From Thiomicrorhabdus xiamenensis (GTDB lineage Bacteria; Pseudomonadota; Gammaproteobacteria; Thiomicrospirales; Thiomicrospiraceae), in the NCBI RefSeq assembly GCF_013282625.1, contig NZ_CP054020.1, forward strand, positions 1,736,001-1,800,000: a stretch of 64,000 bases of DNA. The letters are read 5' to 3'. The notes beneath the pieces were generated by a model. It saw only the letters and a program-made list of their open reading frames with translations, was not told the DNA's origin and searched no databases. How positions within the stretch are numbered: position 1 is the first letter of the stretch; every line of letters starts with the position of its first letter. A program made the translations under genes and the position numbers. Of the stretch, positions 1 to 64,000 are shown one piece after another.

Positions 1-50
1 CCTTTAGGCGTATTTGCAGGACAATAAATAAATGTGGATTTTAAAAACGA

Positions 51-79
51 AAAAAGCCGAACATTTCTGTTCAGCTTTT
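51..79 (-). terminator. Rho-independent terminator after tRNA-Ser
   Basis: Read on the minus strand, AGCTGAAC and GTTCGGCT form an 8-bp stem (one G-U pair) around a 6-nt loop, followed by a run of T. It starts just past the CCA end of the tRNA, so it should end that single-gene transcript. Confidence 0.8.
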
Positions 80-87
80 TGAAATAA

Positions 88-178
88 TGGCGGTGGACTA
101 GGGATTCGAACCCCAGGTAGGCTACTAACCTACAACGGTTTTCAAGACCGCCGCCTTCAACCACTCAGCCAGTCCACC
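88..178 (-). tRNA. tRNA-Ser(UGA)
   Basis: Class II tRNA of 91 nt including an encoded CCA. The acceptor arms GGTGGAC and GTCCACC pair over 7 bp. The D-loop region GGCTGAGTGG and the T-arm GGTTCGAATCC are canonical, and the long variable arm is typical of tRNA-Ser. The anticodon loop CTTGAAA carries TGA at 142-144, reading UCA codons. The gene lies about 500 bp beyond the 3' end of serS, the enzyme that charges it, on the same strand but with its own promoter and terminator. Confidence 0.95.
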
Positions 179-196
179 TTGTCTTGATGGGTGCGT

Positions 197-224
197 ATTA
201 TAGAGTGCCTACGAAGATTTGCAA
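197..224 (-). promoter_or_regulatory. sigma-70 promoter of tRNA-Ser
   Basis: Minus strand TTGCAA (219-224), 16-nt spacer, then a perfect TATAAT (197-202). The predicted start site lies about 10 nt before the mature tRNA 5' end at 178. Confidence 0.75.
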
Positions 225-281
225 GGCAATTTTGTCATTTTTTACTAAAATATTTGGATATTTTTTTAAGCGCCGTCCGTC

Positions 282-614
282 ATGAAAAAAGACCTTAATA
301 AAAACAGTCACTTAAGCTTTTCGGAACAGGTTTATCAGTTACTACTGGATGTTCCCAAAGGCAAGGTGACAACCTATGCCGCTCTGGCTCATGCTCTTGA
401 TAGCCGTGCCTATCGGGCCGTCGGCAGCGCCATGGCCAAAAACCGCCTGCCGTTGATTATCCCCTGCCATAGAGTGATCAAAAACAACGGTGAAATCGGC
501 AATTATGCTCTGGGTAAAAAGACTAAAGAAAAGCTGCTGAAGCTGGAAGGAATCCGGATTAAGGATGGTAAAGTGCTGGACTTGGAACAGGTACTGTTTG
601 TTTTCGGCAAATAA
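282..614 (+). CDS. Single-domain methylated-DNA--protein-cysteine methyltransferase
   Basis: A 110-residue protein consisting only of the C-terminal DNA-binding/active-site domain of the Ogt/MGMT family. The acceptor motif PCHRV is intact (Cys62), so it can in principle take an alkyl group from O6-alkylguanine. It is therefore not an alkyltransferase-like (ATL) protein, in which this Cys is Trp. The RAVGSAMAKN stretch (about 45-54) carries the arginine finger used to flip the base. Ordinary Ogt/Ada-C proteins are about 160-180 residues with an N-terminal lobe that is absent here. The ATG at 282 lacks a strong Shine-Dalgarno. It is monocistronic and converges on serS. The family call is solid; the true substrate range is not known from sequence. 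Confidence 0.85.
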   Translation: MKKDLNKNSHLSFSEQVYQLLLDVPKGKVTTYAALAHALDSRAYRAVGSAMAKNRLPLIIPCHRVIKNNGEIGNYALGKKTKEKLLKLEGIRIKDGKVLDLEQVLFVFGK

Positions 615-642
615 AAAGCCCGGCTGTTGAGACCGCCGGGCT
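613..642 (-). terminator. Terminator of the ftsK-serS cluster
   Basis: Perfect 8-bp stem AGCCCGGC/GCCGGGCT (617-624 with 635-642). On the minus strand it is followed by a T-run, which overlaps the stop codon of the convergent alkyltransferase gene. It lies 32 bp past the serS stop. There is no T-run in the plus direction, so it mainly serves serS. Confidence 0.8.
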
Positions 643-673
643 AATCACTTCACTGTAGAAGAACAGAGATGAA

Positions 674-1960
<1,287 letters not shown>

Positions 1961-2027
1961 TTATCTATCCTAAGTAAAATTTCAAACAAATCATTTTCAA
2001 ACCGAATGCTTCCCAATGCTTACGGCG

Positions 2028-2417
2028 CTAGGAAGCCAAAAACTGTCTGCCGCCGATCATGCCGAGCCAGACGGCGCTCAAGGTCAAAATCAGACTGAGC
2101 GCCATATTTGCCACCGCCTTGGTCATTTCACCGACCTGAATATACTGCATCGTTTCGTAAGAAAACGTTGAGAAGGTGGTAAAGGCCCCCAAAAAACCAA
2201 CCAGAATAAACGAACGCCATTCGTTCGACAGCGACCATTTATCAATCAATAAGACGGCCAGCAACCCCATGGCAAAGGATCCGGCAACATTTACCGCCAA
2301 GGTTCCCCAGGCGAAGTCACGCCCGAACCAAACATAAACCTGATGCGAAACGGCAAAGCGCGCTACTGCACCGAGAGCGCCACCGGCGGCAATCGCCCAC
2401 CAACTCCAAATACTCAT
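2028..2417 (-). CDS. crcB: Fluoride ion channel CrcB/Fluc
   Basis: A 129-residue, four-helix membrane protein of the Fluc family, which exports fluoride as a dual-topology dimer. Signature segments are GALGAVARF near the N-terminus, NVAGSFAMG in helix 2, and GFLGAFTTFSTFSYET, which carries the TFSTF phenylalanine-box and polar-track residues of the pore. Only about 50 bp separate it from rarA upstream. That is too short for a fluoride riboswitch plus promoter, so it is probably co-transcribed with rarA and serS. There is a single full-length copy rather than a split pair. Confidence 0.93.
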   Translation of the reverse strand: MSIWSWWAIAAGGALGAVARFAVSHQVYVWFGRDFAWGTLAVNVAGSFAMGLLAVLLIDKWSLSNEWRSFILVGFLGAFTTFSTFSYETMQYIQVGEMTKAVANMALSLILTLSAVWLGMIGGRQFLAS

Positions 2418-2469
2418 AAGATCCCCTTTGCCGTTGACTCAGTTCAGTCTCTAAACCGTTTACCGCCTT

Positions 2470-3861
2470 CTATTTACGGCGTTTATAAATCGCTTGCTGG
2501 TTGAGGTTTTGCAGATGCCTCATTTTAGCGGAAATTTTTATCTCCAAGCCTCTTTCTACAGGCTGGTAATAGCCTCGCTCTTCCATCTCTTCCGGGAAGT
2601 AACATTCACCGGCGGCAAAGGCTTCCGGCTCATCGTGCGCATAACGATATTCCTTGCCGTAATCCAGTTCGGCCATTAACTTGGTCGGCGCATTACGCAA
2701 ATGCAACGGCACCTCGTAAGAACCATGCTGTTTAATATCTTTCAATGCCGCCTTGTAACCCATATACACTGCGTTCGACTTCGGCGCGACCGCCAGATAG
2801 GTTGCCGCTTGTGCCAACGCCAGATCCCCTTCCGGAGAGCCGAGACGTTCATAAGCTTCGGCGGCATTAACCGCTACCTGCAATGCCTTCGGATCGGCAT
2901 TGGCAATTTCTTCGGAGGCCATGCGAATCAACCTGCGCGCCAGATAACGCGGATCAACGCCGCCATCCAACATACGGGTCAGCCAATAAAGTGCCGCATT
3001 CGGATCGGATCCGCGTACCGACTTGTGCAGAGCAGAAATCTGATCATAGAAAGCTTCGCCACCCTTATCAAAACGTCTTAAGCCGCCTTGAATCACTTCC
3101 TTGGCATGAGCCACCTGAATATTAGCCTGCAAGCCATTATCTGTAGGCGCCCAGTCAACAAAATCAATTACCTGTTCGAGGAAGTTCAACAGACGACGCG
3201 CATCGCCATCACTGGCACCAATCATCATTTCCGCGGCTTTAGGCTCGATACTCAAAACGACCTCTTTGCTCCCCCCTTCAGCAGACATCTCTTCGCTGAA
3301 GTCCTTCTGCAATCTGTTCAGCCCCTTTTGCAGAACTTCATGCAACTCCTCTTCATCAAGAGAGCGCAAAACCAATACCTTGGCGCGCGAGAGCAAAGCG
3401 TTATTCAATTCAAACGACGGATTTTCCGTGGTCGCACCAATAAATACAAAAGTTCCGTCTTCGACAAAAGGCAGAAAGGCATCCTGTTGCGCTTTATTGA
3501 AACGATGTACTTCATCCACGAACAACAATGTTCCCTGATTGAACTGCTCACGCTGCATCTTGGCCTGTTCAACAGCTGCACGGACCTCTTTGACGCCGTC
3601 AAGAACGGCCGAAAGACTGATAAACTGCAAATCAGACTGTTTGGCTAAAAGACGTGCCAGAGACGTCTTACCCACCCCCGGAGGCCCCCAGAAAATCAGC
3701 GAATACAGTTTTCCCGATTGCAGCATACGCGTCAGCACACGGTTCTTACCGAGCAGATGACTCTGACCGATATAATCTTCCAACGCCTGTGGTCGCAGAC
3801 GATCGGATAAGGGCTGATACAAGGATTTACTGTTCACGTGGGTCACGATAATTGACTTCAA
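2470..3861 (-). CDS. rarA: Replication-associated recombination protein A (AAA+ ATPase RarA/MgsA)
   Basis: AAA+ ATPase related to clamp-loader subunits and eukaryotic WRNIP1, acting at stalled replication forks. Walker A is GPPGVGKT (about 59-66) and Walker B is [12 protein letters not shown] (about 113-124), followed by the sensor region GATTENPSF. The C-terminal half is the MgsA tetramerisation and DNA-binding domain. The reading frame opens with TTG at 3861, overlapping the lolA TGA stop by four bases (TTGA). This gives an N-terminus of about the E. coli length before the conserved LRP segment. A GTG nine codons in is the alternative. Its position directly after lolA is conserved in Gammaproteobacteria and implies translational coupling. 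Confidence 0.95.
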
Positions 3862-4490
3862 AGTCCGTTCTGAATCGGCTCGCCGATCAGATCCGCCCCT
3901 TTCGGCAGAGTAAAGCGGAAGTTGTCTTCGGCCAGCGGCTGATTGATCTGAATATTGCTGAAAACGATTTTGGTCACCTTGTCCGGCCCTTCATACAACC
4001 AGGCTTCGGTCATCACGCCATCCTTCAGACCGATCTCGATGCTCTGGAAATAGGTCCCCTTTTTCGGCTCAAGGTTATACCAATTCATACCCAGACGCTC
4101 TCCGGCATCGATAATTTCAAATTTCTCTTCGATTTTTTCATCGTACAGCAACCAGCTGAGCGGAATATCCGCTTGCACTTCGGCAATCGGGCGCACAGTG
4201 ACCTGCATCAGATCCTTATCCCAAACCCAAAGATTCGCCCCGTCGACGACAATTTTCTGTCCATCTTTCGGTGCATACTCCCAAACCAGCTTGCTCGGGC
4301 GGGACAACTTAAAATGCCCTTTTTCGCTCTTCTGGTTGAACTGCAGATAATCCTCTTCCTGCAGAGTCTGAGAAAAGTCCGCCTCGAAAGTTTTCAACTG
4401 ATTGACAAAATCCTGCAATGGATGAGCATACGCCGGTACGGCAAGAAACGTCGCCCCGAGTAGCAGCGTTTTCAGCAAGTGTTTTAACAT
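3858..4490 (-). CDS. lolA: Outer-membrane lipoprotein carrier protein LolA
   Basis: Periplasmic chaperone that takes mature lipoproteins from LolCDE and delivers them to LolB at the outer membrane. The 210-residue precursor has a Sec signal peptide (MLKHLLKTLLLGATFLAVPAYA, with an AYA-H cleavage site). The mature part shows family features FEADFSQTL and the WVWDKDLMQVTVRP strand region. It sits 21 bp after ftsK and overlaps rarA by 4 bp, the standard ftsK-lolA-rarA order. Confidence 0.95.
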   Translation of the reverse strand: MLKHLLKTLLLGATFLAVPAYAHPLQDFVNQLKTFEADFSQTLQEEDYLQFNQKSEKGHFKLSRPSKLVWEYAPKDGQKIVVDGANLWVWDKDLMQVTVRPIAEVQADIPLSWLLYDEKIEEKFEIIDAGERLGMNWYNLEPKKGTYFQSIEIGLKDGVMTEAWLYEGPDKVTKIVFSNIQINQPLAEDNFRFTLPKGADLIGEPIQNGL

Positions 4491-4511
4491 CTAATCTTCC
4501 TAGAAATATCG

Positions 4512-7478
4512 TTATTCGCGCAGATGGTCTCCGCCGACCAATACTTCGCGCTGGCCGCTGGAGGTTTTCGAAGTTGAAATCAATCCGGAACGTTCCATCG
4601 CCTCGACAATTCGCGCCGAACGATTATAACCAATCGAGAATTGCCGTTGAATCAGCGATACCGATACTTTGCGGTTTTCGATGGCAAAATTCACGATTTG
4701 GTCATACAGTGGGTCGTCTTCGGCACTTTTCGGACCGCCGCTTTTGTCTGTCTCTTCCGGTTCCGCCGACTGAGTGATGGCCTGCAGATACTGCGGCTCC
4801 CCCTGAGATTTAACAAACTCGGCGACACGGATAACTTCCTCGTCACTCATAAAGGCGCCGTGAACACGTTTCGGTGAACCCGAGCCCGGCGCGAGATAAA
4901 GCATGTCCCCCATTCCCAGAAGTTGCTCGGCGCCTCCCTGGTCAAGAATGGTACGGGAATCGATTTTGGTATTAACCATAAAAGAAATACGTGTCGGAAT
5001 ATTCGCTTTGATCAAACCGGTAATAACGTTCACCGACGGGCGCTGTGTCGCCAGAATCAGGTGAATCCCGGCAGCACGCGCTTTCTGGGCAATACGGGCG
5101 ATCAACTGCTCGACCTCTTTACCGACCACCATAATCATATCGGCAAATTCGTCGACCACCACCACAATATACGGTAATGGCGACAAGGTCGGCGGCGCTT
5201 CGGCTTTATCATGCCCGAAAGAGGCCGCCTGCTGATGCAACGGATCAATAATTGGATTGCCTTCGTCGATCGCTTTCTGAACTTTCATATTGAAGCCGGC
5301 GATATTACGCACACCCATCTTGGCCATTAACTGATAACGGCGATCCATTTCGAAAACACACCAGCGCAACGCATTGGCTGCATCATTCATATCGGTTACC
5401 ACCGGCGTCAGCAGATGCGGAATATCGTCATACACCGAAAGTTCAAGCATTTTCGGATCGATCATAATCAGACGAACTTCCTGCGGCGTACTCTTATACA
5501 ACATACTCAGGATCATACTGTTGACCCCGACTGACTTACCGGCACCCGTTGTCCCTGCAACCAGAAGGTGCGGCATACGGGCAATATCCGCCACTACAGG
5601 CTTTCCGGAAATATCTTTACCGATCGCAATACTCAACGGCGACTTCGACTTCAGGAATTCGCCTGAAGAGAGAACATCGCGGAAACTGACGATCTCGCGT
5701 TTCTCGTTCGGAATTTCGATCCCGACCACCGATTTCCCGGGAATGACATCAACGACACGCACCGATTTAACAGAAAGAACGCGCGCCAGGTCCTTAGCCA
5801 GATTATTGATCTGCGACACTTTGACCCCTGGGGCCGGCAATATCTCGAAGCGGGTCACAACCGGACCAGGCTGCACCGACTCGACCGTTACCTTGACCCC
5901 GAACTCGGCCAAACGTTGTTCCAGCAGTAAAGACAGATCGGTCAATTCCTCTTCGCTAAAGCCGTCATCATCCGGTTCGTAAGGATCCAGCAACTCCAGA
6001 GAAGGCAATTGCATATTATGCTGCTGATGATAAGCGCTCGGATCGCGATTACAGGATTTTACTTCCGGAGTTGAACCGTCTTCACGCCCGGGCTTGGCCA
6101 CATCCGCAGTCGCTTGCGCAGCATTTGGCACATTGACCTCGCCCCCCTCAACTTCTTCCACATAAGGGGTCAATTCAAAATCATCCGGAGACTGTGTTGC
6201 TGCTTGAGAAGCCGCGGCATTGTCAGACTGAACCTGCATATCCTGTGGCGTTGGCACCTGTTCAGGGAGTCCTTCTTTAGGTGAAGAATCCGCAGAAACT
6301 TCTACCGCTTTGGGTTCGGATCTTGATTCAGGCTTGGATTCGTTGTGTATCACAGGCTTCTGAGCCGGCTGCGGTAGAGGATCATCCGGATTGATCGGCG
6401 GCATAACTTTATCTTCGACAATCGGATGCGCCGTCGGATTTCCTCTATTTTTCAGACCGTTCAAAGTATTAAACAGAGCCGATTTAACGCCTTGCAGACG
6501 GCTATTGTTGGAATCCGGTTTATCCTGAGAGGTTGAAGAGGCTTCAGCATTCGACTCATTTCTAAGGATCTTAACGTTTTTAACCGGCGATGCCTCTTCA
6601 GCAGCGGAGAAATCCACAGCCGTAACTCCTTTTTCGCGGGCAAAAGGCAACAAAGCATCTCGCACACGGCAGATTAATTTTTGGCATTTTTCGGATTCGT
6701 TGACTCGGTTCTGCCACTGCTGTTTGCTCCACTCAATAAGATTCAGCGTCAGACGTCCCGTCACCTCAAGAATCGTCAGCCACGACTGACTCAATAGCAG
6801 ACTGATGGAGATGGCGAAAGTTCCCAGCAGAATCAAGGTCGTTGCCAGAAGATCCATAGACTCGACCAACTGGTTACTCAACACCTTGCCCCAGATACCG
6901 CCCGGAGAAAACGGCAACTCGTTGGAAAAAACTTCCGGATGCAGAAACAGGTTCGCCATACCTGCGCCGGCACTGACCATCAGCAGAACGCCGAGCAGGC
7001 TGAAAAAGAAACGATAAAAATCGATCTCACCTTCATCCTCCCGCAAGGGTAGACGCAGTGTGAACCAGCCGGCGAGCAAAATTCCGACCGGGATGAGATA
7101 AGCAAACACACCGAATACCGCAAGTAGGAAAGAAGAGATCCATGCTCCGGTCTTGCCACCGTAATTCTGAATTTCACTGCTCATTGAGGATGAATTGAAT
7201 CCAGGATCGTCCTGATGGTAACCGACTAGAACAATGGTAAGAAAAACCGCAAACAGAATGCAGAAAATCAGAACAACATCTTTAAACACCCAAGAGTAGG
7301 ACATGCCGACACCAGAAGGTTTGGCATACTTCTCAGCCTCCCTTAGCGTATCGCTGAGTTCAGCCGTCATTCGATCCTGATCGGCAATACCATCCTGCAC
7401 GCCTTCCTCCGTATCTCCAAGCGGCTTGTCTTTAACTTTCGCTTTCATGGCCGCGCTCTTGCGACGTGCGGCAGACAT
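4512..7478 (-). CDS. ftsK: DNA translocase FtsK
   Basis: Septal DNA pump that clears chromosome termini during division and activates XerCD at dif. Four or more N-terminal membrane helices are followed by a Pro/Glu/Ser-rich linker of about 300 residues and the RecA-like motor. Walker A is GTTGAGKSVGVN and Walker B lies in YIVVVVDEFADM. The C-terminal gamma winged helix (DPLYDQIVNFAIE to EVLVGG) reads KOPS sites. I place the start at ATG 7478 (MSAARRKSA, 988 aa). The open frame extends to 7664, but those 62 residues look non-coding (Cys/Arg-rich, unlike FtsK N-termini). A GTG (GTGAAAGTAGAT) about 50 bp upstream is another option. The motor and gamma assignments are certain; the start is not. 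Confidence 0.93.
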   Translation of the reverse strand: MSAARRKSAAMKAKVKDKPLGDTEEGVQDGIADQDRMTAELSDTLREAEKYAKPSGVGMSYSWVFKDVVLIFCILFAVFLTIVLVGYHQDDPGFNSSSMSSEIQNYGGKTGAWISSFLLAVFGVFAYLIPVGILLAGWFTLRLPLREDEGEIDFYRFFFSLLGVLLMVSAGAGMANLFLHPEVFSNELPFSPGGIWGKVLSNQLVESMDLLATTLILLGTFAISISLLLSQSWLTILEVTGRLTLNLIEWSKQQWQNRVNESEKCQKLICRVRDALLPFAREKGVTAVDFSAAEEASPVKNVKILRNESNAEASSTSQDKPDSNNSRLQGVKSALFNTLNGLKNRGNPTAHPIVEDKVMPPINPDDPLPQPAQKPVIHNESKPESRSEPKAVEVSADSSPKEGLPEQVPTPQDMQVQSDNAAASQAATQSPDDFELTPYVEEVEGGEVNVPNAAQATADVAKPGREDGSTPEVKSCNRDPSAYHQQHNMQLPSLELLDPYEPDDDGFSEEELTDLSLLLEQRLAEFGVKVTVESVQPGPVVTRFEILPAPGVKVSQINNLAKDLARVLSVKSVRVVDVIPGKSVVGIEIPNEKREIVSFRDVLSSGEFLKSKSPLSIAIGKDISGKPVVADIARMPHLLVAGTTGAGKSVGVNSMILSMLYKSTPQEVRLIMIDPKMLELSVYDDIPHLLTPVVTDMNDAANALRWCVFEMDRRYQLMAKMGVRNIAGFNMKVQKAIDEGNPIIDPLHQQAASFGHDKAEAPPTLSPLPYIVVVVDEFADMIMVVGKEVEQLIARIAQKARAAGIHLILATQRPSVNVITGLIKANIPTRISFMVNTKIDSRTILDQGGAEQLLGMGDMLYLAPGSGSPKRVHGAFMSDEEVIRVAEFVKSQGEPQYLQAITQSAEPEETDKSGGPKSAEDDPLYDQIVNFAIENRKVSVSLIQRQFSIGYNRSARIVEAMERSGLISTSKTSSGQREVLVGGDHLRE

Positions 7479-8976
<1,498 letters not shown>

Positions 8977-8990
8977 ATTCGAACCGGTCA

Positions 8991-9018
8991 AAAACCACCT
9001 TAAACGGTGGTTTTTTAT
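8991..9018 (+). terminator. trxB terminator
   Basis: Stem AAACCACC/GGTGGTTT with a 6-nt loop followed by T6ATT, starting 14 bp after the trxB stop. Confidence 0.88.
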
Positions 9019-9059
9019 TGTCTTTACTAAAATTTTCAACATTCAAAAAAGGAATCGAC

Positions 9060-9785
9060 ATGCGTTTACCGATGACGGTTTTTGCCGCATTCAGTTTCAT
9101 TACCCACCCTTCCCTGACTCAGGCCGACGAGCACACTCAATCCGCTCCGACAATTCAAGCAGAATTGACCACCATCGAACAGAAGGCCAGCTATACACTC
9201 GGCGTCGATCTCGCCAAAAACCTGGCGAAACAAGGCCTCAAAATCGATGCTCGAGCCTTGGCAATGGGCTTGGACGATGCTTTACAACAACGATCGCTGG
9301 CTTTGACTCCGGAAGAGATGAATACAGCGGTCATGGAAGCTAAAAAAATAATGCAGGCCGAACAAGAAGCACAGAGAAAAATTCAGGCAGAAAAGAATAC
9401 CCAGGCAGGAAAAGATTTCCGTCAGAAATACGCTGCGCAGGAAGGTGTGTTAGAGACTCAGAGTGGTATCTTATATAAGGTTCTGCAACAGGGAGAAGGC
9501 CAGTCCCCGACACCTGAAGACAGCATCTTCGCGCACTACGAAGGAAAGTTTATCAACGGAAAAATCTTTGACAGCTCCTATAAGCGTGGACGCGCATTAA
9601 GGATCCAAACATCCGACGTCATTAAAGGCTGGGGAGAAATTCTGCAGAGAATGAAACCAGGAGATAAATGGGAAGTGGTGATTCCGCCGGAACTGGCCTA
9701 TGGAGAAAAAGGCGCCGGCGATATGATCGGCCCGAACGAAACACTGCTTTTCACTATCGAACTGATCTCTTTCGGAAAAGAGTAA
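9060..9785 (+). CDS. Exported FKBP-type peptidyl-prolyl cis-trans isomerase (FkpA/Mip type)
   Basis: Folding catalyst acting on Xaa-Pro bonds of exported proteins. The N-terminal signal sequence (MRLPMTVFAAFSFITHPSLTQA) is followed by the helical FKBP_N dimerisation domain (from QKASYTLGVDLAKNL), a long charged helix, and the C-terminal FKBP domain. The latter shows FAHYEGKFINGKIFDSSY, GWGEILQRMKPGDKW, IPPELAYGEKGAG and the terminal strand ETLLFTIELISF. This is the FkpA/Mip/FklB arrangement. The start is ATG 9060, seven bases after AAAAAAGGA; an upstream in-frame start would run into the trxB terminator. Confidence 0.9.
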   Translation: MRLPMTVFAAFSFITHPSLTQADEHTQSAPTIQAELTTIEQKASYTLGVDLAKNLAKQGLKIDARALAMGLDDALQQRSLALTPEEMNTAVMEAKKIMQAEQEAQRKIQAEKNTQAGKDFRQKYAAQEGVLETQSGILYKVLQQGEGQSPTPEDSIFAHYEGKFINGKIFDSSYKRGRALRIQTSDVIKGWGEILQRMKPGDKWEVVIPPELAYGEKGAGDMIGPNETLLFTIELISFGKE

Positions 9786-9813
9786 CAACTAATCCGTCCG
9801 CAAAACCAACAGG

Positions 9814-9848
9814 CCTCTTTAAATCTTATGATTTAGGGAGGTTTTTTT
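9814..9848 (+). terminator. FKBP gene terminator
   Basis: A 12-bp stem (CCTCTTTAAATC with GATTTAGGGAGG, two G-U pairs) and a TTAT loop, followed by seven T. Confidence 0.88.
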
Positions 9849-10202
9849 ATGCGTAAAAAAATAGCTTAACAGCGAAGAACAAGCTGTAGAGAAAATAGAT
9901 TCGGTAAAGAAAAGAATAAGAGTCGTGGGAAAAAAAGCCCCAAACAACTTACAAGAATTTATTTGGGGGGTTCCATATAAGGGGAACAATCTTAGCTCTT
10001 TTAGAGGAGTGTTGTAATGAAACAACGGTTGTCATAGTAATCGAATACGAACCAGATATCAACATCCTCTAATATTAAAAAGTATGAATAAATTCTTAAT
10101 GACTCAACAGATTATACATACTTAACTACATATTTTTATCCCCACCCACACAACATCAATAAGTTATTTTTATAATAGATCAAGATTTCCTGACAATTGA
10201 CA
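9849..10202. other. AT-rich intergenic region
   Basis: No supported gene. It holds the minus-strand terminator at 9931-9968 and otherwise AT-rich sequence. One 68-codon minus-strand frame (10025 to 9819) looks non-coding and runs through both terminators. Confidence 0.5.
9931..9968 (-). terminator. Probable terminator, minus strand
   Basis: Minus-strand CCCCAAA pairs with TTTGGGG across a 17-nt loop, followed by C and six T. It could end the transcript of the YqfO-like gene at 10203, although it is about 235 bp downstream of that stop. Confidence 0.55.
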
Positions 10203-10535
10203 TCAATCCAGACAATCTCTTGCGTCCATGCTTTCGATGAGATAGTAAGCCGGTTCTTCATACGGATGGCTGGCAAAAAAAGCCTGCAAAACCGCTTTGA
10301 TCTTCTGCTGCGCAACATAGACCTCAACTTTATATTCCGGCACGACTTCAAGACGTCCTTGATCACCGATAAATGGCTGACTGCCTTCCAGCGGCTCGAA
10401 CTGCCCTTGCCCTTGAACCTGCCATGCGCAATGACGATAATCTCCCTGAATACCCGCCCCCGCATCGAAAATCGCCTGCTTGACCTCCTGCAGGTGCGAT
10501 TCGGGAACGTAAAAAGCAAAGTGGTAAAATGCCAT
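10203..10535 (-). CDS. YqfO/NIF3-insert-like small protein
   Basis: A 110-residue protein matching the stand-alone form of the CutA/PII-like domain inserted in YqfO (NIF3-family) proteins. The start MAFYHFAFYVPESHLQEVKQ, a central GDYRHCAWQVQGQGQF, and the C-terminal FFASHPYEEPAYYLIE are diagnostic of the group. HPYEEPAY recalls the metal- or ligand-binding edge of CutA-like folds. The cytosolic function is unknown. Gammaproteobacterial genomes often annotate it as 'NGG1p interacting factor NIF3', although the dinuclear-metal NIF3 body is absent. It is monocistronic. Confidence 0.75.
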   Translation of the reverse strand: MAFYHFAFYVPESHLQEVKQAIFDAGAGIQGDYRHCAWQVQGQGQFEPLEGSQPFIGDQGRLEVVPEYKVEVYVAQQKIKAVLQAFFASHPYEEPAYYLIESMDARDCLD

Positions 10536-10629
10536 TTTATCTTCTCTCCTGTTTTCCAGAATTTACCCAAACGCGGACTTTATTCACTACAATAGTGCCA
10601 CGAAAAAGACAATGGAGACATTAAACACT

Positions 10630-10899
10630 ATGCGAACCTTATTAGCGACTTATGCCGGTATTCTGATGTTAGGCATCGCCTCACTGCTGACCCAAAACCA
10701 CTATTTCGCCAATATCGCCGGTTTTATCTCCGCGATCGGTTTTATGATTATTTTCTTTAAAGACCGGCCGGAAAATGAAAGTGATTCCGCAAAAAAAATG
10801 CGCCGTTACTGGTATATCGTATTTGCCACCGGTATCTTTTTCAGTCTGATTTTCGGTAGCTTCTGGAACACCCATATGGGGAACATGGAAGTCCGTTAA
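10630..10899 (+). CDS. Small membrane protein of unknown function
   Basis: An 89-residue protein with three hydrophobic segments (TYAGILMLGIASLLT, IAGFISAIGFMIIFF and WYIVFATGIFFSLIFGSFW) and a charged loop (KDRPENESDSAKKMRRY) between the second and third. I chose ATG 10630, preceded by GGAGA, over the ATG at 10612, which lies before that Shine-Dalgarno. No family was recognised. It is a plus-strand orphan between two minus-strand genes. Confidence 0.65.
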   Translation: MRTLLATYAGILMLGIASLLTQNHYFANIAGFISAIGFMIIFFKDRPENESDSAKKMRRYWYIVFATGIFFSLIFGSFWNTHMGNMEVR

Positions 10900-10911
10900 G
10901 GGCCGATAAAA

Positions 10912-10940
10912 CAAAAAGCCCCGAAATAAACGGGGCTTAA
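10912..10940 (-). terminator. Terminator after the transducer-like gene
   Basis: Perfect 8-bp stem AAGCCCCG/CGGGGCTT with a 7-nt loop (916-923 with 931-938), followed on the minus strand by a T-run. It lies 28 bp past the stop of the minus-strand gene at 10969 and could also slow plus-strand transcription from the small membrane gene. Confidence 0.8.
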
Positions 10941-10968
10941 GTCAAATCTCTATAAAGATTGCTTATTT

Positions 10969-12237
10969 TTAGAAGAGTTCGATTTCACCTTCATCCATTG
11001 ACTCGGTATTCACCCGACTCATACGAGATTCCTCAATCATCTGTCGTTTAGCGTGAATTTTCTCGCGGAACTGATCAATACGTTGACGATATTCTTCTTC
11101 ACTTTGTGCCGGCTGCGCTTGATTCTGCTCGAGGAATTCACCGATTTCTCTAGAGAATTGATTCAACTGTTCCAAATGATTCATCGTCTGCTCAACCAAC
11201 TGACGGACAATATCCTCAAACTGAAGGGAACGGACTGCATTGGACACACTGGTTTCGATTTCGGTAATCATTCCGGAAACATCGCCCAGTTTTGACGAGA
11301 TACCGTCGTTCATTGCCGACAGGTCGCCCAGCATACCGCTAACCTTATGCTGCGAAGAAACGGCATGTTCCATGTCTTTACTGGCGGTTTCGCTGACGAT
11401 ATTACGCACCTGATCAACCGTCGTGCGCGCTTTTTCCGCCTGTTTACGAATCTGCTCATTGAGGATATTGGAATTCAACGACAGTTTGCGGACTTCGTCG
11501 GCGACCACGGCAAAACCGCGCCCTGCTTCACCGGCACGTGCAGCCTCAATCGCCGCATTAAGCGCCAGAAGATTCGTCTGATCGGCAATCCCTTTAACAT
11601 CTTCAAGCAGATTAAAAATCGCCTCGATCTGACCGACCATATCATCGATTTTATCGACGGTCTCTTTACTGCGCTCGGAAGCATTGGTCAGAAGATCGAT
11701 CAGATACTGCAGTACCGATTTGATTTCAGAAGAAAACTTCTGAATCGACATCTGATTACTGCCCTCGCCACCGAGATTGTCTAACAGCGAAAGCACCAGT
11801 TCGTATTCCGCACGCGTCTGCTGATGCAAGCCAGAAAAACTGCTGTTCAGAGTCTCAATCGCTTCGGCGACCAGATCTTTCACCTGAACCAATTCACCGC
11901 GGACAACTTCCACCTCGCGCTCGATTACCGCATCCACATCTTTCATCACTACCTGCAGCGTCTCATCCGCGGTAGTCGCTTTCAACACGGCCTCAGCAAC
12001 TTGAGAAGAAGAGGCGGACATTGATGTGCCTGCCGCTTCCTGCAACGCCTGGCGTCGACGTAGCGTTTTTAACTGCCGCTCCTCTTGCTTGGCAAGATTT
12101 GCCGCTACCAAAAACCAGCTTATGGAGAGCACAACAATCATCAGGATATTGACAACCGTGTTCTCAGACAAGCTTAAAACAATGGCCAATAAGGTTACCG
12201 TCAAGGGTATCCAATAGGCTCTGGCTAAATCGAGCAT
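10969..12237 (-). CDS. Methyl-accepting chemotaxis-type protein without a sensor domain
   Basis: A 422-residue protein with two closely spaced N-terminal helices (about 9-28 and 30-47) joined by a few residues, so there is no periplasmic ligand domain. A coiled-coil region leads into a methyl-accepting signalling hairpin. The conserved tip core is recognisable ([20 protein letters not shown], then [15 protein letters not shown]), which binds CheA and CheW. After the MA domain comes a helical tail ending EGEIELF, which is not the NWETF-type CheR tether. It is downstream of cheR-cheB on the same strand, so it may be the partner of these adaptation enzymes or sense an internal or membrane cue. 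The signal is unknown. Confidence 0.85.
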
Positions 12238-12240
12238 GAC

Positions 12241-12465
12241 ATTTTTCCTTTTATATCCGGCTTAAATAAGCTTCTTTTGTCAACGAGTAAGACGAAGCAC
12301 GGATTATGCCATTTAAAATTAAACATTTATTCTTAATACGATCACTCTGGATTCGCGAAAAGCGATACGTTGCAGGCCCGCATCTTTCGTACAGCGGCAA
12401 CTCTAAGACAAGTAACCGTCAATAAACGGTACAGATTTACCGTATAGCATTACCGGTAACAGCGG
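12241..12465. other. Intergenic region between cheB and the transducer-like gene
   Basis: No gene. It holds the weak cheB terminator (12420-12443), the 10-bp palindrome TTACCGGTAA (12450-12459) just past the cheB stop, and presumably the promoter of the transducer gene. Minus-strand TTGACA occurs about 50 bp upstream of that start, but no well-spaced -10 follows it. Confidence 0.4.
12420..12443 (-). terminator. Possible cheB terminator
   Basis: Minus strand ACGGTA-AATCTG-TACCGT followed by TTATT. The stem is short (6 bp) and the T-run broken, so it is weak. Confidence 0.4.
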
Positions 12466-13578
12466 TTAACGGCTCCCGAGCTCAAGAATTTTCTGCGCAA
12501 TCTGCTCTAATGGCAAAACAAAGTCGACCGCGCCGATTTTGACCGATTCGCCCGGCATTCCCCACACGACACTGGTTTTCTCGTCCTGGGCAACCGTTTT
12601 AACGCCCAGTTCATGCAGATCTTTAAGACCTTGAGCACCGTCGGCGCCCATCCCGGTTAGAATCACACCAACTGCCCCGGTTCCCACCGCCTGTTCAACT
12701 GAACGAAACATCACATCCACGGAAGGCTTATGACGGTTAACCGGCGGCCCGTCATTTAAGCGACAAACCAGACGAGTTCCCTCGCGCATAACCAATAAAT
12801 GTTTATCACCCGGCGCGACATACACATGCCCTTTTTCAATAGGCATACCGTCTTCGGCATGATGTACCGTCATGGCTGCAATGCTGTCCATACGATTCGC
12901 GAAAGGCGCACTGAATGCCGCCGGAATATGCTGAGTAATCACGATAGGCGGCGAATCGGCTGGCAAACGCAATAAAATTTCCTTAATCGCCTCAGTCCCA
13001 CCGGTTGAAGAACCTAACGCGATTAACTTAAAGCCTGTTGAGGCTCTGGAAACGGACGGCGTCTTTTTCGGTAACACGGCGTCGGCGGTATATTTTTCCG
13101 GAGAGGAAACTGTTGCCACCGTCGGCTGGCGCTGTTGATTGGAAACATAGCGTGCATACTGGCGCTCCAGCATGTAACGGCTTACTTTAGATGCAGTCTT
13201 AACCTTGCGTCTGATCTCGAAAGCGTAGTCTTCGAAGGTATGATGGAGATCGATTTTCGGCTTGGTAACAAAATCAACCGCTCCGAGATCCATCGCTTCA
13301 AAAGTCACATCCGCGCCCTTTTCAGTCAACGTCGAAATCATGACAACCGGCAAAGGGTGCAAACGCATCAGGTTTTTTAAAAACGTCACGCCGTCCATTT
13401 TCGGCATCTCTACGTCCAGCGTCAGCACATCCGGATGCAGCAGTTTGATTTTTTCACGTGCGTCATACGGATCGGAAGCCGTTCCGACCACCTCGATTTC
13501 CGGATCGGAACCGAGCATCTCGGATAGCATTTTTCTGACCAGCTCGGAGTCATCGACAATCAATACTTTTACCGACAT
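12466..13578 (-). CDS. cheB: Chemotaxis protein-glutamate methylesterase/deamidase CheB
   Basis: Response-regulator methylesterase that removes methyl groups from receptor glutamates and deamidates glutamines. The receiver domain spans residues 1-125, with acidic pair Asp9/Asp10, phosphoacceptor Asp55 (LDVEMPKMDG) and KPK. A linker follows to the catalytic domain (about 183-370) with Ser191 (GSSTGGTEA), His217 (TQHIPAAF) and Asp313 (GMGADG) as the triad. Full length. It lies about 57 bp after cheR and is probably co-transcribed. Confidence 0.96.
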   Translation of the reverse strand: MSVKVLIVDDSELVRKMLSEMLGSDPEIEVVGTASDPYDAREKIKLLHPDVLTLDVEMPKMDGVTFLKNLMRLHPLPVVMISTLTEKGADVTFEAMDLGAVDFVTKPKIDLHHTFEDYAFEIRRKVKTASKVSRYMLERQYARYVSNQQRQPTVATVSSPEKYTADAVLPKKTPSVSRASTGFKLIALGSSTGGTEAIKEILLRLPADSPPIVITQHIPAAFSAPFANRMDSIAAMTVHHAEDGMPIEKGHVYVAPGDKHLLVMREGTRLVCRLNDGPPVNRHKPSVDVMFRSVEQAVGTGAVGVILTGMGADGAQGLKDLHELGVKTVAQDEKTSVVWGMPGESVKIGAVDFVLPLEQIAQKILELGSR

Positions 13579-13635
13579 ATGAAATTCCTTTTCAATTTTC
13601 TATCACGCCAAAAACCATTTAAATCGGCACGTTTA

Positions 13636-14463
13636 TCAACTGATTTTGCGATAAATCGTTTTACCCAACAATTCAAACCGGTCACAGACGTTATACAGCG
13701 ATTCCGAATGACCGACAAACAAATAGCCGCCGTTCGGCAGACGGTCGGCATAGCGGTCGAACAGCCGCGCCTGGGTCGGTTTATCAAAATAGATAACCAC
13801 ATTACGGCAAAAGATCACATCGATCGCGTCGCGAATAGGCCAATCCGCCATCAGATTCAGCTGGGAAAATTCGATAATATCCTGCAGCTCTTTTTTCACC
13901 TTGGCAAAACCTTCACGCGCGCCGGTGCCTTTCAAAAACCAACGTTTTTTACGATCCAGATCCATCCCTTTCAAACGATCGACATTATAGACACCATTAA
14001 CCCCCGTCTGAACCACATTCGAATCCAGATCGGTCGCAATCACTTTCGCATCCCAGCCAGCCGGCACCGTTTCTTTGAGAACAATGGCAATGGAATAAGG
14101 TTCTTCTCCGGTCGAGCAGCCTGCAGACCAGACCCGTATCTTACGTTTGTCGGCATTTTTCTCCAGCAACTCCGGAATGACCGTCTGTGCCAAATGTTCG
14201 AAATGGTGGTTTTCGCGGAAAAAGAAGGTCAGATTGGTCGTAATCGCATTGATTAGATGAACGAATTCTTCCTCACCCTGCTTATCGACAAAATCCAGAT
14301 ACTCTTTGAAACTTTGTTTCTCCAAAAAGCGAATTCGTTTCGCCAGCCGGTTATATACCAGATTCTTTTTGGATTCATTCAGATCGATTCCGGCAAAGTC
14401 GTAAACAATCTTTTTTATCTTATCGAATTCTTTATCGGTAAATACAAACTCGCGCTCATCCAT
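13636..14463 (-). CDS. cheR: Chemotaxis protein methyltransferase CheR
   Basis: SAM-dependent methyltransferase that adds methyl groups to receptor glutamates, opposing CheB. The N-terminal helical CheR_N domain is followed by the SAM-binding fold with SAGCSTGEEPYSIAI, VIATDLDSNVV and DVIFCRNVVIYFD. Starting at ATG 14463 (MDEREFVF) gives 275 residues, the family length. The frame also allows a TTG seven codons earlier. A GAGAGG lies 13 nt upstream of the ATG. It is the first gene of cheR-cheB and is divergent from the FliK-like gene. Confidence 0.95.
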   Translation of the reverse strand: MDEREFVFTDKEFDKIKKIVYDFAGIDLNESKKNLVYNRLAKRIRFLEKQSFKEYLDFVDKQGEEEFVHLINAITTNLTFFFRENHHFEHLAQTVIPELLEKNADKRKIRVWSAGCSTGEEPYSIAIVLKETVPAGWDAKVIATDLDSNVVQTGVNGVYNVDRLKGMDLDRKKRWFLKGTGAREGFAKVKKELQDIIEFSQLNLMADWPIRDAIDVIFCRNVVIYFDKPTQARLFDRYADRLPNGGYLFVGHSESLYNVCDRFELLGKTIYRKIS

Positions 14464-14490
14464 GATATTTACCCGTCCTCTCAATGCCTA

Positions 14491-14514
14491 GTTAACGGAT
14501 TTTGCTCCGTTAAC
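14491..14514. repeat. Perfect 9-bp inverted repeat between cheR and the FliK-like gene
   Basis: GTTAACGGA and TCCGTTAAC flank six bases (TTTTGC). There is no T-run on either side, so it does not look like a terminator. It sits 28 bp upstream of cheR, inside the likely leader, so an operator or an mRNA hairpin is possible. Confidence 0.6.
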
Positions 14515-14652
14515 GTTGAATGGTATGCTTGCGAAAGATTATTCGAGTCGTTATTCGAGATCGCTTTTCGACAAGCTCTACGTATCCAAACGGCCGCTAA
14601 TGGCCGCTTAATGGGATAATTTTGACAAAAACCTTAAAATCCGGGGTTAATA

Positions 14653-15681
14653 ATGCTCACAATCACCCACAATCTTAACTCAAGTCAACTAGCTCCGGAC
14701 CTCCAGAAATCTCTGCTCGCCTCCCTTAAAACCGGGCAGATACTTAACGCTTCGATTGAAAAAATTAACGGTCAGGAAGTGACGTTGCGCGTAGGACAAA
14801 ATGTATTCACGGCCAACACAACCGTCAGCGGACTGCAGACAGGCGAGATACAATTAAGCGTCAAGCAAACTCAACCGTCTCTGGTTCTGGCTATCGCCCA
14901 ACGCCCGCAATTAACCGCCTCTTCGCAGGAGGTGATTCAGGCTGCAATCCGTCAACACCTGGTCAATCAGCAACCTCTCGGTCAGATTAGTCAACAACTG
15001 ACACAACTCTTGAACCAACTGCCCAGTCAGCTACAACCACCGCTGACCGCTTTACTCGAACAACTGCGTAAACCGCTTAGCGCAAATACAGGCAACGATC
15101 TGAAAAACCAGCTCAATAACAGTGGACTGTTCTTGGAATCCAAACTGCTGCTGGGGAAGTCCGACGGCAACACCCCCAAACAAGATCTCAAAGCCCAATT
15201 CCTGCAATTCAAACAACTGGCCCAGCAAAGTAGCGGTGTACAGAATGCCGCAACGCAACTGGCCAGCAAATTAAGCGATCAGGCAATCAGCAAAATCACC
15301 CTCAATCAGCTGCAACTGTACCAGAATCCAGCGGTGATCGGTTTTGAATTCGCCCCACCCAATCCACAAACTATCGATGATCAGTTGGAATTCAGAAAAA
15401 AACGCACGGACAAAGGCAATCGCTGGGAGGTTTTTGTCAATCTGCAGACCTCTGACGGTGAACTGAAAAGCAAAATCAGCTTTGACGCCGAAGAGAATTT
15501 ATACTGCGGCATCTGGTGCCAAAACGATACCCTTGGCAAGCGAATCGAAAGCAAGATCACCGAATTGCATGACTTATTCGAAGCTCTGGATCTGCAAAGC
15601 GTCCATCTGCGTCTACTGCCCTCACCGCCAGAACAAAGCAAACAGGGACAAAGAGTCGCCCTGATCGATATTCATATCTGA
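14653..15681 (+). CDS. FliK-like (hook-length control domain) protein
   Basis: A 342-residue protein. The N-terminal 70 residues form a small domain (GQILNASIEKINGQEVTLRVG), followed by a Gln/Leu-rich middle with no membrane segment. The C-terminus (about 245-342) resembles the Flg_hook domain of FliK (RWEVFVNLQTSDGELKSKIS, then a helix and QSVHLRLLPSP). The true fliK is at 34985-37078, so this is a second, divergent copy. FliK-like genes are commonly found beside fhlB, which lies at the other end of this plus-strand block. A role with FhlB in export switching is an inference. Confidence 0.65.
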   Translation: MLTITHNLNSSQLAPDLQKSLLASLKTGQILNASIEKINGQEVTLRVGQNVFTANTTVSGLQTGEIQLSVKQTQPSLVLAIAQRPQLTASSQEVIQAAIRQHLVNQQPLGQISQQLTQLLNQLPSQLQPPLTALLEQLRKPLSANTGNDLKNQLNNSGLFLESKLLLGKSDGNTPKQDLKAQFLQFKQLAQQSSGVQNAATQLASKLSDQAISKITLNQLQLYQNPAVIGFEFAPPNPQTIDDQLEFRKKRTDKGNRWEVFVNLQTSDGELKSKISFDAEENLYCGIWCQNDTLGKRIESKITELHDLFEALDLQSVHLRLLPSPPEQSKQGQRVALIDIHI

Positions 15682-15818
15682 CGGTTCCTAGCCTCTGGCG
15701 TAATTTGTGGCAAATCAAGTCGCCTGATAAATTTTCATTCAGTTCCGTTATACCCCTAGACCTTTAGTGGGTAATCGGTTAATTTACCCTAAATCCCATT
15801 ACTAAAAGAGTTTTGCGC

Positions 15819-16352
15819 ATGGAAAACGCGGAAAAAAACCTGGACGATATTCAGGAACAGATTGATCAAAGCCACTCCGATGATGATCAGGTTTTAAGTT
15901 TTGTTCTGGGGAATGAAGAATATGGCGTCGATATCCTGAGAGTACAGGAAATAAAAGGCTGGGAAAAAACCACCGACATTCCGAATACACCTGACTATGT
16001 CATGGGGGTCATCAACCTTCGTGGCGCGGTTGTGCCGATCGTCGATCTCAGAGTCCGTTTCGGGCTGGATAACATCACCTATAACGACTCGACCGTCGTG
16101 GTGATCGTTCGCGCCGAAGACACCAACGGCAGTCACAAGATTATCGGCATGGTGGTTGACGGCGTATCGGATGTACATTCGGTCAGCCAGCAGACGCTAC
16201 AGGCTGCCCCGTCGATGTCAGGCACGATCAACACGGAATACGTCAAAGGATTGGCTACGGTGGGGGATAAAATGGTCATTATCCTGCATATCGACCAGTT
16301 GATTAACGACGGCATTCTATCGGCGATAAAAAAATCGCTTAATATTGAATAG
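15819..16352 (+). CDS. cheW: CheW-type chemotaxis coupling protein (copy 1)
   Basis: A 177-residue scaffold linking CheA to receptor tips. An acidic N-terminal 25-residue tail precedes a standard CheW domain (QVLSFVLGNEEYGVDILRVQ; PDYVMGVINLRGAVVPIVDL with the conserved NLRG; IIGMVVDGVSDV). It starts at ATG 15819 after AAAAGAG. It is the second gene of the plus-strand block and the more canonical of the two CheW proteins in this window. Confidence 0.93.
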   Translation: MENAEKNLDDIQEQIDQSHSDDDQVLSFVLGNEEYGVDILRVQEIKGWEKTTDIPNTPDYVMGVINLRGAVVPIVDLRVRFGLDNITYNDSTVVVIVRAEDTNGSHKIIGMVVDGVSDVHSVSQQTLQAAPSMSGTINTEYVKGLATVGDKMVIILHIDQLINDGILSAIKKSLNIE

Positions 16353-16421
16353 GCCTTGTTTTAAGGCCCGTATCATACGACAATAAAAATCATTTGATTG
16401 AAAGCAAAAAGAGAGATTAGG

Positions 16422-16781
16422 ATGTCAAAAATCTTAGCAGTGGATGATTCAAAATCAATGAGACAGATGGTTAGCATGTCCCTGAAATCGGCCGGACACG
16501 ACGTCACGGAAGCGGAAGACGGCTTAGCAGCATTGGATATTGCCAAACAAAACCAATTCGATCTCGTAGTCACTGATATCAATATGCCGAATATGAATGG
16601 CATTGAATTAATCACCGCATTGCGCGCAATGCCGAACTACAAGTTCACACCGATTCTATGTCTGACAACGGAATCCTCCGGCGACATGAAAACCAAAGGT
16701 AAAGAAGCGGGTGCGACCGGCTGGATCGTTAAACCTTTCAGCCCTGAAAAACTGCTTTCGGTTATCGGACGCGTCCTTTAA
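16422..16781 (+). CDS. CheY-like single-domain response regulator (copy 2)
   Basis: A 119-residue receiver with acidic pair Asp8/Asp9, phosphoacceptor Asp52 (VVTDINMPNMNG), TT at 82-83 and Lys104 (WIVKPF). No output domain. It groups by eye with CheY proteins encoded next to STAS proteins in accessory chemosensory clusters (AVDDSKSMRQMV, TTESSGDMKTKGKEAGATGW) rather than with the flagellar-switch CheY at 20972. The start is ATG 16422; the frame is open eight codons further but without a better start. It may act as a phosphate sink or as a second output. Confidence 0.88.
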   Translation: MSKILAVDDSKSMRQMVSMSLKSAGHDVTEAEDGLAALDIAKQNQFDLVVTDINMPNMNGIELITALRAMPNYKFTPILCLTTESSGDMKTKGKEAGATGWIVKPFSPEKLLSVIGRVL

Positions 16782-16833
16782 CTCCTGCCGGTTGCGAAAC
16801 TGCCATTTAATTGACCTGATAAAGGATTTAGTG

Positions 16834-17112
16834 ATGAGTTCTACCATTACTTTGAACGACAGTCTGATCATTAACCAGATTGAAGAACAGTTTTCGCAAC
16901 TGAACGCCCAGTTCAATGAAGCGGAAAACGACATTATCATCGATGCTGCGGCAGTTGATACGATTGACACTGCCGGACTGCAATCCTTGCTGATGCTGAT
17001 TCAAACCGCTGAAACCAACGGAAAAAGCATTCGCTGGGAATCGCCATCTGAAACTCTGGTTACTTCCGCCGATAAACTGGGCTTGAGTGCAATCCTGCGC
17101 TTGAACGCCTAA
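16834..17112 (+). CDS. STAS-domain protein
   Basis: A 92-residue single STAS domain (anti-sigma-antagonist fold). The usual phosphorylated helix start is seen as VDTIDTAGLQSLLML, where Thr takes the place of the serine found in SpoIIAA (DSSGL type). It starts at ATG 16834 after AAAGGATTTAGTG, 52 bp behind the CheY-like gene. STAS proteins in chemotaxis operons are of unclear role. No partner anti-sigma kinase is visible nearby. Confidence 0.85.
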   Translation: MSSTITLNDSLIINQIEEQFSQLNAQFNEAENDIIIDAAAVDTIDTAGLQSLLMLIQTAETNGKSIRWESPSETLVTSADKLGLSAILRLNA

Positions 17113-17148
17113 CCCCCCGCCACTTTTCTCAGCCATACCGGCACAGCA

Positions 17149-17439
17149 ATGCCCTCCTCCACAAATACGCCACCGCAAGCGGTTTCTCTGCAATACGACG
17201 GAGACGGCGCGCCTAAAGTGACCGCCAAAGGCCAAGGCTATATTGCCGAAGAGATTATTCAGGCCGCAAAAGAACACCATATCCCGATCCAGCAGGACAG
17301 CGAACTGGTCGCTCTACTCGGTCAGGTTCAGTTGGATCAGGAAATTCCGGAAAAGCTCTATGCAGCAGTGGCACAGGTTCTTCTGTTTGCGTATGAAGTC
17401 AGCGGCAAAGAACTGCCGCGTAAGTCGGAAGATTTATAG
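17149..17439 (+). CDS. FhlB, FlhB C-terminal-domain homologue
   Basis: A 96-residue soluble protein homologous to the cytoplasmic domain of FlhB (EscU/YscU/HrcU family). AVSLQYDGDGAPKVTAKGQG and IAEEIIQAAKEHHIPIQQD align with the FlhB segment after its NPTH cleavage site, but the NPTH site itself is absent. Family knowledge: stand-alone FhlB-type proteins can substitute for the cleaved FlhB C-terminal fragment. Full FlhB with NPTH is present at 26425-27549. It converges with cheW copy 2, only 16 bp apart. Confidence 0.85.
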   Translation: MPSSTNTPPQAVSLQYDGDGAPKVTAKGQGYIAEEIIQAAKEHHIPIQQDSELVALLGQVQLDQEIPEKLYAAVAQVLLFAYEVSGKELPRKSEDL

Positions 17440-17455
17440 CGAAGTCGTGACGAAT

Positions 17456-17959
17456 TTATTCGTGATTGGCAAAAATGGTATCCACATCGACCAGAATAAT
17501 GACACTGTCCTGATAGTGGGCAATCCCCTGAATATGGCGCGAGGCATTATCTTTTGTCGATGAAAGCGCTTCAAACTTCTTCTCGGGAATATCTTTAACT
17601 TCCATCACAAAGTCCACCAGCATCCCCACCGTCCGCTCGTCATCCAGCTCGACAATAATGATCCGTGACAGATCATCGATCTCTTTCGGCATCATATCGA
17701 ACATAATCCGCGTATCGACTACGGTAACAATCACCCCACGGACATTGATTACGCCTAAAACCTGACGGTTTGCCCCTGGAACCGATCTGATCTGCCCGAC
17801 GCGCAAAACTTCACGAATCTTGCTCACTTGTATTCCGTAGATCTCATTCTCAAGAGCGAACATCACACAACGGACGCTCGGCCCCATAAAGTCTTCTTCA
17901 TCCATATCGTTCATGATCGAGACATTATTAACGAATCCTCTACTACCGCTTACTTGCAT
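17456..17959 (-). CDS. cheW: CheW-type chemotaxis coupling protein (copy 2)
   Basis: A 167-residue CheW-domain protein with an extra N-terminal stretch of about 27 residues (acidic MNDMDEEDFMG). Core features are RCVMFALENEIYGIQVSKIR, RQVLGVINVRGVIVTVVD and MLVDFVMEVKDI. The start ATG 17959 follows GAGGTGAT. It is the last gene of the flhA-to-cheW operon, 23 bp behind cheA, so it is the likely core partner of that CheA. Confidence 0.93.
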   Translation of the reverse strand: MQVSGSRGFVNNVSIMNDMDEEDFMGPSVRCVMFALENEIYGIQVSKIREVLRVGQIRSVPGANRQVLGVINVRGVIVTVVDTRIMFDMMPKEIDDLSRIIIVELDDERTVGMLVDFVMEVKDIPEKKFEALSSTKDNASRHIQGIAHYQDSVIILVDVDTIFANHE

Positions 17960-17982
17960 AAATCACCTCAAATTCTTTATGA

Positions 17983-20088
17983 CTAATACTGGAAGCGCTG
18001 AATCACACCGGGGAGATCCAGAATCAATGCAATATTACCGTTACCGGTAATGGTCGCTCCGGCATAACCAGAAAGCTTCTTCAACATAACCCCTAAAGGT
18101 TTGATCACGACCTCTTCCTGTCCATTTACCTGATCGACCACCAGTCCGGCCCTCTGATTCCCGATGGAAACAATCACGACTTTATCGTCGTCATAACTCT
18201 CTTTGCTGCTTCCCGGCGACAACCAGTCATCAAGGAAAAACAACGGAATACTTTTATCACGCAAACGCACCATTCTCTGACCGTCAATTTTGTTAGTCTT
18301 CGAAGCGTCATAATCGAAAATTTCCTGCACGCTGGTCAACGGAATCGCATAGCTGTCTTCACCGAATGCGACCATTAACGTTGGCAGAATAGCCAAGGTC
18401 AAAGGCACTCTGATACTGATTTGCGTACCCTGCCCAAGAACCGAATGAATATCGATACTGCCGTTAAGCTTGGTGATCATATTTTTGACCACATCCATAC
18501 CGACCCCACGGCCGGAAATATCGCTGATCTGTTCGGCCGTCGAAAAACCGGCGGAAAGAATCAGTTCAAACGCAGATTTATCATCCAACTGATTCGCCGC
18601 AACCTCGTCCATCAGTCCTTTTTCGACCGCTTTTCGGCGCAGGACATCCGGGTCCATCCCTTTTCCATCGTCGGTAATTGACAGCAGAATGTGATCGCCT
18701 TCCTGTTCCGCAGCCAAAATCACCTGACCGGTTTCCGGCTTACCGGCAGCAATGCGATCCTGAGGCATTTCAACGCCATGATCCACAGAGTTACGAACCA
18801 GGTGAACCAAAGGATCGGCCAGGGCTTCGACGAGATTCTTATCCAGATCGGTTTCCTCACCTTTAAGCTCGAGAGCGATTTTTTTGCCGAGCTTTCTTGC
18901 CAGATCGCGGACAACACGCGGAAAACGGCCGAAGACTTTTTTAACCGGCTGCATTCGGGTTTTCATCACCGAAGCCTGCAGGTCAGTGGTAACATGATCT
19001 AAATTCCCTACTGCGTTCGAAATCTCTTCCGAACTGCCACTGCTGCCGCGCAGAGTCAAAAGACGGTTGCGCACCAGAACCAGTTCTCCGACAAGGTTCA
19101 TAATTTCATCCAGTCGGCGGGTATCGACACGAACGGTAGATTCGGGGTTACTCTTGGCCAGCGGTTTGGGAGTCGTACTGCTGTTACTCTTCGGAGCCGG
19201 TGATGGCGTTGCTTGCGCTGCGGGCGCCGCCGGAGCTGAAGAAAGTTGCACGGCTTTTGCCGGAGGAATATCGAGCGTATCCTCATCATGCAACATCAGA
19301 TCGCGCTGATTCAACAAGGCTTCAAATTCGTCGTCGGTAATTTCGCCATCAGGATCCACGCCTTCGGGCAATTTCAATTCGACAGTTGATGAAGCGTCTT
19401 GCGCCGCTGAAGATTGCTGGAGTTGGTCACGCTGATTTAACAGAGCCTCAAACTCGTCATCGGTAATATCACCGTCGGGATCCACACCTTCCGGTAATTC
19501 AAGTCTGACATTTTCCGGTTGCGACGATGCACCCGGCTGATCCGCATCGCCGAGGAGGAAATCACGCTGATTTAATAGCGCCTCAAATTCGTCGTCGGTA
19601 ATTTCACCATCCGGATCAACCCCTTCCGGAAGCTGTAAAGAGACATCTTTAACAGGTTCAGCCGCTTGAGGGGCTGGCTGCACAAGTTCCGGCTCGGCAG
19701 CAGCGCCTTTGGTCAACTGATCAAGTTCAGCCAATAGCTGCGGATCGTTTTCCGGAAGATCACGTTCACCGGCATTCAAAGCTTCAATTGAATCGGAAAT
19801 GACGTCAAACGCCCGCAGAATAACATCTGCTGCAACCGCATCATAGGAAACGTCGCCATTACGGATCTTATCAAAGACGTTTTCCGCTCTGTGGCAAACT
19901 TCGACCAGCGGCGTAATCCCCAGAAAACCGGCGCCGCCTTTGACCGTATGAAAACCGCGAAATACGGCATTAAGCAAATCCGCATCGGTCGGAGACTGTT
20001 CAAGCTCAACCAGCTGCTCGTTCAACTGGTCAACCAACTCAGATGCTTCGACCAAAAAGTCGCTTAAAATTTCTTCATCCACGATCAT
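17983..20088 (-). CDS. cheA: Chemotaxis histidine kinase CheA
   Basis: Autokinase that phosphorylates CheY and CheB under receptor control. Order: HPt domain with phospho-His47 (FRGFHTVKGGAGF); a linker of about 200 residues carrying three near-identical repeats (153-176, 198-221, 240-263); dimerisation helices (about 318-382); ATP domain with N-box LVRNSVDHG, G1 DDGKGM and G2 GRGVGMDVV; CheW-like domain (about 565-701). A folded P2 docking domain as in E. coli was not recognised; the repeats occupy that position. The ATG is at 20088. It is flanked by cheZ and cheW in the same operon. Confidence 0.96.
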   Translation of the reverse strand: MIVDEEILSDFLVEASELVDQLNEQLVELEQSPTDADLLNAVFRGFHTVKGGAGFLGITPLVEVCHRAENVFDKIRNGDVSYDAVAADVILRAFDVISDSIEALNAGERDLPENDPQLLAELDQLTKGAAAEPELVQPAPQAAEPVKDVSLQLPEGVDPDGEITDDEFEALLNQRDFLLGDADQPGASSQPENVRLELPEGVDPDGDITDDEFEALLNQRDQLQQSSAAQDASSTVELKLPEGVDPDGEITDDEFEALLNQRDLMLHDEDTLDIPPAKAVQLSSAPAAPAAQATPSPAPKSNSSTTPKPLAKSNPESTVRVDTRRLDEIMNLVGELVLVRNRLLTLRGSSGSSEEISNAVGNLDHVTTDLQASVMKTRMQPVKKVFGRFPRVVRDLARKLGKKIALELKGEETDLDKNLVEALADPLVHLVRNSVDHGVEMPQDRIAAGKPETGQVILAAEQEGDHILLSITDDGKGMDPDVLRRKAVEKGLMDEVAANQLDDKSAFELILSAGFSTAEQISDISGRGVGMDVVKNMITKLNGSIDIHSVLGQGTQISIRVPLTLAILPTLMVAFGEDSYAIPLTSVQEIFDYDASKTNKIDGQRMVRLRDKSIPLFFLDDWLSPGSSKESYDDDKVVIVSIGNQRAGLVVDQVNGQEEVVIKPLGVMLKKLSGYAGATITGNGNIALILDLPGVIQRFQY
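19300..19632 (-). repeat. Three tandem LPEGVDPDG-ITDDEFEALLNQRD repeats within cheA
   Basis: Each copy is 24 residues. All three share LPEGVDPDG, E or D, then ITDDEFEALLNQRD, separated by about 18-21 unrelated low-complexity residues. The second half (ITDDEFEALLNQ) resembles the CheY-binding N-terminal peptide of FliM in this same window (ILSQDEVDALLKGM). Seen directly in the translation; the docking role is inference. Confidence 0.85.
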
Positions 20089-20224
20089 ACCCTCTGTTAA
20101 AACTTGAGAAGCACGGCAAACCGGTTACGCTGCTCGCCTTGCGTTCTTCCATTGCCTGAAAACCGGCAATAATTTCTTATTAGGAATGATTCAGCAATCA
20201 ATATGCCAAACAGAGTTTTTAGGA

Positions 20225-20878
20225 CTAAATACCAAGATCACTCAGAAGGTCATCCACATCGTCCTGCGAAGCGACCGATTCTTTTTTGGATTCGCGCGTG
20301 ACATTCGGACCGATTCCCTTCTCAAGCTCCTGTTCCGATTTCGGTTTATCCGGAATCGCATTGTAGTCGTGACCGGCATCCTGAATCAGCGCGATCAAGC
20401 TCTGTTCAAGCGAAGAGATAATTAAAATCACACGATTCAGAACCTGACCGGTCAGGTCCTGGAAAGATTGCGCCAGCATAATATTATTCAATTCGTCTTG
20501 CAGACGTTGCAGCGCGGCCGCAATATCGCTCGACGGATTTTGTCCCATAACCTGCTCAATTAGAGCCAGACTGTTTTCGGCACTGGTCAATGTCTTGTCA
20601 CTGGCCTCCTCGACCGTATCAAGAACGTACTGCAAACGCTCGGCGGCATCCGGGATATCGTGTTTGGTCTGCATCAGAAGCGGTAAATGATCCAGTTCGT
20701 CCAGAGTCTGATGCAGATCACGGGTAAGAGAGGAAACTTCCTGATAGATGGATTTGTCATCTTGGGCGGAGAGCTGTTGGGTCAATACGCGGGCAGTCGC
20801 CTGATCACCGGATTCCAGCGCTTTAACCAGATCTTTGGCCAAAACGAGTTGAGGGTTATTCTGGGAGGCTTGAGTCAT
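20225..20878 (-). CDS. cheZ: Protein phosphatase CheZ
   Basis: Dephosphorylates CheY-P at the pole or motor. The 217-residue all-helical protein shows the family catalytic helix region LAQSFQDLTGQVLNRVI, whose Gln (in the QDLTGQ segment) inserts into the CheY active site. It ends with the CheY-tethering peptide SQDDVDDLLSDLGI. I use ATG 20878 rather than the adjacent TTG. It lies 93 bp after cheY and about 140 bp before cheA in the same operon. Confidence 0.94.
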   Translation of the reverse strand: MTQASQNNPQLVLAKDLVKALESGDQATARVLTQQLSAQDDKSIYQEVSSLTRDLHQTLDELDHLPLLMQTKHDIPDAAERLQYVLDTVEEASDKTLTSAENSLALIEQVMGQNPSSDIAAALQRLQDELNNIMLAQSFQDLTGQVLNRVILIISSLEQSLIALIQDAGHDYNAIPDKPKSEQELEKGIGPNVTRESKKESVASQDDVDDLLSDLGI

Positions 20879-20971
20879 CAATTAAATTCCTGAGGGTTAT
20901 GGGAAGAACAGCAAACAACCCGCATTGAGCCTGGAAAGGACAGGCTCGATCTGTATTTATTATAAGAATTA

Positions 20972-21376
20972 TTAAGCTTGCTGACGTTGAGCGACGCGCT
21001 CGAAGATTTTTTGAATTTTTTCGTTAAGAGTCGCCGCAGTGAACGGCTTGACAATATACCCGTCAACACCGGCCTGAGCCGCTTCCAGAATCTGTGAGCG
21101 TTTGGCTTCGGCGGTAATCAAAAGAAACGGTGTATCTTTTAATTGCGCATCGGCACGAACACGGCGCAGAAGCTCGATTCCGGTCATCTCCGGCATATTC
21201 CAGTCACTGACAATAAAATCGTATTTCCCGGACTGAATCATCGGCCAGGCGGTCGCACCGTCATCCGCTTCGTCAAACTTGCTAAAACCAAGCTCTTTAA
21301 GCAAATTCTTAACGATTCGACGCATTGTCGAAAAATCGTCAACAACCAAAATATTCATATCTCGATTAATTTGCAT
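20972..21376 (-). CDS. cheY: Chemotaxis response regulator CheY (flagellar switch)
   Basis: A 134-residue single receiver that binds FliM/FliN when phosphorylated and changes motor rotation. Asp13/Asp14, phosphoacceptor Asp58 (VSDWNMPEMTG), Thr88 (LLITAEA) and Lys110 (YIVKPFTAATLNEKI) are the classic enterobacterial/Vibrio CheY pattern. The start ATG 21376 follows AAGGAAAGC; MNILVV six codons later is an alternative. It lies between fliA and cheZ, the standard gammaproteobacterial order. Confidence 0.96.
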   Translation of the reverse strand: MQINRDMNILVVDDFSTMRRIVKNLLKELGFSKFDEADDGATAWPMIQSGKYDFIVSDWNMPEMTGIELLRRVRADAQLKDTPFLLITAEAKRSQILEAAQAGVDGYIVKPFTAATLNEKIQKIFERVAQRQQA

Positions 21377-21425
21377 CTGCTTTCCTTACTTTCATTTATA
21401 TTCCATAAAAATTTTGCTGATTCTA

Positions 21426-22151
21426 TCACAGCCAGGCATCCATACGTGCGCGGATGCGTTTTATCGCCTGCGAATGAATCTGACTAACCCGCGATTCGCT
21501 GACATCCAAAACCTGTCCGATCTCTTTGAGGTTCAATTCCTCGTCATAATACAGAGCCATCACCAGTTTCTCTTTTTCCGGGAGATTCTCGATCTCTTCG
21601 GCCAGCGCTTGCTGGAAATTATCGTTGGCTAATTCCTGAAGCGGCGTCTGACCGTTTCCAACCATGCGATCTTCGGCAAGCTCGTCATGATCCGGTTGGT
21701 CAATCGACAGCAACTGAGCCGAATTAGTGTCGTACAAAGCCTTGTGATACTCCTCGAGACTCACATCCAACTCTTCAGCCACTTCATGATCATGCGCTTC
21801 GCGACCAAGACGCGATTCAACCACATTGATCGCTTCACTGATCTCACGCGATTTACGGTGCACCGAACGCGGCGTCCAGTCTCCCTTGCGGATTTCATCC
21901 AGCATCGCACCGCGAATACGGATACCGGCATAGGTTTCGAAACTGGCGCCGTGATTATCACTGAACTTCTGCAACGCCTCAATCAGCCCGATAATACCCG
22001 ACTGAATCAAGTCATCGACCTGAACACTGTCCGGCAAACGGCCCTTGAGATGGTAAGCAATGCGTTTCACCAGAGGAAGATAATCCTCAAGGTTTTTCAC
22101 CTTCGGCTGAGCTTGCTTCTGTACCTGTTCGTAGATGTGCGCCCCGGTCAT
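21426..22151 (-). CDS. fliA: Flagellar sigma factor FliA (sigma-28)
   Basis: Alternative sigma factor for late flagellar and chemotaxis genes, held by FlgM (not in this window) until the hook is complete. Its 241 residues carry sigma region 2 (DDLIQSGIIGLIEALQKF; YAGIRIRGAMLDEIRKGDW), region 3 (RSVHRKSREI), and region 4 HTH (LNLKEIGQVLDVSESRVSQIHSQAI). A consensus target promoter exists upstream of fliD at 50493. It lies only 6 bp after flhG. Confidence 0.97.
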   Translation of the reverse strand: MTGAHIYEQVQKQAQPKVKNLEDYLPLVKRIAYHLKGRLPDSVQVDDLIQSGIIGLIEALQKFSDNHGASFETYAGIRIRGAMLDEIRKGDWTPRSVHRKSREISEAINVVESRLGREAHDHEVAEELDVSLEEYHKALYDTNSAQLLSIDQPDHDELAEDRMVGNGQTPLQELANDNFQQALAEEIENLPEKEKLVMALYYDEELNLKEIGQVLDVSESRVSQIHSQAIKRIRARMDAWL

Positions 22152-22157
22152 GATCGG

Positions 22158-23084
22158 TTAACTTCCCTGAAATAGGTTCTCGACAAAAAACTGTAAATAG
22201 CCGCTGGCATCTTTGGAAATCGGCCAGCGCTCAACACTGCGCGCCATGGATTCAAAAGATTTCGCGGCCAGACTGTTCGGACGGTATAGCGTCACGGGGA
22301 TCTGTTTCTGGACGGCGTCTTTCAAGGAATAATCAAAAGGCACCGCGCCGAAATAATCCAGCGATACATCCAAAAACTGTTCCGTCACTCTGGATAATTT
22401 ATCAAACAATTGCTTACCGTGTTCCGGTGTTCGAGCCATATTCGCCAACAGACGGAAACGCGACACCTTGTAATCACGGTTAAGCACCTTAATCAACGCG
22501 TAGGCATCGGTAATCGAAGCCGGTTCGTCGGTCACCACGACAATCACTTCCTGCGCAGCACGGCAGAAACTGACCACACTGTCGGCGATCCCGGCGGCCG
22601 TATCGATCAGCAAAACGTCCAAATCGTCAGCCAGTTCGCTGAAAGCATTGATAATCCCGGCATTTTCCATCGCATTCAATTGCGCCATCCGTTTAACACC
22701 GGAGGCCGCCGGAATAATTTTAAGCCCGCCAGGACCTTCCTGAATGACTTCACGCAGCGTTTTCTGGCCGTCAAGCACATGCGACAGGTTATATTCGGTA
22801 TGCAGTCCGAGCATGATATCAACATTCGCCAAGCCCATATCCGCATCCATCAGCAACACCCTGTTGCCCATTTTGCTCAGAGAAATTCCCAGATTAACGG
22901 ATACATTCGTTTTACCGACACCACCCTTTCCACTGGCGACGGCAATCACTCGAATCGGTTTTTGTGTGCCTGCTGCTCTCTGCATAGTCGATTGATTCGG
23001 CTGCTGTGCCTCTTTCTCCTGCGTTTGATTTGCCTTGTGCTGTGTGTGCAGATTTCTTAAACCTGCCGCCTGATCATTGAGCAT
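22158..23084 (-). CDS. flhG: Flagellar number regulator FlhG/FleN (ParA/MinD-type ATPase)
   Basis: MinD/ParA-like ATPase that limits flagellar number, partly by antagonising FlrA/FleQ. The deviant Walker A is ASGKGGVGKTNVSVNLG (from about residue 50), with Walker A' DADMGLANVDIML and LLIDTAAGI. I start at ATG 23084 (MLNDQAAGL, 308 aa), preceded by AAGGAGATCTCGA and overlapping flhF by 11 bp. The frame extends another 27 codons upstream inside flhF. The N-terminal helix ahead of the ATPase core is the DQA(A)GLR motif known to stimulate FlhF GTPase. Confidence 0.94.
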   Translation of the reverse strand: MLNDQAAGLRNLHTQHKANQTQEKEAQQPNQSTMQRAAGTQKPIRVIAVASGKGGVGKTNVSVNLGISLSKMGNRVLLMDADMGLANVDIMLGLHTEYNLSHVLDGQKTLREVIQEGPGGLKIIPAASGVKRMAQLNAMENAGIINAFSELADDLDVLLIDTAAGIADSVVSFCRAAQEVIVVVTDEPASITDAYALIKVLNRDYKVSRFRLLANMARTPEHGKQLFDKLSRVTEQFLDVSLDYFGAVPFDYSLKDAVQKQIPVTLYRPNSLAAKSFESMARSVERWPISKDASGYLQFFVENLFQGS

Positions 23085-24273
23085 TCGAGATCTCCTTAGC
23101 CATTCCCAAACGGAAGCTTTGCTCATCAATATTCTGTTTATTCTGTTGTCCGAGAACGATCGCACGATCGATCAAATCCCGCGGACGGATCATTTCCAAA
23201 TCTTCCGGGACTCTCTGCCCGGTACTCAAATAACCGATCGGCAGATTGGATTCCAATAATACCGTCAACACATTCCCCAATTGCGTCGCCTCGTCGAGTT
23301 TCGTCAGGATACATCCTTTGAGGACGATCTCGCCGAAGGAGCGGACAATATCGCGCATTACACTCAACTGCGTTGCGGCCGACATCACCAGATAATTTCT
23401 CACCATATTGACGCCATGATGTCCGGACGTCAGTTGACGGGAAAGCTGCAGATCTTTCTGGCTCATCCCGGCGGTATCGATCAACACCAGTTTTTTGTTG
23501 GCCAGCGAGGTCAGCAGACTGTATAACTCCCCCTGAGTATTCGCCAAATGCACCGGAACCTGAATCAGGTCGGCAAACAGTTTCAACTGCGCCTGAGCAC
23601 CAATCTTGTAACTGTCGGTGGTCACCAAAGCGATATCGGCCGGACTATGGCGCATGACAAAGCGGCTGGCCAGCTTGGCAATGGTAGTCGTTTTACCGAC
23701 CCCGGTCGGCCCGACCAGCGCGACAATCCCACCGCGATCCAGAAGATCCCGTTCATCCGATGTGATCTTCTGTTCCAGTAAACCCAGAATGGACGACCAC
23801 TCCAAAGAATTCTGTTCGCTCGCTTTGGCAATCAGACTCTGGCTCAACTCCCAACCGAAACCGAGTTCCATCAGACGCTTCAATAAGGCGATCTTTTCCG
23901 GATTGGCCAGCTCTTCCTGCCCCCAAGCCAGGCTGGTAACCTGGTTTTCCAGCAGGCTGCGGACCTGTTTAAGCTCTTCTGCCATCTTCTGCAGTTCAGG
24001 CGCTTGCATCGCAGAGGAGTTATGGCCGTCAAAAGCGACCTGCGAGCGCTCGGTCGAGGACATACGCGAACTTTCGGTATAGTACCCGGAGGATTCCGGG
24101 CGCTCTTTTTCCGCCTGCTGATAAGCCATCGCTTCCGGATCGAGGGCTGCCACGATTTCGACACCCTCCGCCGTCTCTTTTGTCGACAAAATGACAGCGT
24201 CGTCTCCATGTGCGTCGCGGACTGCGTTCATCGCCTGACGCATGTTAGGCGCAAAATAGCGTTTGATATGCAT
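23074..24273 (-). CDS. flhF: Flagellar biosynthesis GTPase FlhF
   Basis: SRP-family GTPase that marks the cell pole for flagellar assembly. Its 399 residues comprise the B domain (about 1-90, MHIKRYFAPNMRQAMNAVRD), N domain helices (about 95-180), and G domain with G1 GPTGVGKTTT (188-197), VTTDSYKIGAQAQL, VLIDTAGMSQ and TKLDEA. Its ATG directly abuts the flhA stop, and it overlaps flhG. Together flhF and flhG imply polar flagellation with controlled number. Confidence 0.95.
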   Translation of the reverse strand: MHIKRYFAPNMRQAMNAVRDAHGDDAVILSTKETAEGVEIVAALDPEAMAYQQAEKERPESSGYYTESSRMSSTERSQVAFDGHNSSAMQAPELQKMAEELKQVRSLLENQVTSLAWGQEELANPEKIALLKRLMELGFGWELSQSLIAKASEQNSLEWSSILGLLEQKITSDERDLLDRGGIVALVGPTGVGKTTTIAKLASRFVMRHSPADIALVTTDSYKIGAQAQLKLFADLIQVPVHLANTQGELYSLLTSLANKKLVLIDTAGMSQKDLQLSRQLTSGHHGVNMVRNYLVMSAATQLSVMRDIVRSFGEIVLKGCILTKLDEATQLGNVLTVLLESNLPIGYLSTGQRVPEDLEMIRPRDLIDRAIVLGQQNKQNIDEQSFRLGMAKEISNAQ

Positions 24274-26370
24274 CTATCCCCCTTGTCCTACATTCGCGAC
24301 CACACTGATCTGTCGATTTTCCGGCACTTCCGAATACGCCAAAATCACCAGACTAGGCAGGCTGTAACGGAAAAGGCGCGCTAACTGAGCGCGAATCTGC
24401 GGTGCAACCAGCAGAACCGGCGTCTGTCCGTTCACTTCAATTTTCTGCGACTCCTCTTTGAGAGTGCCGTGCAAACGTTCCGCAAGGCCCGGTTCGACCG
24501 CTAACTGTCCCTCCGGAGCGCCTTGAGTTGCTTGCAGCAATATCTGTTCCAGACTTGGGTCTAATGTGATCACTTTCAGTTCGCCTTCGTTCCCCACCAG
24601 CTGCTGAACGATCGATCGGCCCAATGCGGTACGAACCGCCATGGTTAATTCCGCAGCATCTTTACTGATGTCCGACTTACTGGTCAAGGTTTCCAGTATC
24701 GTACGCATATCGCGGATAGCAACCTTCTCCTGCAACAGGTTCTGAAGCACTTTCACCAGCGTCGCCAGAGAAAGTTTATCCGGAATCAATTCGGACACCA
24801 GTTTCGGCGATGACTGCTTCAACTTGTCCAGAAGCTGCTGGACTTCATCGTGACCGAGCAACTCGTACGAATAGTCCTGAATCAACTGACTGACATGAGT
24901 CGCAACGACCGTACTGGCATCCACGACAGTATACCCCAATGCCTGCGCCTGATCCTGGTTCTCAGGCACAACCCAAACCGCCTCCAGTCCGAAAGCGGGA
25001 TCTTTCGTCTTGATGCCGGCAATTTCGCCGAAAACCTGTCCCGGATTGATCGCCAGTTCCTTATCCGGAAAAATCTCCCCCTCTCCGGACTCTACGCCCA
25101 TCAGCATAATCCGATACTGATTCGGTTTCAGGTCAAGATTATCGCGAATATGTACCGGCGGCACCAGAAAGCCGAGCTCTTGGGAGACTTTACGGCGCAC
25201 GCCTTTGATACGATCCAGCAGTTGACCGTTCTGACTCTGATCAACCATAGGAATCAGGCGATAACCGACTTCCAGCCCAAGGACATCGACGGCCTGTACA
25301 TCATCCCAGCTAAGGTCTTTGGGTTTCTCCGCCTCTTCGCTCTGCGGAACCGTCCCTTCAACCGGTTTGGCCGCCTCTTCCTCCTGCCGCTTATGAATCA
25401 GGTAAGCGCCGGCACCGGCAACACCGGCAAAAGTCAGAAAGGCCGCATTCGGCATCCCCGGAATTAAGCCCATAAAACCGATGACCCCGGCGGTTGTCCC
25501 CAAGGCTTTCGGGTTGGAGAACATCTGCATTTGCATCTGTTCGCCCATATCTTTTTTATCGCCGCCGGTAACGCGGGTAACAATAATCGCGGTCGCCGTC
25601 GACAACAACAGCGCCGGAATTTGCGCCACCAGACCATCGCCCAACGTCAGGATGGTATAGATTTCGGCCGCCTCGCCGAAGCTCAGTTGGTGCTGCCCGA
25701 CCCCGATGGCAAAACCGCCGATCAGGTTGATAAACAAAATAACCAGACCGGCAACGGCGTCGCCGCGCACGAATTTACTGGCACCGTCCATCGAACCGTA
25801 AAACTCCGCTTCGGTTGCAATCTCGGAACGGCGCAACTGCGCTTCTTCCTGCGTGATCAATCCGGCGTTCAAATCCGCATCGATCGCCATCTGTTTACCC
25901 GGCATGGAATCCAATGTAAATCGAGCACTAACCTCAGCGACACGCCCGGCACCTTTGGTGATAACCACAAAGTTAATGACGACCAGAATGGCGAAAACGA
26001 CCAGACCCACCGCATAGTTTCCGCCGATAACGAATTCCCCGAAGGCCTCGATAACATTACCGGCGGCGTTACCGCCCTGGTGACCTTCCAGCAGAATGAC
26101 GCGGGTAGAGGCGATATTCAACGAGAGTCGGAAAAGGGTCGCGACCAGAATAATGGTCGGAAAAATGGCGAAATCCAGCGGACGCTTGGCATACAGGGTT
26201 ACGATCAAAACCACCAGCGACAGTGCGATATTGAAGGTGAAAAAGATATCCAGCATAAAAGGCGGCAACGGAATCGTAACCATCCCCAGCAAAGCCAGCA
26301 CGGCAAAAGGCACGGCGATGCTTTTGCTCCACCCCTGCTTGATACTGTTCAATATCTGACTGAAATCCAT
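24274..26370 (-). CDS. flhA: Flagellar type III export gate FlhA
   Basis: Export-gate membrane protein of the flagellar secretion system (698 aa). The N-terminal half has about eight helices with the conserved FHIPEP loop (SARFTLDSMPGKQMAIDADL, about 150-169). The linker and cytoplasmic domain (from about 360) form the nonameric ring that docks FliT/FliS-substrate complexes. It is the first gene of the operon flhA-flhF-flhG-fliA-cheY-cheZ-cheA-cheW. A sigma-54-type promoter lies 35 bp upstream. Confidence 0.97.
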   Translation of the reverse strand: MDFSQILNSIKQGWSKSIAVPFAVLALLGMVTIPLPPFMLDIFFTFNIALSLVVLIVTLYAKRPLDFAIFPTIILVATLFRLSLNIASTRVILLEGHQGGNAAGNVIEAFGEFVIGGNYAVGLVVFAILVVINFVVITKGAGRVAEVSARFTLDSMPGKQMAIDADLNAGLITQEEAQLRRSEIATEAEFYGSMDGASKFVRGDAVAGLVILFINLIGGFAIGVGQHQLSFGEAAEIYTILTLGDGLVAQIPALLLSTATAIIVTRVTGGDKKDMGEQMQMQMFSNPKALGTTAGVIGFMGLIPGMPNAAFLTFAGVAGAGAYLIHKRQEEEAAKPVEGTVPQSEEAEKPKDLSWDDVQAVDVLGLEVGYRLIPMVDQSQNGQLLDRIKGVRRKVSQELGFLVPPVHIRDNLDLKPNQYRIMLMGVESGEGEIFPDKELAINPGQVFGEIAGIKTKDPAFGLEAVWVVPENQDQAQALGYTVVDASTVVATHVSQLIQDYSYELLGHDEVQQLLDKLKQSSPKLVSELIPDKLSLATLVKVLQNLLQEKVAIRDMRTILETLTSKSDISKDAAELTMAVRTALGRSIVQQLVGNEGELKVITLDPSLEQILLQATQGAPEGQLAVEPGLAERLHGTLKEESQKIEVNGQTPVLLVAPQIRAQLARLFRYSLPSLVILAYSEVPENRQISVVANVGQGG

Positions 26371-26404
26371 TTATTTAATCCAAATACCTATGTCTCCTGG
26401 GCGC

Positions 26405-26420
26405 AGCAATAGCTACGCCA
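26405..26420 (-). promoter_or_regulatory. sigma-54-type promoter of the flhA-fliA-che operon
   Basis: Minus strand TGGCGT-AGCTA-TTGCT: 5/6 at the -24 box (consensus TGGCAC) and complete at -12 (TTGCW), with the obligatory 5-nt spacing. It sits in the 54-bp flhB-flhA gap. Vibrio-type flhA operons are sigma-54 dependent, which fits. Confidence 0.7.
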
Positions 26421-26424
26421 AGAT

Positions 26425-27549
26425 TTATTCAGTTCGCACATTCTCCGGAATCGGTAGATTCTGGAAATCAACATCCTGTGCGCTGCCGTGTTCCTTAAGC
26501 TGGAACACATACGCCAGTACCGCCGCCACCGCCTTAAAGAGATCATAAGGAATCGGTTGATCGACTTCGGCATTATAGTACAAAGCCCTTGCCAGTGGTG
26601 GGGCCTCTACCACCATAATATTATGCTCCTGAGCGATCGTTCTGATCTGAGCGGCCATAAAGTCACTGCCGATGGCAACCACCACCGGTTCACTCATATT
26701 TTCAGGATCGTATTTCAGTGCAACGGCAAAGTGTGTCGGGTTGGTAATGACAACATCCGCTTCCGGCACTTTCTGCATCATACGCCGTTGAGACATCTCC
26801 CTCTGCACCTGACGAATCCGCCCTTTGACTTCCGGATTCCCTTCCTGCTGTTTAAACTCTTCCTTGACTTCCTGCTTGGTCATTTTCAACTGACGGTTAT
26901 GATTCCAGAGCTGGAAAGGAACATCAACCAGCGCAACCACCAGCAGCGAGAGACTGACAAAAATAAACGCCTCAACAATGATTTTCCCGGAGTGCGCCAA
27001 CGCGAAATCTTTTGGTTCGACGCCCAGTCCCAGCACTTCCGAAAAAATCATATACAGAAAAGCCGTCGCCATACTGATCACGAGCAAAAACTTAGCCAAA
27101 GCTTTGAAAAGCTCCATCAGAGCCTGGGCAGAGAATATCCGCTTAATGCCTTTGATCGGACTGAGTTTGGAAAACGACGGCGCCATCGCCTTGGTACTGA
27201 ACGCCCAGCCACCGAGCAACATCGGGGAGACAATGGCAATGAACAGCATCAGCAGAAGGAAAGGCAGGATCATCAAAATGCCTTCGATCATAATGGCGAT
27301 GATCAGATCGGCCAACTTTTTCTGATCGAAAGCGACATCGCGTGAAAAACTTAAGCCGCGCGTGAGGAGCGTTTCAAAATCGTTCATCATCTGAGCGCCA
27401 TACAGATACAGAAAGACGGCGGCGCTCAACGTCATCAACAGCGTCGTTAACTCTTTAGAACGCGGAATCTGCCCTTTCTCTCGCGCATCCCGGAGTTTTT
27501 TCTCGGAGGGTTCTTCGGATTTTTCCGTTCCGTCTTCGTTTTCCGCCAT
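26425..27549 (-). CDS. flhB: Flagellar export substrate-specificity switch FlhB
   Basis: A 374-residue export-apparatus membrane protein with four transmembrane helices and a cytoplasmic domain carrying the autocleavage site NPTH (VVITNPTHFAVALKY, about 267-281). The cleaved form switches export from rod/hook to filament substrates in concert with FliK. It starts at ATG 27549 (MAENEDGTEKSEEPSEKKL). It is the last gene of the fliL-to-flhB series, 14 bp after fliR. A separate FhlB homologue lies at 17149. Confidence 0.97.
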   Translation of the reverse strand: MAENEDGTEKSEEPSEKKLRDAREKGQIPRSKELTTLLMTLSAAVFLYLYGAQMMNDFETLLTRGLSFSRDVAFDQKKLADLIIAIMIEGILMILPFLLLMLFIAIVSPMLLGGWAFSTKAMAPSFSKLSPIKGIKRIFSAQALMELFKALAKFLLVISMATAFLYMIFSEVLGLGVEPKDFALAHSGKIIVEAFIFVSLSLLVVALVDVPFQLWNHNRQLKMTKQEVKEEFKQQEGNPEVKGRIRQVQREMSQRRMMQKVPEADVVITNPTHFAVALKYDPENMSEPVVVAIGSDFMAAQIRTIAQEHNIMVVEAPPLARALYYNAEVDQPIPYDLFKAVAAVLAYVFQLKEHGSAQDVDFQNLPIPENVRTE

Positions 27550-27563
27550 ATCTCAGCTCGCCC

Positions 27564-28343
27564 CTAAGGAGAAGTCAGTTGCAAATGGGTCAACGTCTCG
27601 ATCGCCCTGTGTACCAGCTCCTGCAAGTGCGGGAGTATGACCGGCGTGGTCAAGGTCAACATCACCAGACCGGCCAACAAGGTGACCGGGAAGCCCACTG
27701 CAAAAATATTCAACGCCGGTGCCGCTCGTGTCACTACACCAAAAGCGACATTCACCAGCAATAGCGCCGTAATAGCAGGTAAAGCAATCAATACGCCAGC
27801 GGAAAACATATAACTGCCGAACTCGAAAATCAAGCGCAGGCTCTGCTGATTCAGAAACTCCACGCCTATCGGCAGATATTCAAAACTGTCCACCACTACA
27901 TGCAATACCAGAATATGGCCATTTAACGCCAGAAACAGTAAAGTGACGATAATAACGAAATACTGTGAGACCACCGGCGTGCTGACTCCGCTGGTCGGAT
28001 CCGTCATCTGCGCAAAGGCCAACCCCATGCCCATTGCAATCAAATGACCGGCGACGACAAACGCCTGAAAAATAACCAGAAAAATTACGCCCATTGCCAG
28101 CCCGATCAAAACCTGCTGCAGAATAAACAGAACCCCTTTCCAGGTAAACGGATCCACCGGCGGCGGAACCGCAATGGAGGGCACGGCGGCAATGGTAATA
28201 AACAGTGCGAGAATCACTTTCGTACGCGTTGTAACGGCGCGGTTGCCGTAAAGCGGAATAAGCGACAGCATTGCCCCTATGCGCACAAAAGGATAGAAGT
28301 AGAGTCCTACCCACTGCAGGAATTCAGTATAAGAGAAACTCAT
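27564..28343 (-). CDS. fliR: Flagellar export protein FliR
   Basis: A 259-residue integral membrane component of the FliPQR export core. Six or so hydrophobic segments and family features PFVRIGAMLSLIPLYGNRAV near the start and the charged Asp/Pro turn in AQMTDPTSGVSTPVVSQ support the call. It follows fliQ by 28 bp. Confidence 0.95.
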   Translation of the reverse strand: MSFSYTEFLQWVGLYFYPFVRIGAMLSLIPLYGNRAVTTRTKVILALFITIAAVPSIAVPPPVDPFTWKGVLFILQQVLIGLAMGVIFLVIFQAFVVAGHLIAMGMGLAFAQMTDPTSGVSTPVVSQYFVIIVTLLFLALNGHILVLHVVVDSFEYLPIGVEFLNQQSLRLIFEFGSYMFSAGVLIALPAITALLLVNVAFGVVTRAAPALNIFAVGFPVTLLAGLVMLTLTTPVILPHLQELVHRAIETLTHLQLTSP

Positions 28344-28371
28344 GCACCGTGACTCGACATAGGCAGGCGGC

Positions 28372-28641
28372 CTAACCGATATAGGCCGGAATATTGAGAA
28401 TCAGTTCGCGGGTGAAAGAGACAATCGTTGTCAACATCCAAGGCCCGATAATCACCAAAGCCAAAGCGACAACCGCCAGTTTGGGAATGAAACTCAAGGT
28501 CATTTCGTTGATCTGAGTGGCCGCCTGAAACATCCCCACCAGAAGACCGATAATCAAAGCCGGAACCAGAAGCGGTGCGGCCAGCATTGCCGTTACTTCC
28601 AGCATCCGCTGACCCAGAGTCAAAACGAATTCCTGTTCCAT
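28372..28641 (-). CDS. fliQ: Flagellar export protein FliQ
   Basis: An 89-residue two-helix membrane protein of the export core (LLVPALIIGLLVGMFQAATQI with the conserved QAATQINEMTLSFIPK loop). The start is ATG 28641, sharing one base with the fliP stop (TGATG), which implies translational coupling. The TTG one codon earlier is less likely. Confidence 0.95.
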   Translation of the reverse strand: MEQEFVLTLGQRMLEVTAMLAAPLLVPALIIGLLVGMFQAATQINEMTLSFIPKLAVVALALVIIGPWMLTTIVSFTRELILNIPAYIG

Positions 28642-29384
28642 CAAATACCTCCCGGCACCACAAAACTATTGGCCAGCGTCCCGACGACCAGCGCCCAGCC
28701 GTCAATCAGCACAAACAGCATCAACTTAAAGGGAAGCGAAATAATCATCGGCGACAGCATCATCATCCCCATAGACATCAGCAAACTCGAGACCACCAGA
28801 TCGATAATCAGAAACGGAATAAACAGCATGAAACCGATCTGGAATGCCGTTTTCAGTTCCGAAGTCATAAACGCCGGAATCAAAACTTTAAACGGTACCG
28901 ACTGCGGATCGGTCAAAGTAACATCGGCCATCTCGGCAAACATCCCAAGATCGTCTTCTCGCGTCTGCTGCAGCATGAACTCATGCATCGGTTTGGAACC
29001 GATTTCCACCGCTTCCTTAAACTGAATCTGCTCATCCAGATAGGGCGATACGGCCGTGTCATAAATCTTATCGAAGACCGGCGCCATAATAAACAGAGTC
29101 AGAAACAGGGCCAGACCGATCAGAACCTGATTGGAAGGTGTCTGCATGGTGCCAAGCGCCTGACGCAAGAGTGCCAAAACAATGACAATGCGCATAAACG
29201 AAGTCGTCGCAATCAACGCCGCAGGCAGAAGCGTCAGACCGGTCATCAACAACAAAATCTGCAGTGTCAGAGTGTAATCCTGATTGCCAGCGGCATCGGT
29301 TTCAACGGTAAATGCGGGGATTCCCGGCTCGGCCCAACTGATTACCGGAAAAAAAAGGAACAGCAACGGTAGATATCGAATCAC
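28641..29384 (-). CDS. fliP: Flagellar export protein FliP
   Basis: A 247-residue export-core protein. The cleavable signal peptide ([18 protein letters not shown]) is followed by helices and the FliP signatures [29 protein letters not shown] and the C-terminal [17 protein letters not shown], each seen in part. It overlaps fliO by 4 bp. Confidence 0.97.
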
Positions 29385-29923
29385 GAACGCGCCTCCTGCT
29401 TGCTCGACTGAGCTGTCGAAGGCGTCTTTTGATCCGTGTTCGGCGTTCTTGATTTTGGCTGCATCGCTTCCTGTAAGCGCTGCGAGAAAGCACCGCCGGC
29501 GAAATTAGACAGCGGCTTCTGTTCGACTTCGACTGGTTCTGAAAGTTGATGTAACTTACTGATTTTACTGGTAGTCACTCCGACCACAATCTGCTCTTTT
29601 CCGGCCTGCAATAACAGAATGCGCTCGCGCGGCCCGACGGAAAGCGCGCCCAGAACTCTGAGATTGCCTTCCGCGACGCCAGGGAAACGACCGTAACGGC
29701 GTAGCAGCCAGGCGGCAGCAAAGATAATCATCAGGATAAAAATCAGCGACAGAAGAATCTGAGAAAAATAATCACCCGGCTGAGGAACCGCTTCACCTAA
29801 GGTGACTTGAGCAGATGCTTTATCGGCGTTCTCGGCCAAAGCAAATGAGGAAAAGAGCATTAAGAGAGTGGTCACTCCCTGAAGAAAACGCCTAGCACCA
29901 GAATGAGTTGTTGCCTGAAACAT
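29381..29923 (-). CDS. fliO: Flagellar export chaperone FliO
   Basis: A 180-residue bitopic protein that assists assembly of the FliP ring. A signal-like N-terminus ([11 protein letters not shown]) and a transmembrane segment ([24 protein letters not shown]) precede a small cytoplasmic domain ([29 protein letters not shown]). The C-terminal tail is low-complexity (Ser/Gln/Lys). I start at ATG 29923 (MFQATTHSG) after AAGGGCTTGTTC; an upstream start in the frame adds nine residues. Confidence 0.9.
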
Positions 29924-29990
29924 GAACAAGCCCTTGTATTTAGCTTTCAAAGTCTACGGTACGAAGCATATCATCATACCGTTCTTCGGA

Positions 29991-30449
29991 CTACTTGAGC
30001 TTGCGAATTCTTTCTTGCGGGCTGACAACGTCGGTCAAACGCACCCCGAATTTATCATTGATCACCACAACTTCACCATGCGCGATCAAAGTGCCGTTGA
30101 CCAGCAGATCAAGCGGTTCACCGGCAAGACGATCCATTTCGACCACCGAGCCTTGCGTATAAGACAAAAGGTTGCGGATCGACACCTTGGCACGACCGAT
30201 TTCCAGCTGCAAAGTCACCGGCACATCCAGAAGCACGTCCAGATCCACTTTGTTTTTACCCGAAGCGGAGCTGTCGGCAATATCCTCAAAATCGGCTTTA
30301 CTGGCATTCGCCTGCTCGTTGAGGGCATCTCCCCAAGCGCTCATATCATCGGCATCACCAGCAGCGGAATCGCCTTCTGCGGAGCCTTCCGCTTCCGCCT
30401 GTTCCGATAAAGCTTCATCCCATGCGCTTAGATCATCTTGTTCACTCAC
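29991..30449 (-). CDS. fliN: Flagellar motor switch protein FliN
   Basis: C-ring protein of 152 residues. The SpoA domain occupies the C-terminal 80 residues (LDVLLDVPVTLQLEIGRAKV, VVEMDRLAGEPLDLLVNGTL, GVRLTDVV). The N-terminus carries two copies of a short motif, DDLSAWDEALSEQAEA (5-20) and DDMSAWGDALNEQANA (35-50); one such motif is normal for FliN. It overlaps fliM by 8 bp. Confidence 0.96.
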   Translation of the reverse strand: MSEQDDLSAWDEALSEQAEAEGSAEGDSAAGDADDMSAWGDALNEQANASKADFEDIADSSASGKNKVDLDVLLDVPVTLQLEIGRAKVSIRNLLSYTQGSVVEMDRLAGEPLDLLVNGTLIAHGEVVVINDKFGVRLTDVVSPQERIRKLK

Positions 30450-31461
30450 CGTACCACTCCTTCACATTCTCTACAGTTCGGTCCTGATAGGCTGGATGAT
30501 GCAATATCTGTTCCACCTTGACCGCTTTTTTATCTTTGCTACGTCCAAGTTTTCCACGCATGATCGCTATATCCTCGGCCTTAATAGAAACCTGTTCCGG
30601 CATCTCGATCGGAATGATATCGCCGGTTTTCATCTTCATCAGATCGTCGAAACTCATTACCACGTCCAGCAGGTTGACACTCAAATCGACTTCGATATTT
30701 TTCGCTTCTTCCTTAAGCGTGCGCGACCAGCGATTATCACTTTCACCCTGCAGGTTCTGCATCCCTTCTTCGAGTTTGTCGCGAACCGGCTCCAGCATGG
30801 CATAAGGCATCACGATATCAACCCGTCCTTCAACGCCTTCAAAACGGATATTGATCGGGCTGACGACAATCATGTCGGTCGGATCGACAATACCGGCAAA
30901 CTTCGGATTCATCTCCGAGTGCATATACTCGATTTCAATATCCATCACCGGCCCCCAGGCCTTGCGCAGATTGTCCGAGATAATATCCAGAATACTGCGC
31001 ACCATGCTCATCTCAACCGGCGTATATTCGCGCCCCTCGATTTTGAACGGCAACAGACCGGTTCCGCCGAAATAGATATCCACAGCGGTAAATACCAGCT
31101 TGGAATCGAGTGTAAACAGCGAGACACCATTCAGCGGATTGACGCGATAAATATTAAGGCTGGTCGGGACAAACAGGTTACGCAGATAATCGATCATTTT
31201 AATGATCTTAACTTCCGACGCCGTCACCTCGACGCTGGCCATAATCATTTCATTGAAATGGCGTTGAAAACCGCGTGCAAAACGCTCATTGATAATATCC
31301 AATGCCGGTAGACGGCCGCGCACAATGCGCTCCTGATTGGTAAAGTCGTAAACTTTGGCACCAACCGCTTCCGAGCCATCGTCGTTTTCGGTTTCGATAT
31401 CGCCGCCGCCCATCCCTTTCAACAGGGCATCGACTTCATCTTGGCTTAAAATATCATCCAT
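30442..31461 (-). CDS. fliM: Flagellar motor switch protein FliM
   Basis: A 339-residue C-ring protein that receives CheY-P. The N-terminal CheY-binding peptide is MDDILSQDEVDALLKGM. The middle CheC-like domain carries GGxG-like IYFGGTGLLPFKIEG, and the C-terminal SpoA domain binds FliN. It starts at ATG 31461 and lies between fliL and fliN in the usual order. Confidence 0.97.
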   Translation of the reverse strand: MDDILSQDEVDALLKGMGGGDIETENDDGSEAVGAKVYDFTNQERIVRGRLPALDIINERFARGFQRHFNEMIMASVEVTASEVKIIKMIDYLRNLFVPTSLNIYRVNPLNGVSLFTLDSKLVFTAVDIYFGGTGLLPFKIEGREYTPVEMSMVRSILDIISDNLRKAWGPVMDIEIEYMHSEMNPKFAGIVDPTDMIVVSPINIRFEGVEGRVDIVMPYAMLEPVRDKLEEGMQNLQGESDNRWSRTLKEEAKNIEVDLSVNLLDVVMSFDDLMKMKTGDIIPIEMPEQVSIKAEDIAIMRGKLGRSKDKKAVKVEQILHHPAYQDRTVENVKEWYGE

Positions 31462-31501
31462 GAGACTGTTCCATAGTGTTTGGCGTCATCAACACATCAA
31501 G

Positions 31502-32074
31502 TTATTGCATAACAAAACGTGTCATATAGACATCTTCAACCAGATCCGGGTAGATATTACTCTTTTCCAGAACCTGACGCGCTACATCCAGAAGTTCCGC
31601 CCGCAATTTGTCCGGGCCTTCCGCTTGAATCAGATCGTTATAATGCTGATTACGCAACAGGCGTTGAATATCGTTCTTCAAAATTGGTCGCAGGTGCTCC
31701 ATATCCTCAACCACCTGAGGGTAATAGGTCATAAACTGCAAATCGACCGCCAGATATTTGGCCTTGCCGTCACCGTTGAAATTGACGACAAACTTATCCA
31801 TCACAAAATAGACCGGCGGCGCTTCAGGAGCCGGTGGATCATACTGCTTATATTTTGGCGAATAGGTCTTGGCATGCCCCTTCGGTTCTTCACCATGCTC
31901 CGCCGAAGCGTGCACTTCTTCGCTAGCACCATTCGAAGCGCCATTCCCCTGAGAATTTAGCAATAAATAAGCCATGACGCCAATTCCGACCAGTAACAGA
32001 ATGACGATAACCAACAGGATAATAATTAATCCCTTACCGCCTTTTTTCTCTTCTTTTACTTCCTCTTCGGCCAT
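31502..32074 (-). CDS. fliL: Flagellar basal-body protein FliL
   Basis: A 190-residue inner-membrane protein with a charged N-terminus (MAEEEVKEEKKGGKG), one transmembrane helix (LIIILLVIVILLLVGIGVMAYLLL, in part) and a periplasmic SPFH/stomatin-like domain that forms rings around the stator (KYLAVDLQFMTYYPQVVEDM; C-terminal VEDVYMTRFVMQ). It sits directly behind motB here, matching its known physical contact with MotAB. Confidence 0.93.
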   Translation of the reverse strand: MAEEEVKEEKKGGKGLIIILLVIVILLLVGIGVMAYLLLNSQGNGASNGASEEVHASAEHGEEPKGHAKTYSPKYKQYDPPAPEAPPVYFVMDKFVVNFNGDGKAKYLAVDLQFMTYYPQVVEDMEHLRPILKNDIQRLLRNQHYNDLIQAEGPDKLRAELLDVARQVLEKSNIYPDLVEDVYMTRFVMQ

Positions 32075-32121
32075 GCTCTATATCCCCTTTAAGTCAAACT
32101 TTTGTCAATCAATTCGGTCAA

Positions 32122-33003
32122 TCAAGGCTGTTGAAATATCATCTGATCCTGAAGATCTTCAATCTGCGGTGCCTCGCTCAGGCTGCGCAACTTCTCTTCC
32201 GCCTCTTTATTAAGAACAATAATACTGATTCGACGGTTACGTGGATTATACGGATTCTCCCTATCAAAAGGCACCGTATCCGACATTCCGACAACCTGAG
32301 CAATATGCGCGGCGTCGACCCCGCCTTCAATCAACAATCTACGGGCGGCATTGGCCCGGTCGGCTGAAAGTTCCCAGTTGGTATATTCCGAACTTGAATG
32401 ATAACCCGACGAATCGGTATGTCCGGCAATACTGATTTTCTTATCCGTGTTCGCCAGAACCGATCCGACCTCTTTCAATAATTTAGCGGCATAATCTTTC
32501 GGCAGATCGACACCGGTACCGAACATCGGGCGTTTGCGATCGTCGAGAATCTGCACCTGCAAGCCGTTCGGCGTGATTTCTATCTTGAGCTGTTCTTTAA
32601 GCTGATTGAGTACATCGTTTTCGGTGATTTTATTCTCCAGCTCCAGCTTCATCGCTTCCATTTGCGCCAGCTCTTCTGCCTTGCCCGAGCCATCTTCTTC
32701 ACCCTCTTTCCCCTTAGGCGCATCCTTGAAACCACCCATATCAATCATGGCATCGGACGTCTGTCCTGCTTCCTTGGTCTCTACCAGAGTAGAAGGCGAA
32801 GCTTCGATCACCGTCGGGTCGCGAAAAAATTCCGCCATCGCTTTCATCTCTTCGTCATTGGTTCCGCCAAGCACCCATAACATAAGAAAGAATGCCATTG
32901 CGGCAGTCATAAAATCGGCAAACGCAATTTTCCATGCCCCGCCATGAGCGACATGCGGACATTTGTTTAATCGCTTGATAATAATGGATTGTTCGTCACT
33001 CAT
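32122..33003 (-). CDS. motB: Flagellar stator protein MotB
   Basis: Stator subunit of 293 residues anchoring the motor to peptidoglycan. The transmembrane helix with the ion-carrying Asp30 (WKIAFADFMTAAMAFFLMLW) is followed by a plug/linker and an OmpA-like domain (ISIAGHTDSSG, ELSADRANAARRLL, NPRNRRISIIVL). The sequence style is E. coli MotB rather than PomB, so H+ coupling is inferred. It follows motA by 30 bp. Confidence 0.95.
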   Translation of the reverse strand: MSDEQSIIIKRLNKCPHVAHGGAWKIAFADFMTAAMAFFLMLWVLGGTNDEEMKAMAEFFRDPTVIEASPSTLVETKEAGQTSDAMIDMGGFKDAPKGKEGEEDGSGKAEELAQMEAMKLELENKITENDVLNQLKEQLKIEITPNGLQVQILDDRKRPMFGTGVDLPKDYAAKLLKEVGSVLANTDKKISIAGHTDSSGYHSSSEYTNWELSADRANAARRLLIEGGVDAAHIAQVVGMSDTVPFDRENPYNPRNRRISIIVLNKEAEEKLRSLSEAPQIEDLQDQMIFQQP

Positions 33004-33033
33004 GCTCTGTTCCTAACAATCTGCCGATCGAGT

Positions 33034-33885
33034 TTATTTCTGACTCTGCAGATATTCATCCAGTTCCTGGAAACTTGGACGATCATGTCCAGGTGCAGCC
33101 TTACGCCCGAACTCGACTGCAACCTGTGGCGCATAACCGTTCAAATTCGCCATAAGACAGGTTTTAATCACGTGAAAGAAAGCCGCCTCGGCATCGGCAC
33201 GGTTTGCCAACTCGGAAGAGATCGGAGCAACAAAACCGTAAGCAACCAGAATCCCCAAGAAAGTCCCGACTAGAGCAACCGACATATGATGGGCAATTTC
33301 CATCGGCCCGGCATCCAGATAAGTCATGGTAATCACGATCCCCAAAACCGCTGCCACAATACCGAATGCAGGCAAAGCTTCGGCAACCTTACCGATAGCG
33401 CCGCTGGGCATCATCGCCTCATGATGATGCGCATCCAGTTCCAATATCATCAAGTCTTCAAGCTGATATGGATTGCTGGCACCACTGACCATCAATCGTA
33501 AATAATCACAGATAAAGTCGACGGCATGATGGTTTTTAACCACATTTGGCGCGCTGTTGAACAGCTCGCTGGAATGAGGCTCTTCAATATCCGCCTCAAT
33601 AGCCATTAAACCCTCGCGGCGTGCTTTATTGAAAATTTTAAACATCAATCCAAGCAATTCAAGGAACAGCTCTTTATTGTAAGGAGACGGTTTTGCCAGC
33701 CCCAAAGCGCCGGAAAACCCTGCTTTGATCACCCAGCCCGGGTTGGCGATGATGTAAGCACCCAGTGCACCACCACAAATAATCAAGACTTCCAGCGGTT
33801 GTATCAGAATGCCGAAACTGCCGTGCGGGAGGTATCCCCCTAACAGCGTTCCTATGACCACTAAAGTACCGGCAATTGCTTTCAT
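33034..33885 (-). CDS. motA: Flagellar stator protein MotA
   Basis: A 283-residue four-helix stator subunit that turns ion flow into torque on FliG. Its similarity pattern is that of E. coli MotA: DFICDYLRLMVSG with the torque Arg, LPAFGIVAAVLGIVITM (helix 3), HHMSVALVGTFLGILVAYGF (helix 4) and the C-terminal NLNGYAPQVAVEFGRK with RPSF. This is the proton-type lineage. A sigma-54-type promoter lies 32-47 bp upstream. Confidence 0.96.
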   Translation of the reverse strand: MKAIAGTLVVIGTLLGGYLPHGSFGILIQPLEVLIICGGALGAYIIANPGWVIKAGFSGALGLAKPSPYNKELFLELLGLMFKIFNKARREGLMAIEADIEEPHSSELFNSAPNVVKNHHAVDFICDYLRLMVSGASNPYQLEDLMILELDAHHHEAMMPSGAIGKVAEALPAFGIVAAVLGIVITMTYLDAGPMEIAHHMSVALVGTFLGILVAYGFVAPISSELANRADAEAAFFHVIKTCLMANLNGYAPQVAVEFGRKAAPGHDRPSFQELDEYLQSQK

Positions 33886-33916
33886 TATAAATTCTTCCTG
33901 TCTCTTAACTCTCTAC

Positions 33917-33932
33917 AGCAAACCGCTGTCCA
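33917..33932 (-). promoter_or_regulatory. Candidate sigma-54 promoter of motA
   Basis: Minus strand TGGACA-GCGGT-TTGCT. The invariant GG and GC dinucleotides are correctly spaced and the -12 box is full consensus, but the -24 box differs at three bases. It lies in the 82-bp gap between the MCP-like gene and motA. Confidence 0.5.
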
Positions 33933-33967
33933 GAATTTGACACCTTGAACGGTTATTTTCTCTCGTT

Positions 33968-34975
33968 TCAGTCACTCTGCAAGACTCGGGCCAACTCACT
34001 CTGCGCACCTTTGAGCTGTTCAAGATTCTGATCGATTTCCGATAGAATACGACTCACCTGACTGGCTTCGTTCTGAGTCGCTCCGACGCGCCCCTGGCCA
34101 CTTTCCATGACCTGAACCGCATTACGGGCCCGCTGTTGCAGCTCTTCGATAATACTTTGAATCTCGGTCGTCGCCTGCTGCGTTTTCCCCGCCAAGATGC
34201 GGACTTCATCCGCTACCACAGCGAAACCGCGTCCATGCTCACCGGCACGGGCCGCTTCGATTGCCGCATTCAATGCCAGAAGATTAGTCTGTTCGGCGAT
34301 ATCACGAATCAGAACCAATACCGTACCGATATTGCTGGAATCTTCTTCCAACTGCTTAATTACCGTTGAAGCATGCTCGACTTCATCCGTCAAACCGGAA
34401 ACTTCGGAGATAACCTGCTGTGCCGACCCCATTCCCTGCTGAGAACCTTCGGACAATTCACCGACCAGAGCGGAAAGTTTCTGCGACAATCCAGCCAGTT
34501 CGGCTCGATCATAAGATTCCGTCTGCTGAACGACGGGGGCAGAACTCATCTCTTGTTGCTGAGCATAACAGGCCGCGAGCGTTTCATTTAACTCTTCCAT
34601 CTGCTGTTCAAGTTCCTGCGCCCTGGATTGAGCACTTGAAGCTTCAATCATCTGCTTGGTGACCGCTTCCGAAGCGGACTGCAGCAAATTATTCAACGCA
34701 GTGACCAGTCGCGGATCACTGGTTTCGGATTTAATCTCGACCGTAAAATCTTCACCACGACTGATTTTACGAACCTGTTCGACCAACTCTTCCTGATCAC
34801 AGCTTCCCGGCTTGTTACACCAAAAGAGGTAAACCAAGGCCCCGACAATCACGGCACTGACCAAAGCGACCAGAGCGACAAAACCGATCGTCGGTATACC
34901 AGCAATCTCTGACCCTGCCTGAGCGGAACCGGCGAGCATCAATAAACCACTAAAAGTCACAAAGCGCATTTTCAT
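33968..34975 (-). CDS. MCP-signalling-domain membrane protein in the flagellar operon
   Basis: A 335-residue protein with a signal-like N-terminus ([20 protein letters not shown]), one transmembrane segment ([22 protein letters not shown]), then a cytoplasmic coiled coil. It ends in a short methyl-accepting signalling hairpin with the tip core [20 protein letters not shown] and [16 protein letters not shown]. No ligand domain and no CheR-tether peptide. The start ATG 34975 follows AGGAGCAGAAT. It stands between fliK and motA, 9 bp after fliK, so it is co-expressed with the motor. Its signal is unknown; localisation at the basal body is speculative. Confidence 0.85.
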
Positions 34976-34984
34976 ATTCTGCTC

Positions 34985-37078
34985 CTAGGCATAAAAGTCG
35001 ACAAGACTGTCGGAAGACAGTACATCTGCAAGCTGCTCATCACTCTCTGAGACTGCGCTGCTTCCAGACTGTTTAAAATTTCCTGACGATTGCGCCAACT
35101 CTTCTTGATCCGCCTGCTGGTCGGCAAAAGAGTCACCGCTATTCACATCCACTGAAGTCAGGTTCACTCCGGCCTGCTCCATCATTTCACGCAAACGCGG
35201 GATAGATGCATCGATTGCCTCACGCGTTGCTCCGTTTTGCGCGACAACGCTCAACTGAACCTGCTGATCGCGATCAAAATGCAATTTAATCTGAATCGGT
35301 CCGAGTTTTTCCGGGTTCAATGTAATCTGCGCCTGCTGAACCTGAGCATTAAGCATGTAGTTCACTCTCTGACCGAATGCCTGGCCCCATTGAGGGTGCT
35401 TCACCGGCAAAGGAATCGTTTGCATCGAAGGCGGCAAAGTCGCACGTCGCTCGCCACTGAGTCCCTCGGCGGTATTACCACCGTCCATCAGAACCGAAGC
35501 TCTCTGCAAGGCTTCATCCGCAGCCCGGGTCAGCGCCTGCTGACGCGCGCCGACATCCTGATCCATACGTTGCTGACTCATCTGCGCAGACAGATTTTGT
35601 CCAAATTGACTGAACTGTTGTCCCTGCTGTTGAGACGCTTGACCACCTGACGAACTCCCCTGACCTCCGGCTGCGCTCTGTTCTCCACCGGCAGAAACTT
35701 GTGTCGACCAGTTCGCGGTTTGCGCACTGGCTGAGGTTGATCCACCGGCTGACGAAGACGCCGTTGCCTGAGTCAGGCCGGCAGAGGAAGCCGGAACAGA
35801 GGACTGCGCATTATGGTTTATTTCGACAGTTTTCTGAGCGGCTTGCATTGTCTGCGCAACCGCATCTTCAGCTTGTTTCTGCTCTGAAACCAATCCTTCC
35901 ACATGATCCGCCGTAGAATCAACAGAAACCTTTACTTCTGCATTAGCGGTCGGCAGCACATCTTCGTCCAAATCCGACAGCAAAGCCTCTTGATGCAACT
36001 CCTCGCTCAAGTCCGCTTCAGTCTGTTCATCAGTGCCTAAGGATGCCAAATTCTCTGGTACATCCTCGTTGTGAACAGAATCTGCCACCTCAACCGGTTG
36101 TTCAGTGAACTCGGCACTCATCTCGGTTATATCTTGTTCAGATTCCGCTACGGACTGCCCATTATCCTTGTTTGCCGTCGGGCGTACAGTATTTGGGTCA
36201 ACTTTTTCGTCGCTTAGACGATTTTTCTGTTGGATATTCGATGAAACCTCAACCAGAGGCTTGTCTTTCTCACCATTTCGCTCATTGAACGCTTCGCCAA
36301 ACGAAACATCAGAAACCGTTTTCAACGTATCGGCAGACGTTTTAAACCCTATAACAACTTCGGTTTCAAGACCGGCTTCCGTCGTTAGAGAGTCGATATT
36401 AGTCTGGAGCTGATCGGCAATCTCTTCCTCGCTCATATTCGGAGAAATACCTGTCCTCAAATCGGCATTAAGCTGCTGTTTCGGCACCTCCGCCAACTCC
36501 GGGTAAGCTTTCTGAAGGCGGTTCGACAACGCATTCACAACCTGACTCGGTTGATTTCCTGATTGCTGCAGACTTCTCAACCATCCTTGAGGCAATTGCA
36601 GCAACGATTCCGTATCCGAAGAGTCGGTATTTTCAGCATCCAAAAAATCAGGTACCCGTTCAGAAGATATTTCTGCTTCCCCCGTCAGGGAATCCGCTTC
36701 CAGACTCGAAGTAGCAGCAGGAGAAACTGCATTCGCCATTCCGCGCTCAAGACGCTCCGCAACCTCATCACCCTTCCCCAACAAACGATGAATTGCCATC
36801 GAAACCGAATCGACTGACTCTCCGTCGCCGGTGTCCAACAAAGCGTTCGCAACACCTTTAAACGCGGCAGGGTTGTCAGCATCCAGCGCTTTATCGGATC
36901 GTTTCTCCGACCATTCAGAAATTGATCCCATCCGCCCTTTCAAACTCTCAAAAAGTTCAGGGAAAGCGGTCTTATCCTGCGAATGTGGCAATTCTTGCCC
37001 GTCGGCGGCAGAGCCTTTCAAAGCGGCAACGGCACTGATAGCGGGACTTCTCTCTTGCGTGTGTTCAAGCACTAACAT
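34985..37078 (-). CDS. fliK: Flagellar hook-length control protein FliK
   Basis: Secreted ruler that measures the hook and triggers the FlhB switch. Its 697 residues make it longer than most FliK. A low-complexity, Glu/Asp/Ser/Gln-rich extended N-terminal and middle part precedes the C-terminal Flg_hook domain (about 560-650: LPVKHPQWGQAFGQRVNYML, ITLNPEKLGPIQIKLHFDRD, LREMMEQAGV). It starts at ATG 37078 with its own sigma-54-type promoter upstream. Confidence 0.93.
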   Translation of the reverse strand: MLVLEHTQERSPAISAVAALKGSAADGQELPHSQDKTAFPELFESLKGRMGSISEWSEKRSDKALDADNPAAFKGVANALLDTGDGESVDSVSMAIHRLLGKGDEVAERLERGMANAVSPAATSSLEADSLTGEAEISSERVPDFLDAENTDSSDTESLLQLPQGWLRSLQQSGNQPSQVVNALSNRLQKAYPELAEVPKQQLNADLRTGISPNMSEEEIADQLQTNIDSLTTEAGLETEVVIGFKTSADTLKTVSDVSFGEAFNERNGEKDKPLVEVSSNIQQKNRLSDEKVDPNTVRPTANKDNGQSVAESEQDITEMSAEFTEQPVEVADSVHNEDVPENLASLGTDEQTEADLSEELHQEALLSDLDEDVLPTANAEVKVSVDSTADHVEGLVSEQKQAEDAVAQTMQAAQKTVEINHNAQSSVPASSAGLTQATASSSAGGSTSASAQTANWSTQVSAGGEQSAAGGQGSSSGGQASQQQGQQFSQFGQNLSAQMSQQRMDQDVGARQQALTRAADEALQRASVLMDGGNTAEGLSGERRATLPPSMQTIPLPVKHPQWGQAFGQRVNYMLNAQVQQAQITLNPEKLGPIQIKLHFDRDQQVQLSVVAQNGATREAIDASIPRLREMMEQAGVNLTSVDVNSGDSFADQQADQEELAQSSGNFKQSGSSAVSESDEQLADVLSSDSLVDFYA

Positions 37079-37116
37079 GGTTATCTCTCTCTGCTTGTTC
37101 GTTTTACCAAGTGCTC

Positions 37117-37132
37117 AGCAACTACCATGCCT
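37117..37132 (-). promoter_or_regulatory. sigma-54-type promoter of fliK
   Basis: Minus strand AGGCAT-GGTAG-TTGCT. The invariant GG/GC and 5-nt spacing are kept, the -24 core GGCA is intact and -12 is full consensus. It lies 39-54 bp before the fliK ATG in the fliJ-fliK gap. Confidence 0.65.
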
Positions 37133-37157
37133 ATTTCTAGATTGCTTTAAAATTACT

Positions 37158-37607
37158 TTAGTGATGAGAGTGGGAGTTTTGGAAGGCTTGCTGGGAAGCA
37201 AGTTCATCAAGCATTTTCTGTTCTTGACGACTAAGACGGGAATCCATCTGTTTCTGTTTTTTGTCATACAACGATTGCAAGGCTTTTAACCGCGCTCTTT
37301 TTTCGCGCCAGGCATCCAACGCCTTTTCAACCATTTCCTGTTTTTCAGTCACCTGCTGAGTCTGCGCGGCAATAGCCTGATGCAACTTTTCGCCGAAAGC
37401 CTGATGCGTACGTAACTCGATCACGCCCATCGCCACTTTAGCTGTCGGCGCCTGAGCATACTCATCGGTATAGGCCTTTAGCGACTCTAACTGCTGCTGG
37501 GCATTCTGGAATTGTTCCTGCATATAGGCGACGGTTTTACCGGCGTTATCCATTTCGATTTCCGCCAACTCAACCAGTTTATGCCATCGCTGCAAATTAC
37601 TCGCCAT
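37158..37607 (-). CDS. fliJ: Flagellar export chaperone FliJ
   Basis: A 149-residue, almost wholly helical coiled-coil protein, the stalk-like general chaperone that links the FliI ATPase to the FlhA gate. Conserved style LQRWHKLVELAEIEMDNAGK at the start and SRQEQKMLDELASQ near the end. It lies 16 bp behind fliI. Confidence 0.85.
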   Translation of the reverse strand: MASNLQRWHKLVELAEIEMDNAGKTVAYMQEQFQNAQQQLESLKAYTDEYAQAPTAKVAMGVIELRTHQAFGEKLHQAIAAQTQQVTEKQEMVEKALDAWREKRARLKALQSLYDKKQKQMDSRLSRQEQKMLDELASQQAFQNSHSHH

Positions 37608-37623
37608 TCAGCCTCCAACCCCG

Positions 37624-39021
37624 TCAGCCCAAAGCACGCTTAAGCGCATTCAATGAGTGCTCAAACGGATACTGCTCTTTAATCGCTTGCGCAAGGAATC
37701 CATTCAAAGCTTCCTGCTTATCGATCGACTCGTCAATCAGCGTATCGGATCCCCGTCTATAGGCTCCGACATGAATCAGATCCTGATTCTGCTGGTAGGC
37801 GGAATACAACTGCTTGAATCTTCTCGCCATCGCGATCTGGTCATCTGAAACAATTTCAACCATAACGCGACTGACGGAAGATTCGATATCAATGGCCGGG
37901 TAACGTCCACTATCGGCAACTTCCCGCGATAAAACGATATGTCCGTCCAGCACGCCTCGAGCCGAATCCACAACGGGATCAGACTGATCATCCCCTTCCG
38001 CCAGCACCGTATAGATGGCGGTAATCGAACCACCGCCGGTACTGCCATTGCCGGCTCTTTCGACCAGTTGCGGCAGCTTGGCAAATACCGATGGCGGATA
38101 CCCTTTGCTGGCAGGAGGTTCCCCTACGGCCAACGCAATCTCCCTCTGAGCTTGGGCAAATCGGGTAAGCGAATCCATCAGCAACAAGACGTTTTTTCCC
38201 TGATCCCGAAAATACTCGGCAATCGAAGTCGCCAGCATAGCCCCATGTAAACGCATCAACGGCGGATCATCGGCCGGAGTGGCGACCACGACGGATCGTT
38301 TAAGCCCTTCTTCACCAAGGTTGTTACGAACGAAATCGTTAACTTCACGTCCCCTTTCGCCGACCAGACCGACTACGACTACATCCGCATTGGTAAAACG
38401 CGTCATCATACCGAGCAGAACACTTTTACCGACACCGGTACCAGCCATCAGACCGACCCTTTGCCCCTGCCCAAGAGTTAAAAGCGCGTTAATCGCTTTA
38501 ATACCGACATCCAGCGGTTCGGAGATAGGACGCCGGCTCAAAGGATTGATCTTCTTACCGCTCAACGAGACGTAACGCTCGACTTTGATAGGGCCTTTAC
38601 CGTCCAAAGGCTTGGCAGAACCGTCCACAACCCGACCGAGAAGCGCCGGCCCGACTCCGACTTTAATACCGCCCTCGACCGGCACAACCTTGGCATTCGG
38701 TGCGAGGCCGTGAATACTGCCGATCGCCATTAAATACAGACGGTCGTTATGAAAGCCGACGACTTCGGCCTCGACCGGAGGTTCGTTACCGTTAAAAATC
38801 TGACAGCGGGATCCGATAGCCGCATAGGTGCCGACGACTTCCAGCGTCATTCCGACCATACGAACCAGACGTCCGGCGACCTGTAAGGAAGGTTTTTGCC
38901 AGTGCATCTGGCGAAGGGTTTGCAGCTTATCTTCCAACCCCGAATTCAGCGTTTCACGGAATTGGTCGATATCTATGGCATTAGGTGACGTTTGCGGATT
39001 GTCCAGACGATCTTTCGACAT
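37624..39021 (-). CDS. fliI: Flagellum-specific ATPase FliI
   Basis: F1-beta-like ATPase of the export apparatus. Walker A is AGTGVGKSVLLG, Walker B is VLLLMDSLTRFAQAQREIAL, and the segment GEPPASKGYPPSVFAKLPQL is typical of FliI/YscN. I start at ATG 39021 (MSKDRLDNP, 465 aa) behind GGGAGGATGAG. This overlaps fliH by 41 bp. The frame is open for 60 more codons upstream, but that stretch is Arg-rich read-through of fliH. Confidence 0.95.
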   Translation of the reverse strand: MSKDRLDNPQTSPNAIDIDQFRETLNSGLEDKLQTLRQMHWQKPSLQVAGRLVRMVGMTLEVVGTYAAIGSRCQIFNGNEPPVEAEVVGFHNDRLYLMAIGSIHGLAPNAKVVPVEGGIKVGVGPALLGRVVDGSAKPLDGKGPIKVERYVSLSGKKINPLSRRPISEPLDVGIKAINALLTLGQGQRVGLMAGTGVGKSVLLGMMTRFTNADVVVVGLVGERGREVNDFVRNNLGEEGLKRSVVVATPADDPPLMRLHGAMLATSIAEYFRDQGKNVLLLMDSLTRFAQAQREIALAVGEPPASKGYPPSVFAKLPQLVERAGNGSTGGGSITAIYTVLAEGDDQSDPVVDSARGVLDGHIVLSREVADSGRYPAIDIESSVSRVMVEIVSDDQIAMARRFKQLYSAYQQNQDLIHVGAYRRGSDTLIDESIDKQEALNGFLAQAIKEQYPFEHSLNALKRALG

Positions 39022-39973
39022 CCTCATCCTCCCAGTTCTGAACCTCCGAATCCGCTGCAGTCGCCGGTGCAGAGAGCTCCGAATCAATCTCGCCGCTCCC
39101 CTGACTTTCAGACTCGATTTCTTCGGCTGACAAGGCTTCACCATCCCACGGCATACTATCGAGAGAATCTTCGCCGGATTCAGCGGAAATCTCTTGATCA
39201 TTCAGCATTTTGGCATTGGCGGCCAGCTGCTCCTGCAGACTGACAAAACGCTTCTGCCAACAGTTATGCACGGAACTGTCGTTCTGTTTGACCAGACAAC
39301 TTCCCGGGCGGATCTTGGGATCCGCACTGAGTCGCCATTGCTGCCCCCACTGCGGTTGAATCTCTTCAAGAAACGCCAAATCGTCCGGGTTCAAAAAAAC
39401 CTCGATCGTCTCATCCGACTCCGGAAGCGCCTGAATCGACTCTTGAACAACTTGATTCAGCCATTCGGTATTTTTCGGTAAGTGTTCGTTAAGTAACTGC
39501 TCGGCAAGGAATGAGGAAAATGCGACAATTTCATCAAAAAGTTTCTGCCGCATCTGTTGCTGAGGCGCCTGCAGACTTTGCAGAAGACGGGTCGCCGTTT
39601 CGATTTTTGGGAAAAGAAATTCTCGTGTTTCCGAATAGGCCTGCGATTTACCGGTTGCCAATCCTTCTTCCTGACCGACTTTAAATCCGGCTTCATACCC
39701 TTCCTGGTAAGCCGAATCGTAAACCTCTTTTTGCAAAATCTCACTGCGCTTCTGCAATTCCGGCTGAATCTTGCGTTCAACCTCCTGCATGATCGTTTGC
39801 TGTTTGAGCGCTTCCTGCTCCTGTTCAACTTCTTCAAAGTCGCTCAGAGACCAAGGGGTTATTGCCTCTCTCGGAACCTTGGCAGACAACTCCTCTTCGG
39901 AGATCAACTGTCCCTGTATCAGAGGCTGCACAAGTTGCTTGGCATTCTGGGCGTCATCATGAGAACCGGACAT
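38981..39973 (-). CDS. fliH: Flagellar assembly protein FliH
   Basis: Negative regulator and stator-like partner of FliI (330 aa; usual length about 230-270). An N-terminal Gln/Glu-rich helix, GxxxG-type stretch (GYEAGFKVGQEEGLATGKSQ, about 94-113) and C-terminal FliI-binding domain (LLNEHLPKNTEWLNQVVQES to DPKIRPGSCLVKQNDSSV) are present. After about residue 250 there is an extra acidic, Ser/Glu-rich tail of about 75 residues that overlaps the fliI start. It abuts fliG. Confidence 0.92.
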   Translation of the reverse strand: MSGSHDDAQNAKQLVQPLIQGQLISEEELSAKVPREAITPWSLSDFEEVEQEQEALKQQTIMQEVERKIQPELQKRSEILQKEVYDSAYQEGYEAGFKVGQEEGLATGKSQAYSETREFLFPKIETATRLLQSLQAPQQQMRQKLFDEIVAFSSFLAEQLLNEHLPKNTEWLNQVVQESIQALPESDETIEVFLNPDDLAFLEEIQPQWGQQWRLSADPKIRPGSCLVKQNDSSVHNCWQKRFVSLQEQLAANAKMLNDQEISAESGEDSLDSMPWDGEALSAEEIESESQGSGEIDSELSAPATAADSEVQNWEDEDVERSSGQSANVT

Positions 39974-41002
39974 TTACACGAACTCCTCCCCGGCGCCCGG
40001 CATCATAATCTTCTCTTCTTCCGCCAGACGTCGGACAATCTGGATAATCGTTCTCTGTGCATCTTCTACCGCGCTGAGCTTGACTGGTGCGCCGGTTTCC
40101 AGGTCATCACGAATAATTTCTGCCTGACGTTTAGAGACATTGGACAGGAATTTCTCGCGCAACTTATTGTCCGCACCTTTAAGCGCAACAATCAGTACAT
40201 CGCTTGGAATTTCGCCAACCAGAGTCTGAATACCACGGTCGTCGATACCGTTAATATCGTCGAAGACGAACATTTTGTCCTGAATCGCACGACTGACATC
40301 TTCATGCTCGACCGAAATATCATCCAGAATACGCGTATCGACACCACCGCCGACCAGGTTAAGGATCTCGGCCGCACGTTTCTCACCACCGATAGCCGCC
40401 AGCTTACCGCCTTCTCCATCACCTGAGGCCGCTTCAAGGACTCTATTCAAATCAAACAATGCGCGTGGCTGAATGGTAGACAGGGTTGCAATACGGTAGA
40501 TAACTTCCGCCTGAAAACGTTCAGGTATTCCGCGCAGCACTTCGGCAGCCTGATCGGAGTCGAAATACGACAATACGATCGCCACCACCTGAGGGTGTTC
40601 GTTACGCAACATATTGGCGATGGTTGAAGGATGCATCCATTTCAATGCCTCCAGTCCTTTCACCTGATCGCCCAGCATCGTGGCGTCAAGCATGCTGCCG
40701 GCCCCCTCACCCAATGCATCCGCCATAAGTGACTGCGCATATTCGCTCGGATCCACACCCAGTGCATCTTCACCCAACTCGTTAAGGAAAGAGCGCATGA
40801 CATAATGAATGTCACTGTGGCTGACGCTTTCGACGGAGGTCATCGCAGACCCCAACTGCTGAACTTCCCGCGGATTCAGGTGCCCCAATACTTTGGCTGC
40901 AGTCTCCTTGCCCAAAGCAAGCAGAAATATGGAGGCCATTTCAATACTGGGGATATCTCTTTGAGGTACTTTTTCCTCAATCTGAGCGTTATCATCTGCC
41001 AT
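39974..41002 (-). CDS. fliG: Flagellar motor switch protein FliG
   Basis: Rotor protein that contacts the MotA stator. 342 residues with N, M and C domains. EHPQ motif in LRNEHPQVVAIVLSYFDSDQ; C-terminal torque helix region LIVALKGADNKLREKFLSNV with charged residues. It overlaps fliF by 11 bp, a usual arrangement that couples expression. Confidence 0.97.
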   Translation of the reverse strand: MADDNAQIEEKVPQRDIPSIEMASIFLLALGKETAAKVLGHLNPREVQQLGSAMTSVESVSHSDIHYVMRSFLNELGEDALGVDPSEYAQSLMADALGEGAGSMLDATMLGDQVKGLEALKWMHPSTIANMLRNEHPQVVAIVLSYFDSDQAAEVLRGIPERFQAEVIYRIATLSTIQPRALFDLNRVLEAASGDGEGGKLAAIGGEKRAAEILNLVGGGVDTRILDDISVEHEDVSRAIQDKMFVFDDINGIDDRGIQTLVGEIPSDVLIVALKGADNKLREKFLSNVSKRQAEIIRDDLETGAPVKLSAVEDAQRTIIQIVRRLAEEEKIMMPGAGEEFV

Positions 41003-42695
41003 CTCTAGTACCTGTATTTATCCATTGACGCAGCACATGAGCCGCCACTTTCGGGTCGTTTTCGACAATCGAGCGAACCTTCTCGAGAAGTTCGTGTTCA
41101 GCCTGCGATTCCGCTTCTACCGAAGCCGCCGTCTTCTCGACTTCCTCGTTCATCTGCTCAAGCGCTTTGGAAATCTCGTCCGCATTTTCAAGCTCTTCGG
41201 CATCTTCTGCCACTTCTTCCGGATACTCCAAAATCTGCTCTTCGCGTTTCGACAGATCTCTCAGAAGCGGTCGGATAACACCGAGAATAATGATCAATAC
41301 TGCCAGACCTGCAAGGAACTGCTTAACAAAATCCCAGAACCAGGCTTCCTGCCAGATCGGCGTGGTTTCGACCGGCTCTTCCGGCGTCACCGCAAATGAC
41401 GCGTTAACCACCGTCAGAGTGTCGCCACGAGCTTCGTCTAAAGCCACGGTATCACTTACCAGCTGACGATAACGGAGAAGTTCATCGTCGGTCATGGCAA
41501 CACGCTCTACCAGACCTTCATCATTTAAAGCCGTCTTGTCATCCAGCACCACGGCGACGGAAAGACGACGAATGCTGCCGACCGAATTCTTGATATGGCT
41601 GATGGTACGATCCAGCTCATAGTTACGGGTTTTCTTTTCACTGGAACTTTTGAGATTCGGATCACCTTCCGGCGAATACCCCTCTTCCGGTGCCAGACCT
41701 GCCCGCGGAGGCTGATTGGTCAAAGCACCGGGGATACCGGTCGGGCCGTTGTCACGGTTAATTTCGCGAATTTCCTGCTCCGAACGGATCGCATCCGGAT
41801 CGGGCTGGTAGTTCTCACGCGTCTGCTCTTCCTGAGTAAAATCCAATTCGGCCGTTACCTGAGCACGAACCTTATGAACCCCACCAACGATCGGCGCCAA
41901 AAGATCGACAATTCGGTTGGAAAGCGTCTGTTCAACCTGACGGGTATAGTCCAGCTGCTTCATGCTCATATGCAGCATGCTGTTACTGCTTCGGGTTTCG
42001 TCAGTGAGAAGATTTCCGTTCTGATCGACGACCGTTACATCGGTCGGTTCCATATTCGGAATACTGGATGAGACCAGGTAGACAATGGAGCTGACCTGCT
42101 CTTCATTCAGAGAGCGGCCGGGATAGAGCTTGACTGCAACCGATGCCGACGGCTTCTGTTGCTTACGAACAAACACTGAACGTTTCGGCAAACCGAGCAT
42201 AACCCGGGCCGATTTAACGGCATTAATACTGGCTACCGATTTGGCCAGCTCGCCTTCAAGCGCACGATGGTATTGAGTGGTTTCCTTGAACTGGGAGATC
42301 CCGAACCCCTGTTCGACATCCAGCAGCTGATAGCCGCTGGCGGCCTGCTTGGGAAATCCGGCCGCGGCCAGTTTCAAGCGCAGTGAATGCACCTGATCCG
42401 ACGGCACCAGAATGCCGCCGCTATTGGTATCGATTTTGTACTGAACGGCATCCTGCTCGAGCGTCTGAACAATTTCGTTCATATCCTGAGGATCGATACT
42501 GCCGAAGAGCAATGTATAAGGCTTGGCCTGAGACCACATAACGATCCCGACGACCAGCGCCAGAACCGCAGCCAAGGCAACCACCAATCCCACTTGTTTG
42601 GCAATCGGAAGAGAGGTCAGATTATTAATAAACGTCGACCCCGCCGAAGGCGGCGTGTCCAGAGGATTATTAATGGTTGCTTGAGGTTCTGCCAT
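40992..42695 (-). CDS. fliF: Flagellar MS-ring protein FliF
   Basis: Forms the MS ring in the inner membrane. 567 residues: transmembrane helix 1 (about 34-55), two periplasmic ring-building motifs including YQLLDVEQGFGISQFKETTQ, transmembrane helix 2 (about 450-470, FLAGLAVLIIILGVI), and a cytoplasmic C-terminal FliG-binding helix (VRSIVENDPKVAAHVLRQWI). Second gene of the fliE operon. Confidence 0.97.
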   Translation of the reverse strand: MAEPQATINNPLDTPPSAGSTFINNLTSLPIAKQVGLVVALAAVLALVVGIVMWSQAKPYTLLFGSIDPQDMNEIVQTLEQDAVQYKIDTNSGGILVPSDQVHSLRLKLAAAGFPKQAASGYQLLDVEQGFGISQFKETTQYHRALEGELAKSVASINAVKSARVMLGLPKRSVFVRKQQKPSASVAVKLYPGRSLNEEQVSSIVYLVSSSIPNMEPTDVTVVDQNGNLLTDETRSSNSMLHMSMKQLDYTRQVEQTLSNRIVDLLAPIVGGVHKVRAQVTAELDFTQEEQTRENYQPDPDAIRSEQEIREINRDNGPTGIPGALTNQPPRAGLAPEEGYSPEGDPNLKSSSEKKTRNYELDRTISHIKNSVGSIRRLSVAVVLDDKTALNDEGLVERVAMTDDELLRYRQLVSDTVALDEARGDTLTVVNASFAVTPEEPVETTPIWQEAWFWDFVKQFLAGLAVLIIILGVIRPLLRDLSKREEQILEYPEEVAEDAEELENADEISKALEQMNEEVEKTAASVEAESQAEHELLEKVRSIVENDPKVAAHVLRQWINTGTRDGR

Positions 42696-42744
42696 AGGAC
42701 AATCTTTTCTTTAATGACGGGCTATCGGAATTTACAGAGCATAA

Positions 42745-43086
42745 TTAAATCGGCATCTGAGTAATTTCTTTATAAGCGTCGACCAGTTTATTACGAACCT
42801 GAGTCATCGCTTGAAACGACAGACTGGCTTTCTGCGCCTGTAACATGACTTCCGAAAGTTCGACACCCGGGTCGCCACGTTCGAAAGATTCTTTCATCTC
42901 TTTGGATAGATTCTGCTGCTCGTTGACCGCTTCGATCGAGCTATTGAGTAACTGGGCAAAATTTTCCGGTTTACCTGCTGCCTCAACAGACTGAATCCCT
43001 TGCAGGGGATCAACCGGCTTCGATTGTGCCTGCGCTGCCAAAGAGCGCATCTGCAACATTAAACTTTGCGTATCCACTGTACTCAT
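42745..43086 (-). CDS. fliE: Flagellar hook-basal body complex protein FliE
   Basis: A 113-residue junction protein between the MS ring and rod. The C-terminal helix has the conserved style [39 protein letters not shown] use ATG 43086 (MSTVDTQSL); the frame extends 12 codons upstream. First gene of the large operon, under a consensus sigma-54 promoter. Confidence 0.95.
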
Positions 43087-43142
43087 TTTTCGCTCGTCTC
43101 CGTAATAGCCCGTTTCGATCAAAATATTCTTTTGCAGAAACG

Positions 43143-43158
43143 AGCAAAGCTTGTGCCA
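43143..43158 (-). promoter_or_regulatory. sigma-54 promoter of fliE (consensus match)
   Basis: Minus strand TGGCAC-AAGCT-TTGCT, an exact match to the consensus TGGCAC-N5-TTGCW. The predicted start site is about 12 nt downstream, leaving a leader of about 45 nt before the fliE ATG. The roughly 130 bp between it and the flrC stop is the natural place for FlrC or FlrA enhancer sites. Confidence 0.92.
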
Positions 43159-43286
43159 CTTGCCGAGTTTTATTCATAATCCTGGCTGGCATTATAGCCT
43201 TTTCACCCAATTCAACCTTAATTTAATCAAGGGAAACGCATGGGTTTAACCATTTTTATGACTCTACCGCGTTTATAGCCCGACAG

Positions 43287-44747
43287 TTAAGGAACTTCAA
43301 CCCCCTGCTCCTTAAGCTTAGCTATTTTATAACGCAGGGTTCGCGGACTGATATTGAGCGCCTCGGCAGTTTTTTGACGGTGCCCGGAAAACTGCTTAAG
43401 GGTTTGCAGTATCAGTTGCATTTCCCGCGCTTTAAGATCGACAGGCAAGGCTTCTTCAAAAAAACTGGTTTCGGTAAATTCCGCTTCATCATTACGCACA
43501 AACGCCTCACGCGGATGCGTTTCAGCCTCTCGACTTTCAACATCGCTGAACTGTTCCGAAGATGCGTCGGATGAATTATCCGGTACAACCGTTTCGCTTT
43601 CGCCGCTCAAACTTAAAGTGATATCCATTCCGTCATCCAACAGGATATCGCTCTCTTTAATGGTGTCACCGGTCATCATGAGCAAAGCGCGCTGAATAAC
43701 ATTATCCAACTCACGAATATTGCCTGGCCAGCCGTACTGCAGTAAACGCTTCATAGCCGGCGCGGAAATCATCGGTTGCACTCGGCTCAAACCGCAGTGT
43801 CGTTGAATAAGACGCTCGGCAATCGCCGCAATGTCTTTCGGACGTTCTTTAAGCGTCGGCAGACGCATCGGAAAGACATTCAAGCGATAATACAGGTCTT
43901 CACGGAAACCGCCTTCACGAATTGCGCTTTTCATATCGATATTGGAGGCGCTTAACACACGAACGTCCAACTGCAGTGGCTTAGTACTACCGATACGCTC
44001 CACTTCCCTTTCCTGCAACACTCGCAATAATTTAGCCTGCAGGTCGGCCTTCATCTCACCAATTTCATCCAGAAACAAGGTTCCGCCCTGCGCCTGCTCG
44101 AACTTCCCCGGCATGGCTTTATAAGCGCCGGTAAAGGAACCTTTTTCATAACCGAACAGTGTGGCTTCAAGCATATTTTCCGGAATGGCAGCGCAGTTTA
44201 TAGCAACAAACGGCTGTCGTGCACGTCCGGACTGAGCATGAATATAGCGTGCTAACACTTCCTTACCGGTACCGCTGGCTCCGCTGATATAGACACTGGC
44301 ATCGCTCTGAGCCACTTTTTTTGCCATCATTTTCAGCTGAATCGTCGCCGGATCGGCAGCCACAAAATCGTCTTCGCTTGACGCATCGCGGTTGAAATAC
44401 GCCTGAGCCTTTTCTACCAGCACTTTGGCTTCAAACGGTTTTTCGATATAGTCGACCGCGCCGTATTTCATCGCTTCAACCGCCTGCTCTACAGTACCGT
44501 AGGCGGTCATCAGTACAATCGGTAAATAAGGCTTGAAGGCTCGGATCCGCTTCATCAACGTATAGCCATCCATGCCGTCCATACGGATATCACTGAAAAC
44601 CATGCCGATTTCATCATCCAAAGCTTTCAGCGCTTCTTCGGCACTACTGACCGCAAGGACGTCGAAGTGATTGATGGTCAGAATGTCGACCAGTGCCTCC
44701 TGCAGTTCGGCATCGTCTTCAACCACCAGAATTTTCGCAATACTCAT
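43287..44747 (-). CDS. flrC: Sigma-54-dependent flagellar response regulator FlrC/FleR
   Basis: NtrC-type activator of mid-class flagellar promoters. Receiver (1-120, phosphoacceptor Asp53), AAA+ domain (Walker A GASGTGKEV; sigma-54 contact loop GSFTGA, the Ser variant of GAFTGA; Walker B GGTLFLDEIGEM) and a C-terminal Fis-type helix-turn-helix (QKTAEALNISPRTLRYKIAK). An acidic linker of about 60 residues precedes the HTH. ATG 44747 follows AGGAGTGGCT. It is paired with flrB 8 bp upstream and followed by fliE. Confidence 0.93.
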   Translation of the reverse strand: MSIAKILVVEDDAELQEALVDILTINHFDVLAVSSAEEALKALDDEIGMVFSDIRMDGMDGYTLMKRIRAFKPYLPIVLMTAYGTVEQAVEAMKYGAVDYIEKPFEAKVLVEKAQAYFNRDASSEDDFVAADPATIQLKMMAKKVAQSDASVYISGASGTGKEVLARYIHAQSGRARQPFVAINCAAIPENMLEATLFGYEKGSFTGAYKAMPGKFEQAQGGTLFLDEIGEMKADLQAKLLRVLQEREVERIGSTKPLQLDVRVLSASNIDMKSAIREGGFREDLYYRLNVFPMRLPTLKERPKDIAAIAERLIQRHCGLSRVQPMISAPAMKRLLQYGWPGNIRELDNVIQRALLMMTGDTIKESDILLDDGMDITLSLSGESETVVPDNSSDASSEQFSDVESREAETHPREAFVRNDEAEFTETSFFEEALPVDLKAREMQLILQTLKQFSGHRQKTAEALNISPRTLRYKIAKLKEQGVEVP

Positions 44748-44755
44748 AGCCACTC

Positions 44756-45889
44756 CTATTCCGCCTCCAGAGGCAAACGGATTCCGAATTGAGAACCGTA
44801 CCCGACAATCGATTTCACCCAGGCTTCGCCATGATGCGCTTCTGCAACCGCTCTGACGACCGCCAGACCCAAACCGGTTCCCTTGGCACGGCTGGTATAG
44901 AAAGGTTCAAAGACCTTATGCAGATTTTCCGCCTCAATCCCGGGGCCGTTGTCGCTGACGATGATATCAATATACGCTTCGCTTCGCTTGACACTGATGC
45001 GAATCAATGCCTGATCCGGAATATGATCAAGCGCATTATTGACCAGATTCTGCAAGGCCGTTGAAAGGCCGTCCATATCTCCGTTAATCTGCAGGTCACC
45101 GGCACTGTGATCATAACTCAGGTGGGCATGGGCATTATTCACCCGCTCTTCCAGGTTACGCATGGTCAAAGCGACGAGTTCTTCGACAGAAAGCGGTTTC
45201 CGCGAACTTTTACCGCCCTTGGCATACTGCAGCATATCCTGAACCAGAGATTCAAGATGATGCAGGCTGCTTTGGACTTTCAAGGCAAATTTTTCACGCT
45301 GCGCTTGCGTCAGTTCGGCTGCATTTAACTGAGAAACATAAAGAAGAGCTGAAGATAAAGGGGTTCGAATCTGGTGGGCCAGAGACGCCGCCATCTCGCC
45401 CATGGAGGTAAGTCTCTGATGACGGCTGACATGCTCCTGCAGTCGTCGTGCATCGGTCACATCTTGCAGCAGAAGAATTCGTCCGACTTCCTGATCCAGA
45501 GCGGTATTAGCCAATTGAAACACTTGCCCCTGATGGGTCACCAATTCACCGGCACTGTTTTTTTCAAGGAATACGTTGCGCTGAACAACCGGCCAGGTTC
45601 GTCCTTTCGCATCCTCTCCAAGGAGGTTTTCGGCGCTGGGGTTCATTTCGGTAATCCGGTTTTCACGGTCGAGGACAACAACGGAAGCGGGAAGAAGCTG
45701 CAGTAAACGAGTCAGACGGTCCGCCATCCGCTTCTTTTCGAGATCACTCTGCGCCAGCTGATCCTGAAGATCCGCCGTCCGCTTCTGGAGCGCGTTATAG
45801 CTTTCCGTCAATCGCTCGGAGGTCTGATTAAAGAGCGCAAACGCCTCTTCCAGCTCTTTGATTCGTTCTTGTTGCTCAGCTGACTGCAA
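44756..45889 (-). CDS. flrB: Flagellar sensor histidine kinase FlrB/FleS
   Basis: Cytosolic kinase for FlrC. 377 residues with no membrane helix: an N-terminal coiled coil (1-60), a PAS domain (about 61-145, LPASVVVLDRENRITEMNPS), a DHp H-box with His172 (SLAHQIRTPLSSALLY), and a catalytic domain with N-box LQNLVNNALDHI, G1 VSDNGPGI and G2 GTGLGLAVV. Flagellar FleS/FlrB kinases characteristically have this short soluble form. It follows flrA by 10 bp. Confidence 0.93.
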   Translation of the reverse strand: MQSAEQQERIKELEEAFALFNQTSERLTESYNALQKRTADLQDQLAQSDLEKKRMADRLTRLLQLLPASVVVLDRENRITEMNPSAENLLGEDAKGRTWPVVQRNVFLEKNSAGELVTHQGQVFQLANTALDQEVGRILLLQDVTDARRLQEHVSRHQRLTSMGEMAASLAHQIRTPLSSALLYVSQLNAAELTQAQREKFALKVQSSLHHLESLVQDMLQYAKGGKSSRKPLSVEELVALTMRNLEERVNNAHAHLSYDHSAGDLQINGDMDGLSTALQNLVNNALDHIPDQALIRISVKRSEAYIDIIVSDNGPGIEAENLHKVFEPFYTSRAKGTGLGLAVVRAVAEAHHGEAWVKSIVGYGSQFGIRLPLEAE

Positions 45890-45899
45890 AGCTTATCCT

Positions 45900-47012
45900 C
45901 TAGTTGAGTTCATATTTACGAATCTTCTCGACCAGAGTCGTACGATTGGTTTTCAAGAGTTTGGCGGCCTGAGAAACATTACCTTCGGTTTGCGAAAGCG
46001 CTTTCTGAATAAGTTTGACTTCCATCTCGACCAGATAGGATTTCAGGTCCAGACCGTTTTCCAGATCCATCACGCTTTCTTGCGCCGATGATTTATCAAG
46101 CGCGTCTTCCTGTACAGACTCCTTAAGCGCCACGCCTGCCGGCTGCGCATCCGTTATCTCGTCCGCTTGCGTTGTTGCGATAGCATCCTGTTCACCGACA
46201 CTTGCCTCGATAACTGCCGCTTCGACAGGAATCGTATCGCTTACTTCGACCTGATAACGTTCCGGTAAATCCTCATAAGCCACCGTCTGACCTTCAAAAA
46301 GAATTGTTAAACGCTCAGCCAGATTCCCCAGCTCTCGCACATTCCCCGGCCACTGATATGCCTGTAAAGCACGCAACGCCTGCTCGGAAAGTTGCGGCGT
46401 CTGGCGTTCAGCCTGCTGAATCTGCGAAAACATGAAATCCAGCAACTCCGGAATATCCTCAGGCCTTTCACGCAAGGACGGCATCTCGATCGGAAAAACA
46501 TTCAAGCGATAGAACAGATCCTCGCGGAAGTTGCCTTCGGTGATATGTTCTTCAAGGTTTCTATGGGTCGCCGCCACCACGCGAACATCACACTCAAAGG
46601 TCTTGTTTCCACCGACCCTTTCATAGTTTCTTTCCTGCAGTACCCGCAACAGTTTTACCTGCATCGGCAGAGGCATATCGCCGATTTCGTCCAGAAAAAT
46701 CGTGCCTTTCTCCGCCATCTCAAAACGCCCTTTGCGTGCGGTAATCGCACCGGTGAAAGCGCCTTTTTCATGTCCGAACAATTCGCTTTCCAGTAACTCT
46801 CCCGGAATCGCTCCGCAGTTGATCGGAACAAATGCGCGTTCCGCTCTTTTGGAAGCGTTGTGAAGCGTTTGCGCCACCACCTCTTTCCCGGTTCCGGACT
46901 CTCCCAGAATCAGAACCGTCGCATCGGTTTTTGCGACCTGTTGAATCAATTTTTTGACTTTTTGCATGGCCGGGCCGGAGCCGACAAGAGAGGAAAACGG
47001 ATCAAAAGACAT
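45900..47012 (-). CDS. flrA: FlrA/FleQ-type sigma-54 activator lacking the N-terminal domain
   Basis: Master regulator candidate. 370 residues beginning almost directly with the AAA+ domain ([15 protein letters not shown]; Walker [17 protein letters not shown] loop in [15 protein letters not shown]; Walker [12 protein letters not shown]), then an acidic linker and a C-terminal Fis-type HTH ([20 protein letters not shown]) whose TTLVEK(I/M)RKY ending is typical of FlrA/FleQ. P. aeruginosa FleQ and Vibrio FlrA carry about 130 more N-terminal residues. No coding frame for them exists upstream. It is followed by flrB and flrC. Confidence 0.88.
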
Positions 47013-47286
47013 TAACTGGACTCACCCTTCAAAGATTAGCTTCTATTTAAAAGGCAATAAGAGGAATTGTCAAAAAATTGACGTGCTTTTTACGAATTAG
47101 TGCGTAAAGATAATTTACTTTCAGATTTAATTTGCTCTGGAAAGAGAGAATAAAGCTAAGCACTTGAATTAAAAAGATTATTTAACATTCTAATTTAGAA
47201 GAAAAAAACCAACACATTGACTATTGCCAAGACCTGCGGGTAGACAGGGATAATTTTCTTCTATTTAGTTAATTCAACGCAACTTT
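47013..47286 (-). other. AT-rich regulatory region upstream of flrA
   Basis: No gene. It contains the sigma-70-type flrA promoter (47045-47073) and AT-rich upstream DNA where global regulators could act. A small CCTG/CAGG hairpin without a T-run lies near the fliT end. No clear terminator was found for fliT. Confidence 0.5.
47045..47073 (-). promoter_or_regulatory. sigma-70 promoter of flrA
   Basis: Minus strand TTGACA (perfect, 47068-47073), 17-nt spacer, TTAAAT (4/6, 47045-47050). The predicted start site is about 26 nt before the flrA ATG. It fits a top-tier gene not dependent on sigma-54 or FliA. Confidence 0.7.
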
Positions 47287-47607
47287 TTAAAGATTGACAT
47301 ACTTGCGAACGGATTTATTCGCGTTCAAATCTTTGGAAAACGCCTGGACTAAATTTGCCTGTTTCTTTTCAAGGAGGGTTTGTAGCTGATCAGCATCTTT
47401 TTGCAAAATCGGACGAATGACTTCAAGTGCGACACCGTGTTTGGTCACCATCTCTTCCAATAACGTTTGCCACTGTATTTGCTGGATCTGTAACTCCGAA
47501 AACCGATCCTGCTCAGCCAGAAGCAGGAGGTTTTTTGACGAGCTAAGCAGCTTCAATTTATCTTTACGAAGCTGCTCAGGAGAAGTCTGTAATTCTGAAT
47601 TCGTCAT
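47287..47607 (-). CDS. FliT-like flagellar chaperone
   Basis: A 106-residue all-helical, Gln/Leu/Lys-rich soluble protein. Sequence alone is weak, but its size, helical content and place directly behind fliD-fliS fit FliT, the chaperone of the cap protein FliD and (in enterics) of FliI/FliJ. Proteins in this position are highly divergent. It starts at ATG 47607, 6 bp after fliS. Confidence 0.6.
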   Translation of the reverse strand: MTNSELQTSPEQLRKDKLKLLSSSKNLLLLAEQDRFSELQIQQIQWQTLLEEMVTKHGVALEVIRPILQKDADQLQTLLEKKQANLVQAFSKDLNANKSVRKYVNL

Positions 47608-47613
47608 GGGAAA

Positions 47614-48036
47614 TTACTGCAACTGATCTTTCGAAGCACGCTTGATCTCTTCCGGCATCTGCTGCCAGGCGCCTTGAAGACCGGAAATATGCTCAATTAC
47701 CTCGTCAATCTTGGCAATATCATTCTTAGCCGTCGCTTCAAAAACCGTTCTATGGCAATAGTCATACAGAGAAAACAGATTCTCGGCAACATCTCCACCT
47801 CTTTCCAAATCCACGCCATCCTTTAGGCTGCTGATAATTGCCAGAGCCTTATTGGAAAATTCCGCTTTTTTGGCAAACTGCTTCTGTTCAATAAAAAGTT
47901 TTGCCAGCTTTAGGTTTTTAATTGCGCCGGAATACAGCATATCGACCAGCTTATGCGGGGTCGCTTCCGAAACGGCTGTTTCAACAAAATTCTTCGCGTA
48001 TTGTTGCGCCATTTTATTTTGTGCTGCATAACTCAT
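47614..48036 (-). CDS. fliS: Flagellin export chaperone FliS
   Basis: A 140-residue four-helix chaperone that binds the disordered C-terminus of flagellin. Conserved features: N-terminal AAQNKMAQQYAKN, TPHKLVDMLYSGAIKNLKLA, and the SLKDGVDLERGGDVAENLFS loop followed by LYDYCHRTVFEA. It follows fliD by about 47 bp. Confidence 0.95.
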   Translation of the reverse strand: MSYAAQNKMAQQYAKNFVETAVSEATPHKLVDMLYSGAIKNLKLAKLFIEQKQFAKKAEFSNKALAIISSLKDGVDLERGGDVAENLFSLYDYCHRTVFEATAKNDIAKIDEVIEHISGLQGAWQQMPEEIKRASKDQLQ

Positions 48037-48083
48037 CTTAAACTCCCTTATGTTTTTCTTATATATTGAGCATTCCCATTCAA

Positions 48084-50423
48084 TTAATTATCGTTGCCAC
48101 TGTTAAACGTCGCCGTCAGATAATTTCTTGTTTGCTCTGCACTGGAAAGTATCGACTGCAAAGCAGAAAACTGAAGTTGATATTTCATTAAAAGTCGTTC
48201 ATAACGTGCATCAATCTTTTCTTGTTTCTCGTCGTACTGTGTATTTTTATCGTTCAAGCTGTCAATTCGCTGAGATACCAGACCGTTTTCATCTTCAAAA
48301 AGATTATTGATTACCTCTTCCATGCGACTTGCAAAGCCCTGGGTAAAGTTAATCGAACCGCGAGCACCTGTTGCCCCGCCAAGTACTTCAAATTGCAAGC
48401 CGCGCACTTCTGCCGGCTCGGTTCCGATAACCGCATAATCGGAAATATTGATCCGACGACCATCTTCAGAAGAGGCATAGGCCCCGATATTCAGCGTACC
48501 GGTCGCGGTGGTAATTGTACCGTCAACATTCTGACCCACATCCGCAATCGCGCTTCCATCGGCAAAACCAGCGTTCGCCAGACCGGAGAAGTTGCTTAGA
48601 TCAATATTGGAAAAAGCCCCAAAACGGCTGGAACTGATATTGAGAATCCCACCTTCGGTCGAAACCGATACCGATGCGCCTACCGCTTGAACTTCGGCAT
48701 TGTTATTGATTCCCGATTGAATACGTCCCGCCAGCTCGGAAAGTGTATAGTCCCCGGCAGCAATCGTTAAAGTAGAACTGTTAGCGTCATCGATCACAAA
48801 ATCAAAACTACCGTCTGCTGCCAGATTAATCAAATTTTCACCGGTGTAATCGGTCTGCGTGAAGCCTTGATTGGAGAGGCCGGTAACATTCGAAAGTGAA
48901 ACCGAACCCTGACCCGCTGCGGCATTGAATTCAAAGCGCGATTGCGTCGAATCGTACGACAGACTAACCACACTGGCTCCAAACGCAGTATCGACCACGC
49001 CTTGCATTGCCGCCACCAAATCGTCTTTGCTTGCATAATCACCGGCAATACTGCTGAAATCAATGATTTGACTGCCCGAAGCACCGGTGGTCATGGTAAA
49101 CCCGGCATTCGCATCCAACGTTAAAACAGCTTGCTGATCATACACTTGACCGGAAGCAACCTGCTGATCCGTTCCGGCGCTTACCGCACCGGAAGCCACC
49201 GTTGCACGATCGGCCAATTGGGTAATATCCAAAGTATAAGAACCTGCTTGTGTACGGTCATTACCGCTTAATACATTAACCAGAGGGTCGTCCGAAGACC
49301 CGCCTTTGGAAAACAACGATTTCAGTGCATCCAGGTTCGAAGCGGCCACTTCCTCAAAGCGCGCCTGATCAAAACTCATCTGACCTTCAAGATCGATACT
49401 GAGACCGATTACCGACAGACTGTTATAAGGCGAATTAATCTGATCCAGAGTACCACGCAAAGAAGTTTGCAGTTCACTGCGTACCTGGCGTAGCAAAGAA
49501 GATCCGGCCAAATCGCCCCAGTACTCATACTCTTCGGAGTCCTGCTGATCCGAGGTCAAGGATTCGTAAGAACCCAACTCGTCAAGAATAGTATCCAACT
49601 GATTGTAGACATCGACAAAAGACTGTATCGATTCAACCACCGAATTCGTATCCTGATTGACGGACAAAGTATTAACCGTTCCCGGTTGCGCCGATTTAAG
49701 GTCAATCTGCATTCCTGGAATCACTTCATCGAACTGGTTGGTTGAACTGGTTACCGCCAGACCGTTCACCACCATAATCGCATCCTGAGCGACGGAGGTC
49801 GTCGTTAACCCATTGGTATCAAAATCGGCCAGACCGGAGATCTGCATCTCATTGGCCGCACCGGTATTCTGCGAGGTAAACATCAACTGATAACCGTTTC
49901 CGGTATTGATAATCGAAGCATTGACACCGTAATCACCGCTGTTGATGGTTTTCTGCAACCCTTCCAAGGTGTTATTGGTCGCATCGACGGTAATATTGTG
50001 CGTGCTGCCGGCAATCGAAATGCTCAGGGTTCCGGATGAAATGGTATCCGAAGCAGAGCTGTATATTTTATTCGCGACCTGAGTGTTGGCCTGAGCAAGT
50101 TGTCTCGCTTCAATCTGATAGCTCCCGCTCACAACAGAGCCGGTGACCGTACCGGAGACAACGGCATCATTCGAAGACGAAACAGCCGACTGCATAAAGG
50201 TGTCCGGATTCGAAAGATCCTGCAAATAGGTTTTAAACGCCGAAACATTCGACTGCAGATAGGTCAAAGCGTTTAATTCGGTATTGGTTTTATCCCGATT
50301 ACTCTCCAAAATCGCTTTCGGGCCAGCAACTTCCGCTTCAGCCAAAACTTTTGACATATTACCAATATCAAAGGTGCTATTAGTCAGGGAGTTTAAGAGC
50401 GTAGTACCAATTTCATTTGCCAT
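48084..50423 (-). CDS. fliD: Flagellar filament cap protein FliD (extended)
   Basis: Cap that folds exported flagellin at the filament tip. 779 residues, whereas common FliD is about 450-500. The N-terminal D0/D1 leg (FDIGNMSKVLAEAEVAGPKA), a domain with flagellin-IN-like motifs, and the C-terminal coiled leg (ERLLMKYQLQFSALQSILSS) are present. The extra 250-300 residues lie between about 400 and 690 as Gly/Ser/Asp-rich beta-type repeats. It is driven by a consensus sigma-28 promoter and is the first gene of fliD-fliS-fliT. Confidence 0.92.
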   Translation of the reverse strand: MANEIGTTLLNSLTNSTFDIGNMSKVLAEAEVAGPKAILESNRDKTNTELNALTYLQSNVSAFKTYLQDLSNPDTFMQSAVSSSNDAVVSGTVTGSVVSGSYQIEARQLAQANTQVANKIYSSASDTISSGTLSISIAGSTHNITVDATNNTLEGLQKTINSGDYGVNASIINTGNGYQLMFTSQNTGAANEMQISGLADFDTNGLTTTSVAQDAIMVVNGLAVTSSTNQFDEVIPGMQIDLKSAQPGTVNTLSVNQDTNSVVESIQSFVDVYNQLDTILDELGSYESLTSDQQDSEEYEYWGDLAGSSLLRQVRSELQTSLRGTLDQINSPYNSLSVIGLSIDLEGQMSFDQARFEEVAASNLDALKSLFSKGGSSDDPLVNVLSGNDRTQAGSYTLDITQLADRATVASGAVSAGTDQQVASGQVYDQQAVLTLDANAGFTMTTGASGSQIIDFSSIAGDYASKDDLVAAMQGVVDTAFGASVVSLSYDSTQSRFEFNAAAGQGSVSLSNVTGLSNQGFTQTDYTGENLINLAADGSFDFVIDDANSSTLTIAAGDYTLSELAGRIQSGINNNAEVQAVGASVSVSTEGGILNISSSRFGAFSNIDLSNFSGLANAGFADGSAIADVGQNVDGTITTATGTLNIGAYASSEDGRRINISDYAVIGTEPAEVRGLQFEVLGGATGARGSINFTQGFASRMEEVINNLFEDENGLVSQRIDSLNDKNTQYDEKQEKIDARYERLLMKYQLQFSALQSILSSAEQTRNYLTATFNSGNDN

Positions 50424-50492
50424 TTCAGGACTCCTTAGGCTTTCTTTCGATCAGTCAGCCCAATCAAAACAATCATCTTACTTATATTTGTA

Positions 50493-50519
50493 TTATCGGC
50501 AGGAAAAGTCAAAACTTTA
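50493..50519 (-). promoter_or_regulatory. sigma-28 (FliA) promoter of fliD, consensus match
   Basis: Minus strand TAAAGTTT, an 11-nt spacer, then GCCGATAA: exact match to the FliA consensus in both boxes and spacing. It begins immediately after the T-run of the flaG terminator and lies about 70 nt before the fliD ATG. Confidence 0.93.
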
Positions 50520-50522
50520 AAT

Positions 50523-50547
50523 AAAAAAAGCGGCCATAAAGACCGCT
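50523..50547 (-). terminator. Terminator of the fliC-flaG transcript
   Basis: Minus strand AGCGG/CCGCT stem followed by seven T, 24 bp past the second flaG stop. Its T-run leads directly into the sigma-28 promoter of fliD. Confidence 0.82.
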
Positions 50548-50570
50548 AAACACACAAGGGAACTGGTTAC

Positions 50571-51044
50571 TCAGGCCTGCTCATCTGTCAGCAAACCTGT
50601 TGGAAATTGAGAGGTTTCAGAATTCTGCTTCTGTAACGCCAGATAATCTGAAATATTCTTGGAGATATTTAAGAACGCTTCGGACGGAATCTGTCTGATC
50701 ACTTCGTCGGTTTCGTTATTCTTAATTATAATCACCATTTTCTGCGATGATTCATCTTTTTCAAAACGCAGATAATTCTGCAGTTTTTCCAGCTGCTGAT
50801 TGATTCTTTCCAGATTCGCATCGACTTTCTGGGAACCGCCATCAACAACTTGTAAATTCTTGGCCGCAACATCCGATTTTGTTTGCACATCGTCAGTCAC
50901 TTGAGCCGTTTGCCCCCCGACAAGCTGTTCCGGGGATTGTGAAACAGACGAACTCCGAGTATTGGTATTCGCCTGCTCACTCAAGGTTTTAGAGACATAG
51001 ACAGACTCAGAACGCAGTGGTGAAATACCGTAACCTTCTGCCAT
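50571..51044 (-). CDS. flaG: FlaG family protein (copy 2)
   Basis: A 157-residue FlaG-domain protein. The C-terminal domain shows the signature beta-hairpin and helix (MVIIIKNNETDEVIRQIPSE) and ends QFPTGLLTDEQA. The N-terminal 90 residues are low-complexity. FlaG proteins modulate filament length or stability; mechanism unclear. 29 bp downstream of the first flaG. Confidence 0.88.
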   Translation of the reverse strand: MAEGYGISPLRSESVYVSKTLSEQANTNTRSSSVSQSPEQLVGGQTAQVTDDVQTKSDVAAKNLQVVDGGSQKVDANLERINQQLEKLQNYLRFEKDESSQKMVIIIKNNETDEVIRQIPSEAFLNISKNISDYLALQKQNSETSQFPTGLLTDEQA

Positions 51045-51073
51045 CGGATGCCTCCTGTAAAAAACCTTATTGT

Positions 51074-51466
51074 TTATATGATTTCATTGATTAAGCTACC
51101 TGTCAAACCTTCAGACGGAGCTCCCGTTTGGTTAACCCCTTCTAAGTATGCTTGAAGCTGATGGAGCATCCTTAAAGCATCTTCGGAAGGAATTTGTCTA
51201 ATCAACTCATCCGTTGCCTTATCCACTACTTGAACCACTGTTGAATCAGATCCCTGATCGACACTGAAAGTAACGGATTGTTGAAGCTTGCTCATCAGCC
51301 GGTTAAGGCTTTCCGCTTGAGCAACTAACTCTTCCTGAGAGACTTCTTTTACCTCAGAAACTGAGGTGGCTGAATTAACAACCGGGTCAGGTGTATTAGA
51401 CTTCTCCTGCCCTGTCAGTTTATTCACTGACTGAGCGGGAGATGATGTCATTGATGTAATATCCAT
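51074..51466 (-). CDS. flaG: FlaG family protein (copy 1)
   Basis: A 130-residue FlaG-domain protein (VQVVDKATDELIRQIPSEDA, C-terminal GLTGSLINEII) with a Ser/Thr-rich N-terminus. ATG 51466 follows AGGAGGTGATC, a near-perfect Shine-Dalgarno; the GTG two codons earlier overlaps it and is unlikely. 30 bp behind the flagellin. Confidence 0.9.
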   Translation of the reverse strand: MDITSMTSSPAQSVNKLTGQEKSNTPDPVVNSATSVSEVKEVSQEELVAQAESLNRLMSKLQQSVTFSVDQGSDSTVVQVVDKATDELIRQIPSEDALRMLHQLQAYLEGVNQTGAPSEGLTGSLINEII

Positions 51467-51496
51467 GATCACCTCCTACTCAATCATGCCCTGATA

Positions 51497-52321
51497 TTAT
51501 CGGAGCAGTGACAGAACGTTTTGCGAGTTAGAGTTAGCCTGACTCAACATGCTCATACCGGCCTGCTGTAGAACCTGGGTACGTGCTAGGTTTGCAGATT
51601 CCTTAGCGAAGTCAGCGTCTTGAATACGTGAGCGCGCCGCGTTCATGTTTTCATTAACGTTAGCCAAGTTAGAAACTGTACTTTCTAGACGGTTTTGTAC
51701 CGCACCCCATTTTGCACGGAATTCATTGATTGATCCCAATTTGGTATCAATCGAAGTGATTGCAGTCGAAGCGGCTGTTGCTGTTGAAATGGTCAATCCA
51801 CCAAGATCAGACCCCAAAGTCAATGCATCATAGGTCGATAGTTTTACTTGGTTTGCCGAACCGACTTGCCATCCGACGTGTACGCTGAATTGAGTAGCCG
51901 AGCCATTCAACAAGTTTTTATCATTAAAGCTGGTTGTTTCACCAACACGTTTGATTTCAGCCGCAAGCTGAGAGTACTCGGTGTTCATCTGTGCACGGTT
52001 CTCATCCGAATAAGTACCGTTCAATGCCTGAACACCCAACTCACGCATACGCTGCATCATATTGACCACTTCTTCCATGGATCCATCCATAGTTTGTGCC
52101 AAACTGATACCATCGTTAGCATTACGGATCGCTTGGTCAGTACCTCTAATCTGCGAGGTCATACCGGTAGCGATTGCCAGACCTGCCGCATTATCTTTTG
52201 CGCCGTTAATTTCCAAACCAGAAGTCAAACGCTCCATCGAAGTAGATTGTTCAACCGTAGTTTTATCCAAAATACGAGTCGCATTGATGGCGGCCATATT
52301 TGTATTGATTACCATTGCCAT
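51497..52321 (-). CDS. fliC: Flagellin (copy A)
   Basis: A 274-residue flagellin of the short type: conserved D0/D1 ends only, no hypervariable D2/D3. N-terminal INTNMAAINATRILDK and SMERLTSGLEINGAKDNAAG; C-terminal NMNAARSRIQDADFAKESAN and AGMSMLSQANSNSQNVLSLL. The middle is rich in Ser/Thr, the likely O-glycosylation sites for the operon downstream. The Shine-Dalgarno AAAAAGGAGAT is strong. Tandem with copy B. Confidence 0.96.
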   Translation of the reverse strand: MAMVINTNMAAINATRILDKTTVEQSTSMERLTSGLEINGAKDNAAGLAIATGMTSQIRGTDQAIRNANDGISLAQTMDGSMEEVVNMMQRMRELGVQALNGTYSDENRAQMNTEYSQLAAEIKRVGETTSFNDKNLLNGSATQFSVHVGWQVGSANQVKLSTYDALTLGSDLGGLTISTATAASTAITSIDTKLGSINEFRAKWGAVQNRLESTVSNLANVNENMNAARSRIQDADFAKESANLARTQVLQQAGMSMLSQANSNSQNVLSLLR

Positions 52322-52357
52322 GATATATCTCCTTTTTCAACTTTGTTAGTCGTGCCC

Positions 52358-52383
52358 TAGTCGGCTTGCTAACTATTTTGTTA
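52358..52383 (-). promoter_or_regulatory. Weak candidate sigma-28 promoter of flagellin A
   Basis: Minus strand TAACAAAA-N10-GCCGACTA (-10 box 6/8 to GCCGATAA, -35 box poor, spacer one short). The surrounding 143-bp gap (52322-52464) also holds the palindrome GTGGATCCAC inside a GTAAAG/CTTTAC stem that could end the copy B transcript. Tentative. Confidence 0.3.
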
Positions 52384-52464
52384 TCCGCCAACTAGGTGGC
52401 AGATTCTTTTTGGGTTACCCCAAATTCAGTTCTGTAAAGTGGATCCACCTGGCCGCTTTACCAA

Positions 52465-53289
52465 TTATTGCAGCAACTGCAGTACATTTTGTGACTGTTG
52501 ATTAGCCTGGCTAAGCATGCTCATACCCGCTTGCTGCAGAACCTGTGTTCTTGCCAGGTTGGCAGATTCGGAAGCGAAGTCTGCATCCAGCGTTCTTGAA
52601 CGCGCTGCGTTCATGTTTTCGTTAACGTTTGCCAAGTTGGAAACGGTGCTTTCAAGTCGATTCTGAACCGCACCCCATTTCGCACGGAATTCATTGATTG
52701 ACCCCAATTTGGTATCGATTGAAGTAATGGCAGTTGAAGCTTTCGATGCAGTGCTAAGAGTAAGAGTACCAAGACTACTTCCCAACGCATCAACATTGTA
52801 GGTAGAAACTTTAATTTGATTCGCTGATCCTACTTGCCAACCAACATGGACGCTGAAAGTATCATTTGAACCATTCATCAATTTTTTGTCATTGAATGCA
52901 GTTGTCAATCCAACTCGAGAAATTTCAGCCGCCAACTGTTTGTACTCTGTATCCATCTGAAAGCGGTTTTCATCGGAATAGGTTCCGTTCAATGCCTGAA
53001 CACCCAACTCACGCATACGCTGCATCATATTAACCACTTCTTCCATGGCACCATCCATAGTCTGTGACAAGCTGATACCGTCATTCGCATTACGAATCGC
53101 CTGATCCGTACCACGAATCTGCGTGGTCATTTTGGTCGTTACCGCTAAGTTCGCAGCATCATCAGCTGCTTTATTAATTCGCAACCCTGAAGTCAAACGT
53201 TCCATAGAAGTTGACTGATCTTTTGAAGTTGTATCCAGAATACGTACCGCGTTCAGGGAAGCCATATTTGTGTTGATTACCATTGCCAT
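52465..53289 (-). CDS. fliC: Flagellin (copy B)
   Basis: A second 274-residue flagellin, tandem to copy A and sharing long identical segments (for example NEFRAKWGAVQNRLEST and the end of the spoke). It differs at the N-terminal spoke (GLRINKAADDAANLAVTTKM instead of GLEINGAKDNAAGLAIATGM) and in the central surface loop. Shine-Dalgarno ACAAGGAGAAATATC. It ends NQQSQNVLQLLQ. Which copy is major cannot be told from sequence. Confidence 0.96.
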   Translation of the reverse strand: MAMVINTNMASLNAVRILDTTSKDQSTSMERLTSGLRINKAADDAANLAVTTKMTTQIRGTDQAIRNANDGISLSQTMDGAMEEVVNMMQRMRELGVQALNGTYSDENRFQMDTEYKQLAAEISRVGLTTAFNDKKLMNGSNDTFSVHVGWQVGSANQIKVSTYNVDALGSSLGTLTLSTASKASTAITSIDTKLGSINEFRAKWGAVQNRLESTVSNLANVNENMNAARSRTLDADFASESANLARTQVLQQAGMSMLSQANQQSQNVLQLLQ

Positions 53290-53385
53290 GATATTTCTCC
53301 TTGTGTGAGATTCTGTGTGTGTTTGTAACTATTATTTTTATTTGTTTGCTTTTTTAAGCTGAGACATTTCTTGCCTTCAATAGGG

Positions 53386-53411
53386 TTAACGACTCAAACA
53401 AAAAAACTTTA
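53386..53411 (-). promoter_or_regulatory. Candidate sigma-28 promoter of flagellin B
   Basis: Minus strand TAAAGTTT (perfect -35, 53404-53411), 10-nt spacer, GTCGTTAA (6/8 to GCCGATAA, 53386-53393). The spacer is one base short of consensus. It lies about 100 nt before the ATG, after the terminator of the glycosylation operon. Confidence 0.5.
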
Positions 53412-53424
53412 GATTTTTTTTAAA

Positions 53425-53456
53425 AAAATAAAAAAAGCGGCCTATAGCCGCTTTTG
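53425..53456 (-). terminator. Terminator of the glycosylation operon
   Basis: Minus strand AAAGCGGC/GCCGCTTT stem (434-441 with 447-454) with a short loop and a long T-run, 22 bp past the stop of the Maf-type gene. Confidence 0.88.
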
Positions 53457-53477
53457 TACACAGGAAAATCAGAGTGT

Positions 53478-55961
53478 TTAAGGTAATTGAGCCGCCAGAC
53501 CGGCCAAGGTTTTCTGGTATGCGGATGCCGCCTCTTCACGACTGAAAGATTCAAGACGCTGGCGAGCCTGATCAAAACGTTGCAAATCAATCAGGTGCTG
53601 TACCTGCTTCAATTGTGTCTGAGCATCTTGCGGATGTTTTTGCAGATACATTTCAAGTACACCGCTTGCCGCCTCTTTACTGCCCATTAAATCCAGCATG
53701 TCGGCATACGGAACCATATACTCTAATGAGAAATGACACAATTGTTCGAGAATATTCAATGTCGAACTGTGATCGGCTTGTCTTGTTGAAATACCCAATG
53801 CAAATTTCAGTGCATTGTGGCGCAGGAATGGCGTAACAACACTCTGATAACGGAGCAAGGCCTCCGCCTCTTGATTATTCAGTTCCATCCACATCGCTTC
53901 GGCAATTCTCGCGATATCAAGCTTCAATGACGTTTCCTGCTCAGGCCATTCCTGTTTAGACATGAAATCCAATGAATCGTATAACTCTTGTGAATCTCGA
54001 TCTCGGTAGGCTTTTTCTATCCGTTGATACAAAGACTTAAGATTGGTGCTTCTTTTTTTCAGGTTCGCCACTTGCTTGGTTTCTTTAACTTGCAGAACAT
54101 CCCTAAACAGGCCAATTGATTCTTCAATAATCAATCTATCTTCATCTTGCTCAGGCACTCCGTGCCAATTCTGCCAACATAGAGCCCGGCCAAACTGGTT
54201 CAGCTTTTCCCACTCGCTAAAGAGCGGTGACAGATTTTGCCGAGTCTTTAATTCTCTTTCTCTTAATTGCAGACGCTGCTCCGATAATCTGATCTGTTCC
54301 AGAAACCTTTCGGTCGCCTGTTGCACACCATTGAAAAACGAGTGCAGCTGTTCGCTGACCTCTTCCTGCGACATGTTCGTTTCGTCGGAAACATGCTGAA
54401 AACTGCCTGTGAACGAGCTGTAATCATAGTGAAAAAGAGTATCTCCGTCTTCACCGATCAATTTATTGACTTTATTTTTGGCTTTAAGGACTTTCTTAAC
54501 AATTTTCGAATCCTCTTGCCCGTCGCTGTACAGCTTAGGGATAAACTTGACGGCTTGTTTCGCTTCGTTTATCAAATCCAGAAAACGTCGTTTTTGTTTT
54601 TCAATCTGCTTTTTCGTTGATTGCAGGTGCTTCAACACTTCCTCTGGAGAAAGGCTTAACTGTGTGCGTAACTCACTCATTAATGCCAAAGTCTGCTCGG
54701 TATCGGTAAAAGAGATGCTTTCCTGAGGAATATAACTTACCCCTTCTATATAAGCGGCATCGAGACTTAAATGAAGAAAATTCAATTCCGCATTCTGTCC
54801 TTTGTAGTGTTTAACCTGCTGCTCGATCGTATCCCGACTGATTGCATAACGCGGTTGTGTACTGACCCACTTACCGGCATTGTTTTTCACCTTCTGCAGA
54901 TCGGAGAACATAAAGGTCCCCCCGATCTGAGCTTCATCACTGCTGGACTCATATGCTTGACCGCCGGGAAAGCAGAGATCTACACCGGAAAAAATAAAAT
55001 TCTCGCAGCCTAATTCAAACGCCAGATGGAGCGCGGTATTGATAACATTCGGCCCAGGCGCATTAAGATTCTCTTCGCCCTTGGTTAACCAGGGAAATTT
55101 CGCCCCCGTATAAGCTTTAAGTCCCGACCACTGGGAAAGAATAGCGGAATTGATATGGTAGGAATTGAGCAAAACCGACTGATCGGCAAACTGAAAAATA
55201 CCTTTTGAGTTATCGAAGCTGACATCATGCGGATCAACCGAGATAAAGAAATCCGGAGTAATCCCCTCTTTGGCCAATCTACGCGCGATACGGGCCGCCG
55301 AAAAAATAACCATTCCTTCCCGGTTTTCTCTAATCCATTCGATAGACTGATCCAATGTCGGACCGCCCCCCAGAATTAAAGCCGTAGTACCTTCAAGAGC
55401 CTGTCTTAGGTTGATAAAAGGAACGTTATTGTCGGCAAGATTATTCAGTTGCGCGTCAATAAAAGGCTTTGAATTCAGAGAGATCAATTCTTTGGATATG
55501 AACTTATTGTAGCGTTCCTCAACCGAAGTCCACAAAGCGCGCATAATGCTTTCCGGTTGAGAATCCAGAACACCGATCGAGCGTACCAGACGCACTCTTT
55601 GCTGTACGACATAGTTCATATGCGAAACAGCTAAAAGTGCCAGATCATAATCACTGGGAACAACAAAAATTGATTTTTCTTCAATATCATTCAATTCCCG
55701 GCTTTCAATGACTTCCGGCAATTCGATAAAAACGTAGGATGTGCTTTCCGGTAACTCCGGATGATTTTTAAGATATTCATACAACAGACCAGAGTCCGAT
55801 CCGACAAAGACATTTAATACATCTTTCTGGAGAACCAGATCGGCGAACTCTTTTTCAAAGACCATTTCCGAAGATTTTTTGGTAAACGACAGGCCATTTA
55901 ATGACTCGTAGTAGGAGTCACCATATTTATTCTGGCTCAATGGCCCCAAATTAAAATCCAT
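53478..55961 (-). CDS. Motility-associated glycosyltransferase (Maf family, DUF115/MptE-like)
   Basis: An 827-residue protein with the Maf core: an N-terminal Rossmann-like part, then TTALILGGGPTLDQSIEWIR (192-211, GGGPTLD) and FFISVDPHDVSFD (238-250), and a C-terminal helical, TPR-like region. Maf proteins transfer pseudaminic or legionaminic acid onto Ser/Thr of flagellin in Campylobacter, Helicobacter, Aeromonas and others. It lies next to flagellin genes and at the end of the nonulosonate operon, which agrees. It is long because of the helical C-terminus. The donor sugar is inferred, not proven. Confidence 0.88.
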   Translation of the reverse strand: MDFNLGPLSQNKYGDSYYESLNGLSFTKKSSEMVFEKEFADLVLQKDVLNVFVGSDSGLLYEYLKNHPELPESTSYVFIELPEVIESRELNDIEEKSIFVVPSDYDLALLAVSHMNYVVQQRVRLVRSIGVLDSQPESIMRALWTSVEERYNKFISKELISLNSKPFIDAQLNNLADNNVPFINLRQALEGTTALILGGGPTLDQSIEWIRENREGMVIFSAARIARRLAKEGITPDFFISVDPHDVSFDNSKGIFQFADQSVLLNSYHINSAILSQWSGLKAYTGAKFPWLTKGEENLNAPGPNVINTALHLAFELGCENFIFSGVDLCFPGGQAYESSSDEAQIGGTFMFSDLQKVKNNAGKWVSTQPRYAISRDTIEQQVKHYKGQNAELNFLHLSLDAAYIEGVSYIPQESISFTDTEQTLALMSELRTQLSLSPEEVLKHLQSTKKQIEKQKRRFLDLINEAKQAVKFIPKLYSDGQEDSKIVKKVLKAKNKVNKLIGEDGDTLFHYDYSSFTGSFQHVSDETNMSQEEVSEQLHSFFNGVQQATERFLEQIRLSEQRLQLRERELKTRQNLSPLFSEWEKLNQFGRALCWQNWHGVPEQDEDRLIIEESIGLFRDVLQVKETKQVANLKKRSTNLKSLYQRIEKAYRDRDSQELYDSLDFMSKQEWPEQETSLKLDIARIAEAMWMELNNQEAEALLRYQSVVTPFLRHNALKFALGISTRQADHSSTLNILEQLCHFSLEYMVPYADMLDLMGSKEAASGVLEMYLQKHPQDAQTQLKQVQHLIDLQRFDQARQRLESFSREEAASAYQKTLAGLAAQLP

Positions 55962-56004
55962 AATACCCTCTTCTGTTTTTGCGCTTTTTTCTGATCTTTG
56001 TTTA

Positions 56005-57075
56005 TTAATGATTCAGAGGTGTAAAGTGCACCTCGTAATCCACTTGTGCCTGTTCAAAATCCGGAAGATGGCCGATATCTTTCCAATATTCTGTAATCGG
56101 AAACGCACCGACTTTCGCGGCAGGATCAAGCGTCAATTCATCCAGCAATGTCGGCATGTCGTAAAATTCGTTATAGGGAATTGCGGCAATCTGTTTCGGT
56201 GACAACACATAAATACCGGCATTGACGAAATAACGATAGATCGGTTTTTCGACAATCTGCTGAACCGTCTCATCTTCAATTTCCACGACGCCATACGGAA
56301 CCTGCTGCGAGTATTCACGCACACAGACGGTGATATCGCTTTCATTACTGCGATGCGATTCAAGCAGAGCGGTAAAATCGACTTTGGTCAGAAGATCGCC
56401 ATTCATCACAATCAAATCGTCGGTCACTTCTTTATCGATAAGGCTCAAAGCACCCGCCGTTCCAAGACGCTGCTCTTCCTTGATATAGTCAATCTCAACC
56501 CCCCATTTCTCACCATGACCGAAATAATCCTGAATCTGGTGTCCGAGATAATTAATGCAGAAATAGAAATGGCTAAATCCCTGTTCGATAAAACGCTCCA
56601 GAATCGTTTCCAGAATCGGCTTGCCACCGACTTTCAGCAAAGGCTTTGGCGTATCTTCTGTCAAGGGCCGCAACCGCATTCCCTGGCCGCCAAGCATCAG
56701 CACCACCGAATTCGGCTGGTTACTGTACGGCATGACTTTGTCGTAAACCAACTGTACCAGCTTACCGTCTCTATCGATAATCGGCAGATGCCGGCAACGG
56801 GCGCGTTTCATAATCTGAACCCAGCCCATCATATTCAGCTGATCCGATCCGGTCGCTGGGCGAAGATTAATCGCTTCTTCGACCGGAGAATCCAGAGTAC
56901 TGCCGGACAGCAAAGCTCGACGGATGTCGCCATCGGTCATGACCCCTTGCAGGACACCGTTTTGATCGGTCACCAAAACAATCTGCATAGCGTAACGGTC
57001 CAGCAGAGCCATCGCCTCTCGTATGGAGGCGCCGATACAAAGGGTAATCTGCTTAAAATCAGAATAAAGCTTCAT
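56005..57075 (-). CDS. PtmE-like CBS + sugar nucleotidyltransferase
   Basis: A 356-residue fusion of two CBS domains (about 1-120, VTDQNGVLQGVMTDGDIRRA) and a nucleotidyltransferase domain (about 123-345: VLMLGGQGMRLRPLTEDTPK signature, IVMNGDLLTKVDF, IVEKPIYRYFVNAGIYVL). This matches Campylobacter PtmE, which makes GDP-GlcN/GDP-GlcNAc-type precursors for legionaminic acid. Substrate here is inference. 11 bp behind the kinase-like gene. Confidence 0.85.
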   Translation of the reverse strand: MKLYSDFKQITLCIGASIREAMALLDRYAMQIVLVTDQNGVLQGVMTDGDIRRALLSGSTLDSPVEEAINLRPATGSDQLNMMGWVQIMKRARCRHLPIIDRDGKLVQLVYDKVMPYSNQPNSVVLMLGGQGMRLRPLTEDTPKPLLKVGGKPILETILERFIEQGFSHFYFCINYLGHQIQDYFGHGEKWGVEIDYIKEEQRLGTAGALSLIDKEVTDDLIVMNGDLLTKVDFTALLESHRSNESDITVCVREYSQQVPYGVVEIEDETVQQIVEKPIYRYFVNAGIYVLSPKQIAAIPYNEFYDMPTLLDELTLDPAAKVGAFPITEYWKDIGHLPDFEQAQVDYEVHFTPLNH

Positions 57076-57086
57076 GGTTTACGATC

Positions 57087-58121
57087 CTATCTCATCAACC
57101 TATTCAGGCTATCGACATCCGTTTCAACTTGTTGAATTAAATGCTCAAATTTTTGCCATTCACTCTGCAGCCAGTATCCCGAAACGACATATCGTTCAAT
57201 TAGAACACACTGCGAACGAACGCAACAGGCGATCATCGCCTCAGCCAAGCTCATCGGGCTATCCAGTATGCCATACGCCTGAAAAAAAGCGGCTACTGAC
57301 GACGCCCAGTTTTCAGTATCCTCATCTCTCAATGGCAGAAAAACTCGATGAACCAGCATGGCCACATCCATTATTCTGGGCAGATAACTGTAATGACTGT
57401 TTTCAAAATCAATCAGTAACGGCGTGCCGTTTTCACCGGCCAGAAGGACATTACCGGGATTTAAATCGCCGTGCACAACCTGAGCCTGGGCCAGATCAAA
57501 ATGCAGTAACTGCAGCCTCTTCTCAAATTCGCCAACGAAATTTCTCGGCTCTGATTTGGAATCCGTTCGGCAACCAATCATTTCCCAGAATTCCGCAAGT
57601 TTCCGATCACGAAATTCCCGCCAGCTCTCTTCAAAATCGTATAAACGCTTCTGCCATTGCAAACGTACCGTTTCGCGCTTGCTCTGGTTTAACTCCTGTG
57701 CCAGACAGTTATGAACTGCAGCAAGGTGTCGACCTAACTTGCTGGCCGTCTGAGGGTTTAATTCAAACGGCAGCAACTCAAGATAAGGCAGACGACAGAT
57801 GCAATAATCCTGTTGCCGGTAAACGGACATTTGTCGAGAACACAGTCCTGCCTGCAACAACAGCTCTTCAAAATGAGCCGAATGTTTTTCCAACTCGAAT
57901 GCCGCAGCCGGTAAGACCTTATAAAAGTCCTGCCAATTTTTCTGTTCTGTAGGTTTTGCCCGAAAAAAACCCAAAGGAAACTGATAACTGCTCGGTAAAA
58001 CCTCTAAATCAACTTCATCTAAACCCAACAGACCCTGCAAAAATCTCCTGTGCTCTATTGAGAGCGGCTGGAAGCCTTCCGCGCCATGCCGATGATCTAA
58101 AAAAGCCGGAAGTTTATGCAT
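57087..58121 (-). CDS. Aminoglycoside phosphotransferase/choline kinase-fold protein
   Basis: A 344-residue kinase-fold protein. Brenner motif HGDLNPGN (217-224) provides the catalytic Asp and the metal-binding Asn; LIDFEN (236-241) supplies the DFE metal aspartate. The ATP-lobe is divergent at the N-terminus. In this operon it could phosphorylate a sugar or amino sugar intermediate. No named homologue recognised. It lies 50 bp behind the divergent NeuB gene and 11 bp ahead of the PtmE-like gene. Confidence 0.7.
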   Translation of the reverse strand: MHKLPAFLDHRHGAEGFQPLSIEHRRFLQGLLGLDEVDLEVLPSSYQFPLGFFRAKPTEQKNWQDFYKVLPAAAFELEKHSAHFEELLLQAGLCSRQMSVYRQQDYCICRLPYLELLPFELNPQTASKLGRHLAAVHNCLAQELNQSKRETVRLQWQKRLYDFEESWREFRDRKLAEFWEMIGCRTDSKSEPRNFVGEFEKRLQLLHFDLAQAQVVHGDLNPGNVLLAGENGTPLLIDFENSHYSYLPRIMDVAMLVHRVFLPLRDEDTENWASSVAAFFQAYGILDSPMSLAEAMIACCVRSQCVLIERYVVSGYWLQSEWQKFEHLIQQVETDVDSLNRLMR

Positions 58122-58171
58122 TCTTCTCTAATTCCCGCATGATGAAGTCGTTATTAAACACACAACCAAAC

Positions 58172-59209
58172 CTAGTCCAACATATGCCACTCGATGGGTT
58201 GACCTAACTTGAGCTCCTGGCGAAGTTTTCTGCCGGCAACCAACTCCCAGTGCTCAACCGGAATTCCCAAAGCCGGCCAAGCGAATTGGGCTTTATCCAG
58301 CGTTAATTTTTCTCCCGGTTGCAAGTCGCATTTTGCAACAACCCCCATTCGGGCGGCATGCGTTGCCTGCGGAGCCGGTCGCATACCGTACCTGGTCGCT
58401 TCGGAAATGGCCGCAATCTGTTTGAGCACTTGCGGCACCTCTTCAACCGTCATTGCATGAGCCGTATCCTGCTCTCCCTGCATGGATTGAAACATAACGC
58501 CTTTTTCCAGTATCGAAGCGCCTAAAGGAACCGCTGCCAGCAACATCTCATTCCCGTCATAATGATCTGACAAACCGACCGGACAATTAAAAGTTTCCTG
58601 CAGAATTGGCAGCATGGATAAATACTGTTCGCTCGGCGGAGCCGGCGGTGCGACAGGGCTGTGCTCAATCAGCATATCCCGGCCTCCCGCCTGTCGGAAC
58701 CACTCGACCGCGCGGGCGATTTCATAAAAATGCGCCTTACCAGTATCAATAATGGTCGGGATTCCGGATTGTGCGAGATATTGGATCAACGGCTGATGAA
58801 CCAGATTCGAAGAAGCCACCTTTATTGCCTTTGCGCCGATCGAACGGGCGAAATCCGCTCCTTCAATATCATAGACAGAAAAGACCAGATGCAATCCCTT
58901 GGAGGTCGGATAGGAAAACATCGCTTCATACTGTGCAAAAGAAACGATCTTGCGCTCGATCAGCCGACGGTAGTTTTCCTGTTTAAACGCCTGCGCATTT
59001 TTGTCGTAATAACTCGCCTGGAAGTCTGCATCCAGAGCGACATCGGCAGTATGAAGAATCTCTCCCTTGATACACTCGACGCCCATATTAACCAATGACT
59101 CAACCAGTGCGTGTGCCTGATTCTGATCCTGGTTAAAAAAGGTTCCAACCTCCGGCAAAAAAATTGGTTTCTCGGACTTTAGATCCTGATAATCTCTGAA
59201 TTCAAACAT
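58172..59209 (-). CDS. Divergent NeuB-family sialic-acid-type synthase
   Basis: A 345-residue PEP-condensing synthase fold with a C-terminal SAF (antifreeze-like) domain (from about 280, KCDLQPGEKLTLDKAQFAWP). Recognisable NeuB landmarks: FLPEVGTFFNQD for AEIGxNHNGD, IKGEILH for VKFQ, HSPVAPPAPP, VGLSDHYDGNE with the first metal His216. The second metal His of the family (EKHF) is Gly237 here (EKGV). The normal-looking NeuB is at the window edge. The product may be a different nonulosonic acid, or this copy may have altered activity. Confidence 0.75.
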   Translation of the reverse strand: MFEFRDYQDLKSEKPIFLPEVGTFFNQDQNQAHALVESLVNMGVECIKGEILHTADVALDADFQASYYDKNAQAFKQENYRRLIERKIVSFAQYEAMFSYPTSKGLHLVFSVYDIEGADFARSIGAKAIKVASSNLVHQPLIQYLAQSGIPTIIDTGKAHFYEIARAVEWFRQAGGRDMLIEHSPVAPPAPPSEQYLSMLPILQETFNCPVGLSDHYDGNEMLLAAVPLGASILEKGVMFQSMQGEQDTAHAMTVEEVPQVLKQIAAISEATRYGMRPAPQATHAARMGVVAKCDLQPGEKLTLDKAQFAWPALGIPVEHWELVAGRKLRQELKLGQPIEWHMLD

Positions 59210-59225
59210 CCCGCGTCCTTCTTAT

Positions 59226-60194
59226 TCAGCGCGCCGCTTTAAGTACAAACTGCAAACGGTACTTGGCTTGATCCTGACTGAAAGCTTCGGGAGCCATTAA
59301 AACCGGAAATAACAACTCTTTGAATACACCAACCCATTCGGCTTTAATCTCTTGGCGATTTTGCGGGCTGATCGAAGCCGCCATTTTATTCAGCATAGGG
59401 AAAATCGGTCTTAATCCGAGATTCCAGATATGCGCGATCGATGCAGGGAAAATATTTCGTTGCTCGACAACTTCCAAACCGGCCGCTTCAAATAATTCTC
59501 GCCAGCCTTCTTCCGATCTTAAGCCAGGATTCGTCGCCTGTCGCCCGCGATTCAACATCTCCTGCCATTCGGATGAGGTTGATGGGAACATCTTGCCAAA
59601 GTCCAACTGCTTTTTCTCGGTTGTGAAAACGTCAATAATCATTTCACCGTCTGGCTTCAATTTGTCCTGCATCTGCTTTAAAGCCACGTCGGTTTCGGCA
59701 ACCCAGTACAGGCTATTGCAATAAATCTTATCCAGACTGTGGCTTGCAATCGCTTGCACATTGTCTCTTAAATCCGCCAAATGCAGCGCCTCGTAGAAAT
59801 CCAAATGCTGCGCCTTTTTAAGCAGATTTTGCTTATGATCGGTTCCGACTGCATAGTAAACCTCCGGCTTTACATTCACCTTCGGAAAGTACTGCTCGTC
59901 ATAATGATCAAACAGATCGACATTTTTCGCCGCAACATCTTTGGTCGACTGAGAGCCGATCCCGGCTAGAAACAGATCGAATTCAGGAGCAAAACGGCCT
60001 CCGCATTTGAAAAAAGTATTCACTCCGTCGCCACAGGCAAAATCTGCCGCTTTCTGTCCTTGTGTCGGCTTCAAATCCACACCATGAACCACATAAGAAG
60101 CCAGCGCCAATGCGTTTTCCGGTCTCAACCACCAGAGATTCAAAGCATCTTCTAAAACCTGATCGGCCTTTTCCATCATCTCCATTGCAACCAT
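59226..60194 (-). CDS. Class I SAM-dependent methyltransferase
   Basis: A 322-residue methyltransferase. SAM motif I DFACGDG (51-57) is an unusual form of D(V/L)GCGxG, and a later LDKIYCNSLYWVAE and LKPDGEMIIDVFTTEK follow a Rossmann methyltransferase pattern. ATG 60194 follows AAGGAGTG. It likely O- or N-methylates the glycan or a precursor, as in other flagellin-glycosylation islands. Substrate unknown. Confidence 0.72.
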   Translation of the reverse strand: MVAMEMMEKADQVLEDALNLWWLRPENALALASYVVHGVDLKPTQGQKAADFACGDGVNTFFKCGGRFAPEFDLFLAGIGSQSTKDVAAKNVDLFDHYDEQYFPKVNVKPEVYYAVGTDHKQNLLKKAQHLDFYEALHLADLRDNVQAIASHSLDKIYCNSLYWVAETDVALKQMQDKLKPDGEMIIDVFTTEKKQLDFGKMFPSTSSEWQEMLNRGRQATNPGLRSEEGWRELFEAAGLEVVEQRNIFPASIAHIWNLGLRPIFPMLNKMAASISPQNRQEIKAEWVGVFKELLFPVLMAPEAFSQDQAKYRLQFVLKAAR

Positions 60195-60212
60195 TCAGAC
60201 ACTCCTTCAATT

Positions 60213-60926
60213 TCAATCTTTTGGTTTTAAAAAACGTTCGTAAATCGCATGCGCATAAATCAGATCTTCTTCTATATCGATATCCACCGAACGGAATTCC
60301 GGCATCGGGAGAATTCTGAAATGGCTGCTGTAAAAACTGTTTTCTTTCAAAAATACTTCCGTCCAGGCTGAATAAATCGCACCGTTTGGATAGTACATAT
60401 CGGGGTAATCCTGACTGCGCGTTTTACCATGAACCACCATAGTATCTTTAACCAGAGGTTCCGCCGTCATACAGTCATCCGCCTTAAAAATAAAATCGGG
60501 AACCGTCGGACTGGTCTTCATCGAGATAACCGAATCGTACTCTTCGGTCAGCAACTGATGCGCGTCCCGAATATCCTGAGCCGAACGAAAAGGACAGGTC
60601 GGCAACAACAGACAACACTGCGCGAAGTTTTCCCCTTCCTCGGCCAACTCAAGAAGCAGCTGGCCCAAGACCTGCGGCGCAGTTATCTTATCGCCGGAAA
60701 GCGCATCGGAACGCTGATGCAACGAAACCCGATCGCGCCCATACTCCTTGGCGACCCGTAAAATTTCCGGGTCATCACTTGAGACCACAATTTTGTCGAA
60801 GACACCCGATTCGATGGCGGCTTCGATCGTCCAGGCCACAAGCGGCTTACCATTCAGCAAAGCAATATTTTTTTTGGGAAAGCGTTTTGATCCGCCTCGG
60901 GCGGGGATAAAAGCGATCGATTTCAT
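60213..60926 (-). CDS. Acylneuraminate cytidylyltransferase (CMP-nonulosonate synthetase)
   Basis: A 237-residue NeuA/LegF/PseF-type enzyme that activates the nonulosonic acid with CTP to CMP-sugar, the donor for Maf proteins. P-loop motif AFIPARGGSKRFPKKNI (5-21), DKIVVSSDDPEI, and LLLPTCPFRSAQDI. Full length. It is the only CMP-synthetase seen in the window, so it would have to serve the product of either NeuB. Between the PIG-L and methyltransferase genes. Confidence 0.9.
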   Translation of the reverse strand: MKSIAFIPARGGSKRFPKKNIALLNGKPLVAWTIEAAIESGVFDKIVVSSDDPEILRVAKEYGRDRVSLHQRSDALSGDKITAPQVLGQLLLELAEEGENFAQCCLLLPTCPFRSAQDIRDAHQLLTEEYDSVISMKTSPTVPDFIFKADDCMTAEPLVKDTMVVHGKTRSQDYPDMYYPNGAIYSAWTEVFLKENSFYSSHFRILPMPEFRSVDIDIEEDLIYAHAIYERFLKPKD

Positions 60927-60945
60927 TAATGTCTATTCACTCTGG

Positions 60946-61623
60946 CTATTGGATATCTTTTAACTGCATAAAACTCTCTGCTGCCATACAAGCAACTTGC
61001 GAGCCACGTAAGCTAGCCAAGGCACGAATAGACACTTCACTTCTCGGAAAAGGGTGTGGGGCCATCTCGGAAGCAAAAATTCGCATAATGTCGATTTTGC
61101 CTTCCAAATGGTCACTGATATCGATAAAAAGATTCGGCTGGAATCCCGAATCCTGAGTGTTCAAACCGAAATTGGTTTCCGACAGAGTTTCATAGACTCG
61201 AACTCTTTTGACGCTCGGGTAACGAAACGATTTGCTACAAGCAACCGCCGCGTCAAACACATAAGCATGATCGGAATGCGCATCGCCACGATATGGCAGA
61301 TAAAGCGTTGTCGCGCCGATTTCCTGAACAACCTGAGCGATAGAGGTCACAAGATCCGACATGGGTACCAGATCCAGTTGCATTACCGGCCAGCCGAGAT
61401 GATGTGTTTGCGCAAATCCGTAAGCTTTAGCCGCGGCTTCGATCTCCGCTTGCCTCTGCTGCTGTTTTTCCGGCGCGAACCCCAGGTCTTCGCGCATTTC
61501 CGTAACAATCAACCAGTGAACCTCATCTCCTTTCGCTTTGTGCTTAAGGAGCGCGCCGCCGCAGCCCAGAGTTTCATCATCCGGATGCGGAGCAATAACT
61601 AACACAACGTCTTTTTCTTTCAT
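60946..61623 (-). CDS. PIG-L family deacetylase
   Basis: A 225-residue zinc-dependent N-deacetylase of the PIG-L/LmbE family. Zinc motif APHPDDETLGCGG near the N-terminus and the third ligand in AHSDHAYVFDAAV. Family members remove N-acetyl groups from amino sugars. I start at ATG 61623 (MKEKDVVLVI); 17 additional codons are open upstream into the preceding gene. Next to a formyltransferase gene, so an acetyl-to-formyl exchange is possible. Confidence 0.88.
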   Translation of the reverse strand: MKEKDVVLVIAPHPDDETLGCGGALLKHKAKGDEVHWLIVTEMREDLGFAPEKQQQRQAEIEAAAKAYGFAQTHHLGWPVMQLDLVPMSDLVTSIAQVVQEIGATTLYLPYRGDAHSDHAYVFDAAVACSKSFRYPSVKRVRVYETLSETNFGLNTQDSGFQPNLFIDISDHLEGKIDIMRIFASEMAPHPFPRSEVSIRALASLRGSQVACMAAESFMQLKDIQ

Positions 61624-61628
61624 AATCT

Positions 61629-62543
61629 CTAATCTAAATATTGTTCTGGTTGAATCCGCAAATTCCCCTGCCATTCGGTCAGAAGAATATAGCCGTCATA
61701 AGTTCTGATAATCGGTCGCACTTTACCGTTGGTTTCCTGTAGCCAAACGCATTTTCCCGGTTCATGATCCAAAGCGGCCCAAGATTCTCGACCGCTTACC
61801 GGATAAGGTTCTGCCGCCCACAGAATAAATTCTTCTCCCGAATGCGAAAAAGTCGCTCCGGGATACGGACGTGTTAAAGCGCGAATCAGATTGATAATGG
61901 CTTCGCTGGACATCCGCCAGTCGATTATGCCATCCAGACGACTGCGTTTACGCCAGAGATTGCTCTGCGTCAGGTCCTGCCGCTGTGCTCGGAAATCAGG
62001 ATCTTGCAAGCTTTGTACCACTTCCGGCAATTGCCGTTCGGCCATTTTTTTAATTTTTTGATAGAGATCAAATGCGGTATCGGTAAAAAGAATTTCAAAG
62101 TTTTTTTGCGAAACGATGGGACCGGAATCCGCCCCCTGATCCATTTGAAAGAAAGTCAGCCCCGACGTTTTAAGCCCCAGAGCCTTGGCCCATATCAATG
62201 GATGACGGCCACGGTTGCGGGGAATCAATGCCGGATGCGCACCAATGACTCCTTTCGGTGCCAGTTCCAGCAAAGGCTCTCTAATGAGCTGTGACCAACC
62301 GAAACAGAAAATCACTTCCGGCTTCCGCTCAGAAATCCATTGCAAGATATCGTCTGAATTAATATTGTCGGTTGTGATCGCAGGAATGGCGTTGGCGTCC
62401 GTCAGAGGAAGCAGATCGGCAAAATCGGAATACGCCTCCGGCCGACTGGTCGTAACCACGCCTGCGACCTCGGCTTGCATGGTCAGCAAAAGTTCTAGGC
62501 AGTGCCTGGAAAAATCCACTGCGCCAATCAATACAATTCTCAC
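61629..62543 (-). CDS. Formyltransferase-family protein (sugar N-formyltransferase candidate)
   Basis: A 304-residue protein of the methionyl-tRNA formyltransferase/ArnA-N fold. The formyl-THF site region reads GVIGAHPALIPRNRGRHPLI: His and the RG turn of the N-x-H-x-S-L-L-P motif are present, but the Asn that precedes it is Gly here. The catalytic Asp lies in DQGADSGPI. Located in the glycan operon, not beside def/fmt housekeeping genes, which suggests a sugar substrate. It is followed by the PIG-L gene after 5 bp. Confidence 0.8.
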   Translation of the reverse strand: MRIVLIGAVDFSRHCLELLLTMQAEVAGVVTTSRPEAYSDFADLLPLTDANAIPAITTDNINSDDILQWISERKPEVIFCFGWSQLIREPLLELAPKGVIGAHPALIPRNRGRHPLIWAKALGLKTSGLTFFQMDQGADSGPIVSQKNFEILFTDTAFDLYQKIKKMAERQLPEVVQSLQDPDFRAQRQDLTQSNLWRKRSRLDGIIDWRMSSEAIINLIRALTRPYPGATFSHSGEEFILWAAEPYPVSGRESWAALDHEPGKCVWLQETNGKVRPIIRTYDGYILLTEWQGNLRIQPEQYLD

Positions 62544-62545
62544 GC

Positions 62546-63733
62546 CTACTCCTTAAAACATGATTCCGGCAGATCATAAAAGCGTTTTTTTAAAAGCCGG
62601 CTTTTATCGTTTAAATTTACCTGAAGCAATTGAGCAACGATTTTTTCGGCAGCCCGCCCCTTCCCATACGGATTTTCCATGGCCCGAAGGCAGGAAAGAA
62701 AACCTTCGGAAAGCGCCGTCTGTACCGCCGCCTGAATTTTTTCCCGCTCGCAATCGACTTGAAGTACATTCTCAGCCTGAATTCGACCGGCCTGGCGATC
62801 GCCGATATTCACCACCGGCAGACGAAAACTGGCCGCCTCCAAAATACCGCTGGAAGAATTCCCCACCATCGCCGCTGAATGCTGCATCGCAGACATATAG
62901 CCTTTCATGCCTAAACTCGATACCAGTTTGAATCTCTGCGGATAACGCTCAATGGCTGAAAGCAATCGCTTCTCGATTTGCTGTCCGCCGGTATCCGCAT
63001 TCGGTAGCGTCGCCAAAACCTGATAAGGTAATTCCTCCAAAGCGGAGACCACTTCGTCAGCCTGCGCTTCCGCTTCCTCATACGAGTCTAAAGTCACCGG
63101 ATGAAAAGTCACCAGTAAAACCGGTTGACTGAAATCCAGCCCGGTCTTTTGCTCCAGTTCCTGCCGACTCCAAGCGGAAAAACGCCTGAAGTTATCCAAC
63201 CCTATCGCCCCGACATTCCACACTCTATCCGGCGACTCTCCCATCTGCAGGACCCTCCGGCGATAGGCTTCATGGGCAACAAAATGCAGAGATGCCATTT
63301 TCGTGACACTGTGTCGTATCGCTTCATCAATCAGGCCAAAGGTCGCTTCCCCACCGTGCAGATGGGCAATAGGAATTTTATGGATCAAAGCACTGTTACA
63401 GGCAGGCAGTAACTCGAACCGGTCCCCCAGAACGACAAGGAGATCCGGCTTAAGCTTTTCAAAGAGCAGAGAAAATTTAACCATACCCGTTCCCATCGCC
63501 CGGCACAGGTCGGTTTCAGAGTCGCCGCTCACTTCCAGATCCACCGTTTCCAGCGGCTCGACCCGATCATCCTCAATCTGCTGCAGAGTGCGTCCCTGAG
63601 AAGGCATGAGGTGCGCACCGGTCGCGATCATAAACGGATCAAAATCCGTCTTCTGCAACTCGAGCCAGAGCGGCTTGAGCAAACCGTAATCAGCCCGGCT
63701 GGTCGTCAACAATGCAATGCGTTTACGACTCAC
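62546..63733 (-). CDS. Hydrolysing UDP-GlcNAc 2-epimerase (NeuC/LegG type)
   Basis: A 395-residue epimerase/hydrolase with a GT-B fold. ALLTTSRADYGLLKPL at the N-terminus, VVLGDRFELLPAC, the catalytic loop AHLHGGEATFGLIDEAIRHS (His and Glu), VGNSSSGILEAASF and VNIGDRQAGR at the UDP site. In bacteria NeuC makes ManNAc for sialic acid and LegG makes the 2,4-diacetamido sugar for legionaminic acid. The partner synthase overlaps it upstream by 4 bp. Confidence 0.9.
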   Translation of the reverse strand: MSRKRIALLTTSRADYGLLKPLWLELQKTDFDPFMIATGAHLMPSQGRTLQQIEDDRVEPLETVDLEVSGDSETDLCRAMGTGMVKFSLLFEKLKPDLLVVLGDRFELLPACNSALIHKIPIAHLHGGEATFGLIDEAIRHSVTKMASLHFVAHEAYRRRVLQMGESPDRVWNVGAIGLDNFRRFSAWSRQELEQKTGLDFSQPVLLVTFHPVTLDSYEEAEAQADEVVSALEELPYQVLATLPNADTGGQQIEKRLLSAIERYPQRFKLVSSLGMKGYMSAMQHSAAMVGNSSSGILEAASFRLPVVNIGDRQAGRIQAENVLQVDCEREKIQAAVQTALSEGFLSCLRAMENPYGKGRAAEKIVAQLLQVNLNDKSRLLKKRFYDLPESCFKE

Positions 63734-64000
63734 AATTCAATTCCTTCGCCTGCGTGATAATCTTTTTGCGCAACCGCGTCCATCACCTTGTCCCAAGCCT
63801 GAGCAAATTCACCCGAAGAGGAACGTTTGATATCGCAATTGTCCGCAGAAAACGGTTCGCCGCTAGAAATCGGTCGCTTGGCGACAATGCGCTTACGGAC
63901 AATGGCGATGTTTGCCTGTTCGGATGCAGAAGGCTCCTTTAACCCGGAACCTAAAGCCTGTTCGACATGCCGAATAGCAGTGACCATGGCCTTCAATTCA
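63730..64000 (-). CDS. NeuB-family synthase, 3' part (cut by window edge)
   Basis: The last 90 or so residues of a canonical NeuB/LegI-type synthase; the frame stays open to the window end, and the visible first codons read (E)LKAMVTAIRHVEQALGSG. The SAF domain is typical (NIAIVRKRIVAKRPISSGEP, FSADN, EFAQAWDKVMDAV). Overlaps NeuC/LegG by 4 bp, the usual synthase-epimerase pairing. The active-site half lies outside the window. Confidence 0.85.
   Translation of the reverse strand, partial: ELKAMVTAIRHVEQALGSGLKEPSASEQANIAIVRKRIVAKRPISSGEPFSADNCDIKRSSSGEFAQAWDKVMDAVAQKDYHAGEGIEL

Follow-up and report, generated by a model that had tools for sequence, protein, structure and literature searches.

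Conserved linker repeats as putative CheY-docking motifs in a CheA of Thiomicrorhabdus xiamenensis with no detected P2 domain

How might a CheA kinase with no detectable P2 domain hold CheY close to its phospho-histidine? The question is raised by a chemotaxis locus of Thiomicrorhabdus xiamenensis, which we analysed within a 64,000 nucleotide stretch of the chromosome (the window; coordinates below refer to it). The gene order on the minus strand is cheY-cheZ-cheA-cheW, and these genes are part of a large flagellar block that also contains fliM, fliN, flhA, flhB, flhF and fliA (names from reading the open reading frames). The features of the chemotaxis genes are as follows.

17456..17959, minus strand: cheW, directly after cheA (CheW, E 2.2e-32)
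17983..20088, minus strand: cheA, 701 aa, with Hpt, repeat-bearing linker, H-kinase_dim, HATPase_c and CheW regions
17995..18378, minus strand: P5, CheW-like, CheA aa 571-698 (Pfam PF01584, E 1.1e-26)
18397..18816, minus strand: HATPase_c (P4), CheA aa 425-564 (Pfam PF02518, E 1.7e-17)
18958..19143, minus strand: P3 dimerisation domain, CheA aa 316-377 (Pfam PF02895, E 1.6e-15)
19777..20073, minus strand: Hpt (P1), CheA aa 6-104 (Pfam PF01627, E 2.1e-17)
20225..20881, minus strand: cheZ (Pfam PF04344, E 3.1e-40)
20972..21376, minus strand: cheY, presumed partner of the CheA repeats (Response_reg, E 4.4e-29)

Matches to all four of the Pfam domains Hpt, H-kinase_dim, HATPase_c and CheW place the 701 aa protein among the CheA histidine kinases, and the window CheY is close to solved CheY chains, for example 3to5, 4hns and 1djm. 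The closest named genomes are those of Thiomicrorhabdus and Hydrogenovibrio, in a search that may omit the window's own record. The genes cheB, parC and parP are absent between cheA and cheW in the window, which differs in this from the Vibrio locus L071. Beyond cheW, on both strands of positions 12466-17112, lie a cheB, a cheR-like gene, a CheW, a single-domain CheY-like receiver and a STAS-like open reading frame (names from reading), and these may be part of a further signalling set. We note that the same genome encodes a second CheA of 705 aa (L130:124-2238, genome G000) without the repeat motif described below; a P2-like region picked out by eye in the linker of this second CheA was confirmed neither by Pfam nor by a search of solved chains.

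In the window CheA the stretch between Hpt and the dimerisation domain contains three copies of a 24-residue repeat, as the initial annotation had it. They are listed here with the 3 residues that precede and the 1 that follows each 24-mer.

19297..19380, minus strand: CheA repeat 3, aa 237-264, ELKLPEGVDPDGEITDDEFEALLNQRDL
19423..19506, minus strand: CheA repeat 2, aa 195-222, RLELPEGVDPDGDITDDEFEALLNQRDQ
19558..19641, minus strand: CheA repeat 1, aa 150-177, SLQLPEGVDPDGEITDDEFEALLNQRDF

The common 24-mer is LPEGVDPDG[E/D]ITDDEFEALLNQRD, and the three pairs of copies are identical at 23, 24 and 23 of 24 residues. At the DNA level the same pairs match at 60, 59 and 57 of the 72 positions, and 11, 13 and 14 of their respective mismatches are synonymous. 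Because the codons have diverged synonymously and the residues are near-identical, the copies did not arise by recent duplication, and for the same reason the protein sequence of the repeat appears to be kept by selection. The pattern [ST][DEQ][DEQ][DEQ][FVIL][DE]x[LM][LM], a FliM/CheZ-like pattern picked after the repeats had been seen, is found at three places in CheA, whereas 20,000 shuffles yield it 0.001 times on average and never more than once. In the Thiomicrorhabdus/Hydrogenovibrio clade the repeats (window 19297-19641) have an upstream extension, a strongly conserved stretch of the LPEGVDPDG type whose spacing is EF-hand-like.

The repeats lie where a P2 domain might be expected, and neither P2 (PF07194) nor the CheY-binding domain (PF09078) is found by Pfam in the window CheA at E values up to 1. 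AlphaFold2 models of the CheA of a sister genome, which is 95% identical to that of the window, leave the stretch from Hpt to P3 without a folded domain. Both results support the earlier statement that repeats stand in place of a recognisable P2. According to the available text of Berry et al. 2023 (PMC10782961; preprint PMC10542144), P2 is absent from over half of CheAs, which have an unstructured region instead, and the published reading of such CheAs is that P2 is dispensable (PMC10782961, section 12). The window CheA resembles the P2-less CheAs of that account (PMC10782961) in having no P2 and an extended Hpt-P3 region, but the region is called unstructured in the available text, whereas the window linker carries conserved repeats; the word "motif" is absent from the available preprint text (PMC10542144). 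A study of Pseudomonas putida, in its available part, depicts CheA with a CheY-binding (P2) domain among its Pfam-predicted domains (PMC11978298); none of the 52 motif-bearing CheAs scanned here, Pseudomonas included, matches PF09078 or PF07194 at E 0.01.

Scans of 370 genomes of the class for P2-type domains and for the motif, run with identical sampling settings, gave five over-cut-off P2-type matches (four to PF09078, one to PF07194), and among the matches listed none is in a motif-bearing frame. Genome G179 has both the motif and a P2-type match, on separate contigs, and two further motif genomes (G330 and G336) have below-cut-off P2 matches, likewise on contigs apart from the motif. As a test of mutual exclusion this comparison is weak because the Pfam P2 models are insensitive, as is reported by Berry et al. 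2023 in the available text (PMC10782961).

The linker is much less conserved than the domains on either side of it except at the repeats. In an alignment of 52 CheAs the mean majority residue reaches 47% in the linker, 75% in P1 and 80% in the core; 32 of 180 well-filled linker columns have one residue in at least 80% of the sequences, and 28 of these 32 are in three motif blocks, the others being two columns at the end of P1 and two prolines. Glu-Phe in one copy, and Glu-Phe and Leu-Leu in another, are invariant across all 52. These 52 were picked from 82 parsed CheAs, and most of the 52 came from a search that used the motif for two of its six patterns, so the set leans towards the motif. 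With 28 of 32 conserved columns in the repeats, the "unstructured" linker is not featureless, and the comparison of linkers across relatives that the initial annotation had proposed finds the repeats to be nearly its sole strongly conserved part.

A profile built from 38 motif peptides matches 154 of the 370 sampled class genomes at E 0.05, a few of which contributed rows to the profile and so match by construction. Two copies are found in 70 of the 154, three in 61, one in 15 and four in 8, and five of the single-copy genomes (G076, G111, G230, G303 and G311) are weak matches at E 0.026-0.047. The frames that carry the motif, among the matches listed, are mostly about 650-780 residues long; some are shorter, often by contig ends. 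A phylum-wide search with the profile at E 0.001 matched 55 of 299 genomes, all from the window's own or the same class, a figure that bears on the matching genomes and not on absence outside the class, as 224 non-matching genomes come without a stated kinship. With a relaxed pattern, 121 loci with a parsed CheA gave three copies in 76, two in 29, four in 15 and none in one; this set is biased, since it contains some same-genome duplicates and 80 of its loci came from the search that used the motif for two of six patterns. One locus (L127) has no match to the strict pattern, and variant copies can be seen there by eye.

Named motif-bearing loci include those of Pseudomonas, Vibrio, Shewanella, Alteromonas and Marinobacter. 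In relatives of the window the motif is mostly LPEGVDPDG[DE][IM][TS]D[DE]EFEALLNQRD, and in the Pseudomonas/Vibrio/Shewanella type it is [DE]ITDDEFEALLDQLHGKG-like. The initial annotation mentioned single or paired motifs in Pseudomonas CheA: the motif is indeed there, and its number needs correction, as two Pseudomonas linkers (L097 and L117) have four copies each by eye and other Pseudomonas loci one to three by the strict pattern. Three copies, which the same annotation had thought notable, are no oddity, two and three being the usual numbers in the motif genomes. We found no description of the motif in the open-licence literature searched. One locus, L173 (G069:C1:2592000-2611000) in a one-contig genome, has a motif-bearing CheA, CheZ, ParP and flagellar genes, and no FliM match at 1e-40.

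The second half of the repeat had been likened to the CheY-binding peptides of FliM and CheZ encoded in the same window, and both peptides are located as described.

20234..20272, minus strand: CheZ C-terminal peptide ASQDDVDDLLSDL, with a weak alignment (E 0.1) to the CheZ C-terminus of 1kmi
31414..31449, minus strand: FliM N-terminal peptide LSQDEVDALLKG, weakly matching the FliM peptide chain in 4iga (E 0.6)

Chance matches score similarly here; a further solved structure, 1f4v, we take to be a FliM complex. The likeness was measured by an ungapped BLOSUM62 scan of the 32,819 12-mers in window open reading frames of at least 100 residues. The FliM query scores 57 with itself, 31 with the CheZ tail and 25 with each of the three CheA repeats, the next background 12-mer scoring 24, and the CheA 12-mer as query has FliM as its best non-self match (25, with the next at 23). 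With a CheZ 13-mer as query the CheA repeats are not among the top 14 of a window scan of this type, and with a Pseudomonas-type CheA 13-mer a segment of a 698-aa open reading frame, read as FlhA, scores 29 and FliM 26. The repeats are also outside the top 12 for a matrix of 13 FliM/CheZ peptides, whose top match is no test because the matrix contains a peptide identical to the window's CheZ tail. Searches of the genome with the CheA motif profile at E values up to 10 pick up neither FliM nor CheZ; among solved chains the profile has no meaningful match (one at E 4.1), and neither has the linker itself (one at E 0.13). Thus, within the window and with FliM as query, no other peptide than the CheZ tail scores above the repeats (25, versus 24 for the background), and the claimed likeness fails with the CheZ query, the matrix and the profile; the resemblance is weak and suggestive, not significant.

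The CheA repeats share with the FliM peptide (4iga chain) a short acidic D-E-[V/F]-[D/E]-A-L-L segment, but differ from it in being repeated and internal (linker aa 150-264, and not N-terminal as in FliM), in having T-D-D for S-Q-D and Phe for Ile/Val, so that they are similar to the FliM-type LSQ-x-E-[IV]-D-A-L-L with different residues, and in the lack of a profile-level match. They are short, acidic and end in L-L like the C-terminal CheY-binding peptide of CheZ (CheZ in 1kmi), which unlike them is C-terminal and single and for which, as query, they fall outside the top 14. With P2 (PF09078/PF07194) they have in common their place between Hpt and P3 and, as proposed here, the job of holding CheY near P1; P2 is one folded domain, whereas the repeats are short repeated motifs without a domain match.

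Their position and conservation, the acidic and amphipathic nature of their sequence and the failure to detect a P2 lead us to see the repeats as, most probably, an array of short putative CheY-docking motifs in tandem that does the job of P2, a reading to which we would give an even chance. Four other functions have to be weighed against it.

The first is that an array component or a polar-positioning component docks at the repeats, on the model of the Vibrio CheA LID, the partner of which is the CheW-like AIF domain of ParP; the original LID paper is reportedly Ringgaard 2014. We consider this an unlikely function. A Vibrio review, in its available part, places the LID, an additional segment present only where ParC/ParP occur, between P2 and P3 (PMC7534058), which puts it in the same linker as the repeats, and since little else is conserved in that linker the LID may overlap them. 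Of 232 class genomes searched, 73 match ParP at E 1e-6, three of them having supplied rows to the ParP profile, and 70 of the 73 carry the motif; Vibrio locus L071 has the order cheA-cheB-parC-parP-cheW (by reading) with three repeats, one of them variant. For L071:8386-9186 and its relatives the strong association of ParP with the motif suggests that an overlap of LID and repeats is possible in Vibrio.

In the window's own genome, however, neither the Vibrio ParP nor a 13-sequence ParP profile finds a ParP, and the seven CheW-domain stretches there are accounted for, by eye from their translations, by two CheA, two CheV and three CheW proteins. The position of the repeats, in the linker before P3, agrees with that of the LID, and the co-occurrence with ParP does not extend to this genome, which keeps the repeats although the available description limits the LID to ParC/ParP species (PMC7534058). 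No match to the Vibrio ParP was found in 37 genomes of the family, 34 of which have this CheA and keep two or three copies. The ParP profile, run on 58 family genomes, matched weakly in four (E 2e-5 to 9.5e-5), the window's genome not being among them; three of these matches lie in CheV-sized frames (307-334 residues), and that of a congener (G014) is in a 184-residue frame with internal stops. A further 23 motif genomes (handles up to G267), all assumed to be among the 232 searched, have no ParP match, three of them (G076, G111 and G230) resting on motif matches at E 0.035-0.047. ParP docking cannot be the whole function of the repeats because ParP was not found in the window's genome, and as a sole function we reject it for the window's clade, where the repeats are kept and ParP was not found. 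It may be a use to which the repeats are put in some lineages, and is not what keeps them in this clade.

The helices of the repeats might instead dock inside the kinase or on an array protein (P1, P4, P5, CheW or CheV) and so tune autophosphorylation or array packing, which we think improbable. It bears on this possibility that AlphaFold2 predicts the helices about equally confidently without CheY. The prediction was made on an artificial single chain from the sister-genome locus L010, composed of CheY, an out-of-frame spacer and the CheA Hpt and linker, and on the same chain without CheY. CheY and Hpt are predicted with high confidence, the spacer and most inter-repeat segments with low confidence, and one helix is formed per repeat. 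In ten-residue blocks, repeats 1, 2 and 3 have confidences of 79-74, 81-86-57 and 84-92-85 with CheY, and of 81-86-58, 78-87-78 and 79-88-85 without it; these are confidence values alone, from alignments that differ (46 and 23 rows) and with shifted block borders. With tethered CheY the confidence of repeat 3 is slightly higher and that of repeats 1 and 2 is not, so that the comparison speaks neither for nor against docking of CheY at the repeats. The variable copy number and spacing of the repeats would, on the other hand, be easier to reconcile with a flexible docking array than with a fixed internal contact.

That the repeats are SHOCT domains, with a role in oligomerisation or some other binding, is very unlikely, even though the whole window CheA scores 32.7 bits with this Pfam family against a cut-off of 27, in two stretches, and 47 of 52 CheAs match it at E 0.01. 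SHOCT (PF09851) has about 30 residues and two helices; the best stretch here is 12 residues long and covers positions 13-24 of the 28 in the profile, so the first SHOCT helix is unmatched, and each repeat has one predicted helix. The CheA of Vibrio L071 scores 22.8, under the cut-off, and in the available text of the SHOCT paper (PMC3581485) its own experiment gave no support for oligomerisation, and the words "CheA" and "chemotaxis" do not occur. Where such CheAs are annotated with SHOCT, the label is probably spurious and due to short matches within the repeats. Degenerate calcium-binding EF-hand-like loops (GVDPDGEITDDE plus helix) can be dismissed as a very remote prospect: the window's clade does have the D-x-D-G-x-I-x-x-x-E spacing, EF-hand_5 gives a below-cut-off E of 0.042 on the window CheA and one of 52 relatives matches it at E 0.0027, but the EF-hand consensus has Asp at position 1 of an acidic loop, where the repeats have Gly, and in the linkers inspected outside the Thiomicrorhabdus/Hydrogenovibrio clade DPDG is absent and the ITDDEFEALL-type core is kept.

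If the repeats are CheY-docking motifs, the linker would be a P2-less, largely disordered tether bearing short amphipathic docking helices with the core I-T-[DE]-[DE]-E-F-[DE]-x-L-L. Each would probably bind CheY, and perhaps CheB too, on the alpha4-beta5-alpha5 face, which in CheY is common to FliM, the CheZ tail and the classical P2 domain. Each flexible tether would carry two to four copies, and the CheA dimer twice as many, which could raise the local concentration of CheY beside the P1 phospho-histidine, and P2 would in this way be replaced by avidity instead of a folded domain. The identity of CheY as the ligand, its binding face and any gain in phosphotransfer are our inference.

Peptides of the FliM type bind phosphorylated CheY in preference, whereas P2 must catch the unphosphorylated protein, so simple FliM mimicry would capture the wrong form of CheY; the Phe that the repeats have instead of Ile/Val may alter this preference. 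CheY residue 104 (D or N; presumably E. coli numbering) tracks R or L in the motif in 67 of 67 distinct loci, and we do not count this covariation as support, since it is a single clade split and one of 18 scattered clade-specific CheY differences. In the available part of a published comparison, CheY-F6 differs from the CheYs that work with CheA-F7 at ten positions, eight at the CheA interface and three of them facing P2, and also by a reversed charge at position 117 of the helix that binds FliM (PMC7184735). As described there, these differences are compatible with another ligand on the FliM-binding face.

More broadly, and more tentatively, many gammaproteobacterial flagellar CheAs may have exchanged P2 for an array of short motifs, two to four in number, that bind the FliM/CheZ face of CheY, so that CheY is handed between chemically similar sites and the avidity on the kinase side is set by the number of repeats. 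If this is true, kinase, phosphatase and motor would all hold CheY via related peptides. The repeats may also help to explain the LID region, and a conserved linker motif in Pseudomonas, Vibrio, Shewanella and their relatives offers a testable answer to how P2-less CheAs could hold CheY.
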